A stretch of DNA of 64,000 nt from Terriglobales bacterium. GTDB lineage: Bacteria > Acidobacteriota > Terriglobia > Terriglobales > Acidobacteriaceae. The stretch's first letter is position 1, and each line of letters begins with the position of its first letter. The position numbers and the translations under genes were made by a program. Shown here piece by piece: positions 1-64,000 of the stretch. The stretch lies in the NCBI GenBank assembly GCA_025980765.1, contig JAICXB010000010.1, forward strand, positions 1 through 64,000. The letters are read 5' to 3'. Below the pieces are notes generated by a model. That model worked only from the letters and a program-made list of their open reading frames with translations. It was not told where the DNA came from and made no database searches.

Positions 1-1427
1 ACGAAGCTGAGCCACATCCCATAATGGGCAAAGGCGAAATAGACCGCCCAGCCGAAGATGAGCAACGCGGCGACAGCGCTGAAGGTGGCGGTTAGCGGCT
101 TTGTGCGGCTAAACCAATAACCCAATCCCAGCCCGAAGGTCAGGAGAAAGGCAATGTCGATCATCTCCTCGCGATAGCTGCGAGTGATAAATCCTCGTCC
201 CGCTTCCGCGGAGTGAAGGATGTTATCCATCACGTTTGCGTGAATCTCCACTCCCATGTAGTCGGCGTCGTGGAAGGGCGTGGGCCGGATATCGCCGATT
301 CCGATGGCAGTGGCGCCAAATACGACTAGTTTGTTCTTAAATGTTCCGGGCGGAAAATTCCCGTTGATCACGTCTATCATCGGATAGTGCTTGTAGGTCT
401 TGTACGGCCCGGCGAAATTTACTATCACGCTGCCGTCATAATCAGGCCTGAAGGTGTGTGCGCCGAGCTGGATGTGATCGATGCCATCCTGTACCAGGAA
501 GGCGATGGCGTCGTTGTCGCCGATGTTCTCGTACTGACGCACCGCCTCGATGTCGAGCGAGGGATAAAAATCGTCAAAATCGTCGTGGTTATAACGGATC
601 AGCAGTGGAGATCTTCGGTAAGTATTGTCCGAGTCCGGAATTTCGTTGAAAAATCCGAACGACTTAGCCCCGTCTGCCAGAACGCGAAGATTGGCTTCGA
701 CGCCACCCGCATTCAGCTCTCCGTATTCGTTGTAACGCGCCGTCGCCCTTTTCCAGATCTCTGCCGGAGCGCCCTTTGCGCCTTGAGTCAGCCTGATCTG
801 GGGAAAGGGATGCGCTGATAGGACCTCGAAGTAGCGATCCTCGCCCGCTTTGTCGACGGATTTTGCCCGCTCCGGATCGAGAAAAAAGTGGCCCAAAACT
901 ACATTGCCGGCGCTCTGAATGGCGGCGCCGAAAATCTTGTCATTGTCGCTGCTCGCCTCGATGTCCTGGATCTTCTTAAGGGCCGCCGGGCTGGCGCTTC
1001 CTTTTATTTCTTTCTCCACCTTATTTAACGCCTCGACCGCGGAGTTCTTTTCCGGGGTTGGAAAGGCAAAGTCGAAAGCGATAACGCGAGCGCCGTCTTT
1101 CGCCAGCTGATCAATCATCTGCGCGTAGCCGTTGCGGGGAATGGGAAACGCGCCCACCTTCTGGAGGGTGCTCTCTTCCAGTCCGACGATCACGATATTG
1201 GGATCGTGGGGACGGGTGCCGCGAAGATTGAATCTCGCATCCAGGGACCGGGCCTCGACATTTTGAATGAAATGCAGCCCGGCGGCATTGCGGCCACTGA
1301 TTTCCAGATAGGCATAGAGCGACAGGGCGGCTAGCGTGACCACCGTAGCCAGTGCCATATCCATACGCCTGAAGGCGTTGCTTCCGGTAAAGGCCTTCGC
1401 GAGTAGCTGCTGGAACTTCTGTCTCAT
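1..1427 (-). CDS. CHASE2-domain membrane sensor protein (3' end cut by window edge)
   Basis: Reading the minus strand from ATG at 1427 gives an open frame of about 475 codons that runs off the window. Residues about 22-43 form a transmembrane helix. An extracytoplasmic CHASE2-type domain follows, with the typical DPNIVIVGLEE start, an FPIPRNGYAQ segment and a GARVIAFDFAF strand. Near the visible end two or more hydrophobic helices appear (IDIAFLLTFGLGLGYW, then FSAVAALLIFGWAVYFAF), the usual multi-helix block after CHASE2. The output domain, commonly an adenylate/guanylate cyclase, kinase or phosphatase, lies outside the window, so the signalling reaction cannot be named. The gene starts 15 bases after the stop of the upstream barrel protein, so the two are probably cotranscribed. 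Confidence 0.85.
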   Translation of the reverse strand, partial: MRQKFQQLLAKAFTGSNAFRRMDMALATVVTLAALSLYAYLEISGRNAAGLHFIQNVEARSLDARFNLRGTRPHDPNIVIVGLEESTLQKVGAFPIPRNGYAQMIDQLAKDGARVIAFDFAFPTPEKNSAVEALNKVEKEIKGSASPAALKKIQDIEASSDNDKIFGAAIQSAGNVVLGHFFLDPERAKSVDKAGEDRYFEVLSAHPFPQIRLTQGAKGAPAEIWKRATARYNEYGELNAGGVEANLRVLADGAKSFGFFNEIPDSDNTYRRSPLLIRYNHDDFDDFYPSLDIEAVRQYENIGDNDAIAFLVQDGIDHIQLGAHTFRPDYDGSVIVNFAGPYKTYKHYPMIDVINGNFPPGTFKNKLVVFGATAIGIGDIRPTPFHDADYMGVEIHANVMDNILHSAEAGRGFITRSYREEMIDIAFLLTFGLGLGYWFSRTKPLTATFSAVAALLIFGWAVYFAFAHYGMWLSF

Positions 1428-1442
1428 GCCAGAACTGTAGCC

Positions 1443-3311
1443 CTATTGTCCTCTCTTTCCAAAACGATAGACCAGGATCCCAGACCAGATGCGCTCGTCG
1501 TAATTGGGCGATGTGAAATAGAAATTGCTGTTGCGTTCGAAGGCGAAGATGAACTTAGTGTTCTCGTCGTTGCGAATCTTGTAGGTCAGCGACGCTTTAT
1601 AGGAGGGCCGGCTGTATCCCGCCAGCGCGAAAATCGTGGCGGAAGAGTCGCGATAAGCCAGTTCCAGAATCGCGTATTTGGGCGCCTCGATGAAAATTCC
1701 CACCGTATCGAGGCGGTTTGAGTCGTAGAACAGCGCAAAATCGGGAACGGCATTGTTCAAATCGGGGCGATGGCTCTCGCGATTGAGTTCGAAACGCGCA
1801 TTTGGGTTGATATGCCAGCCGCCCAGGTCGAAGACTCCGCGCACTCCGGCGTACACCCGACCATTATTGTTGGTCTGCGTAGCGTCCTTATGATCGACGG
1901 CTTCGTCGCGCTCGTAGCCGATGGTGAATGAAGTAGTGCCCACCGGGATCCCCAATTCGGCATAGGGGATGCGCACAAACTGGTCAATCGATCCGTCAGT
2001 GGCCTGGACATCGCGATGGCGATAGCCCAGCTCCAGAGTGCCGCGCTTATAGAATGACAGATCGTGCAAAACGAAGTGCGCTTCCGGACCCCAGAAGGTG
2101 GTTTCAAACGGCAATTGCTGGCGCAGATCGTTGTTGGAGCGCCGCACGGTGCCGTCCACCAAGAGCCAATCAGTGAGGTCATAGCTGGCGCGAGCGGAGA
2201 AATCCTGCAGATCGGAGATCTGGCGCGCGTTAATCGAGGCAAAATTCGGCTCGTAGCGCACATACGATTCGCGCAAGTTCAACCTCTTATAGCGATAGCT
2301 GGCTTCGAAGCGTCCACCCCAATCACCCTGGGTGCCGAGTAGCGGTTGCGGCGAACGGCTGTCGCATCCCGTGGGACAGCCTTCTGCGCTGCGAATGTCG
2401 AAGTCAGTGAATGCGTAAGCGAACTCATTGTCGAGCCGCAGACGGCCAAATGCGAACTTGCTGTCGATGCTGCCCAGGCGGTTGCGCGCAGGTTCCGGCG
2501 CTGTTCCGGGATCGGCAAAGGGAAGACTATCGACGATATCGCTGCTGGAAGAGAAGTTGAATCCCAGAGTGGAATCTTTGAAGAGCTTGCGTTCGAGGCG
2601 CGCGCCTGCCACAAAGGATTCATATGGCCGCCCGGGAAGCGCGGAAAACGGTTTGTACAGCGAACCCCAACGATCGATGAAGACGCCGGCAACATCGGAA
2701 AGCTTCCAGCGATCGCCGATTTTGAAAGCGGTACTGAGTCCTTTGATGTTCTGATTGAAAGACAATCGCGAGTAATTTACCAGCGCATCGCCGACAATCA
2801 CTTCGTCTCGCGGGCCATAGAGGCGAATGTAGGCCTTCTGCAGGCTGTCATGTTCGGGATCGATGCTGGCATCGTCAGTGGCGCGAAAGCTGGAGAGCAC
2901 TTGCAGGCGCTGCGTCAGCAGAAAACGATGGTCCTCAAAGTAATTTACTTCTGCCAAATTGTTGGCGCCGGGCGTGTGGAACGAGCGCGTGGGATCGCCA
3001 TTGATCTCGGAATAGCCGCTCATCAGTCGCACTTCGCCTACGATCTGGTCGGTTCCGGCGGTGCTGGCGCTGCCAAGATCAAAGGTGGAAGTCTGCTTCT
3101 GGGCTTCGCTCGTGCCATTCTTCGCGGCTGTTCCGGTTGCGGTACCGAGCGGATTTTGCGCAGCCTGGCTCGCATCGCCAGTGGATTGGCCGGAAGCGAC
3201 GGGATTTCCCGCCTGATTCTGTTGCTCAGAGGACGGGGAAGACGGCGAAGTCTGGCTGCTGGCAGTTGCCGCAAGCAGCGCGGAGCAGAAAATCAGCGTA
3301 GCAATTCGCAT
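1443..3311 (-). CDS. Secreted outer-membrane beta-barrel protein, function unknown
   Basis: A 622-residue protein. The frame is open further upstream to 3497, but the ATG at 3311 directly begins a good signal peptide (MRIATLIFCSALLAATASSQ), so I place the start there. Residues about 20-90 are a low-complexity Ser/Gln/Ala/Thr linker. The remainder is made of alternating strands rich in aromatic and charged residues (RLYGPRDEVIVGDALVNYSR, LELGYRHRD, LTYKIRND) and ends near VYRFGKRGQ, as in large outer-membrane barrels. I recognise no enzymatic motif and no TonB plug. It lies just upstream of the CHASE2 sensor gene, which suggests an envelope sensing or export unit, but that is inference. Confidence 0.7.
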   Translation of the reverse strand: MRIATLIFCSALLAATASSQTSPSSPSSEQQNQAGNPVASGQSTGDASQAAQNPLGTATGTAAKNGTSEAQKQTSTFDLGSASTAGTDQIVGEVRLMSGYSEINGDPTRSFHTPGANNLAEVNYFEDHRFLLTQRLQVLSSFRATDDASIDPEHDSLQKAYIRLYGPRDEVIVGDALVNYSRLSFNQNIKGLSTAFKIGDRWKLSDVAGVFIDRWGSLYKPFSALPGRPYESFVAGARLERKLFKDSTLGFNFSSSSDIVDSLPFADPGTAPEPARNRLGSIDSKFAFGRLRLDNEFAYAFTDFDIRSAEGCPTGCDSRSPQPLLGTQGDWGGRFEASYRYKRLNLRESYVRYEPNFASINARQISDLQDFSARASYDLTDWLLVDGTVRRSNNDLRQQLPFETTFWGPEAHFVLHDLSFYKRGTLELGYRHRDVQATDGSIDQFVRIPYAELGIPVGTTSFTIGYERDEAVDHKDATQTNNNGRVYAGVRGVFDLGGWHINPNARFELNRESHRPDLNNAVPDFALFYDSNRLDTVGIFIEAPKYAILELAYRDSSATIFALAGYSRPSYKASLTYKIRNDENTKFIFAFERNSNFYFTSPNYDERIWSGILVYRFGKRGQ

Positions 3312-3317
3312 GAAATG

Positions 3318-3386
3318 GCTTCCAGCCTCCGGCTTCCAGCCAGGCTCGCGATTTGCTGGAAGCCCGTAACCGGTGGCCGGAAGCTT
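3318..3386. repeat. GGAAGCC-type short-unit inverted repeat upstream of the barrel gene
   Basis: The spacer before the barrel gene contains repeated copies of GGCTTCCAGC and its complement GCTGGAAGCC, plus GGCCGGAAGC, so it can fold as a hairpin. A similar run of AAGCCGA/AAGCCGAAAGCC units occurs inside the rnr gene near 36670-36710. A weak promoter-like pair (TTGACT at about 3547 and TACTCT 16 bases downstream, minus strand) lies further upstream. Apart from these I see nothing else between 3312 and 3575. Confidence 0.45.
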
Positions 3387-3575
3387 ATTTTTGCTGCTGA
3401 GATTGGCCGGCCAGACGAGATTAGGCCGCGGGCTGATGGGGGATTCAGCGCAAATTCGTGCACACGAGCCCTGGCTCGCCTGCACTGAACGGTCCATCTA
3501 CTCTGGATTGGCGAGGCCTAGAGTACAACAATTAGTTCCTAAGTCAACTGGGGATTAAGCCTAGAGAACCATCTT

Positions 3576-3652
3576 GATCGGGTGATCGGGCCATCGGGTC
3601 ATCGGGCGAAGTAAAAAATCACCCGATCACCCGATGGCCCGATCACCCGATC
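3576..3652. repeat. Family A hairpin repeat, period-8 units (ATCGGGTG)
   Basis: Arms 3576-3606 and 3622-3652 are 31 bases each and complementary except for one mismatch, around a 15-base loop. Each arm is a tandem of 8-base units of the form ATCGGGTG/ATCGGGCC. The right arm includes the last codons and the TGA of the nitroreductase gene. It probably acts as a transcription terminator or REP-like element. Related copies occur at 6557, 19912, 36176, 38831 and 49714. Confidence 0.85.
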
Positions 3653-4308
3653 TTGAGGTCCAATGATTGCCCGTACCGCTCCCCAAACAGCACTTTCTCC
3701 TGGGGAAAGCGTCCGCCGTAGCGTTTATCGTCACCTTCGCAGAAGCCGATGGCCAGCAGACACACCACAACCATGCGCTCGGGAGCGCCGATTACCTGCT
3801 TTATCTTGTTTTCCTCGAAGCCTTCCATCAGCGCGGTGTCGTATCCCAGCGCTTCTGCCTGCAGCATCATCGTTGTTAGCGCGATCATTACCTGCCGATT
3901 CAGCCACATGGGGAGGTTGGGATGGCCTCCGAGGTAGTCGGAAATCAGCGTTCTGGTATCACCGGATTTCGAGGGATGCACGTATCCATGCTCAGAACCG
4001 ATGCGAATCATCTCCTCGAGATCGCCTGCCCGCCAGCCTTCAGGGTCGCCTAAGGCACAAATAATCACCGACGCCTGCTCCACTTTGGGCTGATTGTGGC
4101 TGGCTGCACGCAGTTTGCGGCGCTGTTCCGCCTCGCGAACCACAACAAACCGCCACGGCTGCAGGTTGTAGCCGCTGGGAGACTCGATTCCAGCCGTCAG
4201 AATCTGCCGCAAATGCGTCTGCTCAACCGGGGTGGAAGCGAATCGAGGCGTGGATCGGCGCTCGGCAACGATGGCGCTGATGGTTTTTTCCGCGTTCTTG
4301 TCGATCAA
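3643..4308 (-). CDS. Nitroreductase family protein
   Basis: A predicted FMN-dependent, cytoplasmic NAD(P)H oxidoreductase of 221 residues, the usual size for the family. Visible landmarks are the N-terminal RRSTPRFASTPV FMN-phosphate-binding segment, SPSGYNLQPWRFVVV (substrate/FMN region), and MMLQAEALGYDTALMEGFEE before a VVVCLLAIG strand. I chose the TTG at 4308 because GGAG lies six bases upstream; the frame stays open to a GTG at 4395 but that extension lacks a ribosome-binding site and family similarity. The final residues (KIG) and the stop codon are encoded by the flanking family A hairpin repeat, so the C-terminus may have been altered by the repeat. The substrate is unknown. Confidence 0.85.
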   Translation of the reverse strand: MIDKNAEKTISAIVAERRSTPRFASTPVEQTHLRQILTAGIESPSGYNLQPWRFVVVREAEQRRKLRAASHNQPKVEQASVIICALGDPEGWRAGDLEEMIRIGSEHGYVHPSKSGDTRTLISDYLGGHPNLPMWLNRQVMIALTTMMLQAEALGYDTALMEGFEENKIKQVIGAPERMVVVCLLAIGFCEGDDKRYGGRFPQEKVLFGERYGQSLDLKIG

Positions 4309-4571
4309 AGGTGTCTCCAGCACCCAATTCCGGTGCTGGCAACATGGTAATTGCTGCCAAATGAAGATGAGCGAGACTCGCCAGTGCGTATTCACGCGCA
4401 GGAGAAGGCCGCATTTTCAGCAGCTTGCATTCCGGCTTTGCTTCCCACCTGCATCGCGGATTGCGCTTTGGCTTTGCCTCCACCTGGTCTGAACAATTTT
4501 TGGGACAGAAAAGGCCCTTGGAATGGAACTGTAGATTTCATATCATTTAACTATTGAGTTGGAGAACACTT

Positions 4572-4862
4572 GTGAAAAGCGAAAAAGAGGGAAGCATCGT
4601 GGTTTCGGCGCTGCAGGCGCGCAACCATTTTGGCGACGTGTTGCGACGGGCGGAACGCCAGTCGCTCGTGATCGAAAAGCGTGGTTCTCCGCGCGCAGTA
4701 TTGCTGAGTATCCGTAACTATTTGCGCCTGGCTGCTCCGGAACCTGAGGTCCTCCGGATCATTGGGGAAGAATCGAAACAAAGGGGAACTGACAAGCTCA
4801 GTTCCCGTCGCATTGAACAGATCATCCGCTCTGAGCGCGCAGCGACACGAAACAAGGGATGA
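4572..4862 (+). CDS. Phd/YefM-type antitoxin
   Basis: A 96-residue protein. GTG at 4572 is preferred because GGAG sits about eight bases upstream; an in-frame TTG at 4554 is upstream of that site. Residues about 8-50 match the Phd/YefM fold: VVSALQARNHFGDVLRRAER, then QSLVIEKRGSPRAVLLSIRNY, which is the DNA-binding and dimerisation part. The basic C-terminal tail would wrap the toxin. The stop overlaps the start of the PIN toxin by four bases (ATGA), so the two are translationally coupled. By analogy with the family, the dimer should neutralise the toxin and repress its own promoter. Confidence 0.85.
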   Translation: MKSEKEGSIVVSALQARNHFGDVLRRAERQSLVIEKRGSPRAVLLSIRNYLRLAAPEPEVLRIIGEESKQRGTDKLSSRRIEQIIRSERAATRNKG

Positions 4863-5281
4863 TTCCCCTGCGTCTGGTGGTTGACACCAATGTGGTAGTG
4901 TCGGCAGCGCTGAAGCCGGAAGGCGTACAACGCTCCATACTCCTGCTGGCGCTGACAAAGCCGGTCCGGCTGTATGTTTCAAACCCGATCCTTTCCGAAT
5001 ATCGGGCCGTCCTTTCCCGTCCGGAGCTGCAGATCCGCAAAGGGCTGCGGGCGCAGCTCCTACAGTTGATCGCAAATCGTGCTCATGTGGTTGCGCCGGT
5101 CCGCAGCCTTCGCGTCAGCAGCGATCCCGGCGACAACATATTTCTCGAATGTGCCGACACCGCGCGAGCCGATTATCTGATCACTGGAAACTCGCGGCAT
5201 TTTCCCCACTTCTGGAAAGCGACAAAGATTGTGACCTCCCGTGAGTTCCTCACGCTGATGACACCTCATTTTTTCCGATAG
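4859..5281 (+). CDS. PIN-family ribonuclease toxin (COG1569/TIGR00305 type)
   Basis: A 140-residue PIN-domain protein. The first catalytic acid lies in RLVVDTNVVVSAAL, the second in NPILSEYRAVL, and the third and fourth in SSDPGDNIFLECADTARADYLITGN. All the expected acidic residues are present, so the toxin appears intact. The family is known or predicted to cleave RNA in a metal-dependent way and to be inhibited by the upstream antitoxin. The four-base overlap and order antitoxin-toxin are standard. The cellular target cannot be read from sequence. No terminator is evident in the 224 bases to the next gene. Confidence 0.87.
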   Translation: MIPLRLVVDTNVVVSAALKPEGVQRSILLLALTKPVRLYVSNPILSEYRAVLSRPELQIRKGLRAQLLQLIANRAHVVAPVRSLRVSSDPGDNIFLECADTARADYLITGNSRHFPHFWKATKIVTSREFLTLMTPHFFR

Positions 5282-5505
5282 GCCAACCATCGAAAACCAT
5301 GTTCATGATGGAACCATGTTTTGCTTCCGTGGATCCACGTTCTAGTTCCGTGGAGCCTGCGCGCCCTCGCCTGGATCTTGAATTTGATTTTGGTTGTTCA
5401 GATCAGGAGAAATATTAAAGATATTTCGGCAAGGCTCCGCCATCGTGTGGCAAAGCCGCCGCATTCCTGCCGGGGAATCGGTCTTAGCTGACGCGCTTTC
5501 CGGGA

Positions 5506-6537
5506 CTACTTCCCGTACACCAGCACCACAAAGCTTCCCGGTACCATTTTGGGACGCTGGCGGGGCTGTCCGGGCGTTTGCTCTGGAGCTTTCTCGAAAT
5601 CGGCGGTCACGGTGATAAGGTCGTGGGTCTTCTCGTCCACTGCCATAGTGCGCGCACCCCGTTTGGTCGGGACGGTCTCGGCCACGCTGAAGCTATCGGG
5701 CGATTCCTCTTTCACTACGGTGATGTTCCCTTCGCCATTCGAGCTGTAGGCCTGGCTGACTCCCTTATCAAACGCGGTTGCGTCCACGCCTTTGCCGATC
5801 TTCTCTGTGGTGATCACCTTGCCGGAATTGCCGTCCACGATGGCCATGGTTTCGTTCTCGCATCCGGCAAAGAGACGCTCGTGATCCGCATCGATGGCCA
5901 GTCCGCTGGGCGACTCGCATGGCGCCAGCGGCCAGGTATTCACCACCTTCAGCGCCTTGGGATCGATCTGCACCAACTCCGACTTGTCCTCTAGATTGAC
6001 GAAGACTTTGCCTTTGCCGTCAGAGACGGCAAACTCGGGCTTGCCGCCGAGGTCGATGGTCGCTGCGACTTTGTTGTCTTTGGCGTCAATGGCAGTGGCG
6101 TTGCCGCTGCGTCCGTTAAAGGCGAAGACTCGCTTGCTGAACGGATCGAAGAGAATGGCGTCAGGATTGGTTCCGGCCTCGACCTTGCCCGTCTGCTTGA
6201 TCGACTTAATGTCGAAGACCACCACTGAGTTGGCGCGGCCATCGCTGATGAAGCCTTTGTTGTTGGCTTTGTCGAGCGCGATGCCATGCACGCCCTGCAG
6301 CCCGGTAATGTCGCCTTCCAGTTTGCCGCTATCGATGTTGATGACCTGCACGTGATTGCCGCGCGAGATGTAGAGACGTCGGGAGGAGGCGTCCATGTTC
6401 AGGTAGTCCCATCCCGTATCGCCGCCGGGCTTGTACTCATGGACCTGGTGATAGGAAGAATTTCCCTGATTGGACTGCGCGAAAGCGCTCATACACAACA
6501 GCGCCAGAAGGGGAAGAAGAAAACGAAGACGAATCAT
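5506..6537 (-). CDS. Secreted YncE-like beta-propeller (YVTN repeat) protein
   Basis: A 343-residue protein with a signal peptide (MIRLRFLLPLLALLCMSAFAQ). ATG at 6537 is chosen because GGAG lies seven bases upstream and the signal peptide begins there. The body consists of propeller blades: SSRRLYISRGNHVQVINIDSG, GFISDGRANSVVVFDIKS, RVFAFNGRSGNATAIDAKDN, and so on, each ending in a variable-ID/GK motif, as in YncE/YVTN proteins. It is expected in the periplasm or outside the cell, possibly as a binding scaffold; no enzymatic residues are evident. A Pro/Gln-rich stretch (EKAPEQTPGQPRQRP) precedes the final strand. It is separated from the upstream VOC gene by a hairpin repeat and so may be its own transcript. 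Confidence 0.85.
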   Translation of the reverse strand: MIRLRFLLPLLALLCMSAFAQSNQGNSSYHQVHEYKPGGDTGWDYLNMDASSRRLYISRGNHVQVINIDSGKLEGDITGLQGVHGIALDKANNKGFISDGRANSVVVFDIKSIKQTGKVEAGTNPDAILFDPFSKRVFAFNGRSGNATAIDAKDNKVAATIDLGGKPEFAVSDGKGKVFVNLEDKSELVQIDPKALKVVNTWPLAPCESPSGLAIDADHERLFAGCENETMAIVDGNSGKVITTEKIGKGVDATAFDKGVSQAYSSNGEGNITVVKEESPDSFSVAETVPTKRGARTMAVDEKTHDLITVTADFEKAPEQTPGQPRQRPKMVPGSFVVLVYGK

Positions 6538-6556
6538 GCAAGACTCCATTCGATTG

Positions 6557-6650
6557 AGTAATTTTGTAATAGGGTAATTTCGTAATTTGGAAGTCAGTCT
6601 GCTAACGATTTTTAAATTACACAATTACCAAATTACCCGATTACGAAATC
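6557..6650. repeat. Family A hairpin repeat, GTAATTTC variant
   Basis: The left arm (about 6558-6590) carries units GTAATTTT, GTAATAGG, GTAATTTC, GTAATTTG; the right arm (about 6614-6650) carries the complementary AAATTACA/CAATTACC/AAATTACCC/GATTACGAAATC. This is the AT-rich variant of the period-8 hairpin family. It begins directly after the TGA of the VOC gene and ends before the YncE-like gene. Confidence 0.8.
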
Positions 6651-7025
6651 TCATTTTGGCTCCCACAGCTCTATGCGGTTGCCTTCCGGATCCATGATCC
6701 AGGCAAAGCGGCCATAGTCGTAGTCTTCGCGCTTGGGATCGATCTCGACGCCTTCGGATTTCAGCGTTGCCAGTACCCCGTCAAGATCGGCAACACGAAA
6801 ATTAATCATGAAGGGCGAGGCGCTGGGATTGAAGTACTTGGTGTCGCTGGGGAAGATGGCCCAGACGGTCATTCCCGGTTCAGAACGATCGTCGGCCCAG
6901 CGAAATGAAACGCCGTCGCCATGCGCTTCCCGCCGGATACCGAGATGCTTTTCATACCACTGGTACAGCTTCTCCGGATCTTTTGCCTTGAAGAAAATTC
7001 CGCCAATTCCGGTGACCCGCTGCAT
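6651..7025 (-). CDS. VOC superfamily (glyoxalase/bleomycin-resistance-like) protein
   Basis: A 124-residue single-domain protein with the paired beta-alpha-beta-beta-beta fold of the vicinal-oxygen-chelate superfamily. The first half contains GIGGIFFKAKDPEKLYQWYE and the second INFRVADLDGVLATLKSEGV, followed by FAWIMDPEGNRIELWEPK, whose Glu is a usual metal ligand. ATG at 7025 has GGAG nine bases upstream. The family covers glyoxalases, dioxygenases and antibiotic-binding proteins; the substrate cannot be decided here. It stands alone between repeats. Confidence 0.85.
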   Translation of the reverse strand: MQRVTGIGGIFFKAKDPEKLYQWYEKHLGIRREAHGDGVSFRWADDRSEPGMTVWAIFPSDTKYFNPSASPFMINFRVADLDGVLATLKSEGVEIDPKREDYDYGRFAWIMDPEGNRIELWEPK

Positions 7026-7099
7026 GGTTTTCTCCGAAACAAAGCATTGTACGCGGGTGGAAAGGCGGAGGTCACGGGGACACGCTCGCAACGAACCTT

Positions 7100-7132
7100 T
7101 TCACCACGGAGACACGGAGAACACGGAGGAGA
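7100..7132. repeat. Family B repeat (CACGGAGA units), single arm
   Basis: Three tandem 8-9-base units CACGGAGA, CACGGAGAA, CACGGAGG follow TTCAC. Here only one arm is obvious; complete two-armed copies are at 33263-33404 and 57162-57245, and a truncated one at 38809. Confidence 0.7.
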
Positions 7133-7252
7133 GATCAATTCTGAATTCAGATTGTCCAATTTTGATCGGTGAATGGACCAGTTTCCAATCAACATTCAAA
7201 ATTCAACAATCACGTTTTTCGACAACCCAACTGTTAAAATAATCACTGCCTC

Positions 7253-10200
7253 ATGGTCCTGCCTTTTGTCCGTGAGTTGCTCGCGGACGCGGAAAAAGCT
7301 CCTGCCTTTCAGCGTACGGCCTCCCACCTCAAGGGCCGTGCGGGGCGACGGCGTGTCTCCGGACTGACCAATTCTGCAAAAGCGTTGCATCTGCCGCTGC
7401 TGGCCGCGGCTGCGGGGGCGCCGCTGATTGTGATTGTCGAGAGCAATCGCGCGGCTGAGGAGATGCTGCCATCCCTGCAGTCCATGGCAGAGCTTACCGG
7501 TGCCCTGACTCCGAAATCGATTCTGAAACTGCCCGCGCACGACGTGCTGCCGTTTGAGAATCTGTCCCCACACCCTGACATCCAGGAGGAGCGGGCGGCA
7601 GCTCTATGGAAGATTGCCACCGGCGCCGGATCGATTGTGATTGCTCCGGTGGAAGCGGCGTCGATGCGCCTAAATTCCGCCGAGTTCTACGCCAACCTGG
7701 CGCGCGTCGTGCGCCGGGGAGAGACCATCGACATCGATCCCCTGCTCGAGCATCTGCGCTCCGTCGGCTATTCCGGAGCGGACGTTGTGGACATGCCTGG
7801 AGAGTTTGCAGTCCGCGGTGGACTTCTGGATGTATATCCGCCAGAGGTGGACCGTCCGTTGCGCATCGAATTTTTCGGCGATGAGGTTGAGACCATCCGC
7901 AAGTTCGATCCGGGTACGCAACGCTCGGCGGCGCCGGTGGACGAAGCTGTCTTGCTGCCTTTGACGGCAATGCCGGTGGAGGAACGGGTGCTGGGAGTAA
8001 TCCATTCGCGGTTGTCAGGCAAACGCCTGAGCGGCAGCGATAGCGAAGTCGAACAGGCCATGCTCTCAACCGGCGTGACCGTCTTCCCAGGATGGGAATT
8101 CTTCTCGCCCATTGCCGGAGCGGGGCTGCACTTGTTCGATCTGTTGCCCAACGCGCGAGTGATCGTCGACGAGCCCTCGGCCACTTTCGCCGCGCAGGAC
8201 GAATGGTGGAACAAAGTCAACCAGCGCCATGAGCGCAGCGGCGTAGGAGCGCTGGTTCGCCCGGAAGAGATTTACTTCGTTCCCGAGGAGTGGAACCAGC
8301 GGCTCGCGCGTACGCCCGGCATCGAAATGGAACGATTGGGCATCGTGGACGCGCTGAACGACGAAGAGACGTCCGCCGCCGACATCTCCTTCTCCTCGCG
8401 CCTGACCATGCGTTTCCACGGGTCCATACCGGCGATGGTGGATGAAGTAAGAAAACTCTCCGGCCAGGGCAAGCGGGTGATCTTTGCCGTTCCCAATATG
8501 GGCGGAGTCGAGCGGCTGGCCGACATCTTCACTGAATACGCGCTGCCGTTCCGCCTGGGCAGCCGTGCGCCCTCGCCGGGCGGCGAGAGCTATCTCGACG
8601 AGACTTCCTACTTCGCCGACATGACCGCGGCGACCATCGTAAAGGCGTTGCTGCCCGAGGGAGTCGAGCTGACCGAATCCAATCTGGTGCTCTTCGGCGC
8701 GCGCGATCTATTCGACGATTCCGATGTCGTTGCCCAGGCGCCGCTGCGGCCGAAATCAAAGGTATCGGCATTCCTCTCGGATTTTCGCGATCTGGTGGTC
8801 GGCGACTACGTGGTGCACGTCGAACATGGCATCGCGCAGTATCAAGGCCTGAAGGAAATCGCGCAGGGCGAATCCAGCGGCGAGTTCATGCTGCTGGAAT
8901 TTGCCGAGGCGGCGAAACTCTATGTTCCGCTCACCCGCCTCGATCTGATCCAGAAGTATCGATCCACCGAAGGCGCGCGACCGCCGTTGAGTCGGCTCGG
9001 GGGCACACAGTGGGCCAAGACCAAAGCCCGGGTGAAGCAGGCCATGCGCGACATGGCCGACGAGCTGCTCAAGCTCTACGCGCAGCGCAAGATGGCCGAA
9101 GGACACGCTTATCCGGCAGACACGCAGTGGCAGCGCGAATTCGAAGACGCCTTCGATTACAACGAGACTGACGACCAGGCCGCGGCGATTGTAGACATCA
9201 AGCACGACATGGAATCGACGATGCCGATGGACCGTCTTCTTTGCGGCGACGTGGGCTACGGCAAAACCGAAGTCGCCATGCGCGCGGCGTTCAAGGCGGT
9301 GCAGGACAACCGGCAGGTTGCGGTTTTGGCCCCAACCACGGTACTTGCCTTCCAGCATTTCGAAACCTTCAAGCGGCGCTTTGCTGCGTTTCCCATCGGC
9401 ATCGAGATGATCAGCCGCTTCCGCACCGCCCGGCAGCAGAAGGAAATTGTCGAGAAGGTCGAGCAGGGCAAAATCGACATCCTCATCGGCACGCACCGGC
9501 TGCTGTCAAAGGACATCAAATTTCCCGATCTGGGCCTGCTGGTCGTCGATGAAGAACAGCGCTTTGGCGTGCGCCACAAAGAGCGGCTGAAGCAACTCAA
9601 GAAAGAAGTCGATGTGCTGACGATGTCGGCCACGCCCATTCCGCGCACGCTGCACATGTCGCTGGTGGGACTGCGCGACATGAGCGTGATTGAAACCCCA
9701 CCCAAAGATCGCATGGCCATTCAGACGGTGGTGGCGTCATTCGACGACAAACTCATTCGCTCCGCCATCGAGCACGAACTCGAACGCGGCGGCCAGATTT
9801 ATTTCGTTCATAACCGGGTGGACACGATTTACGAAATCGCCGCCAAGATCCAGGAGCTGGTTCCGCGCGCCCGCGTGATTGTCGGACACGGCCAGATGAG
9901 CGAAGGCGAACTGGAAAAGGTGATGCTCAGCTTCATGCGTCACGAAGCCGATGTGCTGGTGGCGACTACGATCATTGAGAACGGTCTCGATATTCCCCTA
10001 TGCAACACCATCCTCATCAATCGCGCCGACCGGCACGGGCTTTCCGAGCTGTATCAATTGCGCGGGCGCGTGGGCAGGTCCAATCGGCGAGCCTACGCCT
10101 ATCTCTTGATCCCGCCCGAGCAGGAGCTAACGCCGATTGCGCGGCGACGGCTGGCCGCGCTGAAGGAGTTCTCCGATCTGGGCGCCGGATTCAAGATCGC

Positions 10201-10798
10201 CGCGCTCGATCTGGAGCTGCGCGGGGCGGGCAATCTGCTCGGCGGCGAGCAGAGCGGCCAGATCGAGGCGGTCGGATTCGAGATGTACACCACGCTGCTG
10301 GAGCGCACGGTACGCGAACTCAAAGGCGAGGAGACGGCGGAGGCCATCAGCACGCAGTTGAACCTGGCGCTCAATCTGCGCCTGCCGCATGAATACATCG
10401 CGGAAGAGAACCAGCGCTTGCGCATGTACAAGCGCATTGCCGGCGTCGAGAACGAAGACCAACTGGAGGACGTTCGCGGCGAACTCGAAGATCGCTACGG
10501 CCCGCTGCCCGGCCCGGTGCGCAACCTGATCGATGCCGCCGCGCTGAAACTGCTGAGCGAACGCGTCGGCGTGCTGGGGATTGATCGCAAGCGCGAGGCT
10601 GTCCAGATACGCTTCTCAGAGGACGCGAAGGTCGATCCTGCGCGACTGGCGCAATTCGTGGCTTCCCGAAAAGGAACGCAGTTCTCCCCCGGAGGCCTGC
10701 TGAAATTTCAGGTGAAATCAATCTCCGCGGAAAACGTGCTGGAGGAGTTGAGCGCGCTGCTGCGCGATCTCTCGGGAGAGCGCGTCGAAGTGGCGTGA
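7253..10798 (+). CDS. mfd: Transcription-repair coupling factor Mfd
   Basis: A full-length 1181-residue Mfd. It displaces RNA polymerase stalled at DNA lesions and recruits UvrA. The N-terminal ~350 residues form the UvrB-like module (PAHDVLPFENLSPHPDIQEER; PGEFAVRGGLLDVYPP). The RNA-polymerase-interaction (CarD-like) domain starts near residue 510 (VVGDYVVHVEHGIAQYQGL). The translocase core has Walker A GDVGYGKTE at about 664, the DEEQ box (VVDEEQRFGVRHKE) at about 763, SATPIPRTL, and RGRVGRS, and the C-terminal TRCF domain follows (HEYIAEENQRLRMYKRIA). Transcription is probably solitary; a family C repeat follows the stop. Confidence 0.98.
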   Translation: MVLPFVRELLADAEKAPAFQRTASHLKGRAGRRRVSGLTNSAKALHLPLLAAAAGAPLIVIVESNRAAEEMLPSLQSMAELTGALTPKSILKLPAHDVLPFENLSPHPDIQEERAAALWKIATGAGSIVIAPVEAASMRLNSAEFYANLARVVRRGETIDIDPLLEHLRSVGYSGADVVDMPGEFAVRGGLLDVYPPEVDRPLRIEFFGDEVETIRKFDPGTQRSAAPVDEAVLLPLTAMPVEERVLGVIHSRLSGKRLSGSDSEVEQAMLSTGVTVFPGWEFFSPIAGAGLHLFDLLPNARVIVDEPSATFAAQDEWWNKVNQRHERSGVGALVRPEEIYFVPEEWNQRLARTPGIEMERLGIVDALNDEETSAADISFSSRLTMRFHGSIPAMVDEVRKLSGQGKRVIFAVPNMGGVERLADIFTEYALPFRLGSRAPSPGGESYLDETSYFADMTAATIVKALLPEGVELTESNLVLFGARDLFDDSDVVAQAPLRPKSKVSAFLSDFRDLVVGDYVVHVEHGIAQYQGLKEIAQGESSGEFMLLEFAEAAKLYVPLTRLDLIQKYRSTEGARPPLSRLGGTQWAKTKARVKQAMRDMADELLKLYAQRKMAEGHAYPADTQWQREFEDAFDYNETDDQAAAIVDIKHDMESTMPMDRLLCGDVGYGKTEVAMRAAFKAVQDNRQVAVLAPTTVLAFQHFETFKRRFAAFPIGIEMISRFRTARQQKEIVEKVEQGKIDILIGTHRLLSKDIKFPDLGLLVVDEEQRFGVRHKERLKQLKKEVDVLTMSATPIPRTLHMSLVGLRDMSVIETPPKDRMAIQTVVASFDDKLIRSAIEHELERGGQIYFVHNRVDTIYEIAAKIQELVPRARVIVGHGQMSEGELEKVMLSFMRHEADVLVATTIIENGLDIPLCNTILINRADRHGLSELYQLRGRVGRSNRRAYAYLLIPPEQELTPIARRRLAALKEFSDLGAGFKIAALDLELRGAGNLLGGEQSGQIEAVGFEMYTTLLERTVRELKGEETAEAISTQLNLALNLRLPHEYIAEENQRLRMYKRIAGVENEDQLEDVRGELEDRYGPLPGPVRNLIDAAALKLLSERVGVLGIDRKREAVQIRFSEDAKVDPARLAQFVASRKGTQFSPGGLLKFQVKSISAENVLEELSALLRDLSGERVEVA

Positions 10799-10847
10799 GG
10801 TCTCGTGCTTAGACGCGCGTGGGACCCAGTTGACACGAGAAAAACCA

Positions 10848-11003
10848 GACGCGGATCACGCGGATGGGACGCGGATTCAAACGAAAACGCTGAGAATTCG
10901 TGATTCTGGAGTGGGCATTTGACGAAAATCAACCCATTCTTGATGACTCAAACGCCAACCACCCCATTAAATCCGCGTCTCATCCGCGAAATCCGCGTGT
11001 GGT
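10848..11003. repeat. Family C hairpin repeat (ACGCGGATT units)
   Basis: The left arm (10848-10877) contains GACGCGGATCACGCGGATGG and another GACGCGGATT; the right arm (about 10967-11003) contains the complement AAATCCGCGTCTCATCCGCG and AAATCCGCGTG. The arms are separated by about 90 bases. Sister copies are at 52302-52390 and 56525-56634. It lies between the convergent ends of mfd and the HTH gene, where it may serve as a bidirectional terminator. Confidence 0.8.
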
Positions 11004-11038
11004 TTGTCAGAAATGCAGGTTAATTGTTCCCGTCTCGG

Positions 11039-11524
11039 TTATGCTGCCCCTGCCTGGGGTCGGGAACCGAGTTTTATTTTCGTCTTCGCGGGCGTGTACG
11101 GAGTCTTCTGCAGCACGGCGTTGAGTTGTTGCGACATTTCATCAACCCGCGAAGTCAGAGTCTCGATTTTCAGAAGAATCGCCTCCAGCTTGAGTTCGAT
11201 CTGCTGAAGCTCCCGGGACGCGCTGAGAGGAACCTCAGTCACTGGGCTGCCATTCCCGGAGAGATGCCGGAGAGGCCTGCTGTTCAGCCATTCGTCGAGC
11301 TCAGGGGAAAACGCAAGCACCGCGCCGTGGTCTTTGCCCGCTGGACGATGGACAGGCAGTTCCAGTTGCGCTTCCCAGCGCTGCACCGTACGTACGCCAC
11401 GTCCTACATAGGCGGCGATTTCCTTCCACGAATTGAGGATGCGGCGTTCCGCCAAGCTTGAATCGCGTCGGACAGCGAGCGAACCGGACTTTTCTAATCG
11501 GGCGACCTGGAATTGAGAGCCCAT
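11039..11524 (-). CDS. Helix-turn-helix DNA-binding protein with C-terminal coiled coil
   Basis: A 161-residue protein. Residues about 27-80 contain NSWKEIAAYVGRGVRTVQRWE followed by a wing-like VHRPAGKDHGAVLAFSPELDEWL, an HTH arrangement resembling excisionase/MerR-like binders that I associate with Acidobacteria. Residues about 105-140 form a predicted coiled coil (LQQIELKLEAILLKIETLTSRVDEM), suggesting dimerisation. ATG at 11524 is preferred over upstream frame-open codons because the region before it has no ribosome-binding site, although the AAGG upstream of 11524 is distant too. The divergent gene at 11853 is an obvious candidate target, but no operator could be assigned. Confidence 0.75.
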   Translation of the reverse strand: MGSQFQVARLEKSGSLAVRRDSSLAERRILNSWKEIAAYVGRGVRTVQRWEAQLELPVHRPAGKDHGAVLAFSPELDEWLNSRPLRHLSGNGSPVTEVPLSASRELQQIELKLEAILLKIETLTSRVDEMSQQLNAVLQKTPYTPAKTKIKLGSRPQAGAA

Positions 11525-11852
11525 AATTGTTCTACTTACCTTACACGAATCTACATTCCTGTTGGGGCGAGTCACAAGGGACCAGCAGAGTCTTGCAACC
11601 GTAAACAACTGACATGCTTAGCGCAGTTCAGTCGGAGCTGGCGTAAGTTGGCGTTCGTAACATCAAAAGATGTTGCGCGCTGATCTGCTGGCGCGCATCG
11701 GCGCCTTGCAAGCGAAGGTCAAATTTCGCCGATGCTGTGAGCGGCGCAGCGCGCGGTTTGGGCGGAGTAGCGGACAGGGACAGGTCCAGTTTTCCGGTCT
11801 CTCGTAAACGCATTAAGTCGTATATGTGTCTCTGCTTATAATGGCTCATATT
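11525..11852. other. Divergent intergenic region
   Basis: This 328-base spacer separates the HTH gene (minus) from the outer-membrane protein gene (plus). The only structure I can see is a small inverted repeat CTCAT-ATT-ATGAG just before the plus-strand start at about 11845-11857. No convincing sigma70 promoter or terminator was found. Confidence 0.4.
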
Positions 11853-12674
11853 ATGAGACTGAAACTCTTTGTGCGGCCGATCGCGCTCGTGCTGCTGTCT
11901 CTTCCCGCCAACGGCCAGTTCGTCGAAGATTGGCAAGCGCGGGTTTCGGCCACGCAAGCCGAGCAGCCTCACTGGATTACTCCGCTGATCACCGTGACTC
12001 CTCGTCTCGAACAGGAGTTCCGTTTCGATACGTTTCGCGAGCAGATGTCGACTGCGGGCGATCTGATCAATGTTGGCGGCGGGAAAGGCCTCGAACTGAT
12101 TCCAGAGAGGCGAGTTGAGATCATCCTCGCTGCGCCACCTCCATATCTGATCCACAACAATCCCAGGTTGCAGGATGGTTTCGGAGACGAGACTTTCCTG
12201 CTGAAGTACCGTCTGCTCTCCGGCAATGAAGAGCGGGGAAAGTACATTGTCACTGTATTTCTGGCGGGCAGTTTAGCGACCGGCTCCTACAAGAACGGCG
12301 CCGCAGCGGCGGTGGTGACGCCGACAATCGCGGCGGGCAAAGGCTTCGGCCGTTTTGACATGCAATCCACGTTGGGGGTTGGGCTGCCGGTTGACGGCGT
12401 GAATGCCATCGGACACGCCGTCGCCTGGAACACTGCATTCCAGTACCAGGTTCGGAGATTTTTCTGGCCAGAGTTCGAAGTGAACTCAACCTTCTTCGAG
12501 AGCGGAACGAATGACGGCAAAAAGCAAACGTTCCTCACGCCCAGCCTGGTCATCGGCCGAATTCCGCTCCACAACCGGCTGGGACTCACGCTGGGCACCG
12601 GCATTCAGATCGCGGTAACGCGCTTTCATACCTTCAATCACAATCTGATCTTCACGGCGCGGCTGCCGTTTTGA
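11853..12674 (+). CDS. Secreted outer-membrane protein, probable beta-barrel
   Basis: A 273-residue protein with signal peptide MRLKLFVRPIALVLLSLPANG. Alternative in-frame starts (ATG 11841, GTG 11826) would only lengthen the N-terminus; none has a clear ribosome-binding site. The mature part has many short amphipathic strands (EFRFDTFREQ, GFGDETFLLKYRLLSG, GKYIVTVFLAGSLATGSY, LGLTLGTGIQIAVTRFHTFNH) and ends with FTARLPF, a terminal Phe typical of BAM-assembled barrels. I do not recognise a specific family. It is transcribed divergently from the HTH gene and ends toward a strong hairpin at 12785. Confidence 0.7.
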   Translation: MRLKLFVRPIALVLLSLPANGQFVEDWQARVSATQAEQPHWITPLITVTPRLEQEFRFDTFREQMSTAGDLINVGGGKGLELIPERRVEIILAAPPPYLIHNNPRLQDGFGDETFLLKYRLLSGNEERGKYIVTVFLAGSLATGSYKNGAAAAVVTPTIAAGKGFGRFDMQSTLGVGLPVDGVNAIGHAVAWNTAFQYQVRRFFWPEFEVNSTFFESGTNDGKKQTFLTPSLVIGRIPLHNRLGLTLGTGIQIAVTRFHTFNHNLIFTARLPF

Positions 12675-12727
12675 GGAGTGGCGCGCGTACCCCGATTCGG
12701 AGAGAAGTCGCTATACCTGATCTGACA

Positions 12728-12829
12728 TCCTTCGCCTGCCGTGGCGGGCGAAGGACCTCCTGTGATACGTCGTTCTTCAGCACAGCATCGCGGCTCTTCG
12801 AGCACAAATTGGTTGAAGAGCCGCGATGC
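12728..12829. terminator. Two strong hairpins between convergent genes
   Basis: A first hairpin at about 12729-12754 pairs CCTTCGCC with GGCGAAGG. A second has perfect 15-base arms (12785-12799 and 12815-12829, GCATCGCGGCTCTTC and its complement) around a 15-base loop. Neither is followed by a long T run. They lie between the stop of the barrel gene (plus) and the stop of the AsmA gene (minus), consistent with a bidirectional terminator or a structured repeat. Confidence 0.65.
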
Positions 12830-12927
12830 AGCAGTTAAGTCCGAAAATTGCGCAGAAGGTTCTTCGCCCAAAAACCGGGCTCAGAATGACACACGTATAA
12901 GGAGCGTGGTAAATCTCATTTTTCGCT

Positions 12928-15624
12928 TTATTGCTTCGGGTTCTTCTTCTTGCCGAAAGCTCCGAGGATTTGGTTTACCGGGTTTTGATTTTGCTGTTGT
13001 TGTTGCTGCCCGTTGGCGGGTTGTTGTTGTTTTCCGGTGAGAGCGCCCAGGACGCCTTGCACTCCACCCTGCTGTTGGCCACCCTTGCCGCCGAGCAGGC
13101 CACCCAAAAGTCCGCCGGTGAGCTGTCCTGGGTTGCCGCTGGTTGGCAGCAAGTGGTTGAGCTTCATTTGTGCAATCTTCTCGACGTCCGGAGCGAAAAC
13201 TGGATGGGCGATGGTTCCAGTGACGATTACTGGAATCACCAACTCGCCCTGATTGTTGGCCAGGGCGGTGTTCATGAAGCCTCCAATACCGGTTCCGCCG
13301 ACTTTCTGGCTCAGTCCTTTGCCGAGCACGGCGTTCACATGCATGTTCAGAGCTTCAGTGACTAGATCGACGATGCCGCTGGCGCCCAGGCTTCCGCCAT
13401 CGATGACTGCCTGCAGATTATTGGTATTAGCCACGCCGTTCTTCACATTGATGAGTCCGCCAAGCTTCACGATATTGGTGAAGCCCTGGGAGGCCTGACC
13501 GGGCTGGAGGAATTTGCCGATGGCGCCAAGCTCATGCAGCAGGTCGGTTCCCTGGAGCTTGCCATTGCCGGTGTTGAAGTTGATGTCGCCGTTCAGCGTG
13601 CGCATCAGATTGTCCGAGGGCGCGCCGGAAAGAGTGAGGTTCGATTTGAAACTGTTGAGCAGCAGTTGATCGAAGATGATGCTGCCCACGTTCAGCGTTC
13701 CCGTACCGGCAAAGTGGCTGATTGCGGACGGCGCATTATGGCCCTGCGCATTGGCCGAAGGAACGAGGGAGAAGCCTTCGTTTTCCGCCTTCTTCGCCGG
13801 CGCCGACGATTTCGTGATCTGTTGCAGCTCGGTGATGTTCAGCTTGTCGGCAGTGAGTGCAAACTGAAATTGAGGAGCGGCGAAATTGTGCACGGTGGCT
13901 GTGCCACTCGCGTTGGTGCTGCCTAACGATGCTTTCAGGTTGTCCAGCACCGCTGAGTTTTGGGCGAAGCGCAGGTTCGCGGTGTGGATCAGCAGCGGCT
14001 TGGTCAACGACGGGGTGTTCAGCGTCGCGTTCTGAATGGAGCCAGTGCCGTTGTAAATCATTTTGTCGGGCTGCTTCAACGGGCCCTGCACGCGGGCGTC
14101 GAGCGAGAGCGATCCCGATCCGCTCATGCCTTCGACAGCCGAGACGCCATAGGCCTTGGCAATGTTCAGCAGCTCTCCCAAATTGGCATTCGAGGTCTTG
14201 ATAGTGGCGTCGATGGCGCTGTTGGGAGCCGTGTAATGCGACATTGCGAAGCTCGCCTGCAATGACGTGCTTCCGCTTTGCGCGGTAAACGGATTTGACT
14301 TCACCACATCCGGCGTAAGCGAGAGGTCAATGGAATTGACCTTCACCGCCTGCGGCAGGTCCTTGCCGCTGATCTCCAGGTTCTTGGCGCTGAGCGTTCC
14401 GTTCATCGCCGGCTGGCTGGTGGCGCCTCTTGCCGTGAGGTCGGCATTGAGCGTGCCCGCAACCTGCGTTCCCGGATTGAAGGCAACGCCAAACGCTCCT
14501 GCCAGCTTGGCCAACTGCGTGATCGAAGCGTTTTTGGCAGTGAGATGCACGTTGAGCTGGGCCGGATTGGGCTTGGAGTTGACCTCGCCGGTGATGCTGA
14601 TGGGCGTGGGCCCGAGGTTGATGTCGGCTTTTGAGATCTTGATGACATCGCTGTTCAGGTTGTCGGAAATGTCGTAGTTCATCTTGATCGGATATCCGAT
14701 GTCCACGCCGTGAATCTTCACGTTATTTAGATCGATGGTTCCGGCAGAGCTCATTTCGCCATTCGCGTTGCGCACGCTGGCATCGCCAGTCGCGACCGCT
14801 TCATCGCCCGCAAGCTGCGGCGAGTTGAGAAACTTCTGCACGCCCGACAGGGAAACGTCATTGAGCTTCAGCCGGCCGTCGAGCGGAGTATTAGTCGAGT
14901 CCTGCTGGTTGATTGGCCCAGCTTTGCCGTCGAACGCGACAGACTGGTTTCCCTGTCCGGGAAGATGCGCGGCCAGGGACAAATTGAACGGCTGTCCCGG
15001 CGCGTAATTCGACAGATCGAGGTCGATGTGGTCATACACGCTGCGCGGCTGGCGCTTCTGCTCGTCGGTGAGGGCCACCTGCCCGTCGGTAATCTTCAGC
15101 TCCGCGAGCGACAATTGTTCGCCGGAACTCTTGCTGCTTTCAGGCGCATTCTGCGTCTGGGCTGGAGAGGGCTTGGAAGACGGTGTGGGCGGCGCATTCT
15201 TCGCGTTGGGAGAGGCAGGAGCATTTGCCGGCTGCGTTTTACCAATGGTGGAAAAATTCCATACTCCCTGCGGGTCCTTCACTAATTCGATTTGCGGCTT
15301 CACCAGTTCGACTGAGTTGATCTTCACCTCGTGCCGGAGTAGTGGAAGCAGTTTCGCGCTTACGGCAAGGTCCTGGGTAGAAGCGAAAGGACGTCCGGTA
15401 TGGAAGCTCGGGTCTTCGCCAATGACGGCGTCGGAGACCTGAATAGAAAACGGAACAATCTTCAGGCTCATGTTGCCCAGCGTCACCTTGCGTCCGAGCT
15501 TCTGCTCCAGCTCCGATTGGATCTTGTCGTGGTACTGGTTGACGTTGATGATGGCGGGCAGAGCAAATATCAAAATCACAACAATGACGACGATCGCGAC
15601 CACGATAGCGGCAAGCTTGCGCAT
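12928..15624 (-). CDS. AsmA-family inner-membrane/periplasmic protein
   Basis: An 898-residue protein. One N-terminal transmembrane helix (residues about 5-24) anchors it in the inner membrane; the rest is periplasmic. The AsmA signature follows: INVNQYHDKIQSELEQKLGRKVTLG, then SVELVKPQIELVKDPQGVWNFS, and many beta-rich repeats with TARGATSQPAMNGTLSAKN-type strands as in the TamB/AsmA bridge-like lipid-transfer superfamily. The C-terminal ~60 residues are Gly/Gln-rich low complexity. A second low-complexity stretch (Ala/Pro/Ser) interrupts residues about 130-165. The role by family is outer-membrane lipid homeostasis. ATG 15624 was chosen because it precedes the membrane helix and has AGAGGG just upstream. 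Confidence 0.88.
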   Translation of the reverse strand: MRKLAAIVVAIVVIVVILIFALPAIINVNQYHDKIQSELEQKLGRKVTLGNMSLKIVPFSIQVSDAVIGEDPSFHTGRPFASTQDLAVSAKLLPLLRHEVKINSVELVKPQIELVKDPQGVWNFSTIGKTQPANAPASPNAKNAPPTPSSKPSPAQTQNAPESSKSSGEQLSLAELKITDGQVALTDEQKRQPRSVYDHIDLDLSNYAPGQPFNLSLAAHLPGQGNQSVAFDGKAGPINQQDSTNTPLDGRLKLNDVSLSGVQKFLNSPQLAGDEAVATGDASVRNANGEMSSAGTIDLNNVKIHGVDIGYPIKMNYDISDNLNSDVIKISKADINLGPTPISITGEVNSKPNPAQLNVHLTAKNASITQLAKLAGAFGVAFNPGTQVAGTLNADLTARGATSQPAMNGTLSAKNLEISGKDLPQAVKVNSIDLSLTPDVVKSNPFTAQSGSTSLQASFAMSHYTAPNSAIDATIKTSNANLGELLNIAKAYGVSAVEGMSGSGSLSLDARVQGPLKQPDKMIYNGTGSIQNATLNTPSLTKPLLIHTANLRFAQNSAVLDNLKASLGSTNASGTATVHNFAAPQFQFALTADKLNITELQQITKSSAPAKKAENEGFSLVPSANAQGHNAPSAISHFAGTGTLNVGSIIFDQLLLNSFKSNLTLSGAPSDNLMRTLNGDINFNTGNGKLQGTDLLHELGAIGKFLQPGQASQGFTNIVKLGGLINVKNGVANTNNLQAVIDGGSLGASGIVDLVTEALNMHVNAVLGKGLSQKVGGTGIGGFMNTALANNQGELVIPVIVTGTIAHPVFAPDVEKIAQMKLNHLLPTSGNPGQLTGGLLGGLLGGKGGQQQGGVQGVLGALTGKQQQPANGQQQQQQNQNPVNQILGAFGKKKNPKQ

Positions 15625-15851
15625 AAACCCTCTCTCTCTTACGGTGCGGATCCTGACGAGAAGCGGCGGAAAGGCGGGAACGGGGGACCGCACGCACGAA
15701 CAACTCTAAATCAATTAGGGCCTCTATGCTTGGAGGGCTGCTGCACCATGGCTGGTTGCATTCCATGAGGCGTTCCAGCTCTCTCGGGAAACTGTAACTT
15801 TCGGCAGCATGGATGCGGGCGCCCTCGCGCGCGCCTTTTCCTGGAACATCC

Positions 15852-16556
15852 TCACGATTGTTTTCCGGCACGATAAAGGCGTGTTTTGCGGATGTACTCC
15901 GCGACTGGCGCGCCCACATATCCTTCCAACCGTTTCCCGGAGGAGGCTGCGGCGGCTCGCAACTGCGTTGATGAGACCTTTTCCGAGACATCTTCGAGCA
16001 GGTGCAGAGTCACACCGGGAAAAGCCATTACCCCGCCGGTCGCGGCTAATGCAGAACTGCTCTTGCGAGCGGCCTTCAAAACCTCGGATTTCGGCCGCAG
16101 CTCTGTCGGTAAGGCTCCGGCTATGTCGCTCAAAGAGTAGCCGGGACGGTTGGCAACGATGAACTCGCATTCCCGCAGCAAATCCACCGGACGATGCCAT
16201 TTCGCGATTCCCAAAAACGCATCGATGCCAATGAGGAAATACAGCTTGTCTGCCTTCTTCAGTTGCTTTTTCAGCCGCCGGACGGTTTCCAGCGAGTAGT
16301 TCGGCTTTCCCGTTTCGGCATAGAGTTGCGCCTCGATGTCCGATGGCACGAATGAGATGTGACCCTGGCAGGCGAGAGCAACCATCGCCATCCGATGCGA
16401 AAACGGGGTGAAGCTCTGCTGCTGCTTGTGCGGCGGCAACTCGGCGGGCACGAACAACACCCTGCCTAACTGGAACCGTTTGGCCGCACTCTCCGCGACC
16501 GCAGTATGTCCGCGATGGACCGGATCAAAAGTACCGCCAAAGAAGGCGATGTTCAT
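15852..16556 (-). CDS. nadD: Nicotinate-nucleotide adenylyltransferase
   Basis: A 234-residue enzyme that adenylates nicotinate mononucleotide to deamido-NAD in NAD biosynthesis. The nucleotidyltransferase motifs are clear: GGTFDPVHRGH at residues 7-17 and the C-terminal VSSTQLRAA (ISSTxxR type) near 190. PHK (residues about 42-44) and IGIDAFLGIAKWHRP match the substrate loop. The C-terminus, GAPVAEYIRKTRLYR, is typical (usually VxxYIxxxxLY). It lies between infB and the AsmA gene on the same strand but with more than 200 bases on either side, so it may be transcribed separately. Confidence 0.95.
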   Translation of the reverse strand: MNIAFFGGTFDPVHRGHTAVAESAAKRFQLGRVLFVPAELPPHKQQQSFTPFSHRMAMVALACQGHISFVPSDIEAQLYAETGKPNYSLETVRRLKKQLKKADKLYFLIGIDAFLGIAKWHRPVDLLRECEFIVANRPGYSLSDIAGALPTELRPKSEVLKAARKSSSALAATGGVMAFPGVTLHLLEDVSEKVSSTQLRAAAASSGKRLEGYVGAPVAEYIRKTRLYRAGKQS

Positions 16557-16639
16557 GGGGTTACAGTGTAGAACGTCCGCTGGAGGAGCATCGACGAAGT
16601 ATCAGGTGGGACTTCTAAGAAGTGCGGAAAACTCGTTTT

Positions 16640-16830
16640 TCAGCGGTGATAATGAGACGTAGTGGAGCGCACCTTCGGGTGCGCGTCCAAATCGCAAGCC
16701 CCGGAAGTTAATCTTGCGTTTATCAGGCTCCTTTCAGCCGGCAAGGCTGAAGAGCCTGAACGACAACGAAAATTATCGCGTTGAAGACCGTAGCCGCATG
16801 CCTGAAGGCATGCTTTTCTACGTCGATCCA
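16640..16830. other. Cluster of three intergenic hairpins between infB and nadD
   Basis: Three stems are visible: GCGCACC-TTCG-GGTGCGC at 16667-16684 (a UUCG-type tetraloop), an extended stem TCAGGCTC...GAGCCTGA at 16723-16758 with inner TTCAGCC/GGCTGAA, and GCATGCC-TGAA-GGCATGC at 16796-16813 followed on the plus strand by TTTT. They lie just downstream of infB and could end its transcript, but the T run is on the opposite strand, so a processing site or repeat element is equally possible. Confidence 0.6.
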
Positions 16831-16834
16831 TACA

Positions 16835-19828
16835 TTACTGGTGCACCAACTGCGGGCGGGCGCCTACTAGTTCTCCGGCCACTTTCTGGGTGGAGAAGGC
16901 TTCGATCACATCGCCGCGCTTGATGTCGCCGTAGCCGGCGATGCCGATGCCGCATTCCATGCCGTTGCGCACTTCGCTGACGTCGTCTTTGAAGCGGCGC
17001 AGCGAGCCCACGCGGCCTTTGAAGACCTGCACGTTGTCGCGCAGCAGGCGGACTTCCGCATCGCGCTTAATGGTGCCGTCCTGCACGTAGCATCCGGCGA
17101 CGGTTCCCACTTTGGGCACACGGAAGGTGTCGCGGACTTCGGCGCGTCCGAGATAGGTCTCCTTGAACACCGGTTCCAGCAGTCCGGTCATGGCCTTGCG
17201 GATTTCGTCCTGCAGCTCGTAGATGATCGAGTGCAGACGGACCTCGACGTTCTCCTGCTCGGCGAGTTCTTGCGCTTTGCGTTCCGGACGCACGTTGAAG
17301 CCGATAATGATGGCATTCGATGCCGAGGCCAGCAGGACGTCGCTTTCGGTAATCGCCCCCACGCCGGAACGCAGCACGCGGATCTTGACCTGCTCGTTCG
17401 ACATCTTCTGCAGCGAGTCGGAGAGCACTTCGACCGAGCCCTGCACGTCGCCCTTGAGGATGATGGGCAGTTCTTTCACGCCGGCGGTCTTGATCTGCTC
17501 CGCCAGGCCTTCGAGAGTCACGCGCGACGACTTCGCCAGTTGCGCCTCGCGAGCCTTCTGCTCGCGGTACTGCGCGATGTTCTTGGCCTTATCGCGCTCG
17601 GCGACGGTAAAGGTGTCTCCCGCTTCGGGAATACCTTCGAGGCCGATGATCTCCACCGGCGTTGAAGGCGCGGCGACGTCAACGGCATTGCCGCGATCGT
17701 CAAACATGGCGCGCACCTTGCCGAAGGTGTTGCCGACGATGAAGGTATCGCCGGTGTGCAGAGTCCCATTCTGGATCAGGACGGTGGCGACGACGCCGCG
17801 TCCGCGGTCGAGCTTGGCTTCGAGCACCGCGCCGGTTGCCGGACGATCGGGTGAGGCCTTGAGCTCCTGCAGATCGGCGACCAGGCAAATCATCTCCATC
17901 AGCAAGTTCAAATTGGTTTTCTGCTTGGCGGAGACATCGACGAACACGGTGTTGCCGCCCCAGTCTTCCGGGACGAGGCCGCGATCTCCGAGCTGCTTTT
18001 TGACGCGGTCGGGCAGGGCGCCCGGCTTGTCGATTTTGTTCACAGCGACGATTAGCGGAACCTTCGCAGCCTGCGCGTGATCGATGGCTTCGAGCGTCTG
18101 CGGCATCACACCATCGTCGGCGGCGACGACAATCACAACGATATCGGTGACTTTGGCTCCACGTGCGCGCATGCGGGTGAAGGCCTCGTGACCGGGCGTA
18201 TCGAGGAATACAATCTCACGCCCGTACGCAGGCGAGTCTTCTTTGGTGATCCGAACTTTATAAGCGCCGATGTGCTGCGTGATTCCGCCGGCCTCTCCGC
18301 CGGCAACGTTGGTTTCGCGAATCGCGTCGAGCAATGAGGTCTTGCCGTGATCGACGTGGCCCATAATGGTCACCACCGGCGGACGCGGGCCGGCGCCGGT
18401 ATCGAGACCATCGGTGGAGGTGATGCGCCCTTCCACGTCCTTCGACATCTGCTCTTCGAAGCTGATGACGTCGGTTTCGGCGCCGAACTGGCGCGCCATG
18501 TCTTTGGCGAGCTCAGCGTCGAGCGTCTGGTTGACGGTGGCGAAGACGCCGCGCCCGAGCAGGCGCGCGATGATGTCCTTCGCGCGCACCTCGAGCTTCT
18601 CTGCCAAATCCTTCAGGCTGATGCCTTCGGTGATGGTGATGGAGCGCGTGATCGGCAGCGGTTCGTTCGAAACCTGCGAGCTGAAGCGGGGTGGTGGAGT
18701 AAAGCCCTTCATTGGGCCTTCCTTCACCCCGCGAGGAACATAGCGCTGTCCGGGACGGCGAGAGGGCGCGCCCGGGCGTCCTGGCGGCCGCGTGCCCGGC
18801 ATTCCCGGAGGAGCCAAACCCGGCGCGCCCATTCCCATAGGCCTGCCCGCAGGCGTCTGCCGGGTGGGATGCATAGGGCGGCGAGCGCCCGGGCCCATCG
18901 GCGGCCGCGAGCCCGCCGGCTGTGCGCTGCCCATTCCGGGACGGCGCTGGAAAATTGGCTGTCCGCGAACCGGCAATCCACCACCGGCACGCTGGCCGGG
19001 TGCGCCGGCACGTGGCCCTGGAGTTGCCGATGCGCTGCCCGGCGCTGCGGGACGGGGCGGCGGAGCGGTGTACACCGGGCGCGGTCCGGTCTGCGGCGTG
19101 ATCAGGCGACGCGCCGGTGCAGGCGGAGCTTGCGCGCGCTGGTGTTGCCTGGCATCGGCGATGGAACCAGAAGGTGGCGCAGTTGCAGGCGGAGGAGGAG
19201 CCGTGGGCTGCGTGACTTGCACGGCCGGAGGAGCCTGCGGCGGAGCCGATACCGGAGCAGCCGGTGCCGGCGGCGCTGTCGCGACCGGAACGCTGGGACG
19301 AGTGACTGGAGCTTCGGCGCGCGGTTTCGTTTCGGGAATCGCTGCAGCCGGGGCAACAGGAGCAGCCGGAGCCGGCGGACGCACAGGCGCTGCCGGAGCA
19401 ACCGGAGGCGCGGCGGGTTTCGTGGCTACAGGGGCAGCAGCTTCGCTCAGCGGAGCCGCGGTCTTGGCCGGCGCGGCGGGAGCTTTGGGCACAGCCGCAG
19501 GCGGCACCGCGACCGGAGGCTTTGCCGCCGGGGCCGCTGGAGCTTCTGTCTTCTTGCGCAGCGCAGCGAGCACGTCTCCGGGTTTGGAGATGTGTGAGAG
19601 ATCGATCTTGGTCTTGATCTCGGGCTCACCAGAACGGGACGAGCGATCTTCACGAGCGCTTCCACCCTGTCCTGCCAGATACTTGCGCACACGCTCGGCT
19701 TCATCCACTTCGATGGAACTCGAGTGCGTCTTCTTTTCTGTGACGCCGACTTTGGCGAGGACGTCAAGAATTTCCTTGCTCTTGACTTCCAGCTCCCGCG
19801 CCAAATCGTTGATTCGAATCTTACTCAT
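16835..19828 (-). CDS. infB: Translation initiation factor IF-2
   Basis: A 997-residue IF-2, the GTPase that places initiator tRNA on the 30S subunit. Residues 1-55 carry the IF2-N domain ([23 protein letters not shown]). Residues about 90-370 are an extremely Pro/Ala/Gly-rich linker, long for the family. A second IF2-N-like segment follows ([20 protein letters not shown]). The G domain has G1 [14 protein letters not shown] at about 489, G3 DTPGHEAF and G4 NKID. The C-terminal domains end with [20 protein letters not shown]. It is third in the rimP-nusA-infB order, but a family A hairpin separates it from nusA, and rbfA does not follow. Confidence 0.97.
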
Positions 19829-19911
19829 CCGCCCTTTGCTCTCTCCGACAATCCCGTTACACGATCATCACAACCCTCACGGAATAAATTCTCCAGTTTG
19901 CAAGTTCATGC

Positions 19912-19973
19912 AGATTTCGCGATCTCGTGACTTTGTCATTTGAAATCACAAAATCACCCGATCACGAAATCGC
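19912..19973. repeat. Family A hairpin repeat between nusA and infB
   Basis: The left arm (19912-19940) carries GATTTCGC-GATCTCGT-GACTTTGT and the right arm (19943-19973) AAATCACA-AAATCACCCG-ATCACGAAATC, nearly complementary with almost no loop. It begins ten bases after the nusA stop and sits inside an operon, so it may reduce infB expression or act as an mRNA-stabilising structure. Confidence 0.8.
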
Positions 19974-19982
19974 ACAATGCTT

Positions 19983-21587
19983 TTATTCGCTGTGCTCCGG
20001 CTTGCTTGCTTCTTCCGGCTGGTTTTCTTCCGGAGCCGCGACTTCTTCCGGTTCCGGCACGGGCTCTTCTCCGTGCACGTGAACTTCGGCCACATCGGCC
20101 GCCGGCGCATTTTCGACACCGGCAATCTCGGCCGCCTCGAGTGCCTGTCCGGTCTCCGCCGCTTCGGCGAAATCGGAGACATCGGTGGCAACGTGCACAT
20201 TGGGCACCTCGATGTTCTCGCCGGCGATCTCGTCGGGCGCGGCATCGACCGCCACTTCGGCTTCACTCAGTGCAGCCGTGCCGGGCTCAGCGCTCTGTGC
20301 TTCGCCGGCCTCAAGTGCTGAGAAGAAATTGTTCACCGCAATGCTGATCTTCTCGATGGTTTTGGGACCTACTCCGGGCAGTTCTTCGAGCTGTTCCGGA
20401 GTCATGTCGGCCAACTGCTCGACCGTCGTGATACCAGCGCCAACCAGCTTCTCGATGACCGATTCGCCCAGCTCCGGCACTTTCTCCAGCGGAGTGTTGG
20501 TAGCGGTGGTGAGCGCAGACATCTGCTGCTCGACCTCCTGCCGCTTTTCTTCCTCGCTCTTAATATCGATCTTCCAGCCGAGCAGTTTGGCGGCCAGGCG
20601 AACGTTCTGCCCCTTCTTGCCGATGGCGAGCGAAAGCTGGGTGTCATCAACGATGACTTCGAGGTGCTTGTCGGTAGCATCGAGCACGCTGACGCGGCTG
20701 ACCTTCGCCGGCTGCAAGGCTTTTTCCGCGAAGGTCACCGGGTCTTCGTGGTACTCGATGATGTCAATCTTTTCTCCGCGCAGTTCGCGGATGATCGACT
20801 GCACGCGCATGCCTTTCATGCCGACGCAGGCGCCGACAGAATCGACATCTTTGTCCTTCGACATCACCGCGATCTTGGTGCGCTCACCGGCCTCGCGCGC
20901 GATGGCGCGAATGACCACCGTCCCGTCATAAATTTCGGGAACTTCGGTCTGGAACAGGTTCTGCACCAATTCCGGCGCGGCGCGCGAGACCACTACCTGC
21001 GGCCCTTTTGACGCCTTCTCCACGCGGACCATGACCACGCGCACGCGCTCGCCTACCGCGAACGACTCGAGGCGCGACTGCTCCTTGCGGCCCATCCGGG
21101 CTTCGGCTTTGCCAATATCGAAGATCACGTCGGGACCTTCCGTGCGCTTTACCGTCGCGTTGATGATCTCGCCGACGCGGCCGATATTGTCGTTGTAAAC
21201 GGTGTCGCGCTCGGCCTCGCGGACTTTCTGGAAGATCACTTGTTTCGCGAGCTGCGCGGAGATGCGCCCCAGCACGCCGTCGGTCGATTTGTACTGGCGA
21301 ATCTCGCCGCCGACCTCAACGTTGGGATCGATCTCGCGAGCGTCCTCTAGCGTGATTTGCGCGTTGGGATCTTCGATTTGCTCCGGGGTCTCGACGACCG
21401 TTCTGTAGGCATAGGCCTGCAAGGCGCCGGTTTCCTTGTTGAGCTCGCCCCGCATGTTTTCCTGGATCTTGTAATGCTTGCGGGTGGCGACAGCAATGGC
21501 ATCTTCCACCGCGCTGACCACAATTTGCGGATCGATGCCTTTTTCCCGGCTCAGGGCTTCGATATTTTCGTACAGCGGACTTGCCAT
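19983..21587 (-). CDS. nusA: Transcription termination/antitermination protein NusA
   Basis: A 534-residue NusA, an RNA-polymerase-binding factor for pausing, termination and antitermination. The N-terminal domain begins MASPLYENIEALSREKGIDP; the S1 domain follows from about 134 (GRVGEIINATVKRTEGPDVIFD) and two KH domains from about 200 to 345 (GACVGMKGMRVQSIIRELRGEKIDI; LAIGKKGQNVRLAAKL). A helix-hairpin-helix domain (LEELPGVGPKTIEKI) lies at about 399-413. The last ~100 residues are an acidic Ala/Glu/Val-rich tail, longer than in many NusA proteins. It is 34 bases downstream of rimP and in the same operon. Confidence 0.97.
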   Translation of the reverse strand: MASPLYENIEALSREKGIDPQIVVSAVEDAIAVATRKHYKIQENMRGELNKETGALQAYAYRTVVETPEQIEDPNAQITLEDAREIDPNVEVGGEIRQYKSTDGVLGRISAQLAKQVIFQKVREAERDTVYNDNIGRVGEIINATVKRTEGPDVIFDIGKAEARMGRKEQSRLESFAVGERVRVVMVRVEKASKGPQVVVSRAAPELVQNLFQTEVPEIYDGTVVIRAIAREAGERTKIAVMSKDKDVDSVGACVGMKGMRVQSIIRELRGEKIDIIEYHEDPVTFAEKALQPAKVSRVSVLDATDKHLEVIVDDTQLSLAIGKKGQNVRLAAKLLGWKIDIKSEEEKRQEVEQQMSALTTATNTPLEKVPELGESVIEKLVGAGITTVEQLADMTPEQLEELPGVGPKTIEKISIAVNNFFSALEAGEAQSAEPGTAALSEAEVAVDAAPDEIAGENIEVPNVHVATDVSDFAEAAETGQALEAAEIAGVENAPAADVAEVHVHGEEPVPEPEEVAAPEENQPEEASKPEHSE

Positions 21588-21621
21588 GATTGCTCTTCTT
21601 AGTCTTCTTTAAGAATGCGTA

Positions 21622-22224
21622 CTACTTAAATTCAGGTATCAGACGCGCGCGTTCTATGTTGCTCAGCAGGATTTCCAGTGTCGTGCCCGCGCCATTTTCC
21701 GACTGCTGCGACTTGTTCTTCTTCCCTTTGCTGCCTGTCTCGATCTGCAGCCGAACCAGGTTGCCCTCACTGGCCAGCAAACGTCCTTCAAAATGGCGGT
21801 TGCCGGCGATGGGTTCGCGCGTCATCAGCTTCGCTTTGCTTCCAGCGAAACGCTGAAAATCTGCCGCCCCCGACAGCTTCCGATCGAGCCCGGGTGACGA
21901 AACCTCCAGTAGATACTGGCCACCGGGCACTGCGTCTTCCACGTCAAGAATCGTTCCCAACTCCCGGCTGAAGTTCGCGCAATCCTCGTGCGTGACTCCG
22001 GCTAGCTGGTCCCGACTGGCGGCCGTCACACTCGGTTGTCCTGCAGTTGACGCCCGGCCTTCGGCATTCTTCTCGATGAAAATCCGCAGCATCCGGCCCT
22101 TGCCGCTGCCGTGATACTCGATCTCAACCACTTCCAGACCCGCCGAGGACGCCACCCGATCAGCGATTTCGCGTACGTGAGCTTCGTCGAACGGCATTTG
22201 TCCCAATTCCGAGTGGCTGAACAT
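21622..22224 (-). CDS. rimP: Ribosome maturation factor RimP
   Basis: A protein of up to 200 residues needed for 30S maturation. The N-terminal domain shows VREIADRVASSAGLEVVEIEY and GKGRMLRIFIEK; THEDCANFSRELGTILDVEDAVPGGQYLLEVSSPGLDR is the hallmark RimP core at about 95-135. There is a small low-complexity insertion at about 53-72 (GRASTAGQPSVTAASRDQ). The start is uncertain between ATG 22224 and ATG 22197; the latter has GGGA nearby and begins closer to family similarity. It is the first gene of rimP-nusA-infB and is preceded by a leader ending in an intrinsic terminator (22262-22289). Confidence 0.93.
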   Translation of the reverse strand: MFSHSELGQMPFDEAHVREIADRVASSAGLEVVEIEYHGSGKGRMLRIFIEKNAEGRASTAGQPSVTAASRDQLAGVTHEDCANFSRELGTILDVEDAVPGGQYLLEVSSPGLDRKLSGAADFQRFAGSKAKLMTREPIAGNRHFEGRLLASEGNLVRLQIETGSKGKKNKSQQSENGAGTTLEILLSNIERARLIPEFK

Positions 22225-22261
22225 CCGTCTGCACAGCGTCCGGGAACAACAAACTATCGCC

Positions 22262-22289
22262 GGAAATAAAAAGTGGGCTATCGCCCACT
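22262..22289 (-). terminator. Intrinsic terminator upstream of rimP
   Basis: On the minus strand a perfect 7-bp stem AGTGGGC-GATA-GCCCACT is followed directly by TTTTTATTT, a textbook rho-independent terminator. It lies 38 bases before the rimP start codon and downstream of a predicted promoter, so it would end a leader transcript or a small RNA unless read through. Confidence 0.85.
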
Positions 22290-22428
22290 GGTTCGCTTCG
22301 CCAAACGAGTTTCTTCACCGTACACTCAGGTGAAGTGGAAGCCTAGCCACCCCTCAAAATCTCGGGGCCCCAGCTCTGCCGACATCGCAAGCAGCTACTC
22401 ACAGACACAGTTGGGGTGAACACGCCAA
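22262..22428 (-). ncRNA. Candidate rimP-operon leader or independent small RNA (~165 nt)
   Basis: Between the predicted start (about 22428) and the terminator the minus-strand RNA can form several stems: CACCCC near the 5' end with GGGGUG about 70 bases later, enclosing an AGC/UGC...GCA/GCU stem, and CUUCACC-UGAGUGUAC-GGUGAAG (seven base pairs). No open reading frame of note is present. It does not show the conserved 4.5S SRP RNA, tmRNA or RNase P landmarks. It could be an attenuator for rimP-nusA-infB or a stand-alone RNA such as a divergent 6S RNA. Confidence 0.45.
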
Positions 22429-22434
22429 AGTCTG

Positions 22435-22463
22435 ATGATACGCTGGAATCCGACGATTTACAA
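22435..22463 (-). promoter_or_regulatory. Predicted sigma70-type promoter for the rimP leader
   Basis: On the minus strand TTGTAA (22463-22458) and TATCAT (22440-22435) are spaced by exactly 17 bases. The -10 box matches the consensus in five of six positions and the -35 box in four. Transcription would start near 22428. Confidence 0.55.
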
Positions 22464-22574
22464 ACCGGGTTCCGGCGCATTGGGAGAACCTGAACGCACG
22501 CGCCAATTGCTTTAGCATCAATGGTTTTGAGAAATTCAGAAAAGCAGAAGTAATGTCGTCAAACAGGAAAACGA

Positions 22575-23534
22575 TTGTTGAAAGAAATTGAAAATCCGGA
22601 GAAGGTTGATGAGGCACAGCCGCTGCCTGGGCAAATTAAGCGCGCTTTGTTTAACGATTATGGCCTGCGCGCCGGCTGGCGAATCCTGATATTCGCAGTT
22701 CTGTTCCGGCTTGTCTTTCTGCCACTTGTGTTCGCGGCAGTGCGGCCGGTTCGCGGGCGCATCCAGTCTGCGGTGGGTGACATCTCCGAGGCGCTTGTTC
22801 TGATTTGCGTGCTGCTTGCCACTTGGATCATGGCACGGATCGAACGGCGCTCCTGGTCGGATTATGGCCTGCGCGATCGCTCGGCTCCACGGCACTTTCT
22901 GAGTGGAGCGTGCGTTGGTTTAGCGTCATTGACCTTGATGCTCGTGGCAATGCGGGCCGCTCAGGATTTCTATTTCGGTCCGCAAGCGATGCGCGGCTCG
23001 GCTTTGGCGGCGGCTGCGGCGCTGAGCTTTGTGGGATTCTTGATCGTCGCGTTACTGGAAGAGAACCTGTTTCGCGGCTACGCCTTTTACACGCTGATCG
23101 ACGGTGTCGGATTCTGGCCGGCGGCAGTGGTGATATCGATCGTCTTTGCCGCTGCGCACGTGAGCAATCCCGGAGAGGCGAAGGTCGGCATCGCTGCCGT
23201 ATTCGCCTTTGGCATGATGCTCGCCTTTTCGATTTGGAGAACCGGAACGCTGCTGTGGGGAATTGGATTTCATCTGCTCTGGGACTATGCCGAGACATTC
23301 ATTTACGGAGTGCCTGACAGCGGATTCGTCTCTCCCCAACACCTGCTGAGCGCGAAGCTCACCGGGCCTGCCTGGATCACCGGAGGCAGCGTCGGCCCAG
23401 AGGGCAGTTGGTTCATCTTCCTCGTTCTGGCGCTGATCGCTCTGGCCATTCATCTGATTTACCCGAAGCGGACCTTCCGTCTGCCGGCACGAGAAATAAA
23501 GTCGCACCCACCCTCCACTTCGGTTACAACCTGA
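22575..23534 (+). CDS. CPBP-family intramembrane glutamic protease
   Basis: A polytopic membrane protein of 319 residues with about eight hydrophobic helices. The three CPBP (Abi/CAAX protease-like) motifs are present: ALLEENLFRGY (EExxxR) at about 157-167, FAAAHVSNP with the FxxxH histidine at about 195, and GIGFHLLWDYAETFIYG with the final His and Asp. All catalytic residues seem intact. The start is TTG at 22575 (or the next TTG at 22578), supported by AGGA about seven bases upstream. The family includes prenyl-protein proteases and bacteriocin-immunity proteins; the substrate is unknown. It starts divergently from the rimP leader promoter. Confidence 0.87.
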   Translation: MLKEIENPEKVDEAQPLPGQIKRALFNDYGLRAGWRILIFAVLFRLVFLPLVFAAVRPVRGRIQSAVGDISEALVLICVLLATWIMARIERRSWSDYGLRDRSAPRHFLSGACVGLASLTLMLVAMRAAQDFYFGPQAMRGSALAAAAALSFVGFLIVALLEENLFRGYAFYTLIDGVGFWPAAVVISIVFAAAHVSNPGEAKVGIAAVFAFGMMLAFSIWRTGTLLWGIGFHLLWDYAETFIYGVPDSGFVSPQHLLSAKLTGPAWITGGSVGPEGSWFIFLVLALIALAIHLIYPKRTFRLPAREIKSHPPSTSVTT

Positions 23535-23568
23535 CTCGCGAGCGCCCGCAATGCGAAAATTGAAGTGA

Positions 23569-25482
23569 ATGATTCAACTTTCCTCCGCCGGAAAGCGCTT
23601 CGGCTCAAAGCTGCTCTTCGATGAACTCGACTGGCTGATCACGCCCAACGATCGCGTGGGCGTAGTTGGCGCCAACGGCACCGGGAAATCCACGTTGCTC
23701 AAAATCCTTGCCGGCAGCGAATCCCTCGATTACGGTTCGATCACGCGCGCGAAGGGCATCAGCGCCGGATATCTGCCGCAGGATGGGCTCTCGCTCAGCG
23801 GACGCACCGTCTTTGCCGAGTGCATGTCGGTTTTCAGCGAGCTGCTGGCCATGGAAGCGGAGATGGAACAGCTCACGACGCAAATTTCAGAGCTGGATCA
23901 TCAGAGCGCGGAATACGACCAGGTTGCCGAACGGTTTCACCAGATCGAAGATCACTTTCGCGCCCGCGACGGTTACGCTCTCGATGCGCAGGTAGGAGCA
24001 GTGCTGTCGGGCCTCGGCTTCAGCAAGTCCGATTGGCAACGACCGACCGAGGAATTCTCCGGCGGCTGGCAGATGCGAATCGCATTAGCCAAACTGCTGT
24101 TGCAAAAGCCGAACCTGCTGCTGCTCGACGAGCCTACGAACCATCTCGATCTTGAAACGCGCAACTGGCTGGAAGACTACCTCACCAGCTATCCCAATGC
24201 GTTCGTGCTGATCTCGCATGACCGCTACTTTCTTGACGTGACGGTGAAGAAGACGGTCGAGATTTGGAACAAACGAGCCCATTTCTACAGCGGCAACTAC
24301 GAAAAGTATCTGGCGCAGCGAACCGAGCGCAAGAACCAGCTTGAGGCAGCGTATAGAAATCAGCGTGAAAAGATCGAGCAGCTTGAGGCCTTTATCAATC
24401 GTTTTCGCTATCAGGCGACCAAAGCGAAGCAAGTGCAGAGCCGAATCAAAGAACTCGAGCGCATGGAACGCATCGAGGTCCCGCCGGAAGAGAAGACGAT
24501 TCACTTCCACTTTCCGCAACCGAAGCCCAGCGGGCGCATCGTCGCCGAATTCAAGAATGTGGCCAAGAGTTATGGCGCAAAGGAAGTCTTCCGCAATGTG
24601 AGCTTCATGATCGAGCGCGGCGACCGCATCGCGCTGGTCGGGCACAATGGCGCGGGCAAGTCAACACTTATCCGAATGCTCGACGGAAGCGAGCCGCTTT
24701 CCGGCGGCGAGTACATTCTCGGACACAACGCCCAGCCCGACTACTTTGCCCAGGACCAGTACAAGGTCCTTAATCCCGAGCATCGCATGCTGGACGACCT
24801 GGAGGAAGTGGCTCCGCGCTCGACGATGACCGAGCTGCGCAATCTACTGGGTTGCTTTCTGTTCTCCGACGACGATGTGTTCAAGCCGCTGGGCGTGCTT
24901 TCCGGAGGCGAGCGCAATCGCTATGCTCTGGCGCGGATGCTGCTGCATCCTTCAAACTTTTTGCTGCTCGACGAGCCCACCAACCATCTCGATTTGCGGG
25001 CAAAGGACGTATTGCTTGATGCGCTGCAGGAGTTCAACGGAACTGTGGTGTTTGTCTCGCATGACCGCTACTTCATTGATAAGCTCGCAACCCGGGTCTT
25101 CGAAGTCGGCGAGGGGCGAGTCGAAGTTTTCCCCGGCAACTACGAAGATTATCTCTGGCGGAAGCAGGGTGGCCCCGCGCTGCTGTCGGTTCCCGATGTG
25201 GCACAGCCGAGTTTAGCAGTGGAGACCGGCGCCAACGGCGGAGGCAAGCAGAAGCGCATCAATCCGCTCAAACTTCGCAAGATGCAGGAACGCTGCAAAG
25301 AGATCGAAGAGGAGATCGCCGCGCTCGAGACGCGAATTGGGGCGCACGAGCAGTCGCTCCTGAATTTCGTAAGCGCCGAAGAAACAGCGCGCCAGACGCA
25401 GTCATTGGAGGCGCATCGGGCGGAGTTGGCGTCGCTTATGAAGGAGTGGGAGGAAACGTCGGCGGTGATTGAGGGCCGCTAG
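23569..25482 (+). CDS. ABC-F family ATPase
   Basis: A 637-residue soluble protein with two ATP-binding cassettes and no membrane segment. Cassette 1: Walker A GANGTGKSTLL at about 34, signature FSGGWQMR at about 162, Walker B LLLLDEPTNHLDL at about 184. A charged linker (about 240-310) follows. Cassette 2: Walker A GHNGAGKSTLI at about 356, signature LSGGERNR at about 443, Walker B LLLLDEPTNHLDL. A C-terminal coiled coil (RKMQERCKEIEEEIAALETRI) matches Uup/YheS-type members. ABC-F proteins bind the ribosomal E site and aid translation; resistance function is possible but not shown. Its stop is three bases from the stop of the convergent phosphorylase gene. Confidence 0.93.
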   Translation: MIQLSSAGKRFGSKLLFDELDWLITPNDRVGVVGANGTGKSTLLKILAGSESLDYGSITRAKGISAGYLPQDGLSLSGRTVFAECMSVFSELLAMEAEMEQLTTQISELDHQSAEYDQVAERFHQIEDHFRARDGYALDAQVGAVLSGLGFSKSDWQRPTEEFSGGWQMRIALAKLLLQKPNLLLLDEPTNHLDLETRNWLEDYLTSYPNAFVLISHDRYFLDVTVKKTVEIWNKRAHFYSGNYEKYLAQRTERKNQLEAAYRNQREKIEQLEAFINRFRYQATKAKQVQSRIKELERMERIEVPPEEKTIHFHFPQPKPSGRIVAEFKNVAKSYGAKEVFRNVSFMIERGDRIALVGHNGAGKSTLIRMLDGSEPLSGGEYILGHNAQPDYFAQDQYKVLNPEHRMLDDLEEVAPRSTMTELRNLLGCFLFSDDDVFKPLGVLSGGERNRYALARMLLHPSNFLLLDEPTNHLDLRAKDVLLDALQEFNGTVVFVSHDRYFIDKLATRVFEVGEGRVEVFPGNYEDYLWRKQGGPALLSVPDVAQPSLAVETGANGGGKQKRINPLKLRKMQERCKEIEEEIAALETRIGAHEQSLLNFVSAEETARQTQSLEAHRAELASLMKEWEETSAVIEGR

Positions 25483-25485
25483 GCG

Positions 25486-27957
25486 CTACACAACCGTCAT
25501 CTGCCGCTCCGGCGCCAGCTTCCAAATCCCTTCCGCATATTCCCGGATGGTGCGATCGCTAGAGAACTTGCCCATGCGGGCGACGTTGAGCATTGCGCGT
25601 CGTGACCAGTTGTCGTGGTCAGTAAAATCGCGCTGCGCCCGTTCGTGAGTTTCAATATAGGAAGGCAGGTCGGCGAGGTGAAAATAGCTGTCGCGATAGA
25701 CCATGGTTTCGTAGAGCCAGCGAAACAGTCCAAACTCGGTGTTCGAGAAGCGGTCGGAGGAGAGCGCATCGACGACGCGGCGAATGCGCCAATCGCGATC
25801 ATAGATTTCACGCGGCTGAAACCCGCCGGCCTTGCGTTCGGCGATCTCCTGTGCTGTAAGGCCGAAGATGTACATGTTGGCCTCGCCAATCGTTTCCAGC
25901 ATCTCGATGTTGGCTCCGTCGAGTGTGGCCACGGTGAGCGCACCATTCATCGCCAGCTTCATGTTGCCGGTTCCGGAAGCTTCCATCCCGGCCGTTGAGA
26001 TCTGCTCGCTCAGGTCAGCGGCGGGTATGATGACTTCCGCGAGCGAGACGCGATAGTCGGGAATAAACACGATCTTGATCTGATCGCGTATTTTCTTGTC
26101 CGCGTTCACTGTGCGAGCAACATTGTTGATGAGCTTGATGATCTGCGTCGCCGCCAGATAGGCCGGCGCGGACTTACCCGCAAAAATGTACGTCGCTGGC
26201 GTGGTCAGAGTCTCGCCATCCTCGGTAATACGCAGGTAGTCGGCGGTAATGCGCAGCAGGTTCAGGAGCTGGCGCTTGTATTCGTGAAAGCGCTTGATGT
26301 GCACGTCGAACATCGATTCTGGATCGACCAGCACTCCCGTGCTCTTCGCAATCACTTTGGCCAGACGCCGCTTGTTTTCGCGTTTGATGTCGCGGAATTC
26401 AGATCTGACACCGGCGTCATCGGCATAGGGCTCGAAGCGATGAATCTGATCGAAGTCAGTGATCCATCCCCCGCCGATGGTGCGGCAGAGGAGTTGCGAG
26501 AGCGCGGGATTGGCCTTCAGCACCCAGCGCCGGTGCGCCACGCCATTGGTCTTGTTGTTGAAGCGCTCTGGCCAGAGCTTGGCAAAGTCGGGAACCAGCG
26601 TTGTCTTCACCAGCTTGCTGTGCAATTCCGAAACGCCATTGATCGAGTGGCTGCCGACAGTCGCCAGCAGCGCCATCCGCACCTGCTTCTCGCTCGATTC
26701 CTCGATAATCGAAACTCGCCGCAACTTGTCAAAATCCAGCGGATCGAGCTGTACCACGTGCTTCAGAAAATCGTGATTGATGTTGAAGATGATGTTCATG
26801 TGCCGCGGCAAAGCGTGCTCGAGAAGGGGCAAAGGCCAGCGTTCCAGGGCTTCCGGCAGCAGCGTGTGATTGGTGTAGGCCAGGGTCGCTTGCGTGATCT
26901 CCCACGCGCGTTTCCAATCAAGATGTTGCTCGTCGACGAGCAGCCGCATCAATTCGGGAACCGCGAGCGCAGGATGCGTATCGTTCATCTGGATCGCGAT
27001 CTTCTGCGGAATCTGCTCGAGATCGCTGTTCTCGGCGAGGAAGCTGCGCAGGATGTCCCGCAACGCGCAGGCAACCAGGAAGTACTCCTGCAGCAGGCGA
27101 AGTTCCTTGCCCGACTTCACCTGATCGGAGGGATAGAGCACGCGCGAAATGTTTTCGCTGGCGATCTTCTGCTCGATAGCGCGAATGTAGTCGCCGCGAT
27201 TGAAGATCTGGATATCGAAGTCTTCCGAGGAGTGCGCGGAAAACAGGCGGAGATAATTGACGGTACGCCCGCCATATCCCGCAACCGGCAGATCGCTGGG
27301 CACACCCAACACCAGCTTCTGCTCGGTCCAGGCGGCGGTACGTTCGTGAGAATCGCAACGCCCATAAATGGGAACATCTACGGTCTGACTCGGCCGTGGA
27401 ATCTGCAGCGGGATGCCCAGCTTCTTCCAGCGATCGGGCTTCTCACGCTGATACCCATCCTGGATCTCTTGCGTGAACATGCCGTATTCATAGTCAATGC
27501 CGTAGCCAAAGCCCGGCATGCCCAGCGTCGCCATTGACTCCAGAAAGCACGCTGCCAGGCGGCCAAGGCCGCCGTTTCCCAAGCCCGCGTCTAACTCGCT
27601 TTCCAGCACCTCCTCGAGGTCGATGCCGTGCTCGGCCAGCACCTCACGGCATGTATTGGTGAGTTGGAGATTGCACAGGTTGTCACTCAATGCGCGTCCC
27701 ATGAGGAATTCCATCGACAGGTAATAAAGGCGCTTGGCGCCGGCGGAGCGATAGTGCTCCTCGGTTTCAAGCATGCCATCGATGAGCTTGTCGCGGATCG
27801 CCAGCGAGAGTGGCCGCAGGACCGCGGTCGCGCTGAGATCAACCCGAGATTGCCCCAGCGTATAGCGAATGTGCTTGAGGATTGCCTGCCACAAATCGTC
27901 ACCGGATGAAAAGCTGGGACTTAGAGCGGGACGGACGGTAGAAATCGAAGACATCAT
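25486..27957 (-). CDS. glgP: Glycogen/alpha-glucan phosphorylase
   Basis: An 823-residue GT35 enzyme that phosphorolyses alpha-1,4-glucans to glucose-1-phosphate. Landmarks are RLYYLSMEFLMGRALSDNL near 70-88, LGNGGLGRLAACFLESMATL near 117-136, NGVSELHSKLVK, and the PLP-binding EASGTGNMKLAMNG region at about 657-670 followed by TLDGANIEM. The upstream frame is open to 28191, but ATG 27957 (MMSSIS) begins family similarity and the extension is not conserved-looking. No glycogen synthase or branching enzyme is nearby, so it is a lone glycogen-metabolism gene here. Confidence 0.96.
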   Translation of the reverse strand: MMSSISTVRPALSPSFSSGDDLWQAILKHIRYTLGQSRVDLSATAVLRPLSLAIRDKLIDGMLETEEHYRSAGAKRLYYLSMEFLMGRALSDNLCNLQLTNTCREVLAEHGIDLEEVLESELDAGLGNGGLGRLAACFLESMATLGMPGFGYGIDYEYGMFTQEIQDGYQREKPDRWKKLGIPLQIPRPSQTVDVPIYGRCDSHERTAAWTEQKLVLGVPSDLPVAGYGGRTVNYLRLFSAHSSEDFDIQIFNRGDYIRAIEQKIASENISRVLYPSDQVKSGKELRLLQEYFLVACALRDILRSFLAENSDLEQIPQKIAIQMNDTHPALAVPELMRLLVDEQHLDWKRAWEITQATLAYTNHTLLPEALERWPLPLLEHALPRHMNIIFNINHDFLKHVVQLDPLDFDKLRRVSIIEESSEKQVRMALLATVGSHSINGVSELHSKLVKTTLVPDFAKLWPERFNNKTNGVAHRRWVLKANPALSQLLCRTIGGGWITDFDQIHRFEPYADDAGVRSEFRDIKRENKRRLAKVIAKSTGVLVDPESMFDVHIKRFHEYKRQLLNLLRITADYLRITEDGETLTTPATYIFAGKSAPAYLAATQIIKLINNVARTVNADKKIRDQIKIVFIPDYRVSLAEVIIPAADLSEQISTAGMEASGTGNMKLAMNGALTVATLDGANIEMLETIGEANMYIFGLTAQEIAERKAGGFQPREIYDRDWRIRRVVDALSSDRFSNTEFGLFRWLYETMVYRDSYFHLADLPSYIETHERAQRDFTDHDNWSRRAMLNVARMGKFSSDRTIREYAEGIWKLAPERQMTVV

Positions 27958-28033
27958 GAATCCAGAAATGAATAGCGAATAGATGAATGTATCGCGGGAG
28001 GAAAGGTCAGGGCAACAAAAGCCAAACACTCGC

Positions 28034-28594
28034 CTATCCCGCCACCGGAGGACGTCCTGACTGGTCGCGCAATCCAACGTCTTCGTGAATCTCCTTGATG
28101 CGTCCGTACACTGCCTGGCGGATGGTCGGGAAATCATAGCGGCGCACGATGAAGATCTCAGTGGAGTAGAAGAATGACCAGCGTTCGTCATCCATCAGCT
28201 TGCGGACTCCTGCCGGAGTAGCCACAACAAACGTGACCGTCCAGCGATAGTCTTCGACCGGATCGAGCAGCTCGACGATGAGCTCATCGACAAAGCATTC
28301 CGGATCGGGAGGCCCAGGCACTGCATCGAAGTGCAGGAAATTAAGCCGGGTCACGCGCACCCGCCCCAGGTCGTCCGCGATCGGGGCCTCCTTGCCGTTG
28401 GAGGGTGAGACGGAATGAAAGACCGTATGTGCTGGTTTGGCCTCCTCCGACCGCGGGCCACGATCGAAACCGCCATCCGCAGTAACCTTCGACGAGGAAA
28501 TGGCCCGCAAGAAAAAGAACAATGCCGCCGCGCAAAAAAAGATAAGCAGCAGCTTCAAGAAAATTCCAGGGACGATGAAATTCAGCAGTAACAC
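28034..28594 (-). CDS. Membrane-anchored protein of unknown function
   Basis: A protein of about 186 residues. GTG at 28594 is chosen: the longer frame to 28717 reads through the terminator of the upstream gene (28685-28715), so it cannot be the real start. Residues about 4-30 form one transmembrane helix (NFIVPGIFLKLLLIFFCAAALFFFL). The cytoplasmic or periplasmic part contains DELIVELLDPVEDYRWTVTFVVATPAGV and STEIFIVRRYDFPTIRQAV. I do not recognise the family. A TATACT box about 25 bases upstream of the GTG suggests its own promoter with a very short leader. It follows glgP upstream on the same strand. Confidence 0.65.
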   Translation of the reverse strand: MLLLNFIVPGIFLKLLLIFFCAAALFFFLRAISSSKVTADGGFDRGPRSEEAKPAHTVFHSVSPSNGKEAPIADDLGRVRVTRLNFLHFDAVPGPPDPECFVDELIVELLDPVEDYRWTVTFVVATPAGVRKLMDDERWSFFYSTEIFIVRRYDFPTIRQAVYGRIKEIHEDVGLRDQSGRPPVAG

Positions 28595-28684
28595 TCGGTG
28601 TAGGGCGGTCGATAAAAGTATAGACGGCGGCAGATTGCGAGAGAGTTCGACCGCCCAGGCGCAGTAGAGCCGAACGGCAGAGCC

Positions 28685-28715
28685 AAAAAAAATGGAGGAG
28701 CCAAAAGGCCCCTCC
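28685..28715 (-). terminator. Intrinsic terminator after the TonB receptor gene
   Basis: On the minus strand GGAGGGGCC-TTTT-GGCTCCTCC (nine pairs with one mismatch) is followed by A and eight Ts. It begins 20 bases after the stop codon of the TonB-dependent receptor gene. Confidence 0.9.
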
Positions 28716-28734
28716 AAATTCAGAACTACACAAC

Positions 28735-31700
28735 TTAGAAAATAAACTTCAACGCCAGCTGCATGGTTCGAGCATTGCCAGCGAAGACCTGCTCGGGATG
28801 ATTGAAAACCGGATTTCCCGGCTTCAGCAGATTGACCGTCGCAGCCGACGTATCGCCAATCGAATTGATGTTGTTGATCGACCCCGGAACAAATTGAGGA
28901 TGGTTGAATAAGTTATAGAACTGAGCTTGAAATTCCATCTTCATACGCTCAGTAAAGTTGAACCGCTTGGCTGCTGTCAAATCGATGTTGTCGATCGGAC
29001 GTGTAGCTAGCGTGTTCCTCGAGCTGTTGATGAAAGCGCCGCTACCGCCCCGGATGTATTGTGCAGTCGGATTGGTGGCAAGATATCCGACTACCTGCCC
29101 TGAACTGTTTTTCAGTGCAGTTACATCGCTGCCAGTACCAGGGACGCCGGCCGGGTTGAAGATCGCGCGGTCGCCGGCGCTGTCGCCGTTCAAGTTAACG
29201 TCGCGACCGCTTTGCACATCGGCGAACTCAGGAGACTCATAGGTGTAGATCGGCGCGAATTCCCAGTTGCCTACAAGGTTTTTCATGAAATAGCCACGAT
29301 TCTTGAAGAACGGAACGTCATACAAGACTTCCGCAGTAAAGCGATGCCGCCGATCTAAGGCAGAGGTTCCGTAGTCCGCGCCGAAGTTCTGGAAATCCTG
29401 CGGGCGACGCGGGGTGAGGACAGTGGAGAAGAAATCCGCGGTGCTGTTGTCGAGGGTGTGGCTCCAGGTATAGGCGATCTGAAATTGCAAGCCATTCTGG
29501 AAGTTGCGATTGGCCTGCAGAGCTAGACCATGGTAGTTCGAGGAACCGAAGGGCTCGAAGGCAACGATGTTGCTACCGGTGAAGCCGGCTGCGGCATACG
29601 CGGGCACAATGCCGGGTCTCGCGGTGATCTGGGCGAGAGTCAGCGGCAATGAATCGAGAGTGGCCTGACTTGGCGCCTGTAAGAAGGTAGGCAGGCCGGA
29701 TGCGGGATTGGTCTCATCGACCTTCGCCAAAGCGTTCAAGCGGGTCTGCACATTGAGGTGAATGCCCCTGGTTCCGACGTATCTCGCTTCAACCGTGTAC
29801 TTCTGCGCGAAGATGTGCTGGATTCCAAGGTTCCAAGACTCAGAATACGGGAGCTTCTGATTCGGAACAAACGTGGAAGTCGCCGCTCGTGCATCGGCTG
29901 CTGAAGCAAACGTCGTGATTCCGCCAGCCGCGTTTGGAATGCCACCATTTGCGAGAAAATTCGGAATAGCAGCCGCCAGGTTATTGTCATCTGTCAGCTT
30001 AACGTCGGTTGTGCTGCCGAATTGTGGCGGCAAGGACAGGATTCCGATGTTGTCATACAGAACGTCATACGCAATTCCAAATCCGCCGCGAATGGAAGTG
30101 TTTCCGGAAGTGCCAGGCGAATACGCGAAGCCAATGCGAGGAGCGTAGTTCTTGTATTGCGGCTGAGGCACGCCAAAGTTAATCAGGCCAGGAGCACTGG
30201 CGATGGAATTGAGTGATTGCAAGCGCTCGCCCACCGGAACCGAAGTGAATTCATAGCGCAGTCCGAGATCGACAGTAAAGTTCGGCCTTACGCGCCAGGA
30301 ATCGTTCGCGTACCAGTAGATTGAGGATTGATCGCCGTAGTAGGTCGGATTTCCGGTGCTTCGCTCTCCCAGATTGTCAGGGGTAAGATCCTGGAGATAC
30401 ACGCCTACGGTGTTGTAATCGTAATCACCGCGCGAGCGCTGCACGAAGAACTGGGGCGAGATGTACTTGCGGCCTTCCACGCCGAACTTCAGGTTGTGGT
30501 TGCCCTTCACCCAGCTCAGGTTCTCGTTCGCCTGATATAAGCCCTGCACGGTTGATTGGGGAGCATTGCCGTCGGGTCCGACCTGAATGCCCAGATCGAA
30601 AAACTCCAGGTTGGGGAATTGATCCAATCCGGGGAACTGGAAGTTGCCGGCCGGCAGTGTTTGCGCAAAATGATTGAATCCGACGCGGAACTCGTTGGTC
30701 AGGTTCGGCGTGAAGGTGTGATATTCGCTGATTGTGACCAAGTGGAACTTATTCGGGAAAGGCTGGTAAAAAGCAGGAAATTCCGCGGCGGTGTCGATAC
30801 CGACCGAACTGTTGTAGATGTAGCGGCCGCGTAGACTGTCCTTTTGCGAAATGTTGTAGTCGATCGACCCAACTGCCGCGCGATTGTTAGTGAAGTTTGG
30901 ACCTATTACCTGATCGATTCCAACCGGTATACCTGTGAAGTTCTGGCCGCTGGGCGTTGCAATTGAAATAGTGGTCGGACCGGCGTTTGGATCGGTGTTT
31001 TGCACCGCCGCCGCTGGCACGAATTTCTGCAAAATGCCGAGATTCGTTGTGCTAATTCCCGGCAGCGCTGCGATCATTGAATACCCGGCAGCAGTCGGAG
31101 CGAAAGCCGGCGATCCCGGAACGGCCGCTTGGCCCACTGGATTGTATTCGTAGTTGCCGAAGAAGAAGAGCTTGTCCTTGATAATTGGACCGCCGACTTC
31201 CCCACCAAATCGGTTATTGTCAAAGCGCGGATTCATCGGCTTGGTTCCAGCCGGGGTGGAACGCGCAATCGCGGGATCAATCGCGTTCAGATTCCGGTTC
31301 TGGAAGTACTCGTAAGCAACGCCATGGAAGCTGTTGGTGCCACTGCGCACGACTGTGTTGAATTGTCCACCGGACGAGTGGCCGAATTCGGGACTGAACT
31401 GGTTCTGCAACAGCGTGAAGTTGGCTACAGCATCGTTGGGAACGCTAACGAGGGGGCCCGTGACCGATTTGCTGTTGTTATCCACACCGTCAATTGTGAA
31501 ATTATTGTTGCGCGGCCTTTGCCCGCCAATGGACGGTCCAGAGCCGGCGCCGATACCGCCGCTGCTGGCCACGCCAGCGTCGAGCAGCGACAGATTCAAC
31601 ACGCCGCCCGAAGCGCTCGCCGTCGGAAGGTCCTGAGTCTGGACCGCCTCAAAGCTGCTTTGAATCTGGGGGGTAGTGGTATCGATGGTTGCGGCTGCGG

Positions 31701-32061
31701 CGGTCACCTCAACCGTGGTGGTGGCGCCGCTCACCTGCAACGTCAGGTTCGCTGTAGCGGTCTTATTTAATTCCACCAGAACAGCCTTAGCGGTGCCGGT
31801 GAGCCCATTGGAACTCGCGCTGAGATCGTAATTGCCGATCGGCAGGTTGCTGAGGCGGTATTCACCGTTGCCGTTGGCTACTGTCGTGGACTTCACGCCG
31901 GTGGCGACATTGGTCGCTATAACCGAGATATTTGGAACCACTGCGCCGGTCGAATCCTTAACTGTTCCGACGAGATCGCCGCTGATAGCTTGCGCCAGAC
32001 CGATGGCCGACAGCGCAAGCACACATACTGCTGAGAGTACAAATCTTGTGAAGGATTTCAC
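28735..32061 (-). CDS. Oar-like TonB-dependent receptor with carboxypeptidase-regulatory domain
   Basis: A 1108-residue outer-membrane receptor. Signal peptide MKSFTRFVLSAVCVLALSAIGLAQ is followed by a CarboxypepD_reg-like beta-sandwich (residues about 27-110: GDLVGTVKDSTGAVVPNISV ... YRLSNLPIGNYDLSASS). A plug region follows (QTQDLPTASASGGVLNLSL; NNFTIDGVDNNSKSVTGP; FSPEFGHSSGGQFNTVVRSG), then a large beta-barrel ending LALKFIF with a terminal Phe. This architecture is greatly expanded in Acidobacteria, where it is thought to import glycans or other large substrates. The start is GTG 32061 with GGAGG and AAAGGGG upstream. No substrate-specific partner gene is adjacent. A strong terminator follows. 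Confidence 0.95.
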   Translation of the reverse strand: MKSFTRFVLSAVCVLALSAIGLAQAISGDLVGTVKDSTGAVVPNISVIATNVATGVKSTTVANGNGEYRLSNLPIGNYDLSASSNGLTGTAKAVLVELNKTATANLTLQVSGATTTVEVTAAAATIDTTTPQIQSSFEAVQTQDLPTASASGGVLNLSLLDAGVASSGGIGAGSGPSIGGQRPRNNNFTIDGVDNNSKSVTGPLVSVPNDAVANFTLLQNQFSPEFGHSSGGQFNTVVRSGTNSFHGVAYEYFQNRNLNAIDPAIARSTPAGTKPMNPRFDNNRFGGEVGGPIIKDKLFFFGNYEYNPVGQAAVPGSPAFAPTAAGYSMIAALPGISTTNLGILQKFVPAAAVQNTDPNAGPTTISIATPSGQNFTGIPVGIDQVIGPNFTNNRAAVGSIDYNISQKDSLRGRYIYNSSVGIDTAAEFPAFYQPFPNKFHLVTISEYHTFTPNLTNEFRVGFNHFAQTLPAGNFQFPGLDQFPNLEFFDLGIQVGPDGNAPQSTVQGLYQANENLSWVKGNHNLKFGVEGRKYISPQFFVQRSRGDYDYNTVGVYLQDLTPDNLGERSTGNPTYYGDQSSIYWYANDSWRVRPNFTVDLGLRYEFTSVPVGERLQSLNSIASAPGLINFGVPQPQYKNYAPRIGFAYSPGTSGNTSIRGGFGIAYDVLYDNIGILSLPPQFGSTTDVKLTDDNNLAAAIPNFLANGGIPNAAGGITTFASAADARAATSTFVPNQKLPYSESWNLGIQHIFAQKYTVEARYVGTRGIHLNVQTRLNALAKVDETNPASGLPTFLQAPSQATLDSLPLTLAQITARPGIVPAYAAAGFTGSNIVAFEPFGSSNYHGLALQANRNFQNGLQFQIAYTWSHTLDNSTADFFSTVLTPRRPQDFQNFGADYGTSALDRRHRFTAEVLYDVPFFKNRGYFMKNLVGNWEFAPIYTYESPEFADVQSGRDVNLNGDSAGDRAIFNPAGVPGTGSDVTALKNSSGQVVGYLATNPTAQYIRGGSGAFINSSRNTLATRPIDNIDLTAAKRFNFTERMKMEFQAQFYNLFNHPQFVPGSINNINSIGDTSAATVNLLKPGNPVFNHPEQVFAGNARTMQLALKFIF

Positions 32062-32535
32062 CCCTTTACCCCTCCAGTTTCTGAATTTTTTGACCCTAAA
32101 CTGCCCTTTGGCTCGATTGGGAAGCGGTTGCTGATCGCCACTTCTCTCTATGCGGCAAGACGCGGAACGGAACCAAAACTCAAAGTATTTGGTGTTAACT
32201 GATGGAAATTCGTGACGAAACTGTGCATATCAGGTGCCAAATGCGCTTGGCTTATATTCAGCAACTTACATTGTGGAAAATTTGCAGAATACAAATGTTT
32301 ACAGATTTTCAGAAAAATCAATGTGGAATTTCATAGGTTTCTTGCGGCACGAGGCTTCTTAGAGGGCAAAAAAGAATGGTTCCGGCTGGAGGGCGGCAGT
32401 TTCTGCCCAAGAGCTTCCGATGTGTGGCGCAGGGGTCGAAAGCTTGGCGCCGAGAGAAGGCGAACACTCGGCAGGGTGAACCTCGGCGGATGTTAAGTGC
32501 CTTTTCGTCTGTCCGTATAAGGGAAACTCACGTAC
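32062..32535. other. Intergenic region upstream of the TonB receptor
   Basis: This 474-base stretch holds the receptor's ribosome-binding region and presumably its promoter. The central part (about 32200-32340) is AT-richer than its surroundings. A 94-codon plus-strand frame at 32212-32496 has no recognisable features and I do not call it a gene. No terminator-like hairpin was recognised. Confidence 0.4.
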
Positions 32536-32946
32536 TTACAAGCTGGTAGTCGAGCTTGCCAGGGCTTCAGCCGTTCGCCGTGTTTTGATGCTACTCAGAG
32601 CAAACCTGCCGGCTCCGTACGCGACGACATAGAGCAAGCCGCCCATGATCCCGATGTTCTTCTGAAAGTGTGTACTCATGAACGTGTGAAGCCTGAATGT
32701 GACCGGTATGAGGTAGAGGAACATCACGAACGCTGCCACCCTCGCTTGCCAGCCGAGGATCAAGCAGATCGAACCGACAAATTCCACCAGCAGTGCGCAA
32801 GCCAGAAGGAACGGGATCATCGGCATATGCTGTGACTGCATGTAAGCGACATTGCTCGACCAGCCAAAGGTCTTGCTGTAAGCACTGGTCAAGAAGATCA
32901 AACTCAACATCCACCTCCCTAACAGAACGGATCCGTCGCGCAACAT
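32536..32946 (-). CDS. DoxX-family membrane protein
   Basis: A 136-residue four-helix membrane protein. Helices are seen at LLGRWMLSLIFLTSAYSK, IPFLLACALLVEFVGSICLILG, VAAFVMFLYLIPVTF and IMGGLLYVVAYGAGRF. The RWMLSLIFLTSAYSK start and the HFQKNIGIMGGLL segment match DoxX, where the charged residue before the last helix is conserved. Members act as quinone-linked or unknown membrane subunits. It stands alone and no operon partner is evident. Confidence 0.85.
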   Translation of the reverse strand: MLRDGSVLLGRWMLSLIFLTSAYSKTFGWSSNVAYMQSQHMPMIPFLLACALLVEFVGSICLILGWQARVAAFVMFLYLIPVTFRLHTFMSTHFQKNIGIMGGLLYVVAYGAGRFALSSIKTRRTAEALASSTTSL

Positions 32947-33127
32947 GTTTCCTCCGCACGTCCATCAGTTCGCATGACAAATAACAAATAGACGATGCCT
33001 CCTGCGTTTTGTTTGAGTCAAAATAAAACTGGCTGTGGATTGCCTGCTAACGGCACATGTGTGGATAGCTCAGGATCAGTGACTGATCGATGACAGCATC
33101 CCAGGCTGAAGCATCACTGAAAGAGTT

Positions 33128-33216
33128 TGGTGCCGGGAGGGGGGGTCGAACCCCCACGAGGGGTAAACCTCGGCGGATTTTGAGTCCGCTGCGTCTGCCA
33201 GTTCCGCCATCCCGGC
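33128..33216 (-). tRNA. tRNA-Leu (anticodon CAA)
   Basis: Read on the minus strand, the acceptor arm GCCGGGA pairs with TCCCGGC before discriminator A and an encoded CCA. The anticodon stem GCGGA/TCCGC encloses loop CTCAAAA with anticodon CAA (33182-33180), reading UUG. A long variable arm (GAGGTTTACCCCTC) and a T arm GGGGGTTCGACCCCC complete a class II tRNA. The mature RNA without CCA is 33131-33216. Confidence 0.96.
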
Positions 33217-33262
33217 TGGAGGAGTGACACGTTCAGGTTAGCACGGCGGCACGAAAGCCTTT

Positions 33263-33404
33263 TTCACCACGGAGAGCACGGAGGAGGAAAATTCCATGAT
33301 GGAATTTCGAACGATTGCCATTTCGGAGCCAAGGATGTCTCGGAGCGAGATGCGAGATCGCATTCAAAGACTTTCCTCCGTGTTCTCCGTGTCTCCGTGG
33401 TGAA
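33263..33404. repeat. Family B hairpin repeat, complete copy
   Basis: The left arm (33263-33290) TTCACCACGGAG...CACGGAGGAGGAAA and the right arm (33372-33404) TTTCCTCCGTG...CTCCGTGGTGAA are complementary apart from unit-number differences. They are separated by about 80 unrelated bases. The copy lies between the Fis-like gene stop and the tRNA. Confidence 0.8.
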
Positions 33405-33410
33405 TCCGAC

Positions 33411-33635
33411 CTAGCGGCGCTTTTTGCCGCCGCGCTTTTGCTCTCTCTCATATTGATTGAGCTTGCGGTAAAGGGTGGTCTTGCCGATGCCGAGCATTTG
33501 TGCGGCCAGGAGTTTGTCGTCCCGGGTCTGCCCGAGGGCATCGAAGATGGCGTACTTCTCGACATCAGCCAAAGGCATAATCGACACACCCGGGACGCGC
33601 TTGCGGCCGGCAGTGCTGGAATTGCGTCGTTTCAT
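33411..33635 (-). CDS. Stand-alone Fis-type helix-turn-helix protein
   Basis: A 74-residue basic protein. Residues about 22-65 match the Fis/NtrC C-terminal DNA-binding helix-turn-helix: LADVEKYAIFDALGQTRDDK, LLAAQMLGIGKTTLYRKLNQY. No receiver or AAA+ domain is present, so unlike NtrC-type regulators this is the DNA-binding part only. ATG 33635 has GGGAG eight bases upstream, which supports a genuine short gene rather than a remnant. N- and C-terminal tails are rich in Arg/Lys, suiting a nucleoid- or DNA-bending role, which is inference. Confidence 0.8.
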   Translation of the reverse strand: MKRRNSSTAGRKRVPGVSIMPLADVEKYAIFDALGQTRDDKLLAAQMLGIGKTTLYRKLNQYEREQKRGGKKRR

Positions 33636-33750
33636 TCTGGATTCTCCCGAAATGGGCTTAAATTTTTAGACGCAGCATTGTCTCACCAAATTGGGAGGTT
33701 GTGCGAACAGAAACCACCAAATTGGGAAAGGTGGACTTCCGTAACTTTTC

Positions 33751-35583
33751 TCAGTTACTCGCCCGGTTGCTGTAAACCGTCTTGCCGGATTGCTCCGCAA
33801 ATATATGGGCGCGGGTTCCCAGCAGATTGCTTACCCGCGCCTGCTCTTCCGGCGGGACGAAGAGGAAAACACGCTGCGGCCCGCGCCAGCGGCGGAGCAG
33901 ATCGTCGTCACTCAGGAAGATATGGGGGATATCGGGGTAATGAGAGCCCCACAAGAGTGACGTACTGCGTCCATTCACCAGCAGTACTTCCCTCTGCAGA
34001 TAGAAATTCAGGGACGACCCGTAACTGTGATCGCCGTAGAGTATTACCTCATCTCCAGGTTGAGTGGCTCGCTGAATGTCTGTGACAAGGGTTTTGGACG
34101 ACAGGAACGGCCCAAAACGGACCATGGCAATGTGCGCCGCGAAGAGAAAAATGGCAGATGTGGCGGCCAGGGCCCAAACTGCGCGTTGCGTCTTGCGCCG
34201 CCAAAACAGCGCCAGCGCCGGACCTGCCAGCAGGGCGATCGCGGCCAGCAGGGCGGGCAAACGCAATCCGGCGAAAGCCGCGCCGGTGAGATCGAAAAAT
34301 TTCGACATTGAGAGCGTGTCGCCGGCGACGTCGCGATTGGCCAATACCGAGCCCAGATCGGCGGGAACGGGAAGATTGCGCGATGACCACAGGCCGGCGA
34401 ACAGCGCCACCCCGGCCGCCGTTCCCAAAATGGAAATCACGGCATAGGCTGCCGTCGTCCAGCGACTGCTGCCGGTGTTGGTCGATAGGGCATCCGCTGC
34501 CAGCAGCAGAAGCGGTAAATACGCAGGCAGCGTGTAGTACTCCTGATTGGTCGAGATGGCAAAGAAGACCAGGATCAGGCCGGACCAGATCAGGCAAAGC
34601 AGACGTGTGCAATCTCCCAGGCTCCACTCCCCGGCGACGCGTTCTTTGGCGCGCGTGCGCAGGTTCTCAACTACGCGGCCGAGGAAAAGACTCCAGGGAA
34701 AGAGCCACACAAAATGCAGGCTCCAATACGCAATTGGAGGAAGCTTTGCATAGTCCTTGGGGTAGCGCTTGCCCAGGAAGCGAAGGAAATGTTCGTTGAC
34801 GAAGTAGAACCAGAAGAAGCCTGAATTACGAAGTCCTGCCAATATATGCCAAGGCGCCGCAATGGCCAGGAACAGCGCCGTTCCACTGAGCAGATGGAAT
34901 TCTCGCCAGCGTCGCCACTCGCCGGTGGCGATCAAATAAAGCAGGAAGGTACCGCCCACAAACACAATCGCAACCAGGCCCTTGGCAAGCACTGCGAGGG
35001 CCAGGGCTGCGTATGCCGCGTACCACAGCCATCGCGAGGACCTCCTCCGTTCTTTGTCCAGCGCAAGCAAGGCAAAATAGAGCGCGCCGGAAATTGTCAA
35101 CGACAGCAGGGCTTCCGGAATCAGAATGCGGGTAAAAAGATAGTAGCCAAAGGTGGTGACTACGAGCAGCGCGGCGTAGATGCTGGCGCGCGCGCCGAAT
35201 GCCCGCCGCGCCCAGTCCGCGGCCAGGAACATCAACAGAAGAATGCAGAGAGCAGTGGGAATGCGGGTGGTCGCTTCCGAGACGCCGAACAACTTGTAGT
35301 CGGCCGCAACCAGCCAATAGGGCAAGGGCGGTTTCTCCAGATAGCGGATGCCATCGATGTGCAGCGTGGTCCAGTCGCCGGTCGTGGCCATTTCGCGCGC
35401 GGCTTCGGCGTGGTTGGCGTCGGCGTCATCGAAAATTGCTGGGGACCGAAGGGAACCGAGATAAACCAAGCAGTAGATAAGAGCAATCGCCGTCCACGCC
35501 AACCGGTGATGGCGCAACAGCTCGCGCCAGGCCGGCGGCGCGGGCTTGGTTATCGGCAATTCGATGACAGGAGAGACGGACAA
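33751..35583 (-). CDS. GT39/ArnT-like membrane glycosyltransferase
   Basis: A 610-residue polytopic membrane protein with about a dozen hydrophobic helices. The N-terminal luminal loop carries the PMT_2/ArnT signature: SPAIFDDADANHAEAAREMATTGDW with the catalytic Asp-Asp region, followed by IRYLEKPPLPYWLVA. Family members transfer a sugar (for ArnT, aminoarabinose) from a polyprenyl-phosphate donor to lipid A or proteins; the acceptor here is unknown. The soluble C-terminal domain (residues about 505-610) follows the last helix. The start is TTG 35583 with no strong ribosome-binding site, so the exact N-terminus is uncertain. No polyprenyl-phosphate glycosyltransferase is adjacent. Confidence 0.88.
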   Translation of the reverse strand: MSVSPVIELPITKPAPPAWRELLRHHRLAWTAIALIYCLVYLGSLRSPAIFDDADANHAEAAREMATTGDWTTLHIDGIRYLEKPPLPYWLVAADYKLFGVSEATTRIPTALCILLLMFLAADWARRAFGARASIYAALLVVTTFGYYLFTRILIPEALLSLTISGALYFALLALDKERRRSSRWLWYAAYAALALAVLAKGLVAIVFVGGTFLLYLIATGEWRRWREFHLLSGTALFLAIAAPWHILAGLRNSGFFWFYFVNEHFLRFLGKRYPKDYAKLPPIAYWSLHFVWLFPWSLFLGRVVENLRTRAKERVAGEWSLGDCTRLLCLIWSGLILVFFAISTNQEYYTLPAYLPLLLLAADALSTNTGSSRWTTAAYAVISILGTAAGVALFAGLWSSRNLPVPADLGSVLANRDVAGDTLSMSKFFDLTGAAFAGLRLPALLAAIALLAGPALALFWRRKTQRAVWALAATSAIFLFAAHIAMVRFGPFLSSKTLVTDIQRATQPGDEVILYGDHSYGSSLNFYLQREVLLVNGRSTSLLWGSHYPDIPHIFLSDDDLLRRWRGPQRVFLFVPPEEQARVSNLLGTRAHIFAEQSGKTVYSNRASN

Positions 35584-35622
35584 CTCTAGCCCGCATTTCT
35601 CAAAGCGCGCAGGGCGCCTGTG

Positions 35623-35852
35623 GAAAACAAAAAATTCCCTGCAAAATTCCCTTTTGATTTCCTGGAATGTTTCAAATTGGTCCTAAATTGTTCAATTGCA
35701 AAGGCTTACTGGGATATTTGCAAATTCCCTGCTAATTCCCTGCTCGGCCAGGGAATTCGCGGATTTTGGGCAAAATCTTAAGCTTTTCGCAGCTGCGGCA
35801 CAAAATTCCCTGCAAATTTCCCTGTTATTTTGCGGAACAGGGAATTTCAGGG
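35623..35852. repeat. Family D repeat (AGGGAATTT units), copy 1
   Basis: This non-coding stretch contains at least six AATTCCCTG or CAGGGAATT units in both orientations. The core GCGGATTTTGGGCA at 35759-35772 recurs inverted at 50387-50400 in the second copy. It fills the whole space between the glycosyltransferase and yggX genes. Confidence 0.75.
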
Positions 35853-35865
35853 TGATAAGTTGCGG

Positions 35866-36141
35866 CTAATGCGCCGGCGGAGGAACGTATTCAGCCGGCA
35901 ATTGCGAGCCCTCTCCGAAAAAATAGGCTTGTAACTGTTGCGCCAGGAACTCCTGCGCCTCTTTCTTCCAGGGTTGGAGGCGATATTCGTTCATGAGCAT
36001 TTTCTGGTGCTCACCCCATTGCATCCACGCCTGCTTGGAAACGTTGTCGTAAATCTTGCGGCCAAGCTCGTTATCGAACGGAGGCTCATCGAGTCCCTCC
36101 ATCTGCCGGCCAAACTTCACGCACTGGACCATATGCGCCAT
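35866..36141 (-). CDS. yggX: YggX-type Fe(2+)-trafficking / oxidative-damage protection protein
   Basis: A 91-residue protein matching YggX over its full length: MVQCVKFGRQMEGLDEPPFDN, the invariant Cys near residue 7, then IYDNVSKQAWMQWGEHQKML, MNEYRLQPWKKEAQEFL and FFGEG near the end. The usual length is about 90. YggX protects iron-sulfur clusters and links to oxidative stress. It may start at ATG 36141 or the internal ATG at 36132. It is monocistronic here between repeat elements. Confidence 0.93.
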   Translation of the reverse strand: MAHMVQCVKFGRQMEGLDEPPFDNELGRKIYDNVSKQAWMQWGEHQKMLMNEYRLQPWKKEAQEFLAQQLQAYFFGEGSQLPAEYVPPPAH

Positions 36142-36175
36142 GTAAGGGATTTTACAGGACTACAAGCGTATTGGG

Positions 36176-36250
36176 GATTTCGTGATTTCGTGATTTTGTG
36201 ATTTCGCGATTTCAAATCGCCGGATCACCCGATCACGAAATCACCCGATT
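36176..36250. repeat. Family A hairpin repeat after rnr
   Basis: Five tandem 8-base units GATTTCGT/GATTTCGT/GATTTTGT/GATTTCGC/GATTTCAA (36176-36215) are followed by inverted units ATCACCCG/ATCACGAA/ATCACCCG. The stop codon and last few codons of rnr (NRVIS) are inside the repeat. It is the clearest display of the period-8 architecture. Confidence 0.88.
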
Positions 36251-38800
36251 CTTCCGTGCTCCTCTCTGGCGAGCAGGTTTGCGTTCTTCCAGTATCCCGA
36301 ACTGCAGCTTTCGCTGCGCGTGGTCGATGCGTTCGAGAATTACCCGCACCCGGTCGCCCATGGAATATTTGTGTCCGGAGCGTTCGCCGATGATCTCTCG
36401 TGTGTTTTCGTGATACCTATAACGATCGCCGGGCAGCGATGCCAGCGGAACCAGTCCTTCGATAAACAGCTCGTCGAGTTCCACGAACAATCCATATTTG
36501 GTCACGCTGACGACGAGTGCGCTGAAGTCGTCCCCGACTTTGTCTTCCATGAATTTGATTTTTTTCCACTCGATCAGCTCGCGTTCGGCCTCGTCGGCCC
36601 GCCGTTCGGTAAGGCTGGAGTCCTCGGCGATTTCGTGGAGTTCGTCGAGGGGAATGATCTCTGTGGGGCTTTCGGCTTTCGGGGGTCGGCTTCCGGCCAA
36701 ACCCTCTTCACTGCCCCGTTTTGCTCGTCGCTTTGACCACGGTGAGGGAGATGCCAACTCGCGTGTGATTGCGGGCGTCCCCTGCACCCCATCAGCGACA
36801 GAAGCGGCCGCTGGTGGGGACCCCGCCCTCGCCTTTTTTTTAAATTGCCCGGAATCCGTTTCTTCGCTCAGCACGTTTTTAAGAATCCGATGCACGATCA
36901 AATCCGGATACCTGCGAATTGGCGAGGTGAAATGCGTGTATGTGGAGGCAGCCAGGGCGAAGTGTCCGGCGTTGACTTCCGAGTAGCGTGCCTGCTTGAG
37001 CGAGCGCAACATGAGATAGGAGAGGATGCGCTCCTCCGGCTTGCCTGCGATCTTCTGCGCCAGCTTCTGATACATGCGCGGGGTAATATGCACGTCTTGC
37101 GGGACCTCATGTTGGCGCGGATTGCGCCCGCTGCCGTGCTGATCTCTACGTTCGCCGCGGGTTTGAAAGCGTTTGATGGGCAGCGCGCCCACTCCCAGCG
37201 AGTAGCCGAAGGTGGCGGCCAGCACTTCGAAGTCATACACCCGCTTGGCGTCGGGCTTCTCGTGAATGCGATAGAGCGAGGCGATGCCGTGGCTCTCGAG
37301 ATGTCCGGCGACGCATTCATTGGCCGCGAGCATGAATTCCTCGATGATGCGGTGCGAAAACTTGCGCTCCGAGCGGGTGACCCCCTGCATGAGTCCGGCT
37401 TCGTCGAATTCGATAACCGGCTCCGGTAAATCGAAATCAATGGAGCCTCGCTTCACTCGCTTGCGATTGAGAATTTCCGCCAACTCCTGCATCCGCTCGA
37501 ATTCGGGAACCAGTGCAGAGTACTGTCGCCGCAAGGATTCATCGCCGTCGAGGACCGCCTGCACTTCGTTGTAGGTCATGCGCGCGGCTGAGCGGATGAT
37601 GCCCTCGTGAATGTCATAGCTCAACATCTCGCCGGCATGATCGAGTTCCATGACGCAGGAGAGCGTCAGCCGCTCCACCTGCGGACGCAGGCTGCAAAGA
37701 TCTGTCGAAAGCTCCAGCGGCAGCATGGGCACGGCCCGATCTGGGAAATATACAGAAGTGCCACGCAATCGAGCTTCGGCATCGATGGCCGAGCTCTCAG
37801 TCACATAGTGGGCCACGTCGGCGATGTGTACCTGCAGCTCGTAGTTCCCGTTCTCCAGCTTGCGGACGAGCACGGCATCGTCAAAGTCGCGGGCCGTCTC
37901 GCCGTCTATCGTGACGATGGGCAGCTTGCGGTAGTCGCGCCGCCGGGCTACTTCGTCGCGATGGAGCACCGGCGTGAACGACTCCGCCTCTTGCAATGCC
38001 TCAGCGGGAAAGACATGCGGGATGTGGTGCTTGCGAATGACGATTTCGACATCGACGCCGAAGTCGTCCTCGTATCCCAGGACTTCGATCACTTTGCCGC
38101 GGGCATTTTGTGTGCCGGAAGGCCACTGAGTAATCTCGACGTCCACCACCATGCCTTCGAGATCGGCATGTCCGCTACGCCGGGCTTCTTTGCCGATGAC
38201 GCGGTGCCTGGATTCTTGCTTCGTCGCCCGCACAGATGGGGCATGGCCCGCCTCTAGTTTTGCGGGTGGCATTTCCATGCCATGAGGAATGATCACGATA
38301 TCAGTGAGCTTGTCGTCGATGGGCTGGACGTAATTGTGGCGATCGCCGTAGTGGAAGATTCCGACAACGGTGGCATGCGCGCGACCGGCGATCTTGATAA
38401 TGCGTCCTTCGGCACGGCCATCCGCGCGCACCGGGCCCACTTCGACCAGCACGCGATCGCCATCCATTGCGGCGCCGATCTCGCGCGGAGAAATGTAGAT
38501 ATCGCCTTGGATCCTTTCCCTGACGGCGGGATCACGCGGCCGAACGAATCCATATCCGTCGCGATGCTTGGAGAGTTCTCCGGCAATCAGATTGTGTTTT
38601 GCCGCTTTCGCCGGCAGCGCGAATCGATCGCGCTCAATGCTCACCAGCTCGCCGCGTTCCACCATCCTCTCCAGCCGGTTCTCAAGATGGCGCCGGTCTT
38701 CCCCGCCCCGCAGACCTAGCTCGCGCACCAGCTGCTTGAATCCCGCAGACTGGCTGGGCTGGCGGGCAATACGGGCAAGGATCTCGCGGTCGTTTGGCAT
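36233..38800 (-). CDS. rnr: Ribonuclease R with an unusual in-frame insertion
   Basis: An 855-residue 3'-5' exoribonuclease. The N-terminal winged-helix and cold-shock domains span to about 240 (LIAGELSKHRDGYGFVRP; DGDRVLVEVGPV). The RNB catalytic domain starts near 290 with TIDGETARDFDDAV, the Asp-rich metal site, and ends near HRILKNVL at about 640. The S1 domain (VGDDFSALVVSVTKYGLFVEL) is at about 750. Between the RNB domain and the conserved LHEIAEDSSLTERRADEAERE motif is a Ser/Pro/Arg-rich insert of roughly 70 residues (about 643-715) that resembles translated repeat DNA. ATG 38800 starts the family. The C-terminus (KNRVIS) and stop are supplied by a family A repeat. Confidence 0.95.
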   Translation of the reverse strand: MPNDREILARIARQPSQSAGFKQLVRELGLRGGEDRRHLENRLERMVERGELVSIERDRFALPAKAAKHNLIAGELSKHRDGYGFVRPRDPAVRERIQGDIYISPREIGAAMDGDRVLVEVGPVRADGRAEGRIIKIAGRAHATVVGIFHYGDRHNYVQPIDDKLTDIVIIPHGMEMPPAKLEAGHAPSVRATKQESRHRVIGKEARRSGHADLEGMVVDVEITQWPSGTQNARGKVIEVLGYEDDFGVDVEIVIRKHHIPHVFPAEALQEAESFTPVLHRDEVARRRDYRKLPIVTIDGETARDFDDAVLVRKLENGNYELQVHIADVAHYVTESSAIDAEARLRGTSVYFPDRAVPMLPLELSTDLCSLRPQVERLTLSCVMELDHAGEMLSYDIHEGIIRSAARMTYNEVQAVLDGDESLRRQYSALVPEFERMQELAEILNRKRVKRGSIDFDLPEPVIEFDEAGLMQGVTRSERKFSHRIIEEFMLAANECVAGHLESHGIASLYRIHEKPDAKRVYDFEVLAATFGYSLGVGALPIKRFQTRGERRDQHGSGRNPRQHEVPQDVHITPRMYQKLAQKIAGKPEERILSYLMLRSLKQARYSEVNAGHFALAASTYTHFTSPIRRYPDLIVHRILKNVLSEETDSGQFKKKARAGSPPAAASVADGVQGTPAITRELASPSPWSKRRAKRGSEEGLAGSRPPKAESPTEIIPLDELHEIAEDSSLTERRADEAERELIEWKKIKFMEDKVGDDFSALVVSVTKYGLFVELDELFIEGLVPLASLPGDRYRYHENTREIIGERSGHKYSMGDRVRVILERIDHAQRKLQFGILEERKPARQRGARKNRVIS

Positions 38801-38808
38801 ACGTTCTA

Positions 38809-38897
38809 TTTCACCACGGAGACACTAGAAAATCGGGTGATTTCGCGATCGGGTGATCGGGCGATTTGAATCGCAAAATCACGAAATCACGAAATCT
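38809..38897. repeat. Truncated family B copy joined to a family A hairpin
   Basis: TTTCACCACGGAGACACTAG at 38809-38828 is the start of a family B arm. It is directly followed by family A units: ATCGGGTG/ATTTCGCG/ATCGGGTG/ATCGGGCG/ATTTGAAT and the inverse AAATCACG/AAATCACG/AAATC (to 38897). The junction suggests that the two families insert next to each other or recombine. Confidence 0.75.
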
Positions 38898-39199
38898 GGC
38901 TGGTGAAAAATGGCCTTTTGCAATGCAAGAATTACATCTGCGGCAGCCCTCGTTTGCGGCATGTGATTGTGGACATCTGGGCAGAATGCACGATTGGCGC
39001 GGCAGACCTAGTTCCGGGCTAAGCGGAAAACTTCGGCACTCTAAGTGCTCAGTTGGTTACAACCAGCAACTCTCAGGGGTACACTCGGTTAGTATTTGCA
39101 AGAACGCCAGCACCTTGCGGTTCGGCACTCGGGAACGAGTGAGCGTTGGGGCTCGCGACAGCTTGAAATCGAACACATCGAAGGAGAACAACCAAATCC
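38898..39199. other. Upstream region of the bactofilin gene
   Basis: This ~300-base spacer between the rnr start and bactofilin must contain promoters for the latter. I see a small stem GCAC-TCTA-AGTGC near 39034-39046 and GGTT-ACA-ACC near 39055-39064, but no convincing -10/-35 pair or RNA gene. GGAG at about 39182 is rather far (about 14 bases) from the bactofilin ATG. Confidence 0.35.
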
Positions 39200-39757
39200 A
39201 TGTGGAAGCCAGCTAATCCCCCCGCACCTGGAACCCAGCCGAATACCCCGGCCAAGAACCCGGCGCAAGCCACGCCTGTAGCCGCTCCGGCAATGGAAAC
39301 TTCGCGCCCGACGGCGCCGGTTTCCGAGCCGATTCCAGCTCCGGCCAACCGCAACGCCGTTCTGAACACGCAAGAACAGGCGACCATCGGCAAGAGCCTG
39401 GTCATTAAGGGCGAGGTCACCGGATCCGAGTCGCTGTACATCGATGGCAAGGTTGAAGGTTCGATCAATTTGCCGGGAAATCGCGTGACGGTGGGTCGCA
39501 ACGGTCAGGTATCCGCCAATATCAACGCGCGCGAAGTGGTAGTGCTCGGCAAAGTGCGGGGAAACCTGAATGCCAGCGATCGCGTGGATATCCGCAATGA
39601 AGGATCGCTCACCGGGGATGTGGTCGCACAGCGCATCAGCATCGAGGATGGCGCGTTCTTCAAGGGCGGAATCGACATTCGCAAGCCGGGCCAGAAGATT
39701 GAAGGCAAGGAGCCGGTTTCGATCGAGTCGTCGCAGGCAGTCGGCGCGCGCGCGTAG
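39200..39757 (+). CDS. Bactofilin (polymer-forming cytoskeletal protein)
   Basis: A 185-residue protein. Residues 1-55 are a Pro/Ala-rich disordered tail; residues about 58-165 form the bactofilin beta-helix: ATIGKSLVIKGEVTGSESLY, IDGKVEGSINLPGNRVTVG, NGQVSANINAREVVVLGKVR, GNLNASDRVDIRNEGSLTGD. Each turn ends in V-x-G or similar. Bactofilins polymerise without nucleotide and organise membranes or the cell wall. No M23 peptidase partner is adjacent. A perfect palindrome lies 21 bases downstream. Confidence 0.93.
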   Translation: MWKPANPPAPGTQPNTPAKNPAQATPVAAPAMETSRPTAPVSEPIPAPANRNAVLNTQEQATIGKSLVIKGEVTGSESLYIDGKVEGSINLPGNRVTVGRNGQVSANINAREVVVLGKVRGNLNASDRVDIRNEGSLTGDVVAQRISIEDGAFFKGGIDIRKPGQKIEGKEPVSIESSQAVGARA

Positions 39758-39777
39758 CATTTCGGCAAAATATCGCG

Positions 39778-39805
39778 GTAGAGACGAGGCATGCCTCGTC
39801 TCTAC
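39778..39805. repeat. Perfect 28-bp palindrome (REP-like)
   Basis: The half GTAGAGACGAGGCA is followed by its exact complement with no loop. It sits between the bactofilin stop and the next gene. Very similar palindromes beginning GTAGAGACG are dispersed in cyanobacterial and other genomes, which I recall rather than tested. It may function as a terminator or mobile palindromic element. Confidence 0.85.
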
Positions 39806-39854
39806 TAAAGATCGGCACGATTCAGCGGCAGACTTTCCAAGGCTAAGGGTAGAG

Positions 39855-40061
39855 ATGTTAGAGAAGATTCTTCAGGTTCTTTCCATCCGTTGCCGTCATC
39901 GTCATACTTCCAAACCGTTCGCATCGGCCTCAGCTTCCGGGAATCGCAATTCAGATTGGGAACCAGTGAGCCAGAGTGGGCACTACGTGGTGTGCCTCGA
40001 TTGTGGCCAGAAATTTGACTACGATTGGCAGACCATGCAGATGGTCAGCAAAGTAAGCTAA
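39855..40061 (+). CDS. Small zinc-ribbon-like protein
   Basis: A 68-residue protein starting at ATG 39855, with AAGGG five bases upstream after TAGAG. The frame is part of a longer open frame, but upstream codons overlap bactofilin and are not real. The N-terminus has LQVLSIRCRHRHTSKPF and the C-terminus HYVVCLDCGQKFDYDW; Cys/His before and the CxxC pair after could bind one zinc ion. Between them is a Ser/Asn-rich linker. It resembles small conserved acidobacterial zinc-ribbon proteins that I recall, but its function is unknown. A hairpin (40107-40124) follows. Confidence 0.7.
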   Translation: MLEKILQVLSIRCRHRHTSKPFASASASGNRNSDWEPVSQSGHYVVCLDCGQKFDYDWQTMQMVSKVS

Positions 40062-40068
40062 TGGAACA

Positions 40069-40124
40069 AGCCATAAGCAGTTAGCAATAAGCGATAAGCG
40101 AAAGATAAGACGGGCTCCCGTCTT
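40069..40124. repeat. Family E repeat (GCGATAAGC units) and terminator-like hairpin
   Basis: AAGCAGTTAGCAATAAGCGA and a further ATAAGCG unit occupy about 40076-40101. A stem AAGACGG-GCTC-CCGTCTT follows at 40107-40124, without a T run. The inverted partner of the repeat is at 40546-40577, so the two flank the four-helix-bundle pseudogene. Confidence 0.7.
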
Positions 40125-40504
40125 CACGATTGCCGATTCGAGAGATCGGAATCGATCTTTCGAATCAATGTTGAGAGCATGGCTTTGACTTCATTGACCT
40201 GCCTGAAAAGATCCTGATGTTCCTCGGCACGTATGAGCCCGAGATCGCGACTCAGCAAGAGATGGCAATCTAGCTCGTTTGCTGAACCCATCGAAATAAA
40301 CAGAAAGCGCCGAAGTTCCTGGTCGCCGTCCCTTCCGCATCCCTCAGCAATATTGGCTTCGATGGACACGCTGCTTCGTTTGATTTGGCTGATCAATCCA
40401 TATTTTTATTTTTCGTCTGGAGGTAGACTGACCGACGCACGATAGACGGCAAGACTCAACGTGTGAGCCCTTTGCCAAACCAATAGGGTTCTAAAATCTT
40501 TCAC
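40124..40504 (-). pseudogene. S23/four-helix-bundle protein gene with internal stop
   Basis: From GTG 40504 the frame reads MKDFRTLLVWQRAHTLSLAV, then YRASVSLPPDEK, TAA at 40408-40406, then KYGLISQIKRSSVSIEANIA and further family residues to 40124. Without the stop this would be a full-length (~126-residue) member of the 23S-rRNA-intervening-sequence four-helix-bundle family, whose hallmark is (Y/)GL(T/I)SQIRR(A/S)xVSIxxNIAEG. The TAA arises in a tandem AAAAAT duplication (two extra codons, frame preserved), so one small mutation appears to have broken it. A TTG at 40396 could restart translation and give a 90-residue fragment. Flanking inverted family E repeats are at 40076 and 40546. Confidence 0.8.
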
Positions 40505-40544
40505 GATTTTTTGGTGCGCAGTTTAACCGTTCTACCCCTGCCAC

Positions 40545-40577
40545 CTTGCTTACTGCTTATCGCTTATCGCTATTTGA
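40545..40577. repeat. Family E repeat, second (inverted) arm
   Basis: CTTGCTTACTGCTTATCGCT followed by TATCGCTATTTG is the complement of the 40076-40101 arm. It abuts the 3' end of the coiled-coil gene. Together the arms bracket about 470 bases including the pseudogene. Confidence 0.7.
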
Positions 40578-40579
40578 CG

Positions 40580-41404
40580 CTACTGCGCAATCACACCCGG
40601 CTGGGGCGCATTCTTGGGTGTGCTCAGGTATCCCGATATCGAGTGCTTGTCGGCCGTGAATACCACCACTTCATACAGCAGGTGATCGCGGCCACTGTAG
40701 AACTGCAGCGGCTCGGCGACAGTCTTGTCCTTCTTTTCGATCGTCCGATCATCGGAGACTACGTTCAGTGTGAAGCGTCCCTTTTTCGCATCCACTTTCT
40801 TGAGTTGCAGGCTGATGGTGCCTACGGGCGTGGGATGTTTTTCCTTCTGCAGCGTGAACTCGTAAATGTTGCGGTCGCCTTTGTGCTTCAGGACTTCGAG
40901 GTCGTCGCGAGTGCGCGCGATAAGTCCGCTCTGCATGCCGAGATCGCCAATCGTGCTTTCGAGTTTTTTCTTCGTGGCCTCGAGATCGGAGCGGGTGGCG
41001 GTGATGTCACCGCGCGCGCCGGTCAAATCCGTCTTCACACCGCCCAAGTCAGTGGAGACCGACGAAAGCTGCTGTTGGCTTTGCTGCAACTGCTGCTCGG
41101 TCTCCTCCTGCTGCTTCCGCAGAGCCGCCGCGCGGGCGCTCGCTTGGCCGAGTTTGGATCGGAACGCTTGGTTCGATTGCTTTATGCCCGCTTCGGTCAT
41201 GCCTAGACGATCCATGATGGCTTTGTTCTGCTCATTCGCGGTTTCTACAGCGGCCTTCTGCGCCGCGTCCAGTTTTTCCAGACGCCCACTTAGGTTGTAC
41301 AGAAAGTACCCGGAGCCGAGTACGTATGCGACTGCGATGGTAATGAGCGCGATTTTCAAGACGTTGTTGCTGCCTGACGCGATAGGTTGCTGTTCCGTGT
41401 CCAT
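40580..41404 (-). CDS. Membrane-anchored coiled-coil protein
   Basis: A 274-residue protein. Residues about 16-38 form a transmembrane helix (VLKIALITIAVAYVLGSGYFLY). Residues about 40-165 are a long coiled coil with heptads (RLEKLDAAQKAAVETANEQN; QQEETEQQLQQSQQQLSSVS; RSDLEATKKKLESTIGDLG). A C-terminal beta-rich domain (NIYEFTLQKEKHPTPVGTIS, LQLKKVDAKKGRFTLNVV) follows. I do not recognise a named family. Such a layout suits a bitopic scaffold, with the C-terminal domain probably periplasmic. ATG 41404 is clear. The gene is divergent from the aryl-CoA operon starting at 41601. Confidence 0.7.
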   Translation of the reverse strand: MDTEQQPIASGSNNVLKIALITIAVAYVLGSGYFLYNLSGRLEKLDAAQKAAVETANEQNKAIMDRLGMTEAGIKQSNQAFRSKLGQASARAAALRKQQEETEQQLQQSQQQLSSVSTDLGGVKTDLTGARGDITATRSDLEATKKKLESTIGDLGMQSGLIARTRDDLEVLKHKGDRNIYEFTLQKEKHPTPVGTISLQLKKVDAKKGRFTLNVVSDDRTIEKKDKTVAEPLQFYSGRDHLLYEVVVFTADKHSISGYLSTPKNAPQPGVIAQ

Positions 41405-41600
41405 AATGTCCCTTGTTCAGCCTGTTCAGCCAGTCATAGCGCGCACTGCGACCCCGCGCAATGCAGAGTAGAAGCTACCTTTAATAGTACGGCAGCTCAC
41501 GCCGGAAAGATGCAAATGTTTCTTAAATCAAGGCAGCCTACTGGTACCGACACGTATGGATCGTTGCGAACAATCCGCCATCCATTTTGACCCACACTGA

Positions 41601-43934
41601 ATGAGCACGTATTCTGGGCGGTTTGCCGGGAGGATGCAATTGCGAGTTGCGGTGATCGGAGGCGGGCCGGGCGGGCTCTACTTCGCTCTTCTGCTGAAGA
41701 AGGCGAATCCGAAGCACGAGATCACGCTCTTCGAACGCAACGGCCCTGACAGCACTTTCGGCTGGGGCGTGGTTTTCTCCGATCAGACGCTGGAGAACTT
41801 TCGCTCCGCCGATGCGCAGAGCTATCAGCAGATCATCGACAACTTCGCCCACTGGGACGACATTGACGTTCACTTCAAAGATGTCGTTATCACTTCAGGC
41901 GGACACGGGTTCAGCGGAATTGCGCGCCAGAAACTGCTGCACATTCTTCAGCGCCGCTGCGCCGAACTGGGAGTCGATCTACGTTTCAACGAAGAGATAG
42001 GCGATGTAACCGATCTTGAGAAATTAGGGATTCAGAATCTGGATCTGGTCGTCGCCGCCGATGGCATCAACAGTTCCATTCGTAAGCAATACGGCGAATT
42101 CTTCCAGCCCGACGTGGAAATCCGGCCGGCAAAGTTCATCTGGCTGGGGACGACTTACAAGTTCAAGGCGTTTACCTTCTACATCGTCGTGAACGAGTGC
42201 GGAGTTTTTCAGGCGCACTGTTATCGCTTCGATGAAAACTACTCCACTTTCATCGTGGAATGCGATGAGCTCTCCTGGCGCAATGCCGGTTTCGACACGC
42301 TGGACGCGGAGCAGACCGTCAGCGCCTGCGAACGCATGTTCGCGCGCTGGCTGGACGGACATCGTCTGCTTTTCAACTCCACCCACCAGCTTCGCTCGCC
42401 GTGGATGAATTTCGTGCGCGTGCGCAATGAGCACTGGTTTCACCAGAACATGGTTCTGCTCGGCGATGCTGCCCATTCCGCACACTTTTCTATCGGTTCC
42501 GGGACCAAGCTGGCAATGGAAGATGCAATTTCACTCTCCTCTGCGCTGAATTCCGAAACGGAACTGAACACTGCGCTTGCGCGTTATGAAAACGAGCGCA
42601 AGACCGAAGCCCTGCGTCTGCAGAACGCGGCGCGCAATTCCATGGAATGGTTTGAGAACGTGCGCCGCTACGTGCATCTGGATCCGGAGCAGTTCACCTA
42701 TAGTCTGCTTACGCGCAGCCAGCGCGTCAGCCACGAGAACCTGCGCATCCGCGATCAGCGATACCTCGAGGGCGTAGAGCGCTGGTTCGCCAGCCGCGCC
42801 TCAGGAGCGAACGCGGAACAAGCAGTGCCGCCGATGTTCACTCCTTTCCAATTACGGGAAATGACGGTCGTAAACCGCGTGGTTGTCTCTCCGATGGACA
42901 TGTATTCGGCCGTCGACGGTACTCCAACCGATTTCCATCTGGTGCATCTCGGCGGCCGCGCGCTGGGGGGGGCCGGGCTGATCATCACCGAGATGACCTG
43001 CATTTCTCCGGAGGCGCGCATCACGCTGGGCTGCACTGGCATGTACAAAGACGAGCATCTGACCGCCTGGAAGCGAATCGTCGAGTTCGTGCACGCGAAC
43101 AGCCGCGCGAAAATCGCCCTGCAGCTTGGACATTCCGGACGCAAAGGCTCGACAAAGCTTTCATGGGAAGGCATCGACGAGCCGCTGGAATCGGGCAACT
43201 GGGAAGTGCTCGCGCCTTCGGCAATTCCTCATGCCGGCTCCATGCACCTACCGCGCGAGATGACGCATGCGGACATGAAAAATGTTATCGATGATTTTGT
43301 CCGCGCTACCCGCATGGGAATCGCGGCCGGGTTCGACATGGTGGAGCTGCACTGCGCCCATGGCTACCTGCTGTCGAGCTTCATCACTCCGCTGGCTAAC
43401 CGGCGCAAGGACGAATACGGCGGAGGCCTGGAGAATCGCCTCCGCTTCCCGCTCGAGGTCTTTCATGCGATGCGCAAAGTTTGGCCGCAGGAAAGACCAA
43501 TGTCGGTGCGCATCTCTGCGACCGATTGGGTACCAGGCGGCGTCGATGCGCCGGAGTCCGTCGAGATCGCACGCGCCTTTCATCGCGCCGGCGCTGATAT
43601 CATTCACGTTTCCACCGGCCAGACCTCGGTGGACGCTCGCCCGCAATATGGACGCATGTATCAGACGCCCTACAGCGATCGCATTCGAAACGAAGCGCAC
43701 ATTCCCACCATCGCGGTCGGTAATATCACCGAGGCTGACCAGGTGAATGCCATCATCGCCGCCGGCCGCGCCGACCTTTGCTCGCTGGCGCGTCCGCACC
43801 TTAGCGACCCGAACTGGACACTACACGCCGCCGCCCAACTTGGTTACACCGAGCAATCCTGGCCGCCGCAGTATCTGACCGGCAAACAACAACTTGAACG
43901 CATGATGCAGCGCGCAAAGGACCAAAAAGCTTGA
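41601..43934 (+). CDS. Anthraniloyl-CoA (2-aminobenzoyl-CoA) monooxygenase/reductase or salicylyl-CoA 5-hydroxylase-type fusion
   Basis: A 777-residue fusion flavoenzyme. Residues about 12-390 are an FAD-dependent aromatic hydroxylase: [17 protein letters not shown] (dinucleotide fold) and [21 protein letters not shown] (second FAD motif). Residues about 412-777 are an FMN-binding old-yellow-enzyme domain: [40 protein letters not shown] and [14 protein letters not shown]. This domain order is the one known from 2-aminobenzoyl-CoA monooxygenase/reductase, which hydroxylates and then reduces the aromatic ring, giving an enamine of 2-amino-5-oxocyclohexenecarboxyl-CoA; databases often call the family bifunctional salicylyl-CoA 5-hydroxylase/oxidoreductase. 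The following ligase, hydratase, dehydrogenase and RidA-like genes support a CoA-thioester aromatic pathway. ATG 41601 is uncertain; ATG 41634 is possible. Anthranilate versus salicylate cannot be decided from sequence. Confidence 0.9.
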
Positions 43935-44719
43935 GATCGAATAATGAGTTGCACGGACGGCACGCCATCATTACCGGTGGCGGCAGGGGAATTGGCGCCG
44001 CAGTCGCAGCAGAATTGGCACAGCGCGGAGCTGACCTCTCGCTGATGGGGCGCAACATGGACCGCCTGCACCGCACCGCAGAGTCCATTCGCGACCGATG
44101 CGGATCGAAAGTGGAAACCCACCGACTCGACGTGACGGAACTCGCAGCCGTAGCTCAGGCGTTCGCGTTTGCGCAGAAATCGCTGGGTCCGGCATACATC
44201 CTGGTCAATAACGCCGGCCAGGCACAAGCCATGCCATTTCCCAAAATGCAACCGGATTTTTGGGAGCGGATGATGGCGGTGAATCTCACCAGCGCCTTCT
44301 ACTGCGCGCAGCAGGTGCTGCCTGCGATGGTCGAGCATGGAAGAGGGCGCGTGGTGAATATCGCCTCCACCGCCGGCCTGAAGGGCTATCCTAAGATTTC
44401 GGCGTATTGCGCTTCCAAGCACGGCTTGGTCGGCCTCACGCGCGCTCTGGCCGTAGAGTATGCCAAATCGGGCGTGACTGTGAACGCTGTCTGTCCTGGC
44501 TATACCGAAACCGAGATGCTCGATCGCGCTGTCAGTGAAGTGGTGGACTCCATGGGCAAGAGCCCCGAAGAAGCGCGCGCACTGCTCACCCGCAAGAATC
44601 CGCAGGGCCGCTTGGTCAAACCAGAAGAAGTCGCCGATGCCGTCGCCTGGCTGTGCTCGCCCGAAGCTTCGGCGATCACCGGGCAAGCGATAGCGGTCGC
44701 TGGCGGAGAAGTGCAGTAA
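43931..44719 (+). CDS. Short-chain dehydrogenase/reductase of the aryl-CoA operon
   Basis: A 262-residue classical SDR. The cofactor motif [12 protein letters not shown] is at about 15-26, NNAG near 95, and the catalytic triad lies in [23 protein letters not shown] (Ser, Tyr, Lys). Arg after the second strand (MGRNMDR) suggests NADP preference. It starts with TTG overlapping the stop of the preceding gene (TTGA), so it is translationally coupled. In CoA-dependent 2-aminobenzoate degradation a ketone/alcohol oxidoreductase is needed in the beta-oxidation-like steps, which fits; the exact substrate is inferred. Confidence 0.9.
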
Positions 44720-44783
44720 GATGAGCCGGGCTCAGCCAGAGAAATCCAGTCTTCGGTGCAATAATAGTGCAGCGGTGACTGAA

Positions 44784-45038
44784 ATGACGATTACATTACC
44801 ACTCGAGCCAAAGAAGGAAGCCAAGCTGATTGCATTGGCTCAGGAACGTGGAGTTTCTGCGAACGATCTTGTGCGTGAGGCCGTCGACAAGATGCTGGAT
44901 GCAACTCCTGATCGCTACGCCAAGCCTAAGAAATCTGCTTTTGGCCTGCTGGCGCAGTATGGTCCCGGTCCCAGTGAAGAAGAAATTGACGCAAACCGCA
45001 GGGAGATGTTCCGCGGCTTCGCCGAGGACCACTTTTGA
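44784..45038 (+). CDS. VapB-like antitoxin inserted in the aryl-CoA operon
   Basis: An 84-residue protein. ATG 44784 is preferred (an in-frame GTG at 44775 is also possible). The N-terminus MTITLPLEPKKEAKLIALA and SANDLVREAVDKMLD resemble a ribbon-helix-helix DNA-binding antitoxin; the C-terminus LLAQYGPGPSEEEIDANRRE plus MFRGF is the toxin-binding part known from VapB relatives. It overlaps the toxin start by four bases (TTGA). It lies between the SDR and enoyl-CoA hydratase genes of a metabolic operon, so the module was probably inserted there. Confidence 0.82.
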   Translation: MTITLPLEPKKEAKLIALAQERGVSANDLVREAVDKMLDATPDRYAKPKKSAFGLLAQYGPGPSEEEIDANRREMFRGFAEDHF

Positions 45039-45442
45039 TCTCCGGGGTAGCCGATACACATACCGCTCTTTGGTATTTGCTCAGGAATCCCCGCCTTTCC
45101 CTCGCAGCTCGAACTTTCATCGAAGATGCCGCACGTGCCGGACAGGCAATTGGACTATCGCCAATAAGCCTGGCGGAGATTGTGTATCTTGTGGAGAAGA
45201 ACCGGCTGCCAATGTCGGCGCTAGAGGAATTGAAGACGGCCTTGGCTGACCCCGACTGTGTGATCACAGAAGCTCCATTTACCGCTGCAGTAGTCGATGC
45301 TATGCGACGGGTACCCCGCTCCGATATTCCAGATCTCCCAGACCGAAATGACGGCAACTGCTATATTCCTAGAGGTGCCCGTTATCAGCCGCGACGGCCG
45401 AATTCGCTCCTCGACTATCAAGACCATTTGGTAACTTTGTGA
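45035..45442 (+). pseudogene. VapC PIN toxin with a C-terminal frameshift
   Basis: The frame from TTG 45035 starts GVADTHTALWYLLRNPRLSL with the first catalytic Asp, then LSPISLAEIVYLVEKNRLP with the Glu, and DIPDLPDR with the third acid. After residue 104 it continues as NDGNCYIPRGARYQPRR, which is not PIN-like. Shifting by one base at 45347 (removing one A from CGAAATGACG) yields MTATAIFLEVPVISRDGRIR and SSTIKTIW with stop at 45432-45434, the normal VapC ending including the SRD aspartate. Thus one inserted A appears to have destroyed the C-terminus. A sequencing error cannot be excluded. If real, the antitoxin would now be without an active toxin. Confidence 0.82.
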
Positions 45443-45487
45443 GGTGGTCGGCTTTGGGCCTCCACAGTTTTCGCATGCACTGACGCT

Positions 45488-45496
45488 TGCTATAGT
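45488..45496 (+). promoter_or_regulatory. Possible extended -10 promoter before the enoyl-CoA hydratase
   Basis: TGC-TATAGT at 45488-45496 resembles an extended -10 element (TGnTATAAT), but the upstream -35 match is poor. It would start transcription about 90 bases before the hydratase gene and could restore expression downstream of the inserted VapBC module. Confidence 0.35.
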
Positions 45497-45595
45497 GCCT
45501 GTCCGGAGCTAGGTCACCGCGCCAGCGCACAACATTGTGGTTCTGAACGCCTTAATCGGAATGTCTTTTTCGTGAGGGTTTCTTAAAAGATATTC

Positions 45596-46405
45596 ATGTC
45601 CGCTCCCCAACACTTTCTGTGGCACGTCGACGGCAATGTCGCGACTATCACCCTCAACCGTCCCGAACGCAAGAACCCACTCACGTTCGATTCGTATCGC
45701 GAACTCACCGAGACTTTTCACCACCTCGTTCATATTCCCGAAATCAAAAGCGTGGTTCTCACCGGCGCAGGCGAGAACTTCTGCTCCGGTGGAGACGTTC
45801 ACGAGATCATTGGCCCATTGGTCGAAATGCGCGAGCACAAGCAGGCTGCGCGCCTGCTCGCATTCACGCGTATGACTGGAGATTTGGTGAAAGCGATACG
45901 CGCCTGTCCTCAGCCTATCATCGCCGCCATTGATGGCATTTGCGCCGGGGCGGGAGCGATTCTGGCTATGGCCAGCGACATTCGCCTTGGCACTCCGCGC
46001 AGCAAAGTCGCATTCTTGTTTGTGAAGGTCGGACTCAGCGGCGCCGATATGGGAGCGTGCGCGATTCTGCCGCGCATCATTGGACAAGGCCGGGCGGCCG
46101 AGTTGCTTTACAGTGGACGCTTCATGTCCTCTGAAGAAGCCGAGCGCTGGGGCTTTTACAATCGCGTGGTTGCGCCCGAGCGCTTACTGGGGGACGCAAT
46201 GCAATTCGCGCGGGAGCTGGCTGACGGACCGTCGTTCGCGCACGCCATGACCAAGCGCTGCCTGCATCGCGAATGGGAGATGAGCATCGATGAGGCTATC
46301 GCCACCGAAGCCGAGGCGCAGGCCATGTGCATGCAGACTGAAGATTTCGCGCGCGCGTATCGCGCATTCGCCGCGAAACAGACACCGAAGTTCGAGGGCA
46401 ACTGA
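45596..46405 (+). CDS. Enoyl-CoA hydratase/isomerase family protein of the aryl-CoA operon
   Basis: A 269-residue crotonase-fold enzyme. The oxyanion-hole segments are [15 protein letters not shown] at about 59-73 and [17 protein letters not shown] at about 117-133; the catalytic-loop region [20 protein letters not shown] at about 140-159 follows. It should hydrate or cleave a CoA-bound ring or enoyl intermediate in the pathway. Its stop overlaps the start of the acyl-CoA dehydrogenase (TGATG), so it is coupled to that gene. The start ATG 45596 has a weak ribosome-binding site (AAAAGAT). Confidence 0.9.
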
Positions 46406-47586
46406 TGCCGGACCGCAGCTTTCTCGCCTGGCCATTCTTCGATGACTCGCATCGGCAGCTCGCAGATGCAATTTCGAAATGGGCGAGGCGCGAAATCAGC
46501 GGAGAGGTTGGCGAAGCTGTCGACCAACAATGTCGCGAGTTTCTCAGCTCGCTTGCATCTGGCGGATGGTTGCGCTATGTCGTCCCAAAACAGTACGGCG
46601 GCGCCACGGAATCGCTGGACGTGCGTTCCGTCTGCCTGATTCGCGATACGCTTGCCTACCACTCCGGTCTGGCCGAGTTTAGCTTTGCCATGCAGGGGCT
46701 AGGTTCAGCTCCGATCACGCTCTTTGGATCCGAGGAACTCAAGCGCAAATACCTGCCCAAAGTCGCTGCCGGAGAGGCAATTGCCGCGTTCGCGATTTCG
46801 GAAGCCGAGGCCGGTTCTGATCTTCGCGCGATGCAAACTACCGCACGTCGCGACGGCGATCACTATGTGATTGACGGCAAGAAGAACTGGATTTCAAATG
46901 CCGGCATTGCCGATTTCTACGTGACTTACTGCCGCTTTCCGGAGGCGGGAGAGAAGGCTTTTGTCGCGCTGCTGGTGGAGGCGTCCGCCCAGGGAATTAC
47001 TGTTTCCGAGCGCATCGAGGTGATTGCGCCACACGTATTGGGCAACGTGATTTTCCACGAGTCTCGCGTGCCCGCATCGGCGCTGATCGGACGAGAAGGC
47101 GATGGCCTGAAGATCGCTTTGGGAACACTCGACATCTTTCGCGCCAGTGTCGGCGCAGCCGCCCTGGGATTCGCCCGACGGGCGCTCGATGAGGCGGTCT
47201 GCTTCGCGCGTGAGCGCCGGCAGTTCGGGCAGGCGCTCTCTGACTTTCAAATCACGCAAGCGAAGTTTGCCGACATGGCGGTCGTGGTCGATACCTCGGC
47301 ACTGCTGGTCTATCGCGCCGCCTGGACGCGCGATGTGCTGATGCAGCCAGTCACGCGCGAGGCGGCGATGGCCAAGCTCTACGCCACAGAATCCGCGCAA
47401 CGCGTGATCGATGAAGCCGTGCAGATTCTGGGAGCGCGCGGCGTAATCGCGGGCTCAATTACGGAACGGCTCTATCGCGAGATTCGCGCGCTGCGCATCT
47501 ATGAGGGCGCCAGCGAGATTCAAAAGCTAATCATCGCCGGCCAAGTTCTTAAGGCCGCGGCCGCTGGAGATGAACATGCGCGCTGA
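46405..47586 (+). CDS. Acyl-CoA dehydrogenase of the aryl-CoA operon
   Basis: A 393-residue FAD-dependent dehydrogenase. The signature AFAISEAEAGSDLRAMQTTA is at about 130-149, WISNAGIADFYVTYCR at about 164-179 and RRQFGQALSDFQITQAKFAD at about 271-290. The catalytic base is in YEGASEIQKLIIAG near the C-terminus. Its N-terminus overlaps the hydratase stop and its C-terminus overlaps the ligase by 11 bases, so the cluster is tightly coupled. In the pathway it may oxidise a cyclohexane/ene-carboxyl-CoA or a ring-opened dicarboxylyl-CoA, which is inference. Confidence 0.92.
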   Translation: MPDRSFLAWPFFDDSHRQLADAISKWARREISGEVGEAVDQQCREFLSSLASGGWLRYVVPKQYGGATESLDVRSVCLIRDTLAYHSGLAEFSFAMQGLGSAPITLFGSEELKRKYLPKVAAGEAIAAFAISEAEAGSDLRAMQTTARRDGDHYVIDGKKNWISNAGIADFYVTYCRFPEAGEKAFVALLVEASAQGITVSERIEVIAPHVLGNVIFHESRVPASALIGREGDGLKIALGTLDIFRASVGAAALGFARRALDEAVCFARERRQFGQALSDFQITQAKFADMAVVVDTSALLVYRAAWTRDVLMQPVTREAAMAKLYATESAQRVIDEAVQILGARGVIAGSITERLYREIRALRIYEGASEIQKLIIAGQVLKAAAAGDEHAR

Positions 47587-49276
47587 GATCCAGTCTCATC
47601 GCTACACCGCGCATGTGGACACATTTTGTGCCGATCACATGCCTCGAACGGAGCAGCTCCCAAAGATATTTCGCGATTTGCCCGAGTACGCGTGCCCGGA
47701 ACGGGTGAACTGCGCCGCAGAGTTGCTCGACCGCATCGTGGAGAATGGCGGCGGAGAGCGCACTGCGTTCATCCATGAATCGGGCAGGTGGACTTATCGT
47801 CGCATGCTGGAAACAGCAAATCGCATCGCGCATGTCCTCATTGACGATCTCGGGCTGGTGACTGGAAACCGAGTGCTGTTGCGCGGGCCGAATCATCCCA
47901 TGCTGGTGGCCTGCTGGTTTGGCGTAATCAAGGCCGGAGGAATCGCGGTCACAACTGCCTGCCTGCTGCGCTGCCGCGAACTCCTTTCCATCGCCGACGC
48001 AGCACAGATTCGGCTGGCGCTCTGCGACGCGCGCTATGCCGACGACTGCGAAGAGGCGTTCTCGCGCCACGCCGATGGCACTCCGCGCCAGGAAGCGACG
48101 GTCGTTCGTTTCAACACCAGTGCGGGAGAGAGCGAACAGCAGATCCCTCACTACGCTCGGGATAACAAATTCGGGTCGCTTGAATCACTGATGGGCACGA
48201 AGTCGCCAGATTTCCCGAATTGCGACACCTCATGCGAGGATGTCGCGATTCTCGCCTTCACCTCCGGCAGTACCGGACGCGGCAAAGGCACGCTGCACAC
48301 GCATCGCGATATCGTGGCCTCCGCCGATTGCTTTCCCCGCCACGCGCTCTGTCCATTGCCCGAGGATATTTTCATTGGTACGCCGCCGCTGGCATTCACT
48401 TATGCTCTTGGCGGCCTGCTGATTTTTCCTATGCGCAGCGGCGCCGCCACCGTGCTGCTCGAACAGACCAGCCCGAAGCACTTGCTGGAAGGCATCGCCC
48501 GACATCGCGCGACGGTTTGCTTTACAGCCCCGACCGCCTATCGAGCGATGCTTAAGGAACTCACGCGAGAGCAGACGGCGAGCCTGCGCAAATGCGTCTC
48601 CGCGGGAGAAACGCTGCCTCTGTCGACCTTCGAAGCGTGGGAGCAAGCGACCGCATTGAAGATCATCGATGGCATCGGCTCAACCGAGATGCTGCACATC
48701 TTTATCAGCGCCCCGGAAGATGAGATTCGTCCCGGCGCAACCGGCAAGCCACTGCGCGGCTACGAAGCCAAGATCCTTCGCGCCGACGGCAGCGATGCCG
48801 ATTGCGGAGAAGTGGGCCGGCTTGCCGTGCGCGGCATCACCGGCTGCAAATATCTCGACAATGAAGAGGAGCAGCGGAAATACGTGCAGAACGGCTGGAA
48901 CCTGACCGGCGATTCCTTCCGCATGGACGAAGACGGCTACTTCTGGTTTCAGGCGCGAACCGATGATCTGATCGTCAGCTCCGGTTACAACATTTCTGGG
49001 ATCGAGATTGAGAACGTGCTGCTTGAGCATCCGGCGGTGCAGGAATGCGCGGTGATCGGAGTTGCCAATAATGATCGCGGGCAAATTGTGAAAGCGTTCA
49101 TCGTCACCAGGCCGGAGCATGCAGCCTGCGACGCTCTGAAAAAAGAGCTCCAGGATTTTGTGAAGGCGCAGATTGCACCGTACAAGTATCCCCGCGCCCT
49201 GGAGTTCGTGTCCTCGCTGCCACGCACCAATACGGGAAAGTTGCAACGTTATCAGCTCCGGGAGCAATCGCGATGA
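47576..49276 (+). CDS. Aryl-CoA ligase (benzoate/2-aminobenzoate-CoA ligase family)
   Basis: A 566-residue AMP-forming ligase that should activate an aromatic acid to its CoA thioester. ATG 47576 is preferred to 47570 because GGAG lies seven bases upstream. The P-loop-like LAFTSGSTGRGKGTLHTHRD is at about 225-244, IDGIGSTEMLHIFIS at about 365 and LTGDSFRMDEDGYFWFQART at about 443; the C-terminal Lys is in SSLPRTNTGKLQRYQL. Similarity over the N-terminal half (ELLDRIVENGGGERTAFI) is of benzoate-CoA-ligase type. With the monooxygenase this points to anthranilate or salicylate activation. It overlaps both neighbours. Confidence 0.9.
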   Translation: MRAEIQSHRYTAHVDTFCADHMPRTEQLPKIFRDLPEYACPERVNCAAELLDRIVENGGGERTAFIHESGRWTYRRMLETANRIAHVLIDDLGLVTGNRVLLRGPNHPMLVACWFGVIKAGGIAVTTACLLRCRELLSIADAAQIRLALCDARYADDCEEAFSRHADGTPRQEATVVRFNTSAGESEQQIPHYARDNKFGSLESLMGTKSPDFPNCDTSCEDVAILAFTSGSTGRGKGTLHTHRDIVASADCFPRHALCPLPEDIFIGTPPLAFTYALGGLLIFPMRSGAATVLLEQTSPKHLLEGIARHRATVCFTAPTAYRAMLKELTREQTASLRKCVSAGETLPLSTFEAWEQATALKIIDGIGSTEMLHIFISAPEDEIRPGATGKPLRGYEAKILRADGSDADCGEVGRLAVRGITGCKYLDNEEEQRKYVQNGWNLTGDSFRMDEDGYFWFQARTDDLIVSSGYNISGIEIENVLLEHPAVQECAVIGVANNDRGQIVKAFIVTRPEHAACDALKKELQDFVKAQIAPYKYPRALEFVSSLPRTNTGKLQRYQLREQSR

Positions 49277-49692
49277 GCGAATTGCCTGAACCGGTGAATC
49301 CATCGGCATGGCCGCGACCCAGCGGCTACTCCAATGCGGTGGTCGCGCAAGGCAACGTGATCGCCATCGCCGGCCAGATCGGCTGGGACCCAATCACACA
49401 GAAGCTTGTTTCCGACGATTTTGTGCAGCAGAGTCGTCAGGCGCTCGCGAACCTTGTCACGGCTCTCGAAGCTGCTGGCGCAAAAGCTGAGCACCTCATT
49501 CGCCTGACCTGGTACATCACCGATCGCGAAGCCTACGTCGCAAATAAAAAACAAATTGGCGAAGCTTATCGCCAGGAGATTGGGAACCACTATCCGGCGA
49601 TGTCGGTGGTAATCGTTGCCGGCCTGGTCGAAGAAGGCGCGAAGGTAGAGATTGAGGCGACCGCGGTAATTCCGCTAAAACCATCCGCGTAG
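49273..49692 (+). CDS. RidA/YjgF-family protein, atypical: catalytic Arg replaced
   Basis: A 139-residue Rid-family trimeric-fold protein, starting ATG overlapping the ligase stop (ATGA). Family landmarks include YSNAVVAQGNVIAIAGQIGWD, QSRQALANLVTALEAAGAKA and YPAMSVVIVAGLVEEGAKVEIEA. In standard imine/enamine deaminases the loop is (Y/F)PARS; here the Arg is Met (PAMS), so the typical catalytic Arg is missing. The 2-aminobenzoyl-CoA monooxygenase/reductase product is an enamine, so a Rid-like deaminase or chaperone is chemically sensible, but the altered site argues for a variant mechanism. This role is inference. Confidence 0.88.
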   Translation: MSELPEPVNPSAWPRPSGYSNAVVAQGNVIAIAGQIGWDPITQKLVSDDFVQQSRQALANLVTALEAAGAKAEHLIRLTWYITDREAYVANKKQIGEAYRQEIGNHYPAMSVVIVAGLVEEGAKVEIEATAVIPLKPSA

Positions 49693-49713
49693 CAAATGGG
49701 TAGCGGTGAGAAC

Positions 49714-49770
49714 TTCGCGATTTCATGATTTCAAATCATCCGATCATCCGATCGCGAAATTACTCGATTT
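49714..49770. repeat. Family A hairpin repeat between RidA and DinB genes
   Basis: CGCGATTTCATGATTTCAAA and the inverted ATCATCCGATCATCCG/ATCGCGAAATTACTCG form the hairpin. It separates convergent genes and directly follows the DinB stop on the minus strand. Confidence 0.75.
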
Positions 49771-50277
49771 TCAAAACTCGCGCTTCGCCGCTGTTTGCTC
49801 TTGCCCCAGGCGGCCGGCGGCAATGTCGGCCATAAAGTAGTTCTCGCCTTTTATCGGAGAGCCGGCCAGGCGACGCATGATCGCAATTTGTCCTACATGC
49901 GTCAGAGCGTCAGCGACAGGGCCTTGAAAGAGTTTCTCCAGGGGAGCGTGCAGTGGCTGACCGGAAATCAAATATTCATCGAAAGCCGCCAGGCCATCGT
50001 GGAAGCGCATTACATCTTCATTCCACCTCTGCGGTTTCGAATCGCGCCATTTTGCTTCGCCTTTTGCGATCGACAGCGCCCAGTCCAGCAGGTCGCCGAT
50101 ATGACAAAGAATTTCGCCGGCTGAGCGGCATCCACCTCCACAACTGAACGCCGAGAAGTTTTCTGGCGCTCCGCGCAGCGCCTTTCCGCCGCGATAGGCA
50201 AGTGTGGCGACTGTATGTCTCAGGAGCTGGCGGGCAATATCTGGAATGGAAGCTGAACTGGCTGGGGTTGTGGTCAT
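49771..50277 (-). CDS. DinB-family protein
   Basis: A 168-residue four-helix protein of the DinB/YfiT-like superfamily. Family-like features are the histidines of the metal site in GEILCHIGDLLDWAL and DALTHVGQIAIMRRLAG, with a third possible ligand near the N-terminal helix (QLLRHTVATL). The C-terminus GENYFMADIAAGRLG is typical. These enzymes include thiol-dependent S-transferases; the reaction here is unknown. ATG 50277 is preferred to the TTG at 50283. It is convergent with the aryl-CoA operon and probably unrelated to it. Confidence 0.82.
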   Translation of the reverse strand: MTTTPASSASIPDIARQLLRHTVATLAYRGGKALRGAPENFSAFSCGGGCRSAGEILCHIGDLLDWALSIAKGEAKWRDSKPQRWNEDVMRFHDGLAAFDEYLISGQPLHAPLEKLFQGPVADALTHVGQIAIMRRLAGSPIKGENYFMADIAAGRLGQEQTAAKREF

Positions 50278-50327
50278 GAGCAAAGCATTTTAGTGGAGTC
50301 CGGAACCCTCGCCCATAATGCGTTTCC

Positions 50328-50552
50328 TGAGAACAGGGAAAAAATACAGGGAATTTTCGTCTGCACACTCGGAAATCGGCGAATTCTGCCCAAAATCCGC
50401 AAATTTCTCTCTGAGCTGAGGAAAGGAACAGGAAAAGAGCAGGGAAATTAAAAAATACCTGTAACTGCCTGGCAACTCTGGAGTTATGAGCATTCCCCAA
50501 GAAATTCCATCAATTCTCAGGAAAGGAACAGGAAAAGAACAGGGAAATTCCA
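50328..50552. repeat. Family D repeat (AGGGAATTT units), copy 2
   Basis: Contains ACAGGGAATTTT, GCAGGGAAATT, ACAGGGAAATT, and twice GGAAAGGAACAGGAAAAGA. The core TGCCCAAAATCCGC at 50387-50400 is the complement of GCGGATTTTGGGCA in copy 1 (35759). It fills most of the 400-base space between the DinB and serine hydrolase genes. Confidence 0.75.
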
Positions 50553-50684
50553 CTGCATTGAGGGCCCCCTAAGCTGAGATAGAGAGAAAGTCCCGTTGCC
50601 GTTCTCCTGGGCAAGAGTGGTGGCAGAAGGTGGCTATGTATGATCTGTATCACGCAGTCACCTCAGTAGGCACAAGGACCCCTC

Positions 50685-52184
50685 ATGAAGCTCAAGGCTT
50701 CGCTGCTCTCCTTCATCATCGCCGTCTCTGGGACACTGGCCGGTCAGCAGCCCGCGTCCTCTTCCCAGCCGCCCTCCGAACACGCAGGTCACAACCTTCA
50801 GCAGCCATCGACCCTCGAAGAGCGGATTCAGCGGATCGAAAACGGATTGCTGCCGACGGTCGTGATCAACGGGCAGGCGCCTGCTCCGATGAAGCTCTCC
50901 GAGCGCATGCAGCACTACAAAGTGCCGGGCGTGAGCATCGCCGTCATCAACCGTGGCACGATCGAGTGGGCCCGCGGCTATGGAGTAAAGGAGGCCGGCA
51001 CCTCCGATCGGGTGACCACCTCGACTCTGTTTCAGGCGGCCTCGATCAGCAAGCCAGTAACGGCAATGGGTGCGCTCCGCCTGGTGCAGGAGGGGAAGCT
51101 CAAGCTCGACGAGGACGTGAACAAAGAGCTGAAATCCCGGAAGGTTCCTGAAAACGAATTCACAAAAGAAAAGAAGGTGACGCTACGGGAACTGTTGAGC
51201 CACAGCGCTGGTCTCACGGTTCATGGATTTGCAGGCTATGCCGCCGGTGAGCCAGTCCCCTCGCTGGTGCAAGTCCTGAACGGGGAAAAGCCGGCCAATT
51301 CGGAGCCAATCCGCGTCGATATTCCGCCGGGAAGCAAATGGCGCTACTCCGGCGGAGGCTATGTGGTCACACAGCAGCTCATCCTGGACGTCACCGGAAA
51401 ATCATTCCCCGACTTCATGGAACAAACGGTATTGCGTCCTTTGCAGATGACCGACAGCACCTACCAGCAGCCGTTGCCTCAAGCACTGGGGGCGCAGGCA
51501 GCCGCGGGTCACCGCGGAGATGGCGCGGTGATCCCCGGCAAATGGCACACCTACCCTGAAATGTCGGCGGCGGGCTTATGGACTACGCCAACCGACTTGG
51601 CGAAGTTTGCCATCGCCATCCAAAATGGGAAAGCCGGCAAGTCGCAGGCTGTGCTCTCGCAAGCGATGATCTCGCAAATGCTCACGCGCCAGATTGACGA
51701 TTGGGGACTCGGGCTCAATCTGCAGGGCAAAGGGCGCGACGCCCGTTTCAGTCATGGGGGCGCGAACGAAGGCTTTCGCTGCTCCATGATCGCTTACGAC
51801 GATACTGCGCAGGGCGCAGCAGTCATGACGAACTCCGATAATGGCGGCTCGCTTGCCGAGGAAGTTCTGCTGGCCATCGCGCACGAATACGGCTGGTCCG
51901 GATATCAGCCGAAAGAGATTACGACCGTTCACGTGGATCCGCACCTGCTCGCGGATTACGCGGGAAGTTACAAACTGCCTCCGGACCAAACGCTCACGGT
52001 GGTGCAGGAAGGTGACAAGCTCCTCCTCGAAGCCGACGGACAAAAATTCGAAATGGTCCCTGAATCTGAAACCAAGTTCTTCGTCCTCGGTCCCGATTTT
52101 GGAGTTCAATTTGTGAAGGATGAAAAAGGAAAAGTCAGCTCTCTGGACATTGAGGGCGGACCGAGCGCGAAGAAGGTGAAGTGA
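50685..52184 (+). CDS. Secreted serine hydrolase (class C beta-lactamase/DD-peptidase family)
   Basis: A 499-residue exported protein with signal peptide MKLKASLLSFIIAVSGTLAG. The class C beta-lactamase-like domain covers about 65-400: catalytic SxxK in FQAASISKPVTAMGALRL at about 117-134, YSG in KWRYSGGGYVV near 222-232, HGG in FSHGGANEG at about 355. The last ~90 residues resemble the DUF3471-type C-terminal domain of this family (LLADYAGSYKLPPDQTLTVV). AAGGA is about six bases upstream of ATG 50685. Substrates may be peptides or esters; antibiotic hydrolysis is not implied. Confidence 0.9.
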   Translation: MKLKASLLSFIIAVSGTLAGQQPASSSQPPSEHAGHNLQQPSTLEERIQRIENGLLPTVVINGQAPAPMKLSERMQHYKVPGVSIAVINRGTIEWARGYGVKEAGTSDRVTTSTLFQAASISKPVTAMGALRLVQEGKLKLDEDVNKELKSRKVPENEFTKEKKVTLRELLSHSAGLTVHGFAGYAAGEPVPSLVQVLNGEKPANSEPIRVDIPPGSKWRYSGGGYVVTQQLILDVTGKSFPDFMEQTVLRPLQMTDSTYQQPLPQALGAQAAAGHRGDGAVIPGKWHTYPEMSAAGLWTTPTDLAKFAIAIQNGKAGKSQAVLSQAMISQMLTRQIDDWGLGLNLQGKGRDARFSHGGANEGFRCSMIAYDDTAQGAAVMTNSDNGGSLAEEVLLAIAHEYGWSGYQPKEITTVHVDPHLLADYAGSYKLPPDQTLTVVQEGDKLLLEADGQKFEMVPESETKFFVLGPDFGVQFVKDEKGKVSSLDIEGGPSAKKVK

Positions 52185-52301
52185 ACGGAGCGCCACCGTC
52201 GGGGCGGGTTATCCTCTCGGCCGGGCATCAATTGAAAAGCGCGCAAGACTAGACATACAAACCATGGGAATGATCCGGAGTAGGGCCAAAAACCAGGAAG
52301 C

Positions 52302-52390
52302 ACGAACACGGATTTCACGGATGTAACGGATCGGATAGACAAAAAAAACATGCCCTTAAATCCGCGTCCCATCCGCGGAATCCGCGTCTT
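52302..52390. repeat. Family C hairpin repeat, second copy
   Basis: ACACGGATTTCACGGATGTA and ACGGATCGG on the left (52305-52336) face AAATCCGCGTCCCATCCGCG and GAATCCGCGTC on the right (to 52390). It lies between the convergent serine hydrolase and mannosidase genes, where it may terminate both. Confidence 0.78.
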
Positions 52391-52452
52391 GTTTCTCATG
52401 CCTGCAATGCCGGCGCGCAGGCGGTCCAGCGCAATGGCGAGTACCACGATGG

Positions 52453-55400
52453 CTAATTCGCCGCTGGCGGCGCCTTCTCAAACTCCACCTTCACTGTCTT
52501 GATCTCATAGCCGCCAAAGGGAATGCTGACTTCATTGCCCGCGGTCTTTAGCGTCTGTCCTGGCACTTCCATCAAATTCGTCTCGAATGCCTGGCCGAAT
52601 GGATGCGACAGCGTCAGCGTCGCTGTCCCGCTTTTCCCCGCAAACTCGTAGAAGCGGAACAGGAGCGCGTCGCTGTCCTCTGCCTTCTTCAGCGCCGTCA
52701 GCACCAGATTTGCCGGTGCGAGTTGCGCAAACGACCACGACGATGGCAGCTCTCCCTGATGCGCGTCCACCTGCATGGCGATCAGCTTGTAGTTGAGTTG
52801 ATAGCCCTGACGCACAGTGTCGGCCTGCTTCCAGTCGCCGGTGTGCGGATAGAAAGAGTACGTGAAATGATGCCGGCCTTCGTCGGCATGGGGATCCGGC
52901 CAGGTCGGCGCGCGCAGCAGGCTCAGGCGCAGGACATTTCCTTTCGCGTCATAGCCGTATTTGCAATCGTTCAGCAGGCTCACTCCGAAATTCGCATCGG
53001 AGAGGTCTCCCCAGCGGATCGCGGGGACCTCGAACTCGGCTTTCTCTTCCGGGGTGTTGCGCGTTGTGGGCCGCTGAATCGAGCCGTAAGGAATCTCATA
53101 AGTCGCGTGATCGCTCCGTACCGGAGGAGCAATCGCGGCTTTGATCAGGATGTGCTTCTCGTGCCAGTCGGCGTCGGTGACGATATCCAGCCGCGGCGAG
53201 CCCGCGTCCAGCGTGTAATCCTGGGTAAAGATCGAGCTCTGAAATTTTCTGACCACCCGAATCGACGTTCGCACCGGACCGTTATCGATCAGTTGTACCG
53301 ATTCCGCTTTGTCGATATTCCATTTTACGTTCTCAAAATCGGCATCGATGTTCCAGGCGTCCCATTCTTTGGGCTTGTCCTGAAACGCCTGCAGCAGGTT
53401 GCCGCACGTTCCCGGAGAGATGGCCTCGCGATTGGCTTTTTTATCGAAAAGACTGGTGATGCATCCCGACTGGGGATCCACATCTACTCGCAAGAATTCA
53501 TTTTCCAAGCGTGGGGTGCTGGCGGTTTTGCCAACAAAGACCGGAGCATTTCCTGTGCGAATTCTATAGGTGCGATAGCCGAGCGCGGGAACGTCTTTGG
53601 CCCGAAGCAGTATTACGTAGCGCTGCGGCGATTCCCTGCTCAATACTTGCCAATCCGCCATTTGCCCACGATCATCGACGATGTATGGAGTTCCCGCTTT
53701 GGGCAGCTCCACATTCACCTCAACCACATCCGATCGAATCCAACTTAACGGATTGAATACCATTACGGGAACGCCATCTCCGCTGGTGTTGACGTGCGCA
53801 GCCAGGTCACCGAGCGATTGCCGAATCGAACGTTCCGCAATGTTCCGAATCTCCGCGTAATCGCGGTCTGCGTCTTTGTAAATCGCGGCGATTCCCGACC
53901 CGGCGGCGATGTCGTGAAATTGATTGAAGAGCACTTTGCGCCAGGCATAGTTGAGCTGCTGGGATGGGTACGCGCTGCCGAAAAGTGAGTCCATGGCGGC
54001 AAACTTCTCGGCATTGAGCATGAGCTCTTCGCTCTCGCGATTATGCCGCTTGGTCTCGGCCTGCGAGGTGAAGACTCCGCGATGAAATTGCAGATAGAGT
54101 TCGTTGTCGATCACCGGCAGCTTCATCTGCGGCAGTTTGGCTTCCACATCGTCGAAGAACGCCTGTGCCGTTCCAAAGGTCAGCTTTGGGAAAACGACAT
54201 CGGGCCTTGACCAGCGCTCGCCGCGATCGAGCATCACGCGCGTCGGTCCGCCGCCGTGGTCGCCAATTCCGTACAGGTGCAGGATCTCGGGAAAATCCGG
54301 CTGCTTGCCTACGAACATCGCAACATCGGCAGCCATGCGCGGCGGCTCGAGCGAGTTGACGTAATCGTGCGGGAAGTAGGTGAGCACCTTGCTTCCGTCG
54401 GGCGACTGCCACCAGAACATTCTGTACTTCGGCTTCGTCGTATCGTTCCAGTCGAGCTTCTGGGTGACGAAGTAGTCGATTCCCGATTTCTTATAAATCT
54501 GCGGGAGCTGCCAGTTGTATCCGAATGAGTCGGGATTCCATCCGATGCGAATGTCTTTCCCAAATTTTTCCTTGAAGTAACGCTTCCCGAGCAGAAGTTG
54601 GCGCACCTGCGACTCGCCGGCAGGCATGTTCAGATCGGGCTCAACCCACATGCCTCCTACCAGCTCCCAGCGGCCCTCCTGCACGCGCTGCTTTATGCCG
54701 GCAAACAGGTCAGGATATTTTTCTTCCAGCCATGCGCTGGCCTGAGCTGTCGATTGCGAAAATGTGTAGTTCGGGTATTCGCTCATCAACTGCAGCGCGG
54801 TGCCGAAGGTGCTGCGGACGACGTTGACCGTCTCGCTCCACGGCCATAGCCACGCCATATCGATATGCGAGTTGCCGCTGGCGTGAATGGTGTATTGCTG
54901 GAGATATGCGCGCAGCGGCTCGAGCTTGGATTGCGCATCGCGGATCGACTGATCGAAAGCGCTCTGGTCGGATTTGGTGAGCGCATCGAGTTTCACTGCC
55001 GCAAATGCCGAATCCAGCTGCTGTTGTTTCTGAGCGTCATCCTTGGCAAGGGACTGAACTATGGTTTCGTCCGAGCGCAGTTCGTTCGCGACCACCAGCG
55101 GGTCCGGACGCTTCGAATCCGGCAGCACCTCGACGTTGAAGCGGACGCGGTGATCGCCTTGCAAGCCGAGGTCCTTGATGGCAATCGTGAACGTGTCGCC
55201 GGGCTTGACGTGCTCGGCAAAGCGAGTCGGTTCGAGGTCCTCGCCCATGGCGAGTCGCGAGCCATTCACATACACAATCACATCGTTGTCGCTGTCGACA
55301 TCGAGTCGCAACCCAGCTCCGGTCAAGTCGTAACCATCGTATTTCGCGGGAACAACCAGCCTCGTCCGCAGCCATCCCGGACCGCCCTTCCAGCGGTAGG

Positions 55401-55632
55401 GAGACTTCGTGACTGGCTGCCAGGCAGAATCATCCAGCTCGGGAGCTTCCCCGTGAGCGAGATCGGCGGCGTGAAATCGCCAAGTGGAGATGTTTAGTTT
55501 TCCGAGTTCGTCAAGCTGCCGCAGCACGGCCTGGTGTTGAGGATTTGTGGAGGCTTCCTGAGCGAACATGAGAGAGGCGGAAACTGCGATAAAGAACAAA
55601 ATGATGGAAGCAACACTCCGAGCACGGGCCAC
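52453..55632 (-). CDS. Secreted alpha-mannosidase-like enzyme (GH38)
   Basis: A 1059-residue exported protein. GTG 55632 is chosen because GGAGG sits six bases upstream and the signal peptide (RSVASIILFFIAVSASLMFAQ) follows; a TTG further up at 55650 is poorer. The N-terminal jelly-roll domain (about 25-240) precedes the GH38 catalytic domain: ASGNSHIDMAWLWPWSET at about 251 with metal ligands His and Asp, and the nucleophile in GWNPDSFGYNWQLP near 366. YGIGDHGGGPTR carries a further metal-site segment. C-terminal beta domains follow. The substrate is probably alpha-mannosides of environmental glycans. Confidence 0.93.
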   Translation of the reverse strand: MARARSVASIILFFIAVSASLMFAQEASTNPQHQAVLRQLDELGKLNISTWRFHAADLAHGEAPELDDSAWQPVTKSPYRWKGGPGWLRTRLVVPAKYDGYDLTGAGLRLDVDSDNDVIVYVNGSRLAMGEDLEPTRFAEHVKPGDTFTIAIKDLGLQGDHRVRFNVEVLPDSKRPDPLVVANELRSDETIVQSLAKDDAQKQQQLDSAFAAVKLDALTKSDQSAFDQSIRDAQSKLEPLRAYLQQYTIHASGNSHIDMAWLWPWSETVNVVRSTFGTALQLMSEYPNYTFSQSTAQASAWLEEKYPDLFAGIKQRVQEGRWELVGGMWVEPDLNMPAGESQVRQLLLGKRYFKEKFGKDIRIGWNPDSFGYNWQLPQIYKKSGIDYFVTQKLDWNDTTKPKYRMFWWQSPDGSKVLTYFPHDYVNSLEPPRMAADVAMFVGKQPDFPEILHLYGIGDHGGGPTRVMLDRGERWSRPDVVFPKLTFGTAQAFFDDVEAKLPQMKLPVIDNELYLQFHRGVFTSQAETKRHNRESEELMLNAEKFAAMDSLFGSAYPSQQLNYAWRKVLFNQFHDIAAGSGIAAIYKDADRDYAEIRNIAERSIRQSLGDLAAHVNTSGDGVPVMVFNPLSWIRSDVVEVNVELPKAGTPYIVDDRGQMADWQVLSRESPQRYVILLRAKDVPALGYRTYRIRTGNAPVFVGKTASTPRLENEFLRVDVDPQSGCITSLFDKKANREAISPGTCGNLLQAFQDKPKEWDAWNIDADFENVKWNIDKAESVQLIDNGPVRTSIRVVRKFQSSIFTQDYTLDAGSPRLDIVTDADWHEKHILIKAAIAPPVRSDHATYEIPYGSIQRPTTRNTPEEKAEFEVPAIRWGDLSDANFGVSLLNDCKYGYDAKGNVLRLSLLRAPTWPDPHADEGRHHFTYSFYPHTGDWKQADTVRQGYQLNYKLIAMQVDAHQGELPSSWSFAQLAPANLVLTALKKAEDSDALLFRFYEFAGKSGTATLTLSHPFGQAFETNLMEVPGQTLKTAGNEVSIPFGGYEIKTVKVEFEKAPPAAN

Positions 55633-55715
55633 TCCGATCCTCCAAGGCAAGCAAAGCGGCGAGTATAAATGAAAGACAAGCCACAGTTAACCTCGCACAT
55701 GGCATCTGACCCTGA

Positions 55716-56495
55716 GTGCCGGAAGACAGCAGCCGCAGAAGCGCCCACGAAATTTTCGAACATGTCACGCAGAGCGGGCGCGACGAATTGTCGCGTCCTA
55801 CTATTGCCCTGATATTTTCTGGATTTGCCGGCGGCATCGGCATGGGCCTCACCGGCCTGGCCGTCGCACTGATGATCAGCTACCTCGGCGACAGTCCCAC
55901 GGCGCAGTTGATCTCTTTCGCTTTCTATCCTGTCGGTTTCATCGTGGTCATCATCGGTCGGGCGCAGCTGTTCACCGAGAACACCCTGTATCCGGTGGTG
56001 CTGGTCCTCGACGAACGCAGGCACGTGCTGAACACGCTGCGCTTGTGGGCTGCAGTGTTCGTCTCGAATGTCGCGGGAGCGATCTTCGTGGGATGGCTGC
56101 TGATGAAGACCGGCGCGCTCAGCCAGAACTTTGCCGACGCTCTGGCCGGACTCGGCCTGCATGCTGCCGAGGGGCACTTCACGCTGATCTTTGCGAAAGG
56201 TGTGATTGGCGGATGGCTGATCGCGCTTGTCGCATGGCTGGTGAGCGCCAGCCACTGGACCATCGGGCAAGTTGTCATTGTCTGGATGCTGACCTTCATC
56301 GTTGGCGCCGGACACTTCTCGCACTGCATCGCCAGCAGCGCGGAGATCATCGCGGCCGTCCTCTCCGGACATCTGCAGTTCGGTAATTATTTCCAATGGC
56401 TGCTGCCGGCCACCTTGGGCAATATTGTCGGCGGGGTGGCGATTGTCAGCTTGCTGAACTACGGCCAGGTGCGGATTGGGAAGAGCCAGGAATAG
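55716..56495 (+). CDS. Formate/nitrite transporter-family (YfdC-like) channel
   Basis: A 259-residue membrane protein with six helices typical of FNT channels. Features are RPTIALIFSGFAGGIGMGLT, FYPVGFIVVIIGRAQLFTENTL, with the FTENT-like loop, ILGN-type helix AAVFVSNVAGAIFVGWLL, and AGHFSHCIASSAEI with the conserved His. The family forms pentameric anion channels; substrate specificity is unclear and the YfdC subgroup is not well characterised. The start is GTG 55716; the upstream ATG at 55699 is out of frame. No formate or nitrite enzyme is next to it. Confidence 0.88.
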   Translation: MPEDSSRRSAHEIFEHVTQSGRDELSRPTIALIFSGFAGGIGMGLTGLAVALMISYLGDSPTAQLISFAFYPVGFIVVIIGRAQLFTENTLYPVVLVLDERRHVLNTLRLWAAVFVSNVAGAIFVGWLLMKTGALSQNFADALAGLGLHAAEGHFTLIFAKGVIGGWLIALVAWLVSASHWTIGQVVIVWMLTFIVGAGHFSHCIASSAEIIAAVLSGHLQFGNYFQWLLPATLGNIVGGVAIVSLLNYGQVRIGKSQE

Positions 56496-56524
56496 TACAA
56501 CAGCAACTGCAAAGGCAAAGACTC

Positions 56525-56634
56525 TACCGCGGATTTCACGGATTGGCACGGATTCCACGGATCACTTTCTGCTGTTGGTTTTCTCGAAGAGAGTTAATCC
56601 GTGCAATCCGTGAACATCCGTGTAATCCGTGGTA
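56525..56634. repeat. Family C hairpin repeat, third copy
   Basis: The left arm CCGCGGATTTCACGGATTGG/CACGGATTCCACGGATC (56527-56562) faces the right arm TTAATCCGTGCAATCCGTG/AACATCCGTGTAATCCGTGG (56594-56632). The unit here is CACGGATT. It lies between the FNT and OsmC genes. Confidence 0.8.
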
Positions 56635-56700
56635 AAGCATTTGCTTTTGCTTCTGTTATTCTGGCTGGTTTCCAACCATCTTTCCTGAAGGAGCAATCTC

Positions 56701-57126
56701 ATGCAACGAACTGCCAGTGCGCAGTGGAAGGGCGGCTTGAAGGACGGGAAAGGCACCGTCTCCACCGCCAGCGGAGTCCTTTCCAACACGCAGTATTCGT
56801 TCACCACGCGGTTCGAGAGCGGCGCCGGAACCAATCCGGAAGAACTCATTGCCGCGGCCCACGCTGGATGCTTTTCCATGGCGCTTAGCGCCGAGTTGGG
56901 CAAAGCCAGCATCACGCCGGAAAGCATCGACACCAAATGCACGGTCACGTTTGAGAAAACCGACCAGGGCTTCACCATCACTGAAAGCCATCTGGATGTG
57001 AAGGTGCGCATTCCCGGGAGCAATAAAGCTGCATTCGACAAAGCCGCTGCGGACGCCAAGGCGGGCTGCCCAATTTCCCGCGTGCTGAATACGAAAGTCA
57101 CGATGACTGCTAGCCTGCAGAGCTAG
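56701..57126 (+). CDS. OsmC-family peroxidase
   Basis: A 141-residue OsmC/Ohr protein that reduces organic hydroperoxides by a two-cysteine mechanism. The first Cys is in LIAAAHAGCFSMALSAELGK at about 49-68, and the second in AKAGCPISRVLN at about 120-131; both are present. Arg/Glu residues of the active site are in TTRFESGAGTNPEELI. ATG 56701 has AAGGAG about seven bases upstream. The gene is monocistronic between hairpin repeats. Confidence 0.95.
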   Translation: MQRTASAQWKGGLKDGKGTVSTASGVLSNTQYSFTTRFESGAGTNPEELIAAAHAGCFSMALSAELGKASITPESIDTKCTVTFEKTDQGFTITESHLDVKVRIPGSNKAAFDKAAADAKAGCPISRVLNTKVTMTASLQS

Positions 57127-57161
57127 CGCGGTTCAGGGAAGGGCACGCATCTCGAAAACTC

Positions 57162-57245
57162 TTCACCACAGAGGGCACAGAGGGTCACAGAGGAAACCTC
57201 GTTAAATCAGCTTTTCCTCTGTGGTCCTCCGTGTTCTCTGTGGTA
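57162..57245. repeat. Family B hairpin repeat with short loop
   Basis: The left arm TTCACCACAGAGGGCACAGA/GGGTCACAGAGGAAA (57162-57196) and right arm TTTTCCTCTGTGG/TCCTCCGTGTTCTCTGTGG (57212-57243) pair around a 15-base loop. It occupies the space between the OsmC and CgeB genes. Confidence 0.8.
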
Positions 57246-57367
57246 ATCATTCGGGAAAAGGGCGGGTGCAGCGCCTAAGAGCGGCCAACGGCTTTCGCCG
57301 AATTGCATCTCACAATGTGAGTACGAGTGTCGCAGGTGGGGACCGCCTGCGCGCTCCCGGAGCCGCA

Positions 57368-58468
57368 GTGAAGATCACCATTTTCGGGTTGACCATCTCT
57401 TCCTCCTGGGGCAACGGACATGCCACTCCGTATCGCGCGATCCTCAGAGCGCTGCATCGGCTCGGCCATCGAATCCACTTTTACGAAAAGGACGTTTCCT
57501 ATTACGCCGCTCATCGCGATCTTGCTCACGCGGACTTCTGCCACCTGCATCTCTACTCTGACTGGGACAGCGTACGTCGCGACGCATTGCGCCAGGCGGA
57601 AGACTCCGATGCGGTGATCTGTGCGAGTTTCTGTCCTGAAGGCGCTCGCATCGTGGACGAGGTGCTTGACCTTGCGCAGCCCCTCAAAGTCTTCTACGAC
57701 CTGGATGCGCCGGTCACACTTAGCAAGCTTGAGCGCGGGGAGACTGAATACCTGCGCCGCGATCAAATTCCGCAATTCGATCTGTATCTCTCTTTCACCG
57801 GCGGCGGAACTCTTGAGGAACTCACGACCTGCTGGGGCGCGCAACTGGCGCTGCCGCTCTACGGGTGCGTCGACGGCACGCTGCATGCAAGAGTGGCGCT
57901 ACGCCCGGAGTTCACCTGCGACCTCAGCTATATGGGGACGTACGCAGCCGATCGTCAGGAAAAACTCGACGCTCTGTTTCTCGAGCCTTCACGGCGCCTG
58001 AGCGAGCGCAGCTTCGTGCTCGCAGGATCGTTGTACCCGTGGGACTGGCGCTGGCCGCAAAACGTGCGTCGCTTTGAGCACGTCGCACCGGCAGAGCACT
58101 CCGCGCTTTACTCATCGTCACGGCTCACGCTGAACATCACTCGCCGCGAGATGGCGCGCTGGGGATACTGCCCGTCTGGCCGCTTTTTCGAAGCTGCCGC
58201 GTGCGGAACGCCGATCTTAAGCGACTGGTTCGAAGGTTTGGACGCTTTTTTCCATGTGGGACCTGAGCCGGAGCTGCTGGTGGCCAACAGCTCCGAAGAC
58301 GCGGTCGCAGCAATCGAGCTTCCCGATGCAGAACTCCAGAAGATTGCCGGCCGCGCACGAGAGCGAACGCTCAGCGAGCACACCGGGGAGCGGCGCGCGG
58401 CCCAGCTCATCACCGCCCTGGAACAAGCCAGTAATCGCAATTCTCACGTAAGGAGTGAAGTCGCATGA
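57368..58468 (+). CDS. CgeB-like glycosyltransferase
   Basis: A 366-residue predicted cytoplasmic GT-B-fold glycosyltransferase. GTG 57368 is chosen because GGAG lies five bases upstream and VKITIFGLTISSSWGNGHAT starts the fold; codons further upstream are repeat-derived. The C-terminal half contains SSRLTLNITRREMARWGYCP, SGRFFEAAACGTPILSDWFE and the GLD-type sugar-nucleotide-binding segment, as in CgeB/spore-maturation-type proteins (Glyco_trans_1_2). The acceptor is unknown. It overlaps the nucleotidyltransferase gene by four bases (ATGA), so the two likely act in the same glycan pathway. Confidence 0.85.
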   Translation: MKITIFGLTISSSWGNGHATPYRAILRALHRLGHRIHFYEKDVSYYAAHRDLAHADFCHLHLYSDWDSVRRDALRQAEDSDAVICASFCPEGARIVDEVLDLAQPLKVFYDLDAPVTLSKLERGETEYLRRDQIPQFDLYLSFTGGGTLEELTTCWGAQLALPLYGCVDGTLHARVALRPEFTCDLSYMGTYAADRQEKLDALFLEPSRRLSERSFVLAGSLYPWDWRWPQNVRRFEHVAPAEHSALYSSSRLTLNITRREMARWGYCPSGRFFEAAACGTPILSDWFEGLDAFFHVGPEPELLVANSSEDAVAAIELPDAELQKIAGRARERTLSEHTGERRAAQLITALEQASNRNSHVRSEVA

Positions 58469-59238
58469 TTGGAATCATTCCCGCCGCCGGCGCCGGACAA
58501 CGCATTCAGCCTCTGGGATGCTCGAAGGAGCTACTGCCCGTGGGCTCGCGCGTGGTGGACGGCGTGGAGCGTCCCAAGGCGGTCGCCGAGTATCTGGTGG
58601 AACGCATGATCGCCGCCGGCGCCGACCAGATCTGCATGGTGATCTCCGCGGAGAAGAGCGATCTGATCCGGTACTTCGCCGAACGCAGCTACGCCGCCGA
58701 GATCTTTTACGTGCTGCAACAGAAGCCGCGCGGACTCTGCGACGCGCTCTTTCGCGCCGAACCCTTCGCGCGACATCACGAGCAGGTGCTGATCGGCTTG
58801 CCGGACACCATCTGGTTCCCGGAAAACGGATATCGCGCCGCGCTCGCGGCCATGCAGGAGTCATCCGCCGATGCCGGCCTGCTGCTGTTTCCCGTAATGA
58901 ACCCGTCGGCCTTCGATGCGGTGATCTCCGATGAATATGGCTGTGTACAGGAGGTCGAGGTCAAGCGAAACGATGCTCACTCACACTGGGTCTGGGGCGC
59001 TGTGACCAGCACCGGCCCGGCCTTCCATGATTTGAAGCTGCTCTGGGAATCGCGCCACCGCGAAGACGAATACCTCGGCCACCTGCTGAACGCCCACATT
59101 GCAGCGGGCAATGTAGTCCGCTCCACCTGCGCCGGCGAGCTATACATGGACGTAGGCACACTGGAAGGCTATCGCCAGGCGCTGGACTACCTGCGAAGCC
59201 ACAAGCCACATCGCGAGGAGAGCGTGCGAGCGGCCTAG
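58465..59238 (+). CDS. Sugar-phosphate nucleotidyltransferase-like protein
   Basis: A 257-residue protein of the RmlA/GalU-like fold, expected to make an NDP-sugar from NTP and a sugar-1-phosphate. IPAAGAGQRIQPLGCSKELLPVG at the N-terminus carries the nucleotide-binding loop, with Lys of KELLPV conserved. GLPDTIWFP replaces the usual GDD/GDN metal motif, and VGTLEGYRQAL near the C-terminus matches (D/)(V/)GTxxxY. It is coupled to the preceding glycosyltransferase; a donor-transferase pair is the natural reading. The exact sugar is unknown. Confidence 0.85.
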   Translation: MIGIIPAAGAGQRIQPLGCSKELLPVGSRVVDGVERPKAVAEYLVERMIAAGADQICMVISAEKSDLIRYFAERSYAAEIFYVLQQKPRGLCDALFRAEPFARHHEQVLIGLPDTIWFPENGYRAALAAMQESSADAGLLLFPVMNPSAFDAVISDEYGCVQEVEVKRNDAHSHWVWGAVTSTGPAFHDLKLLWESRHREDEYLGHLLNAHIAAGNVVRSTCAGELYMDVGTLEGYRQALDYLRSHKPHREESVRAA

Positions 59239-59258
59239 GAAGCTTTCCTGCCACCGGC

Positions 59259-59286
59259 TTGGTTGCGCAAATGTCAGGGGTATACT
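59259..59286 (+). promoter_or_regulatory. Predicted promoter of the small HTH/TIR-like gene pair
   Basis: TTGGTT (59259-59264) and TATACT (59281-59286) are spaced by 16 bases; TATACT matches five of six -10 positions. The expected start near 59293 is only about three bases before ATG 59296, so the mRNA would be essentially leaderless. Confidence 0.5.
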
Positions 59287-59295
59287 GTGAGTGTC

Positions 59296-59565
59296 ATGGG
59301 CTCACCGATTAGATTGACGGGACATTTTGCGCGGGCAGAAGACACTGCTCGAATTCTGGGTGTTTCCGCAGCGCGCCTGAAGCGGTTGAAGGAAATCTTG
59401 CGAATTTCAGATGCAAAAGCGAAGGACAGCCATTCTCATGGTTCGAGGCGAACATTACATCGCAATGAAAGCAAACGAAACGCGATGACGGCCATGGAAA
59501 AATCTGCCTCGAGAGCTCCTAACCACCATGGGAAAACCAAGTCCCGTTCGGCAAAGAAAAAGTAA
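59296..59565 (+). CDS. Small basic HTH-like protein, partner of the TIR-like gene
   Basis: An 89-residue protein starting at ATG 59296 just after a -10 box; GTG 59287 is an alternative, while an upstream TTG at 59263 lies before the promoter. Residues about 7-35 (LTGHFARAEDTARILGVSAA, RLKRLKEIL) resemble a helix-turn-helix DNA-binding unit. The remainder is Lys/Arg/Ser/His-rich and probably disordered. It overlaps the next gene by 38 bases in another frame, implying a common transcript. An antitoxin or repressor role is plausible but unproven. I do not recognise a named family. Confidence 0.65.
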   Translation: MGSPIRLTGHFARAEDTARILGVSAARLKRLKEILRISDAKAKDSHSHGSRRTLHRNESKRNAMTAMEKSASRAPNHHGKTKSRSAKKK

Positions 59566-60166
59566 GCAGCCGGCGGAAGAAGTTTTTCTCAACTTACCTT
59601 ACGATTCGAAATTCCAGTCACTATATCTCGCCTACATTGTCGGTACGAATGCGTTTGGGTTGGCGCCGCGAGCCACCTTGGAGTTGCCCACTGGCGCACG
59701 TCTGGATCGCATTCTCGCTCTGATTCAGAGTTGCCGGTATTCCATCCACGACCTCTCTCGCGTACAACTTGACCGCAAAGTGCCTGCAACTCCCCGGTTC
59801 AATATGCCTTTCGAGCTGGGACTCGCAGTAGCTTACGAAAGATCGGGCCACGAACATCAATGGATGGTTTTCGAGCAGGTAAATCGCAGGATCATGAAAT
59901 CGCTTTCGGACCTGAACGGCAACGACGTGTACATCCACGCAGGAAAAGTGGCAGGCGTTTTCTCCGAGTTGTGCAATGCCTTTGTCCGGAGCCGTCACCA
60001 GCCGACGGTTCCCCAAATGTGGAAAGTCTACCGCGAGTTGCGGCAGGCTCTTCCAAACATCCTGCGCGAAAGCGGCGCGCGCACTCTGTTTGAGGCTCGG
60101 GCATTTCGCGATCTCTGCGCCAGTGCGAGCACCCTGGCTGATCTCTATATTCTCGGAGAAGCCTGA
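59528..60166 (+). CDS. TIR/nucleoside-deoxyribosyltransferase-like protein, possible NAD/nucleotide-acting effector
   Basis: A 212-residue soluble protein. Its N-terminal half shows EEVFLNLPYDSKFQSLYLAY, FGLAPRATLELPTGARLDRI, LALIQSCRYSIHDLSRVQLD and PRFNMPFELGLAVAYE. The order, a strand VFLNLPYD, I-xx-CRYSIHDLSR and N-x-PFELG, matches the TIR/NDT-like pattern (I-x-DIS...N-x-x-ELG) in which the Glu is catalytic. Proteins of this kind, often starting VFINCPFD, recur in bacterial genomes near defence-like genes as I recall; no functional assignment is certain. The C-terminal half (QPTVPQMWKVYRELRQALPN) is helical. Its stop abuts the stop of the convergent gene at 60167 with no spacer. Confidence 0.7.
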   Translation: MGKPSPVRQRKSKQPAEEVFLNLPYDSKFQSLYLAYIVGTNAFGLAPRATLELPTGARLDRILALIQSCRYSIHDLSRVQLDRKVPATPRFNMPFELGLAVAYERSGHEHQWMVFEQVNRRIMKSLSDLNGNDVYIHAGKVAGVFSELCNAFVRSRHQPTVPQMWKVYRELRQALPNILRESGARTLFEARAFRDLCASASTLADLYILGEA

Positions 60167-63100
60167 TTATGGTTGCGCGCCCGCCGCTGCGCTCGAAACA
60201 CTCGTAGAAGTGCCCGGCAAGAACGGCACCTGGTACTTCTCGATGAGGCTGTTGAAGGCCTGCACATCGGTGCTCTGCACCTGATGCCACGATGCCAGCA
60301 ACTCTTGCAGTTTCCCATTCAGGGAATTGTAGACTTCGTACTGCTGCTTCGTCGGCGCGCCATCTGCGCTTTCCACGCTGCGGATGAAGGTATCGAACTT
60401 CTCGTTCAGCTCGTTGGGAAACGCCAGGTTCGCTTCCGATCCTTTCATGTTCACCTGGATCAGGCCCTCTTCGACTCCCATCATCTTGTTCGACAGGCTC
60501 TTTGCGGCGGCTACTACGGGCTGCAGGCGAGCATCGTTGCCGAAGCGCTTTTCCAGACGATCCAGATCGGCGTGGATTTCGCGAATCTGGTTCACCGCGG
60601 TATGCAGCTGGGAATTGCTCTCGTACACTTTCATTTCGAGTTCGGCCTGTTTTTCCAGGTCCTGCGGCGAGACTTTTACGCGCGGATCCAGCTTGATCTC
60701 CAGCGGCTGCGTAATCGTCTTGCCATTTACGATCAGCTTCACCTCGTAGCTTCCCGGCATGACCAGCGGACCGATCGGCCCAATATCGGAATAGAACGAA
60801 TTAGGAATCTTCACCGGCGGCTCGTACCGCAGGTCCCAGGCATAGCGGTTCATTCCCGCCTTCACTGGAATGGTGGTGACCTCTTTCACCTGGTCGGGCC
60901 ACTCCGGCGGCTGCTCATCTTCCTTCTTTTCGACGCTGGAGAGCGAGCGCACCAGCTTGCCCTGCGCATCGTAGATTTCGAGCTTCACTTCCTGCTTCGG
61001 CTCACTCGCGAAGTAGTAGTTGATGATTGCGCCAGCAGGCGGGTCCTGGCCAACGGGGCGGCGTGAGTCCACCTGCTCGGGATAATGGAGACGATACGCG
61101 ACCTCCGGCTGATACAGGACGGCGTCGCTTGATGCCAGCTCCGGCGTGATCTGGCGCAGCGGAGTGATGTCGTCGAGCACCCAGAAAGAGCGGCCGTGCG
61201 TGGCGACGACCAAGTCATCATTCTTGACCGTCAGGTCGTGAATCGGCGTGGTCGGCAGATTCAACTGCAGCGGCTGCCAGTTCTGTCCGTCGTTGAAGGA
61301 GACGTAAACACCGGTCTCGGTCCCGGCAAAAAGCAATCCCTTGCGCTTGGGATCTTCGCGGACGGAATGCACGTATGCGCCTTCGGGAATTCCATTCGCG
61401 ATCTCGGTCCATGATTTGCCGTAGTCACTGGTTTTGTAAATGTACGGCTTGAAATCGTCGAGCTTGTGATCGTCAACTGCGACGTAAGCTGTGCCTTCGT
61501 CGAAGGGCGAAGCTTCGATGATGCTGATCATGCTCCACTCGGGAAGGCCTTTGGGGGTGACGTTTGTCCAGTGCGCGCCATCATCGCGAGTGACTTGTAC
61601 CAGCCCATCGTCGGTCCCGGCCCACAGCAGGCCGCGCTTTTTCGGAGATTCCGCAAGGGCGAACACGGTGTCGTAATACTCCACGCTGGTGATGTCCTTC
61701 GTGAGTTCGCCGCCCGAGGGCTGCTGGCGCGACTTGTCGTTGCGGGTGAGGTCAGGACTGATTGTCTTCCAGCTCTGCCCGTGATCGTCGCTCTCAAAGA
61801 CGTACTGTGCCGAGGTGTACATCGCATCGGGATCGTTGGGCGAGAGCATCACCGGCGCGGTCCACTGGAAGCGATACTTCAGGTCTTTCGCGCCTTCGCC
61901 GGAGGTGTCCTCCGGCCAAACCGAAACATCTTTCTCCTGTTCGGTGCGGTGATCGTAGCGTGTGATCGTCGCCGAGTCCGACCCGGCATAAACGATGTTG
62001 TGATCGCGCGGATCGGGGGCGATGTATCCGCTCTCGCCGCCGCCCACTGCATACCAATCGCGCATGGTGATCACGCCTTCGTCGTCGTAGCTGGCAATCC
62101 CGACCGTCGAATTGTCCTGCTGCGCGCCGTAAATGTAATACGGGAAATTGTTATCGGTGATCACGTGATAGAACTGCGCGGTCGGCTGATTCAGTTGTGA
62201 GGTCCAGGTCTTGCCGCCATCGGTGGAGATGGTCGCGCCGCCATCATTGCCGTTAATCAGGCGTTCCGGATTTTCAGGATCGATCCACAGTCCGTGATGA
62301 TCGCCATGAGGCGCCGGGAGCAGCGTGAAGGTGCGTCCGGCATCGGTCGAGCGATAAAGCCCGGTGTTGAGGATGTAGAGCGTGTCCGGCGCTTTGGGAT
62401 CGGCGAAGACGTGGGTGAAATACCAGGCTCGCTGGCGAAAGCGTCCATCTTCGTTGGCCAATGTCCAAGTCTCGCCGGCATCGTCAGAGCGATAGAGACC
62501 TCCTGCCTTCGCTTCGATCAGGGCGTACACGCGGTTCGAATCGCCGCCCGAAACCGAAACGCCGATGCGTCCGAGAATGCCATCGGGAAGGCCATTGCCG
62601 CTGAGCCGCTTCCAGGTACTGCCACCGTCTTCTGATTTGTACAGGCCGCTACCGGGACCTCCGCTGTTCAGGCTGTACGGCGTGCGATACGCCTCCCACA
62701 ACGCGGCATAGAGAATGTTCGAGTTGTTGGGATCGAAGACGACGTCGATCGCGCCAGTCTTGTCATCTTTGTACAGAACCTTGGTCCAGCTTTTGCCGCC
62801 GTCAGTAGTGCGAAAGACGCCGCGTTCCGTGTTTGGTCCGTAAGCATGGCCCAATGCCGCGACAAAAACGATGTCGGGATTCTTGGGATCGACAATGATG
62901 GCGCCGATGTGCTGCGAATCCTTAAGCCCGACATTCTTCCAGGAGATTCCGCCGTCGGTGGATTTGTATACGCCGTCACCGTAGGAAATGTTGCCGCGAA
63001 TGCAGGCTTCGCCAGTGCCGACATAGATCACATTATGGTTGCTGCGTGAGACGTCGATCGCGCCAATCGAACTCACTGGATACTTGTCAAAGAGCGGCTT

Positions 63101-63400
63101 CCAGTTATCGCCGCCATCGGTGGTCTTCCACACTCCTCCGGCAACGCCGCCGAAGTAGTAGACGTTCGGCTCGCCGGAAACGCCCTCAACTGCCAACACG
63201 CGGCCTCCGCGAAATGGGCCGACGAGCCGGTACTTCATGCCGGAGAACAATTTCTGGTTGTACTGCGGAGCGCCGGTGCCTGAGCTCTCAGAGATTGGTT
63301 TGGCAGCATTCTTCTTGGGCGCCTGCGCGGCCAGCGGCGCCGCGATAAGCAGCGAAAGTGCGAGAACTGCAGGCAAGGGGACGCGGAAAGAGGAAAACAT
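60167..63400 (-). CDS. Large secreted BNR/sortilin-like beta-propeller protein
   Basis: A 1077-residue exported protein. ATG 63400 has GGAG eight bases upstream and begins a signal peptide (FRVPLPAVLALSLLIAAPLA); a longer frame to 63454 is unsupported. The body contains repeated Asp-box blades: GGVWKTTDGGDNWKPLFD, GVYKSTDGGISWKNVG, GVFRTTDGGKSWTKVL, GLYKSEDGGSTWKRLS, ISTDGGKTWTSQ, typical of sortilin/VPS10-like or BNR proteins and of xyloglucanase-like GH74 folds. Residues after about 760 are a beta domain (NYYFASEPKQEVKLEIYDAQ) and a helical tail. Function is unknown; a catalytic residue pair is not evident. Confidence 0.88.
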   Translation of the reverse strand: MFSSFRVPLPAVLALSLLIAAPLAAQAPKKNAAKPISESSGTGAPQYNQKLFSGMKYRLVGPFRGGRVLAVEGVSGEPNVYYFGGVAGGVWKTTDGGDNWKPLFDKYPVSSIGAIDVSRSNHNVIYVGTGEACIRGNISYGDGVYKSTDGGISWKNVGLKDSQHIGAIIVDPKNPDIVFVAALGHAYGPNTERGVFRTTDGGKSWTKVLYKDDKTGAIDVVFDPNNSNILYAALWEAYRTPYSLNSGGPGSGLYKSEDGGSTWKRLSGNGLPDGILGRIGVSVSGGDSNRVYALIEAKAGGLYRSDDAGETWTLANEDGRFRQRAWYFTHVFADPKAPDTLYILNTGLYRSTDAGRTFTLLPAPHGDHHGLWIDPENPERLINGNDGGATISTDGGKTWTSQLNQPTAQFYHVITDNNFPYYIYGAQQDNSTVGIASYDDEGVITMRDWYAVGGGESGYIAPDPRDHNIVYAGSDSATITRYDHRTEQEKDVSVWPEDTSGEGAKDLKYRFQWTAPVMLSPNDPDAMYTSAQYVFESDDHGQSWKTISPDLTRNDKSRQQPSGGELTKDITSVEYYDTVFALAESPKKRGLLWAGTDDGLVQVTRDDGAHWTNVTPKGLPEWSMISIIEASPFDEGTAYVAVDDHKLDDFKPYIYKTSDYGKSWTEIANGIPEGAYVHSVREDPKRKGLLFAGTETGVYVSFNDGQNWQPLQLNLPTTPIHDLTVKNDDLVVATHGRSFWVLDDITPLRQITPELASSDAVLYQPEVAYRLHYPEQVDSRRPVGQDPPAGAIINYYFASEPKQEVKLEIYDAQGKLVRSLSSVEKKEDEQPPEWPDQVKEVTTIPVKAGMNRYAWDLRYEPPVKIPNSFYSDIGPIGPLVMPGSYEVKLIVNGKTITQPLEIKLDPRVKVSPQDLEKQAELEMKVYESNSQLHTAVNQIREIHADLDRLEKRFGNDARLQPVVAAAKSLSNKMMGVEEGLIQVNMKGSEANLAFPNELNEKFDTFIRSVESADGAPTKQQYEVYNSLNGKLQELLASWHQVQSTDVQAFNSLIEKYQVPFLPGTSTSVSSAAAGAQP

Positions 63401-63582
63401 AGGCAACGCTCCGGAGTGATGTGAATGGAATGGGAAGTATACAAAAGCCCGCAAGCAAGAGGCGAGATCGGCACTCGCTCATTTGTGCCAAAAGGGGTGG
63501 CAAGGACACCCGCATCAACGTTGGTAACGTTGGTAATGGGGAAGGTAGCTCGTTTGCCGCCTAATCGGCACATAATCCGGCT

Positions 63583-64000
63583 ATGGATCAGACTTCCTCT
63601 GTCATCGCGGATTCTGAGCCGCTGATACAGCCGGCCAGCACGTGGGCGAGGATTTCCACGGACTGGAACGGCACCGAGTTCTACTTCCCGCCATTTCGCG
63701 ATCCCAGGCGCGCGATGGTGCTGCTGGCCGTTACCGTGTGCTGGACTGGAGTGGTGTACTTCCTCCTGCACTCGAAAGCGCCGCTGCTGTTTGCTGTGCT
63801 CTTCGGATTATGCGATCTGTTGCTGCTTCTGGGACTCGGGCAAATGCTGTTCTCCAGCACCCGCATTCGCGTCGCCGCCGATGCGATCACCTGCCACAAG
63901 GCTCTTCTGGGAATTGCCCGAACGCAGGTGTTTCAAACCAGCGAAATTGAGAGCGTGCTTCCGGTGATGGCACGGCAACAGGCGAACAACGGCAGGATCT
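63583..64000 (+). CDS. Membrane protein (3' end cut by window edge)
   Basis: From ATG 63583 a frame of 139 codons runs off the window. It begins MDQTSSVIADSEPLIQPAST, followed by STDWNGTEFYFPPFRDPRRA, and has two transmembrane helices (MVLLAVTVCWTGVVYFLL and LLFAVLFGLCDLLLLLGLGQ). A beta-strand region follows (TRIRVAADAITCHKALLGIA). The short loop between helices and cytosolic strands resembles small DUF3592-like or PH-like membrane proteins, but I do not recognise the family. It is divergent from the BNR gene; the 182-base spacer between them shows nothing striking. Confidence 0.65.
   Translation, partial: MDQTSSVIADSEPLIQPASTWARISTDWNGTEFYFPPFRDPRRAMVLLAVTVCWTGVVYFLLHSKAPLLFAVLFGLCDLLLLLGLGQMLFSSTRIRVAADAITCHKALLGIARTQVFQTSEIESVLPVMARQQANNGRI

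Follow-up and report, generated by a model that had tools for sequence, protein, structure and literature searches.

A probable abm-type operon for anthranilate breakdown via CoA esters, with a Rid protein lacking the RidA arginine, in a Terriglobales genome

Eight genes, all on the plus strand and in the order given by the original prediction, occupied nt 41601–49692 of the window, that is, the whole 64,000-nt stretch of Terriglobales DNA analyzed. The first (nt 41601–43934) encoded a putative anthraniloyl-CoA (2-aminobenzoyl-CoA) monooxygenase/reductase, in which Pfam recognized an N-terminal FAD monooxygenase (FAD_binding_3, PF01494) and a C-terminal old-yellow-enzyme reductase (Oxidored_FMN, PF00724). 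It was 74% identical to the copies in Acidobacteria MAGs and scored 1264 bits against NF006101, "bifunctional salicylyl-CoA 5-hydroxylase/oxidoreductase", above the curated cut-off of 1078; this match began at residue 14, and as homologues align from about residue 13, translation may in fact begin with the ATG at nt 41634. The second gene, with a TTG start (nt 43931–44719), encoded an SDR dehydrogenase (PF00106, adh_short) predicted to act on a ring carbonyl or hydroxyl of a CoA ester and reaching 207 bits with TIGR03206 (BadH), below the cut-off of 431. Next came an RHH antitoxin-like protein (nt 44721–45038) with no Pfam match and 21 bits to the RelB-like NF048017, below the cut-off of 50, and a frameshifted PIN-domain toxin gene (nt 45035–45442; PF01850, 24 bits, residues 6–95). 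The PIN match was the lowest-scoring of the genome's 34, and by eye the C-terminal part continued in an open reading frame of another phase, at nt 45294–45434. For the toxin-antitoxin unit, an internal ATG at nt 44784 is a possible start; although its two genes overlapped, the broken PIN frame set the pair apart from a type II toxin-antitoxin (RHH/PIN) system.

Downstream lay genes for a crotonase-superfamily enzyme (nt 45596–46405; ECH_1 in Pfam; 460 bits with NF006107, curated cut-off 330), an acyl-CoA dehydrogenase (nt 46405–47586; PF00441, PF02770 and PF02771), for which none of 22 NCBIfam matches reached its cut-off, an aryl-CoA ligase of the AMP-binding family in Pfam (nt 47570–49276), and a Rid-family protein (nt 49273–49692; PF01042, Ribonuc_L-PSP, 92 bits). 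The top PDB sequence match of the ligase was the anthranilate-CoA ligase 4wv3 (E = 2.8e-87, residues 220–566), followed by benzoate-CoA ligases, and its 355 bits with TIGR02262 fell narrowly under the cut-off of 375; it is predicted to be an anthranilate-CoA ligase. An NF006101-type fusion and an aryl-CoA ligase were thus present in one operon. Adjoining genes overlapped by 4, 4, 1, 17 and 4 bases, with gaps of 1 base 5' of the antitoxin-like gene and 153 bases 5' of the crotonase gene, rather than by the 4 to 11 bases stated originally. No promoter or terminator signals beyond those of shuffled sequences were found at the operon. The existence of the operon is confirmed, with all six catabolic genes intact, and its recurrence in distant phyla puts the arrangement well outside what chance would produce.

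The operon, here in a soil bacterium, is of a known and widespread kind, that of the CoA-dependent (abm-type) pathway for anthranilate, which arises from tryptophan and indole. Such sets occur in proteobacteria and Deinococcus, in other members of the Acidobacteriota and in a Fraserbacteria MAG. In Thalassospira marina, Phyllobacterium and Ruegeria pomeroyi (loci L023, L024 and L025) the common order is fusion, SDR, MarR, crotonase, dehydrogenase, ligase, Rid, with MarR where the window has the toxin-antitoxin pair; the run at L023 also holds kynU/kynA and thioesterase genes, and that at L025 a cupin gene. The gene order of the window occurred in Deinococcus too, some of these four groups having extra genes, as well as in the Acidobacteria MAGs (L029–L031) and Fraserbacteria (L044). 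From the abm pathway of Azoarcus evansii the operon differs by the toxin-antitoxin pair inside it. That pair occupies the slot in which the nearest relatives carry MarR; no MarR remnant was found in the slot, and MarR was also missing from the genome. One remnant match (E = 2e-4) was discarded as an out-of-frame, Arg-rich reading of L029. By this comparison, the window lacks the MarR gene that its nearest relatives have, and what appears to be a decayed toxin-antitoxin pair stands in its stead. The coherent CoA-dependent pathway proposed at the outset is thus recovered, and the cluster is probably an abm-type operon for aerobic anthranilate breakdown via CoA esters, acquired horizontally.

Membership of the Rid gene in the pathway, also part of the original prediction, was upheld by its distribution. 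It was present at 29 of the 30 fetched loci bearing the pathway crotonase and, among 396 genomes of the phylum, in 18/18 with the monooxygenase versus 24/378 others (Fisher 6e-20; 11/11 and 6e-13 when the genomes that gave profile rows were left out), so that homologous operons do not routinely lack it. Judged by conservation, Rid is one of the core genes of the operon and, like the SDR, crotonase and dehydrogenase genes, is part of the pathway. Text searches pairing Rid or deaminase with this pathway brought up no paper making the link among those examined, which does not show its absence from print; one "RidA" paper concerned an amino-acid-oxidase cluster, a different context (PMC5053998), roles of YjgF/RidA in aromatic catabolism were proposed in general terms (PMC6449761), and Rid genes in catabolic operons were noted (PMC8113886).

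The predicted Rid structure (pLDDT 88) had the Rid fold expected from PF01042, and the 50 Foldseek matches listed were Rid/YjgF-type structures. Met110 aligned with the Arg of the PDB chains 2dyy, 2b33 and 1oni, replacing the Arg105 equivalent of the RidA, Rid1-3 and RutC deaminases. This position was Met in 29, Ile in 2 and Arg in none of 31 sequences, and Met in 35 and Thr in one of 36 new loci, giving no Arg in 67 sequences, the window's copy included. The equivalent of the catalytic Glu120, Glu126, was invariant (31/31); its role is assigned after E180 of Arabidopsis RidA, and in RidA the Arg binds the carboxylate of the ligand and a Glu lies near its carbonyl (PMC4960622). The genome also has a RidA of its own that bears the Arg, on contig C6. 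A canonical RidA identity was rejected for want of the Arg, and the "RidA-type deaminase" of the original prediction does not hold as written, as the Arg that accompanies activity in tested Rid deaminases is missing. AmnE, a 2-aminomuconate deaminase, and RutC, a 3-aminoacrylate deaminase whose substrate is also a beta-enamine, are likewise Rid proteins dedicated to catabolic enamine hydrolysis, but they retain the Arg (Arg117 and Arg104, respectively) in place of Met110 (PMC6742747 and PMC8113886).

The substrate was first given as anthranilate or salicylate, and the neighbors of relatives support the former. Of 54 loci, 14 had anthranilate-forming genes close to the fusion (KynU/TDO at 9, isatin hydrolase at 5), and KynU/TDO also occurred at 14 of another 36 Rid loci; kynureninase, tryptophan dioxygenase or isatin hydrolase near relatives points to anthranilate. 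At the Fraserbacteria locus, the operon is adjoined by an isatin hydrolase gene (60% identical to that of this genome) and by two TPP-enzyme genes (72% and 63%), and the same trio occurs in this genome on contig C12, where the isatin hydrolase A homologue (5nnb, E = 5e-101) adjoins sulfopyruvate-decarboxylase-like TPP subunits. This is suggestive of isatin as the anthranilate source in this genome. Across the 396 genomes, isatin hydrolase was not significantly associated with the monooxygenase (2/18 versus 12/378, p = 0.13) and was associated with the Rid type (7/42 versus 7/354, p = 2e-4; 9e-4 without this genome); none was found in the genomes of the three nearest relatives. As to a tryptophan-kynurenine source in this genome, its KynU-like (155 bits, cut-off 246) and TDO-like (124 bits, cut-off 391) homologues were weak, under the NCBIfam cut-offs. 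In published studies, two anthranilate-CoA ligases were assayed and a CoA ester, possibly cyclohexanedione-carboxyl-CoA, appeared only in anthranilate-grown Arthrobacter (PMC3534580), and an indole degrader is stated by the authors to have depended on a 2-aminobenzoyl-CoA cluster to use anthranilate (PMC6221969). Counting against anthranilate, Cupriavidus metallidurans CH34, with abm genes by annotation, grew on salicylate and not on anthranilate (PMC8879955).

For the crotonase, the name "enoyl-CoA hydratase" is questionable: at both positions of the hydratase catalytic pair, Glu144/Glu164 of the rat enzyme, Glu was absent in 31/31 sequences (window plus 30 relatives), and Asp151 was invariant in the same 31. 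Since the hydratase glutamates are absent and the Asp is invariant, the enzyme is probably an isomerase or a ring-opening hydrolase, a candidate for the ring-opening hydrolase earlier said not to be visible. Asp151 aligned with an Asp of the PaaG-type crotonases 3g64 and 6slb/6sl9, 6slb being a Thermus PaaG; the likeness is general (147 bits to 6slb) and does not imply the reaction or substrate of the window's protein. The E. coli 1,2-epoxyphenylacetyl-CoA isomerase (4fzw, E = 2e-41) was also among the matches. With a poor predicted structure (pLDDT 68), no fold argument was made.

In the proposed route, the ligase would form anthraniloyl-CoA, this and the second step being assigned by homology to enzymes characterized elsewhere. 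In the third, Rid would hydrolyze the enamine to a 2-oxo compound and ammonia through the conserved Glu, cyclohexanedione-carboxyl-CoA being the expected product; it would need no Arg because the carboxylate bound by Arg105 in RidA is a thioester here. SDR, crotonase and acyl-CoA dehydrogenase would then process the beta-keto cyclohexane ester so formed, and hydrolytic opening of the ring, giving a pimelyl-CoA-type chain for beta-oxidation, would fall most plausibly to the crotonase; the individual roles in the third and fourth steps are inferred. We regard this account as a whole as likely.

The most contentious element is the third step. Rid is most likely an enamine hydrolase acting on a CoA thioester, with no carboxylate to bind, yet this goes against present data on Arg-less Rid proteins: such proteins are reported to be devoid of measurable deaminase activity, and the R104A variant of RutC was dead on a beta-enamino acid (PMC8113886). 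That the operon Rids are true enamine hydrolases without the Arg, acting on a beta-enamino acyl-CoA lacking a free carboxylate, we hold at slightly under an even chance. The pathway could also stand with a Rid that is no deaminase, the enamine, which may hydrolyze unaided, doing so alone or in the active site of another enzyme, and Rid serving in tautomerization, in ring opening, or in binding or protecting a reactive CoA ester. The Arg missing from 67/67 sequences and the Arg-less Rid4-7 proteins, which have shown no deaminase activity (PMC8113886 and PMC4433059), favor these options, but an invariant Glu126 would be odd had hydrolysis been dropped, and this Rid type is missing from the five loci of the gentisate type, in which the ring should stay aromatic and no enamine arise; jointly they appear rather unlikely. 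If the Rid does hydrolyze the enamine, it would to our knowledge be the first Arg-less Rid protein with any activity, and "no Arg, no deaminase" would describe only the substrates tried. Through this operon such a protein is linked with a defined pathway and a predicted substrate, and its phyletic pattern is strict; its function thereby becomes directly testable. That the acquired cluster, its regulator lost to the toxin-antitoxin insertion, is decaying or silent fits the absence of MarR from slot and genome, the frameshifted PIN gene, and the lack of any other same-family genome among the 18 with the monooxygenase; this seems improbable, however, with all six catabolic frames open, GC3 of 0.64–0.71 and translational overlaps.

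Very improbable, and rejected as the main reading, is a salicylate operon in which salicylyl-CoA is hydroxylated to gentisyl-CoA and enters the gentisate route. The NCBIfam name of the fusion speaks for it, but this name is itself open to question in an enzyme often found beside anthranilate-forming genes, and in relatives the neighboring genes lead to anthranilate. Over 30 kb around the operon neither a gentisate dioxygenase nor an FAH-type hydrolase was matched; for the dioxygenase, tblastn (E <= 1e-8 over half the query) gave nothing in nt 30001–60000 of the window. Both genes, in the layout to be expected for salicylate, occurred near the fusion at five loci, of Cupriavidus (L064) and Novosphingobium (L038, L040, L041 and L068), which share the fused monooxygenase-reductase family and have them in place of SDR, crotonase, dehydrogenase and this Rid, and which require two origins within a clade where the crotonase type is abundant. 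No transporter is visible locally, as noted before; in several relatives, genes for branched-chain-type ABC transporters lie close to the operon. One gentisate-type locus, L040, carries an isatin hydrolase gene; therefore even the gentisate type need not be for salicylate.

Domain searches of the operon on the plus strand at nt 41601–49692 identified, in order, a FAD monooxygenase-old yellow enzyme (OYE) reductase fusion, an SDR, a RelB-like (RHH) antitoxin-like protein, a PIN protein, a crotonase, an acyl-CoA dehydrogenase, an aryl-CoA ligase and a Rid protein; on re-reading of the window, the frames, gene order and strand of the original prediction were all correct. The fusion (1264 bits) and the crotonase (460 bits) scored over the curated NCBIfam cut-offs of 1078 and 330 bits, respectively, and the top PDB sequence match of the ligase was 4wv3, an anthranilate-CoA ligase, followed by benzoate-CoA ligases. 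Overlaps between the genes were 4, 4, 1, 17 and 4 bases; 153 bases separate the crotonase gene from its 5′ neighbour. The outline of the earlier interpretation, CoA-dependent degradation of an anthranilate- or salicylate-type compound, was right and the operon is an ordinary one of known kind; bench work is merited by two of its proteins, the Rid, a constant member that is Arg-less, and the doubtfully named crotonase. A 170-aa ORF with no match in Pfam/NCBIfam adjoins the operon on the minus strand (nt 49771–50283).

The Rid protein belongs to the pathway. By tblastn, the fusion matched 95 plasmid records (E ≤ 1e-100); of the 396 genomes searched in the window's phylum, 18 had a match (E ≤ 1e-150), own genome counted. 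Neighbourhoods were taken from part of these matches, namely 21 plasmid records (5 without annotation in the stretch), all 16 GTDB-contig loci found and the 17 other matching phylum genomes, giving 54 loci (L023–L076), some ending at contig ends, all covered by the tblastn map. The pathway crotonase (>200 bits) was present in 30 of these, and a check of whether homologous operons routinely lack the RidA gene found Rid at 29 of the 30: 26 had a full frame in the stretch, L065 and L074 had an annotated RidA clipped by the stretch end, and the frame of L059 lay just beyond the fetched stretch (G326:C16:140584–140961). At the remaining locus, L032, no Rid gene was observed within 12.9 kb. A profile built from 31 Rid proteins of the loci (E ≤ 1e-28) matched 42 of the 396 genomes, including all 18 bearing the fusion, 7 of which had supplied rows to it; outside the profile, Rid was found in 11/11 fusion-bearing versus 24/378 fusion-negative genomes (Fisher 6e-13). 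Six of these 24 carried a fusion-like frame (46–53% identity) in the same stretch as Rid (L133, L136, L137, L140, L148 and L150), so the threshold set for the fusion was a stringent one. Of 36 new Rid stretches (35 genomes), 29 also encoded the pathway crotonase (≥48% identity).

While membership of the predicted RidA-type deaminase in the pathway thus held (29/30 loci, 18/18 genomes), its identity as a standard RidA did not, since alignment with three PDB chains placed Met110 at the position of the essential Arg. Among the 31 locus proteins, 29 carried Met at this position and 2 carried Ile; among the 36 new ones, 35 carried Met and one Thr (alignment read by eye). Glu126, counterpart of the RidA Glu near the ligand carbonyl, was invariant (31/31); a structure search with the predicted model (pLDDT 88) returned the Rid fold. 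Of the other three Rid proteins of the genome, L001 and L004 possessed Arg and L002 Thr, so that Arg loss is not limited to the operon type. An excerpt of PMC4960622 describes the RidA Arg as forming a salt bridge with the ligand carboxylate. The predicted substrate would carry a CoA thioester in place of the carboxylate, leaving an Arg with no partner to hold while the Glu would still be required. However, Arg-less Rid proteins have been reported to lack deaminase activity (excerpt of PMC8113886). In anthranilate-grown Arthrobacter, a CoA ester was found that might correspond to the product of deamination (excerpt of PMC3534580); deamination may thus occur in vivo, whatever the mechanism.

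The crotonase, originally called an enoyl-CoA hydratase, is by its residues not a hydratase: both hydratase glutamates were missing, at their presumed positions, in 31/31 pathway crotonases. Asp151 was invariant (31/31) and aligned with an Asp of 6slb and 3g64. Judged from sequence, an isomerase and a C–C hydrolase are both possible. Because the pathway requires ring opening and no other operon gene supplies such a step, the crotonase is a candidate that may perform it.

Anthranilate is the best-supported substrate. Kynureninase (KynU), tryptophan dioxygenase (TDO) and isatin hydrolase are on routes to anthranilate; KynU or TDO was encoded inside the fetched stretch at 9 of the 54 loci, leaving out a KynU-like match of 21% identity at L056, and in 14 of the 36 further Rid-centred stretches, and isatin hydrolase at 5/54. 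At L044, from a Fraserbacteria MAG, a two-gene TPP enzyme and an isatin hydrolase adjoin the operon (L044 8065–9920), and homologues of this trio lie side by side on contig C12 of the window's own genome (L080 164–2223). The C12 trio comprises an isatin hydrolase A homologue and two sulfopyruvate-decarboxylase-like TPP subunits; the TPP pair beside isatin hydrolase is a candidate isatinate decarboxylase. Against anthranilate, co-occurrence of isatin hydrolase with the fusion in the 396 genomes was not significant (2/18 versus 12/378, p = 0.13), the genomes of the three nearest relatives lacked isatin hydrolase, and Cupriavidus metallidurans CH34, whose annotation includes abm genes, grew on salicylate but not on anthranilate (excerpt of PMC8879955). 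Anthranilate is nevertheless preferred; published work reports its use through such a CoA cluster in an Arthrobacter (PMC3534580) and in an indole-degrading Cupriavidus (PMC6221969).

A maximum-likelihood tree built from 53 fusion proteins placed the window fusion with those of three Acidobacteria MAGs, at 74% identity, and of a Gemmatirosa plasmid, at 65%. Most members of the surrounding clade were proteobacterial; of the other phylum genomes in the tree, all but one fell elsewhere. This grouping, together with the lack of any other genome of the window's family among the 18 fusion matches in the 396 genomes, fits horizontal transfer of the operon. The tree neighbours of the fusion suggest an acidobacterial host. 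In the three nearest relatives (L029–L031), a MarR gene lies between the SDR and crotonase genes, as at 14 of the 30 crotonase loci; in the window, this place is taken by the RHH/PIN pair (nt 44721–45442), with a G+C content of 0.54 versus 0.57–0.61 for the six catabolic genes. A MarR of the relatives' type was not found in the window's own genome (84% complete); all three relatives' genomes gave a match to the same query. The reading frame of the PIN gene breaks off short of its end, in the assembly or in fact. The genome had 34 PIN-domain matches in 3.5 Mb, and hence looks to be under a heavy toxin-antitoxin load.

Gene order often differed among loci of the window's phylum. A gentisate dioxygenase gene was close to the fusion at five loci (L038, L040, L041, L064 and L068), in none of which did the tblastn map contain the SDR, crotonase, dehydrogenase or operon-type Rid; three had a different Rid about 6 kb off, likewise aligned without Arg at that position. 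In the fusion tree, the gentisate type required two origins and was nested in a clade with many crotonase-type members. Three actinobacterial plasmids (L069, L070 and L071) possessed the fusion, an Arg-less Rid and a short cupin, L071 with an additional FAH-type hydrolase; with no crotonase match in the fetched stretches, their lower pathway likely differs from the crotonase type. A haloarchaeal version was observed on a Haladaptatus plasmid (L072), with a fusion (42%), a benzoate-CoA-ligase-like protein and a RidA-family protein within about 12 kb.
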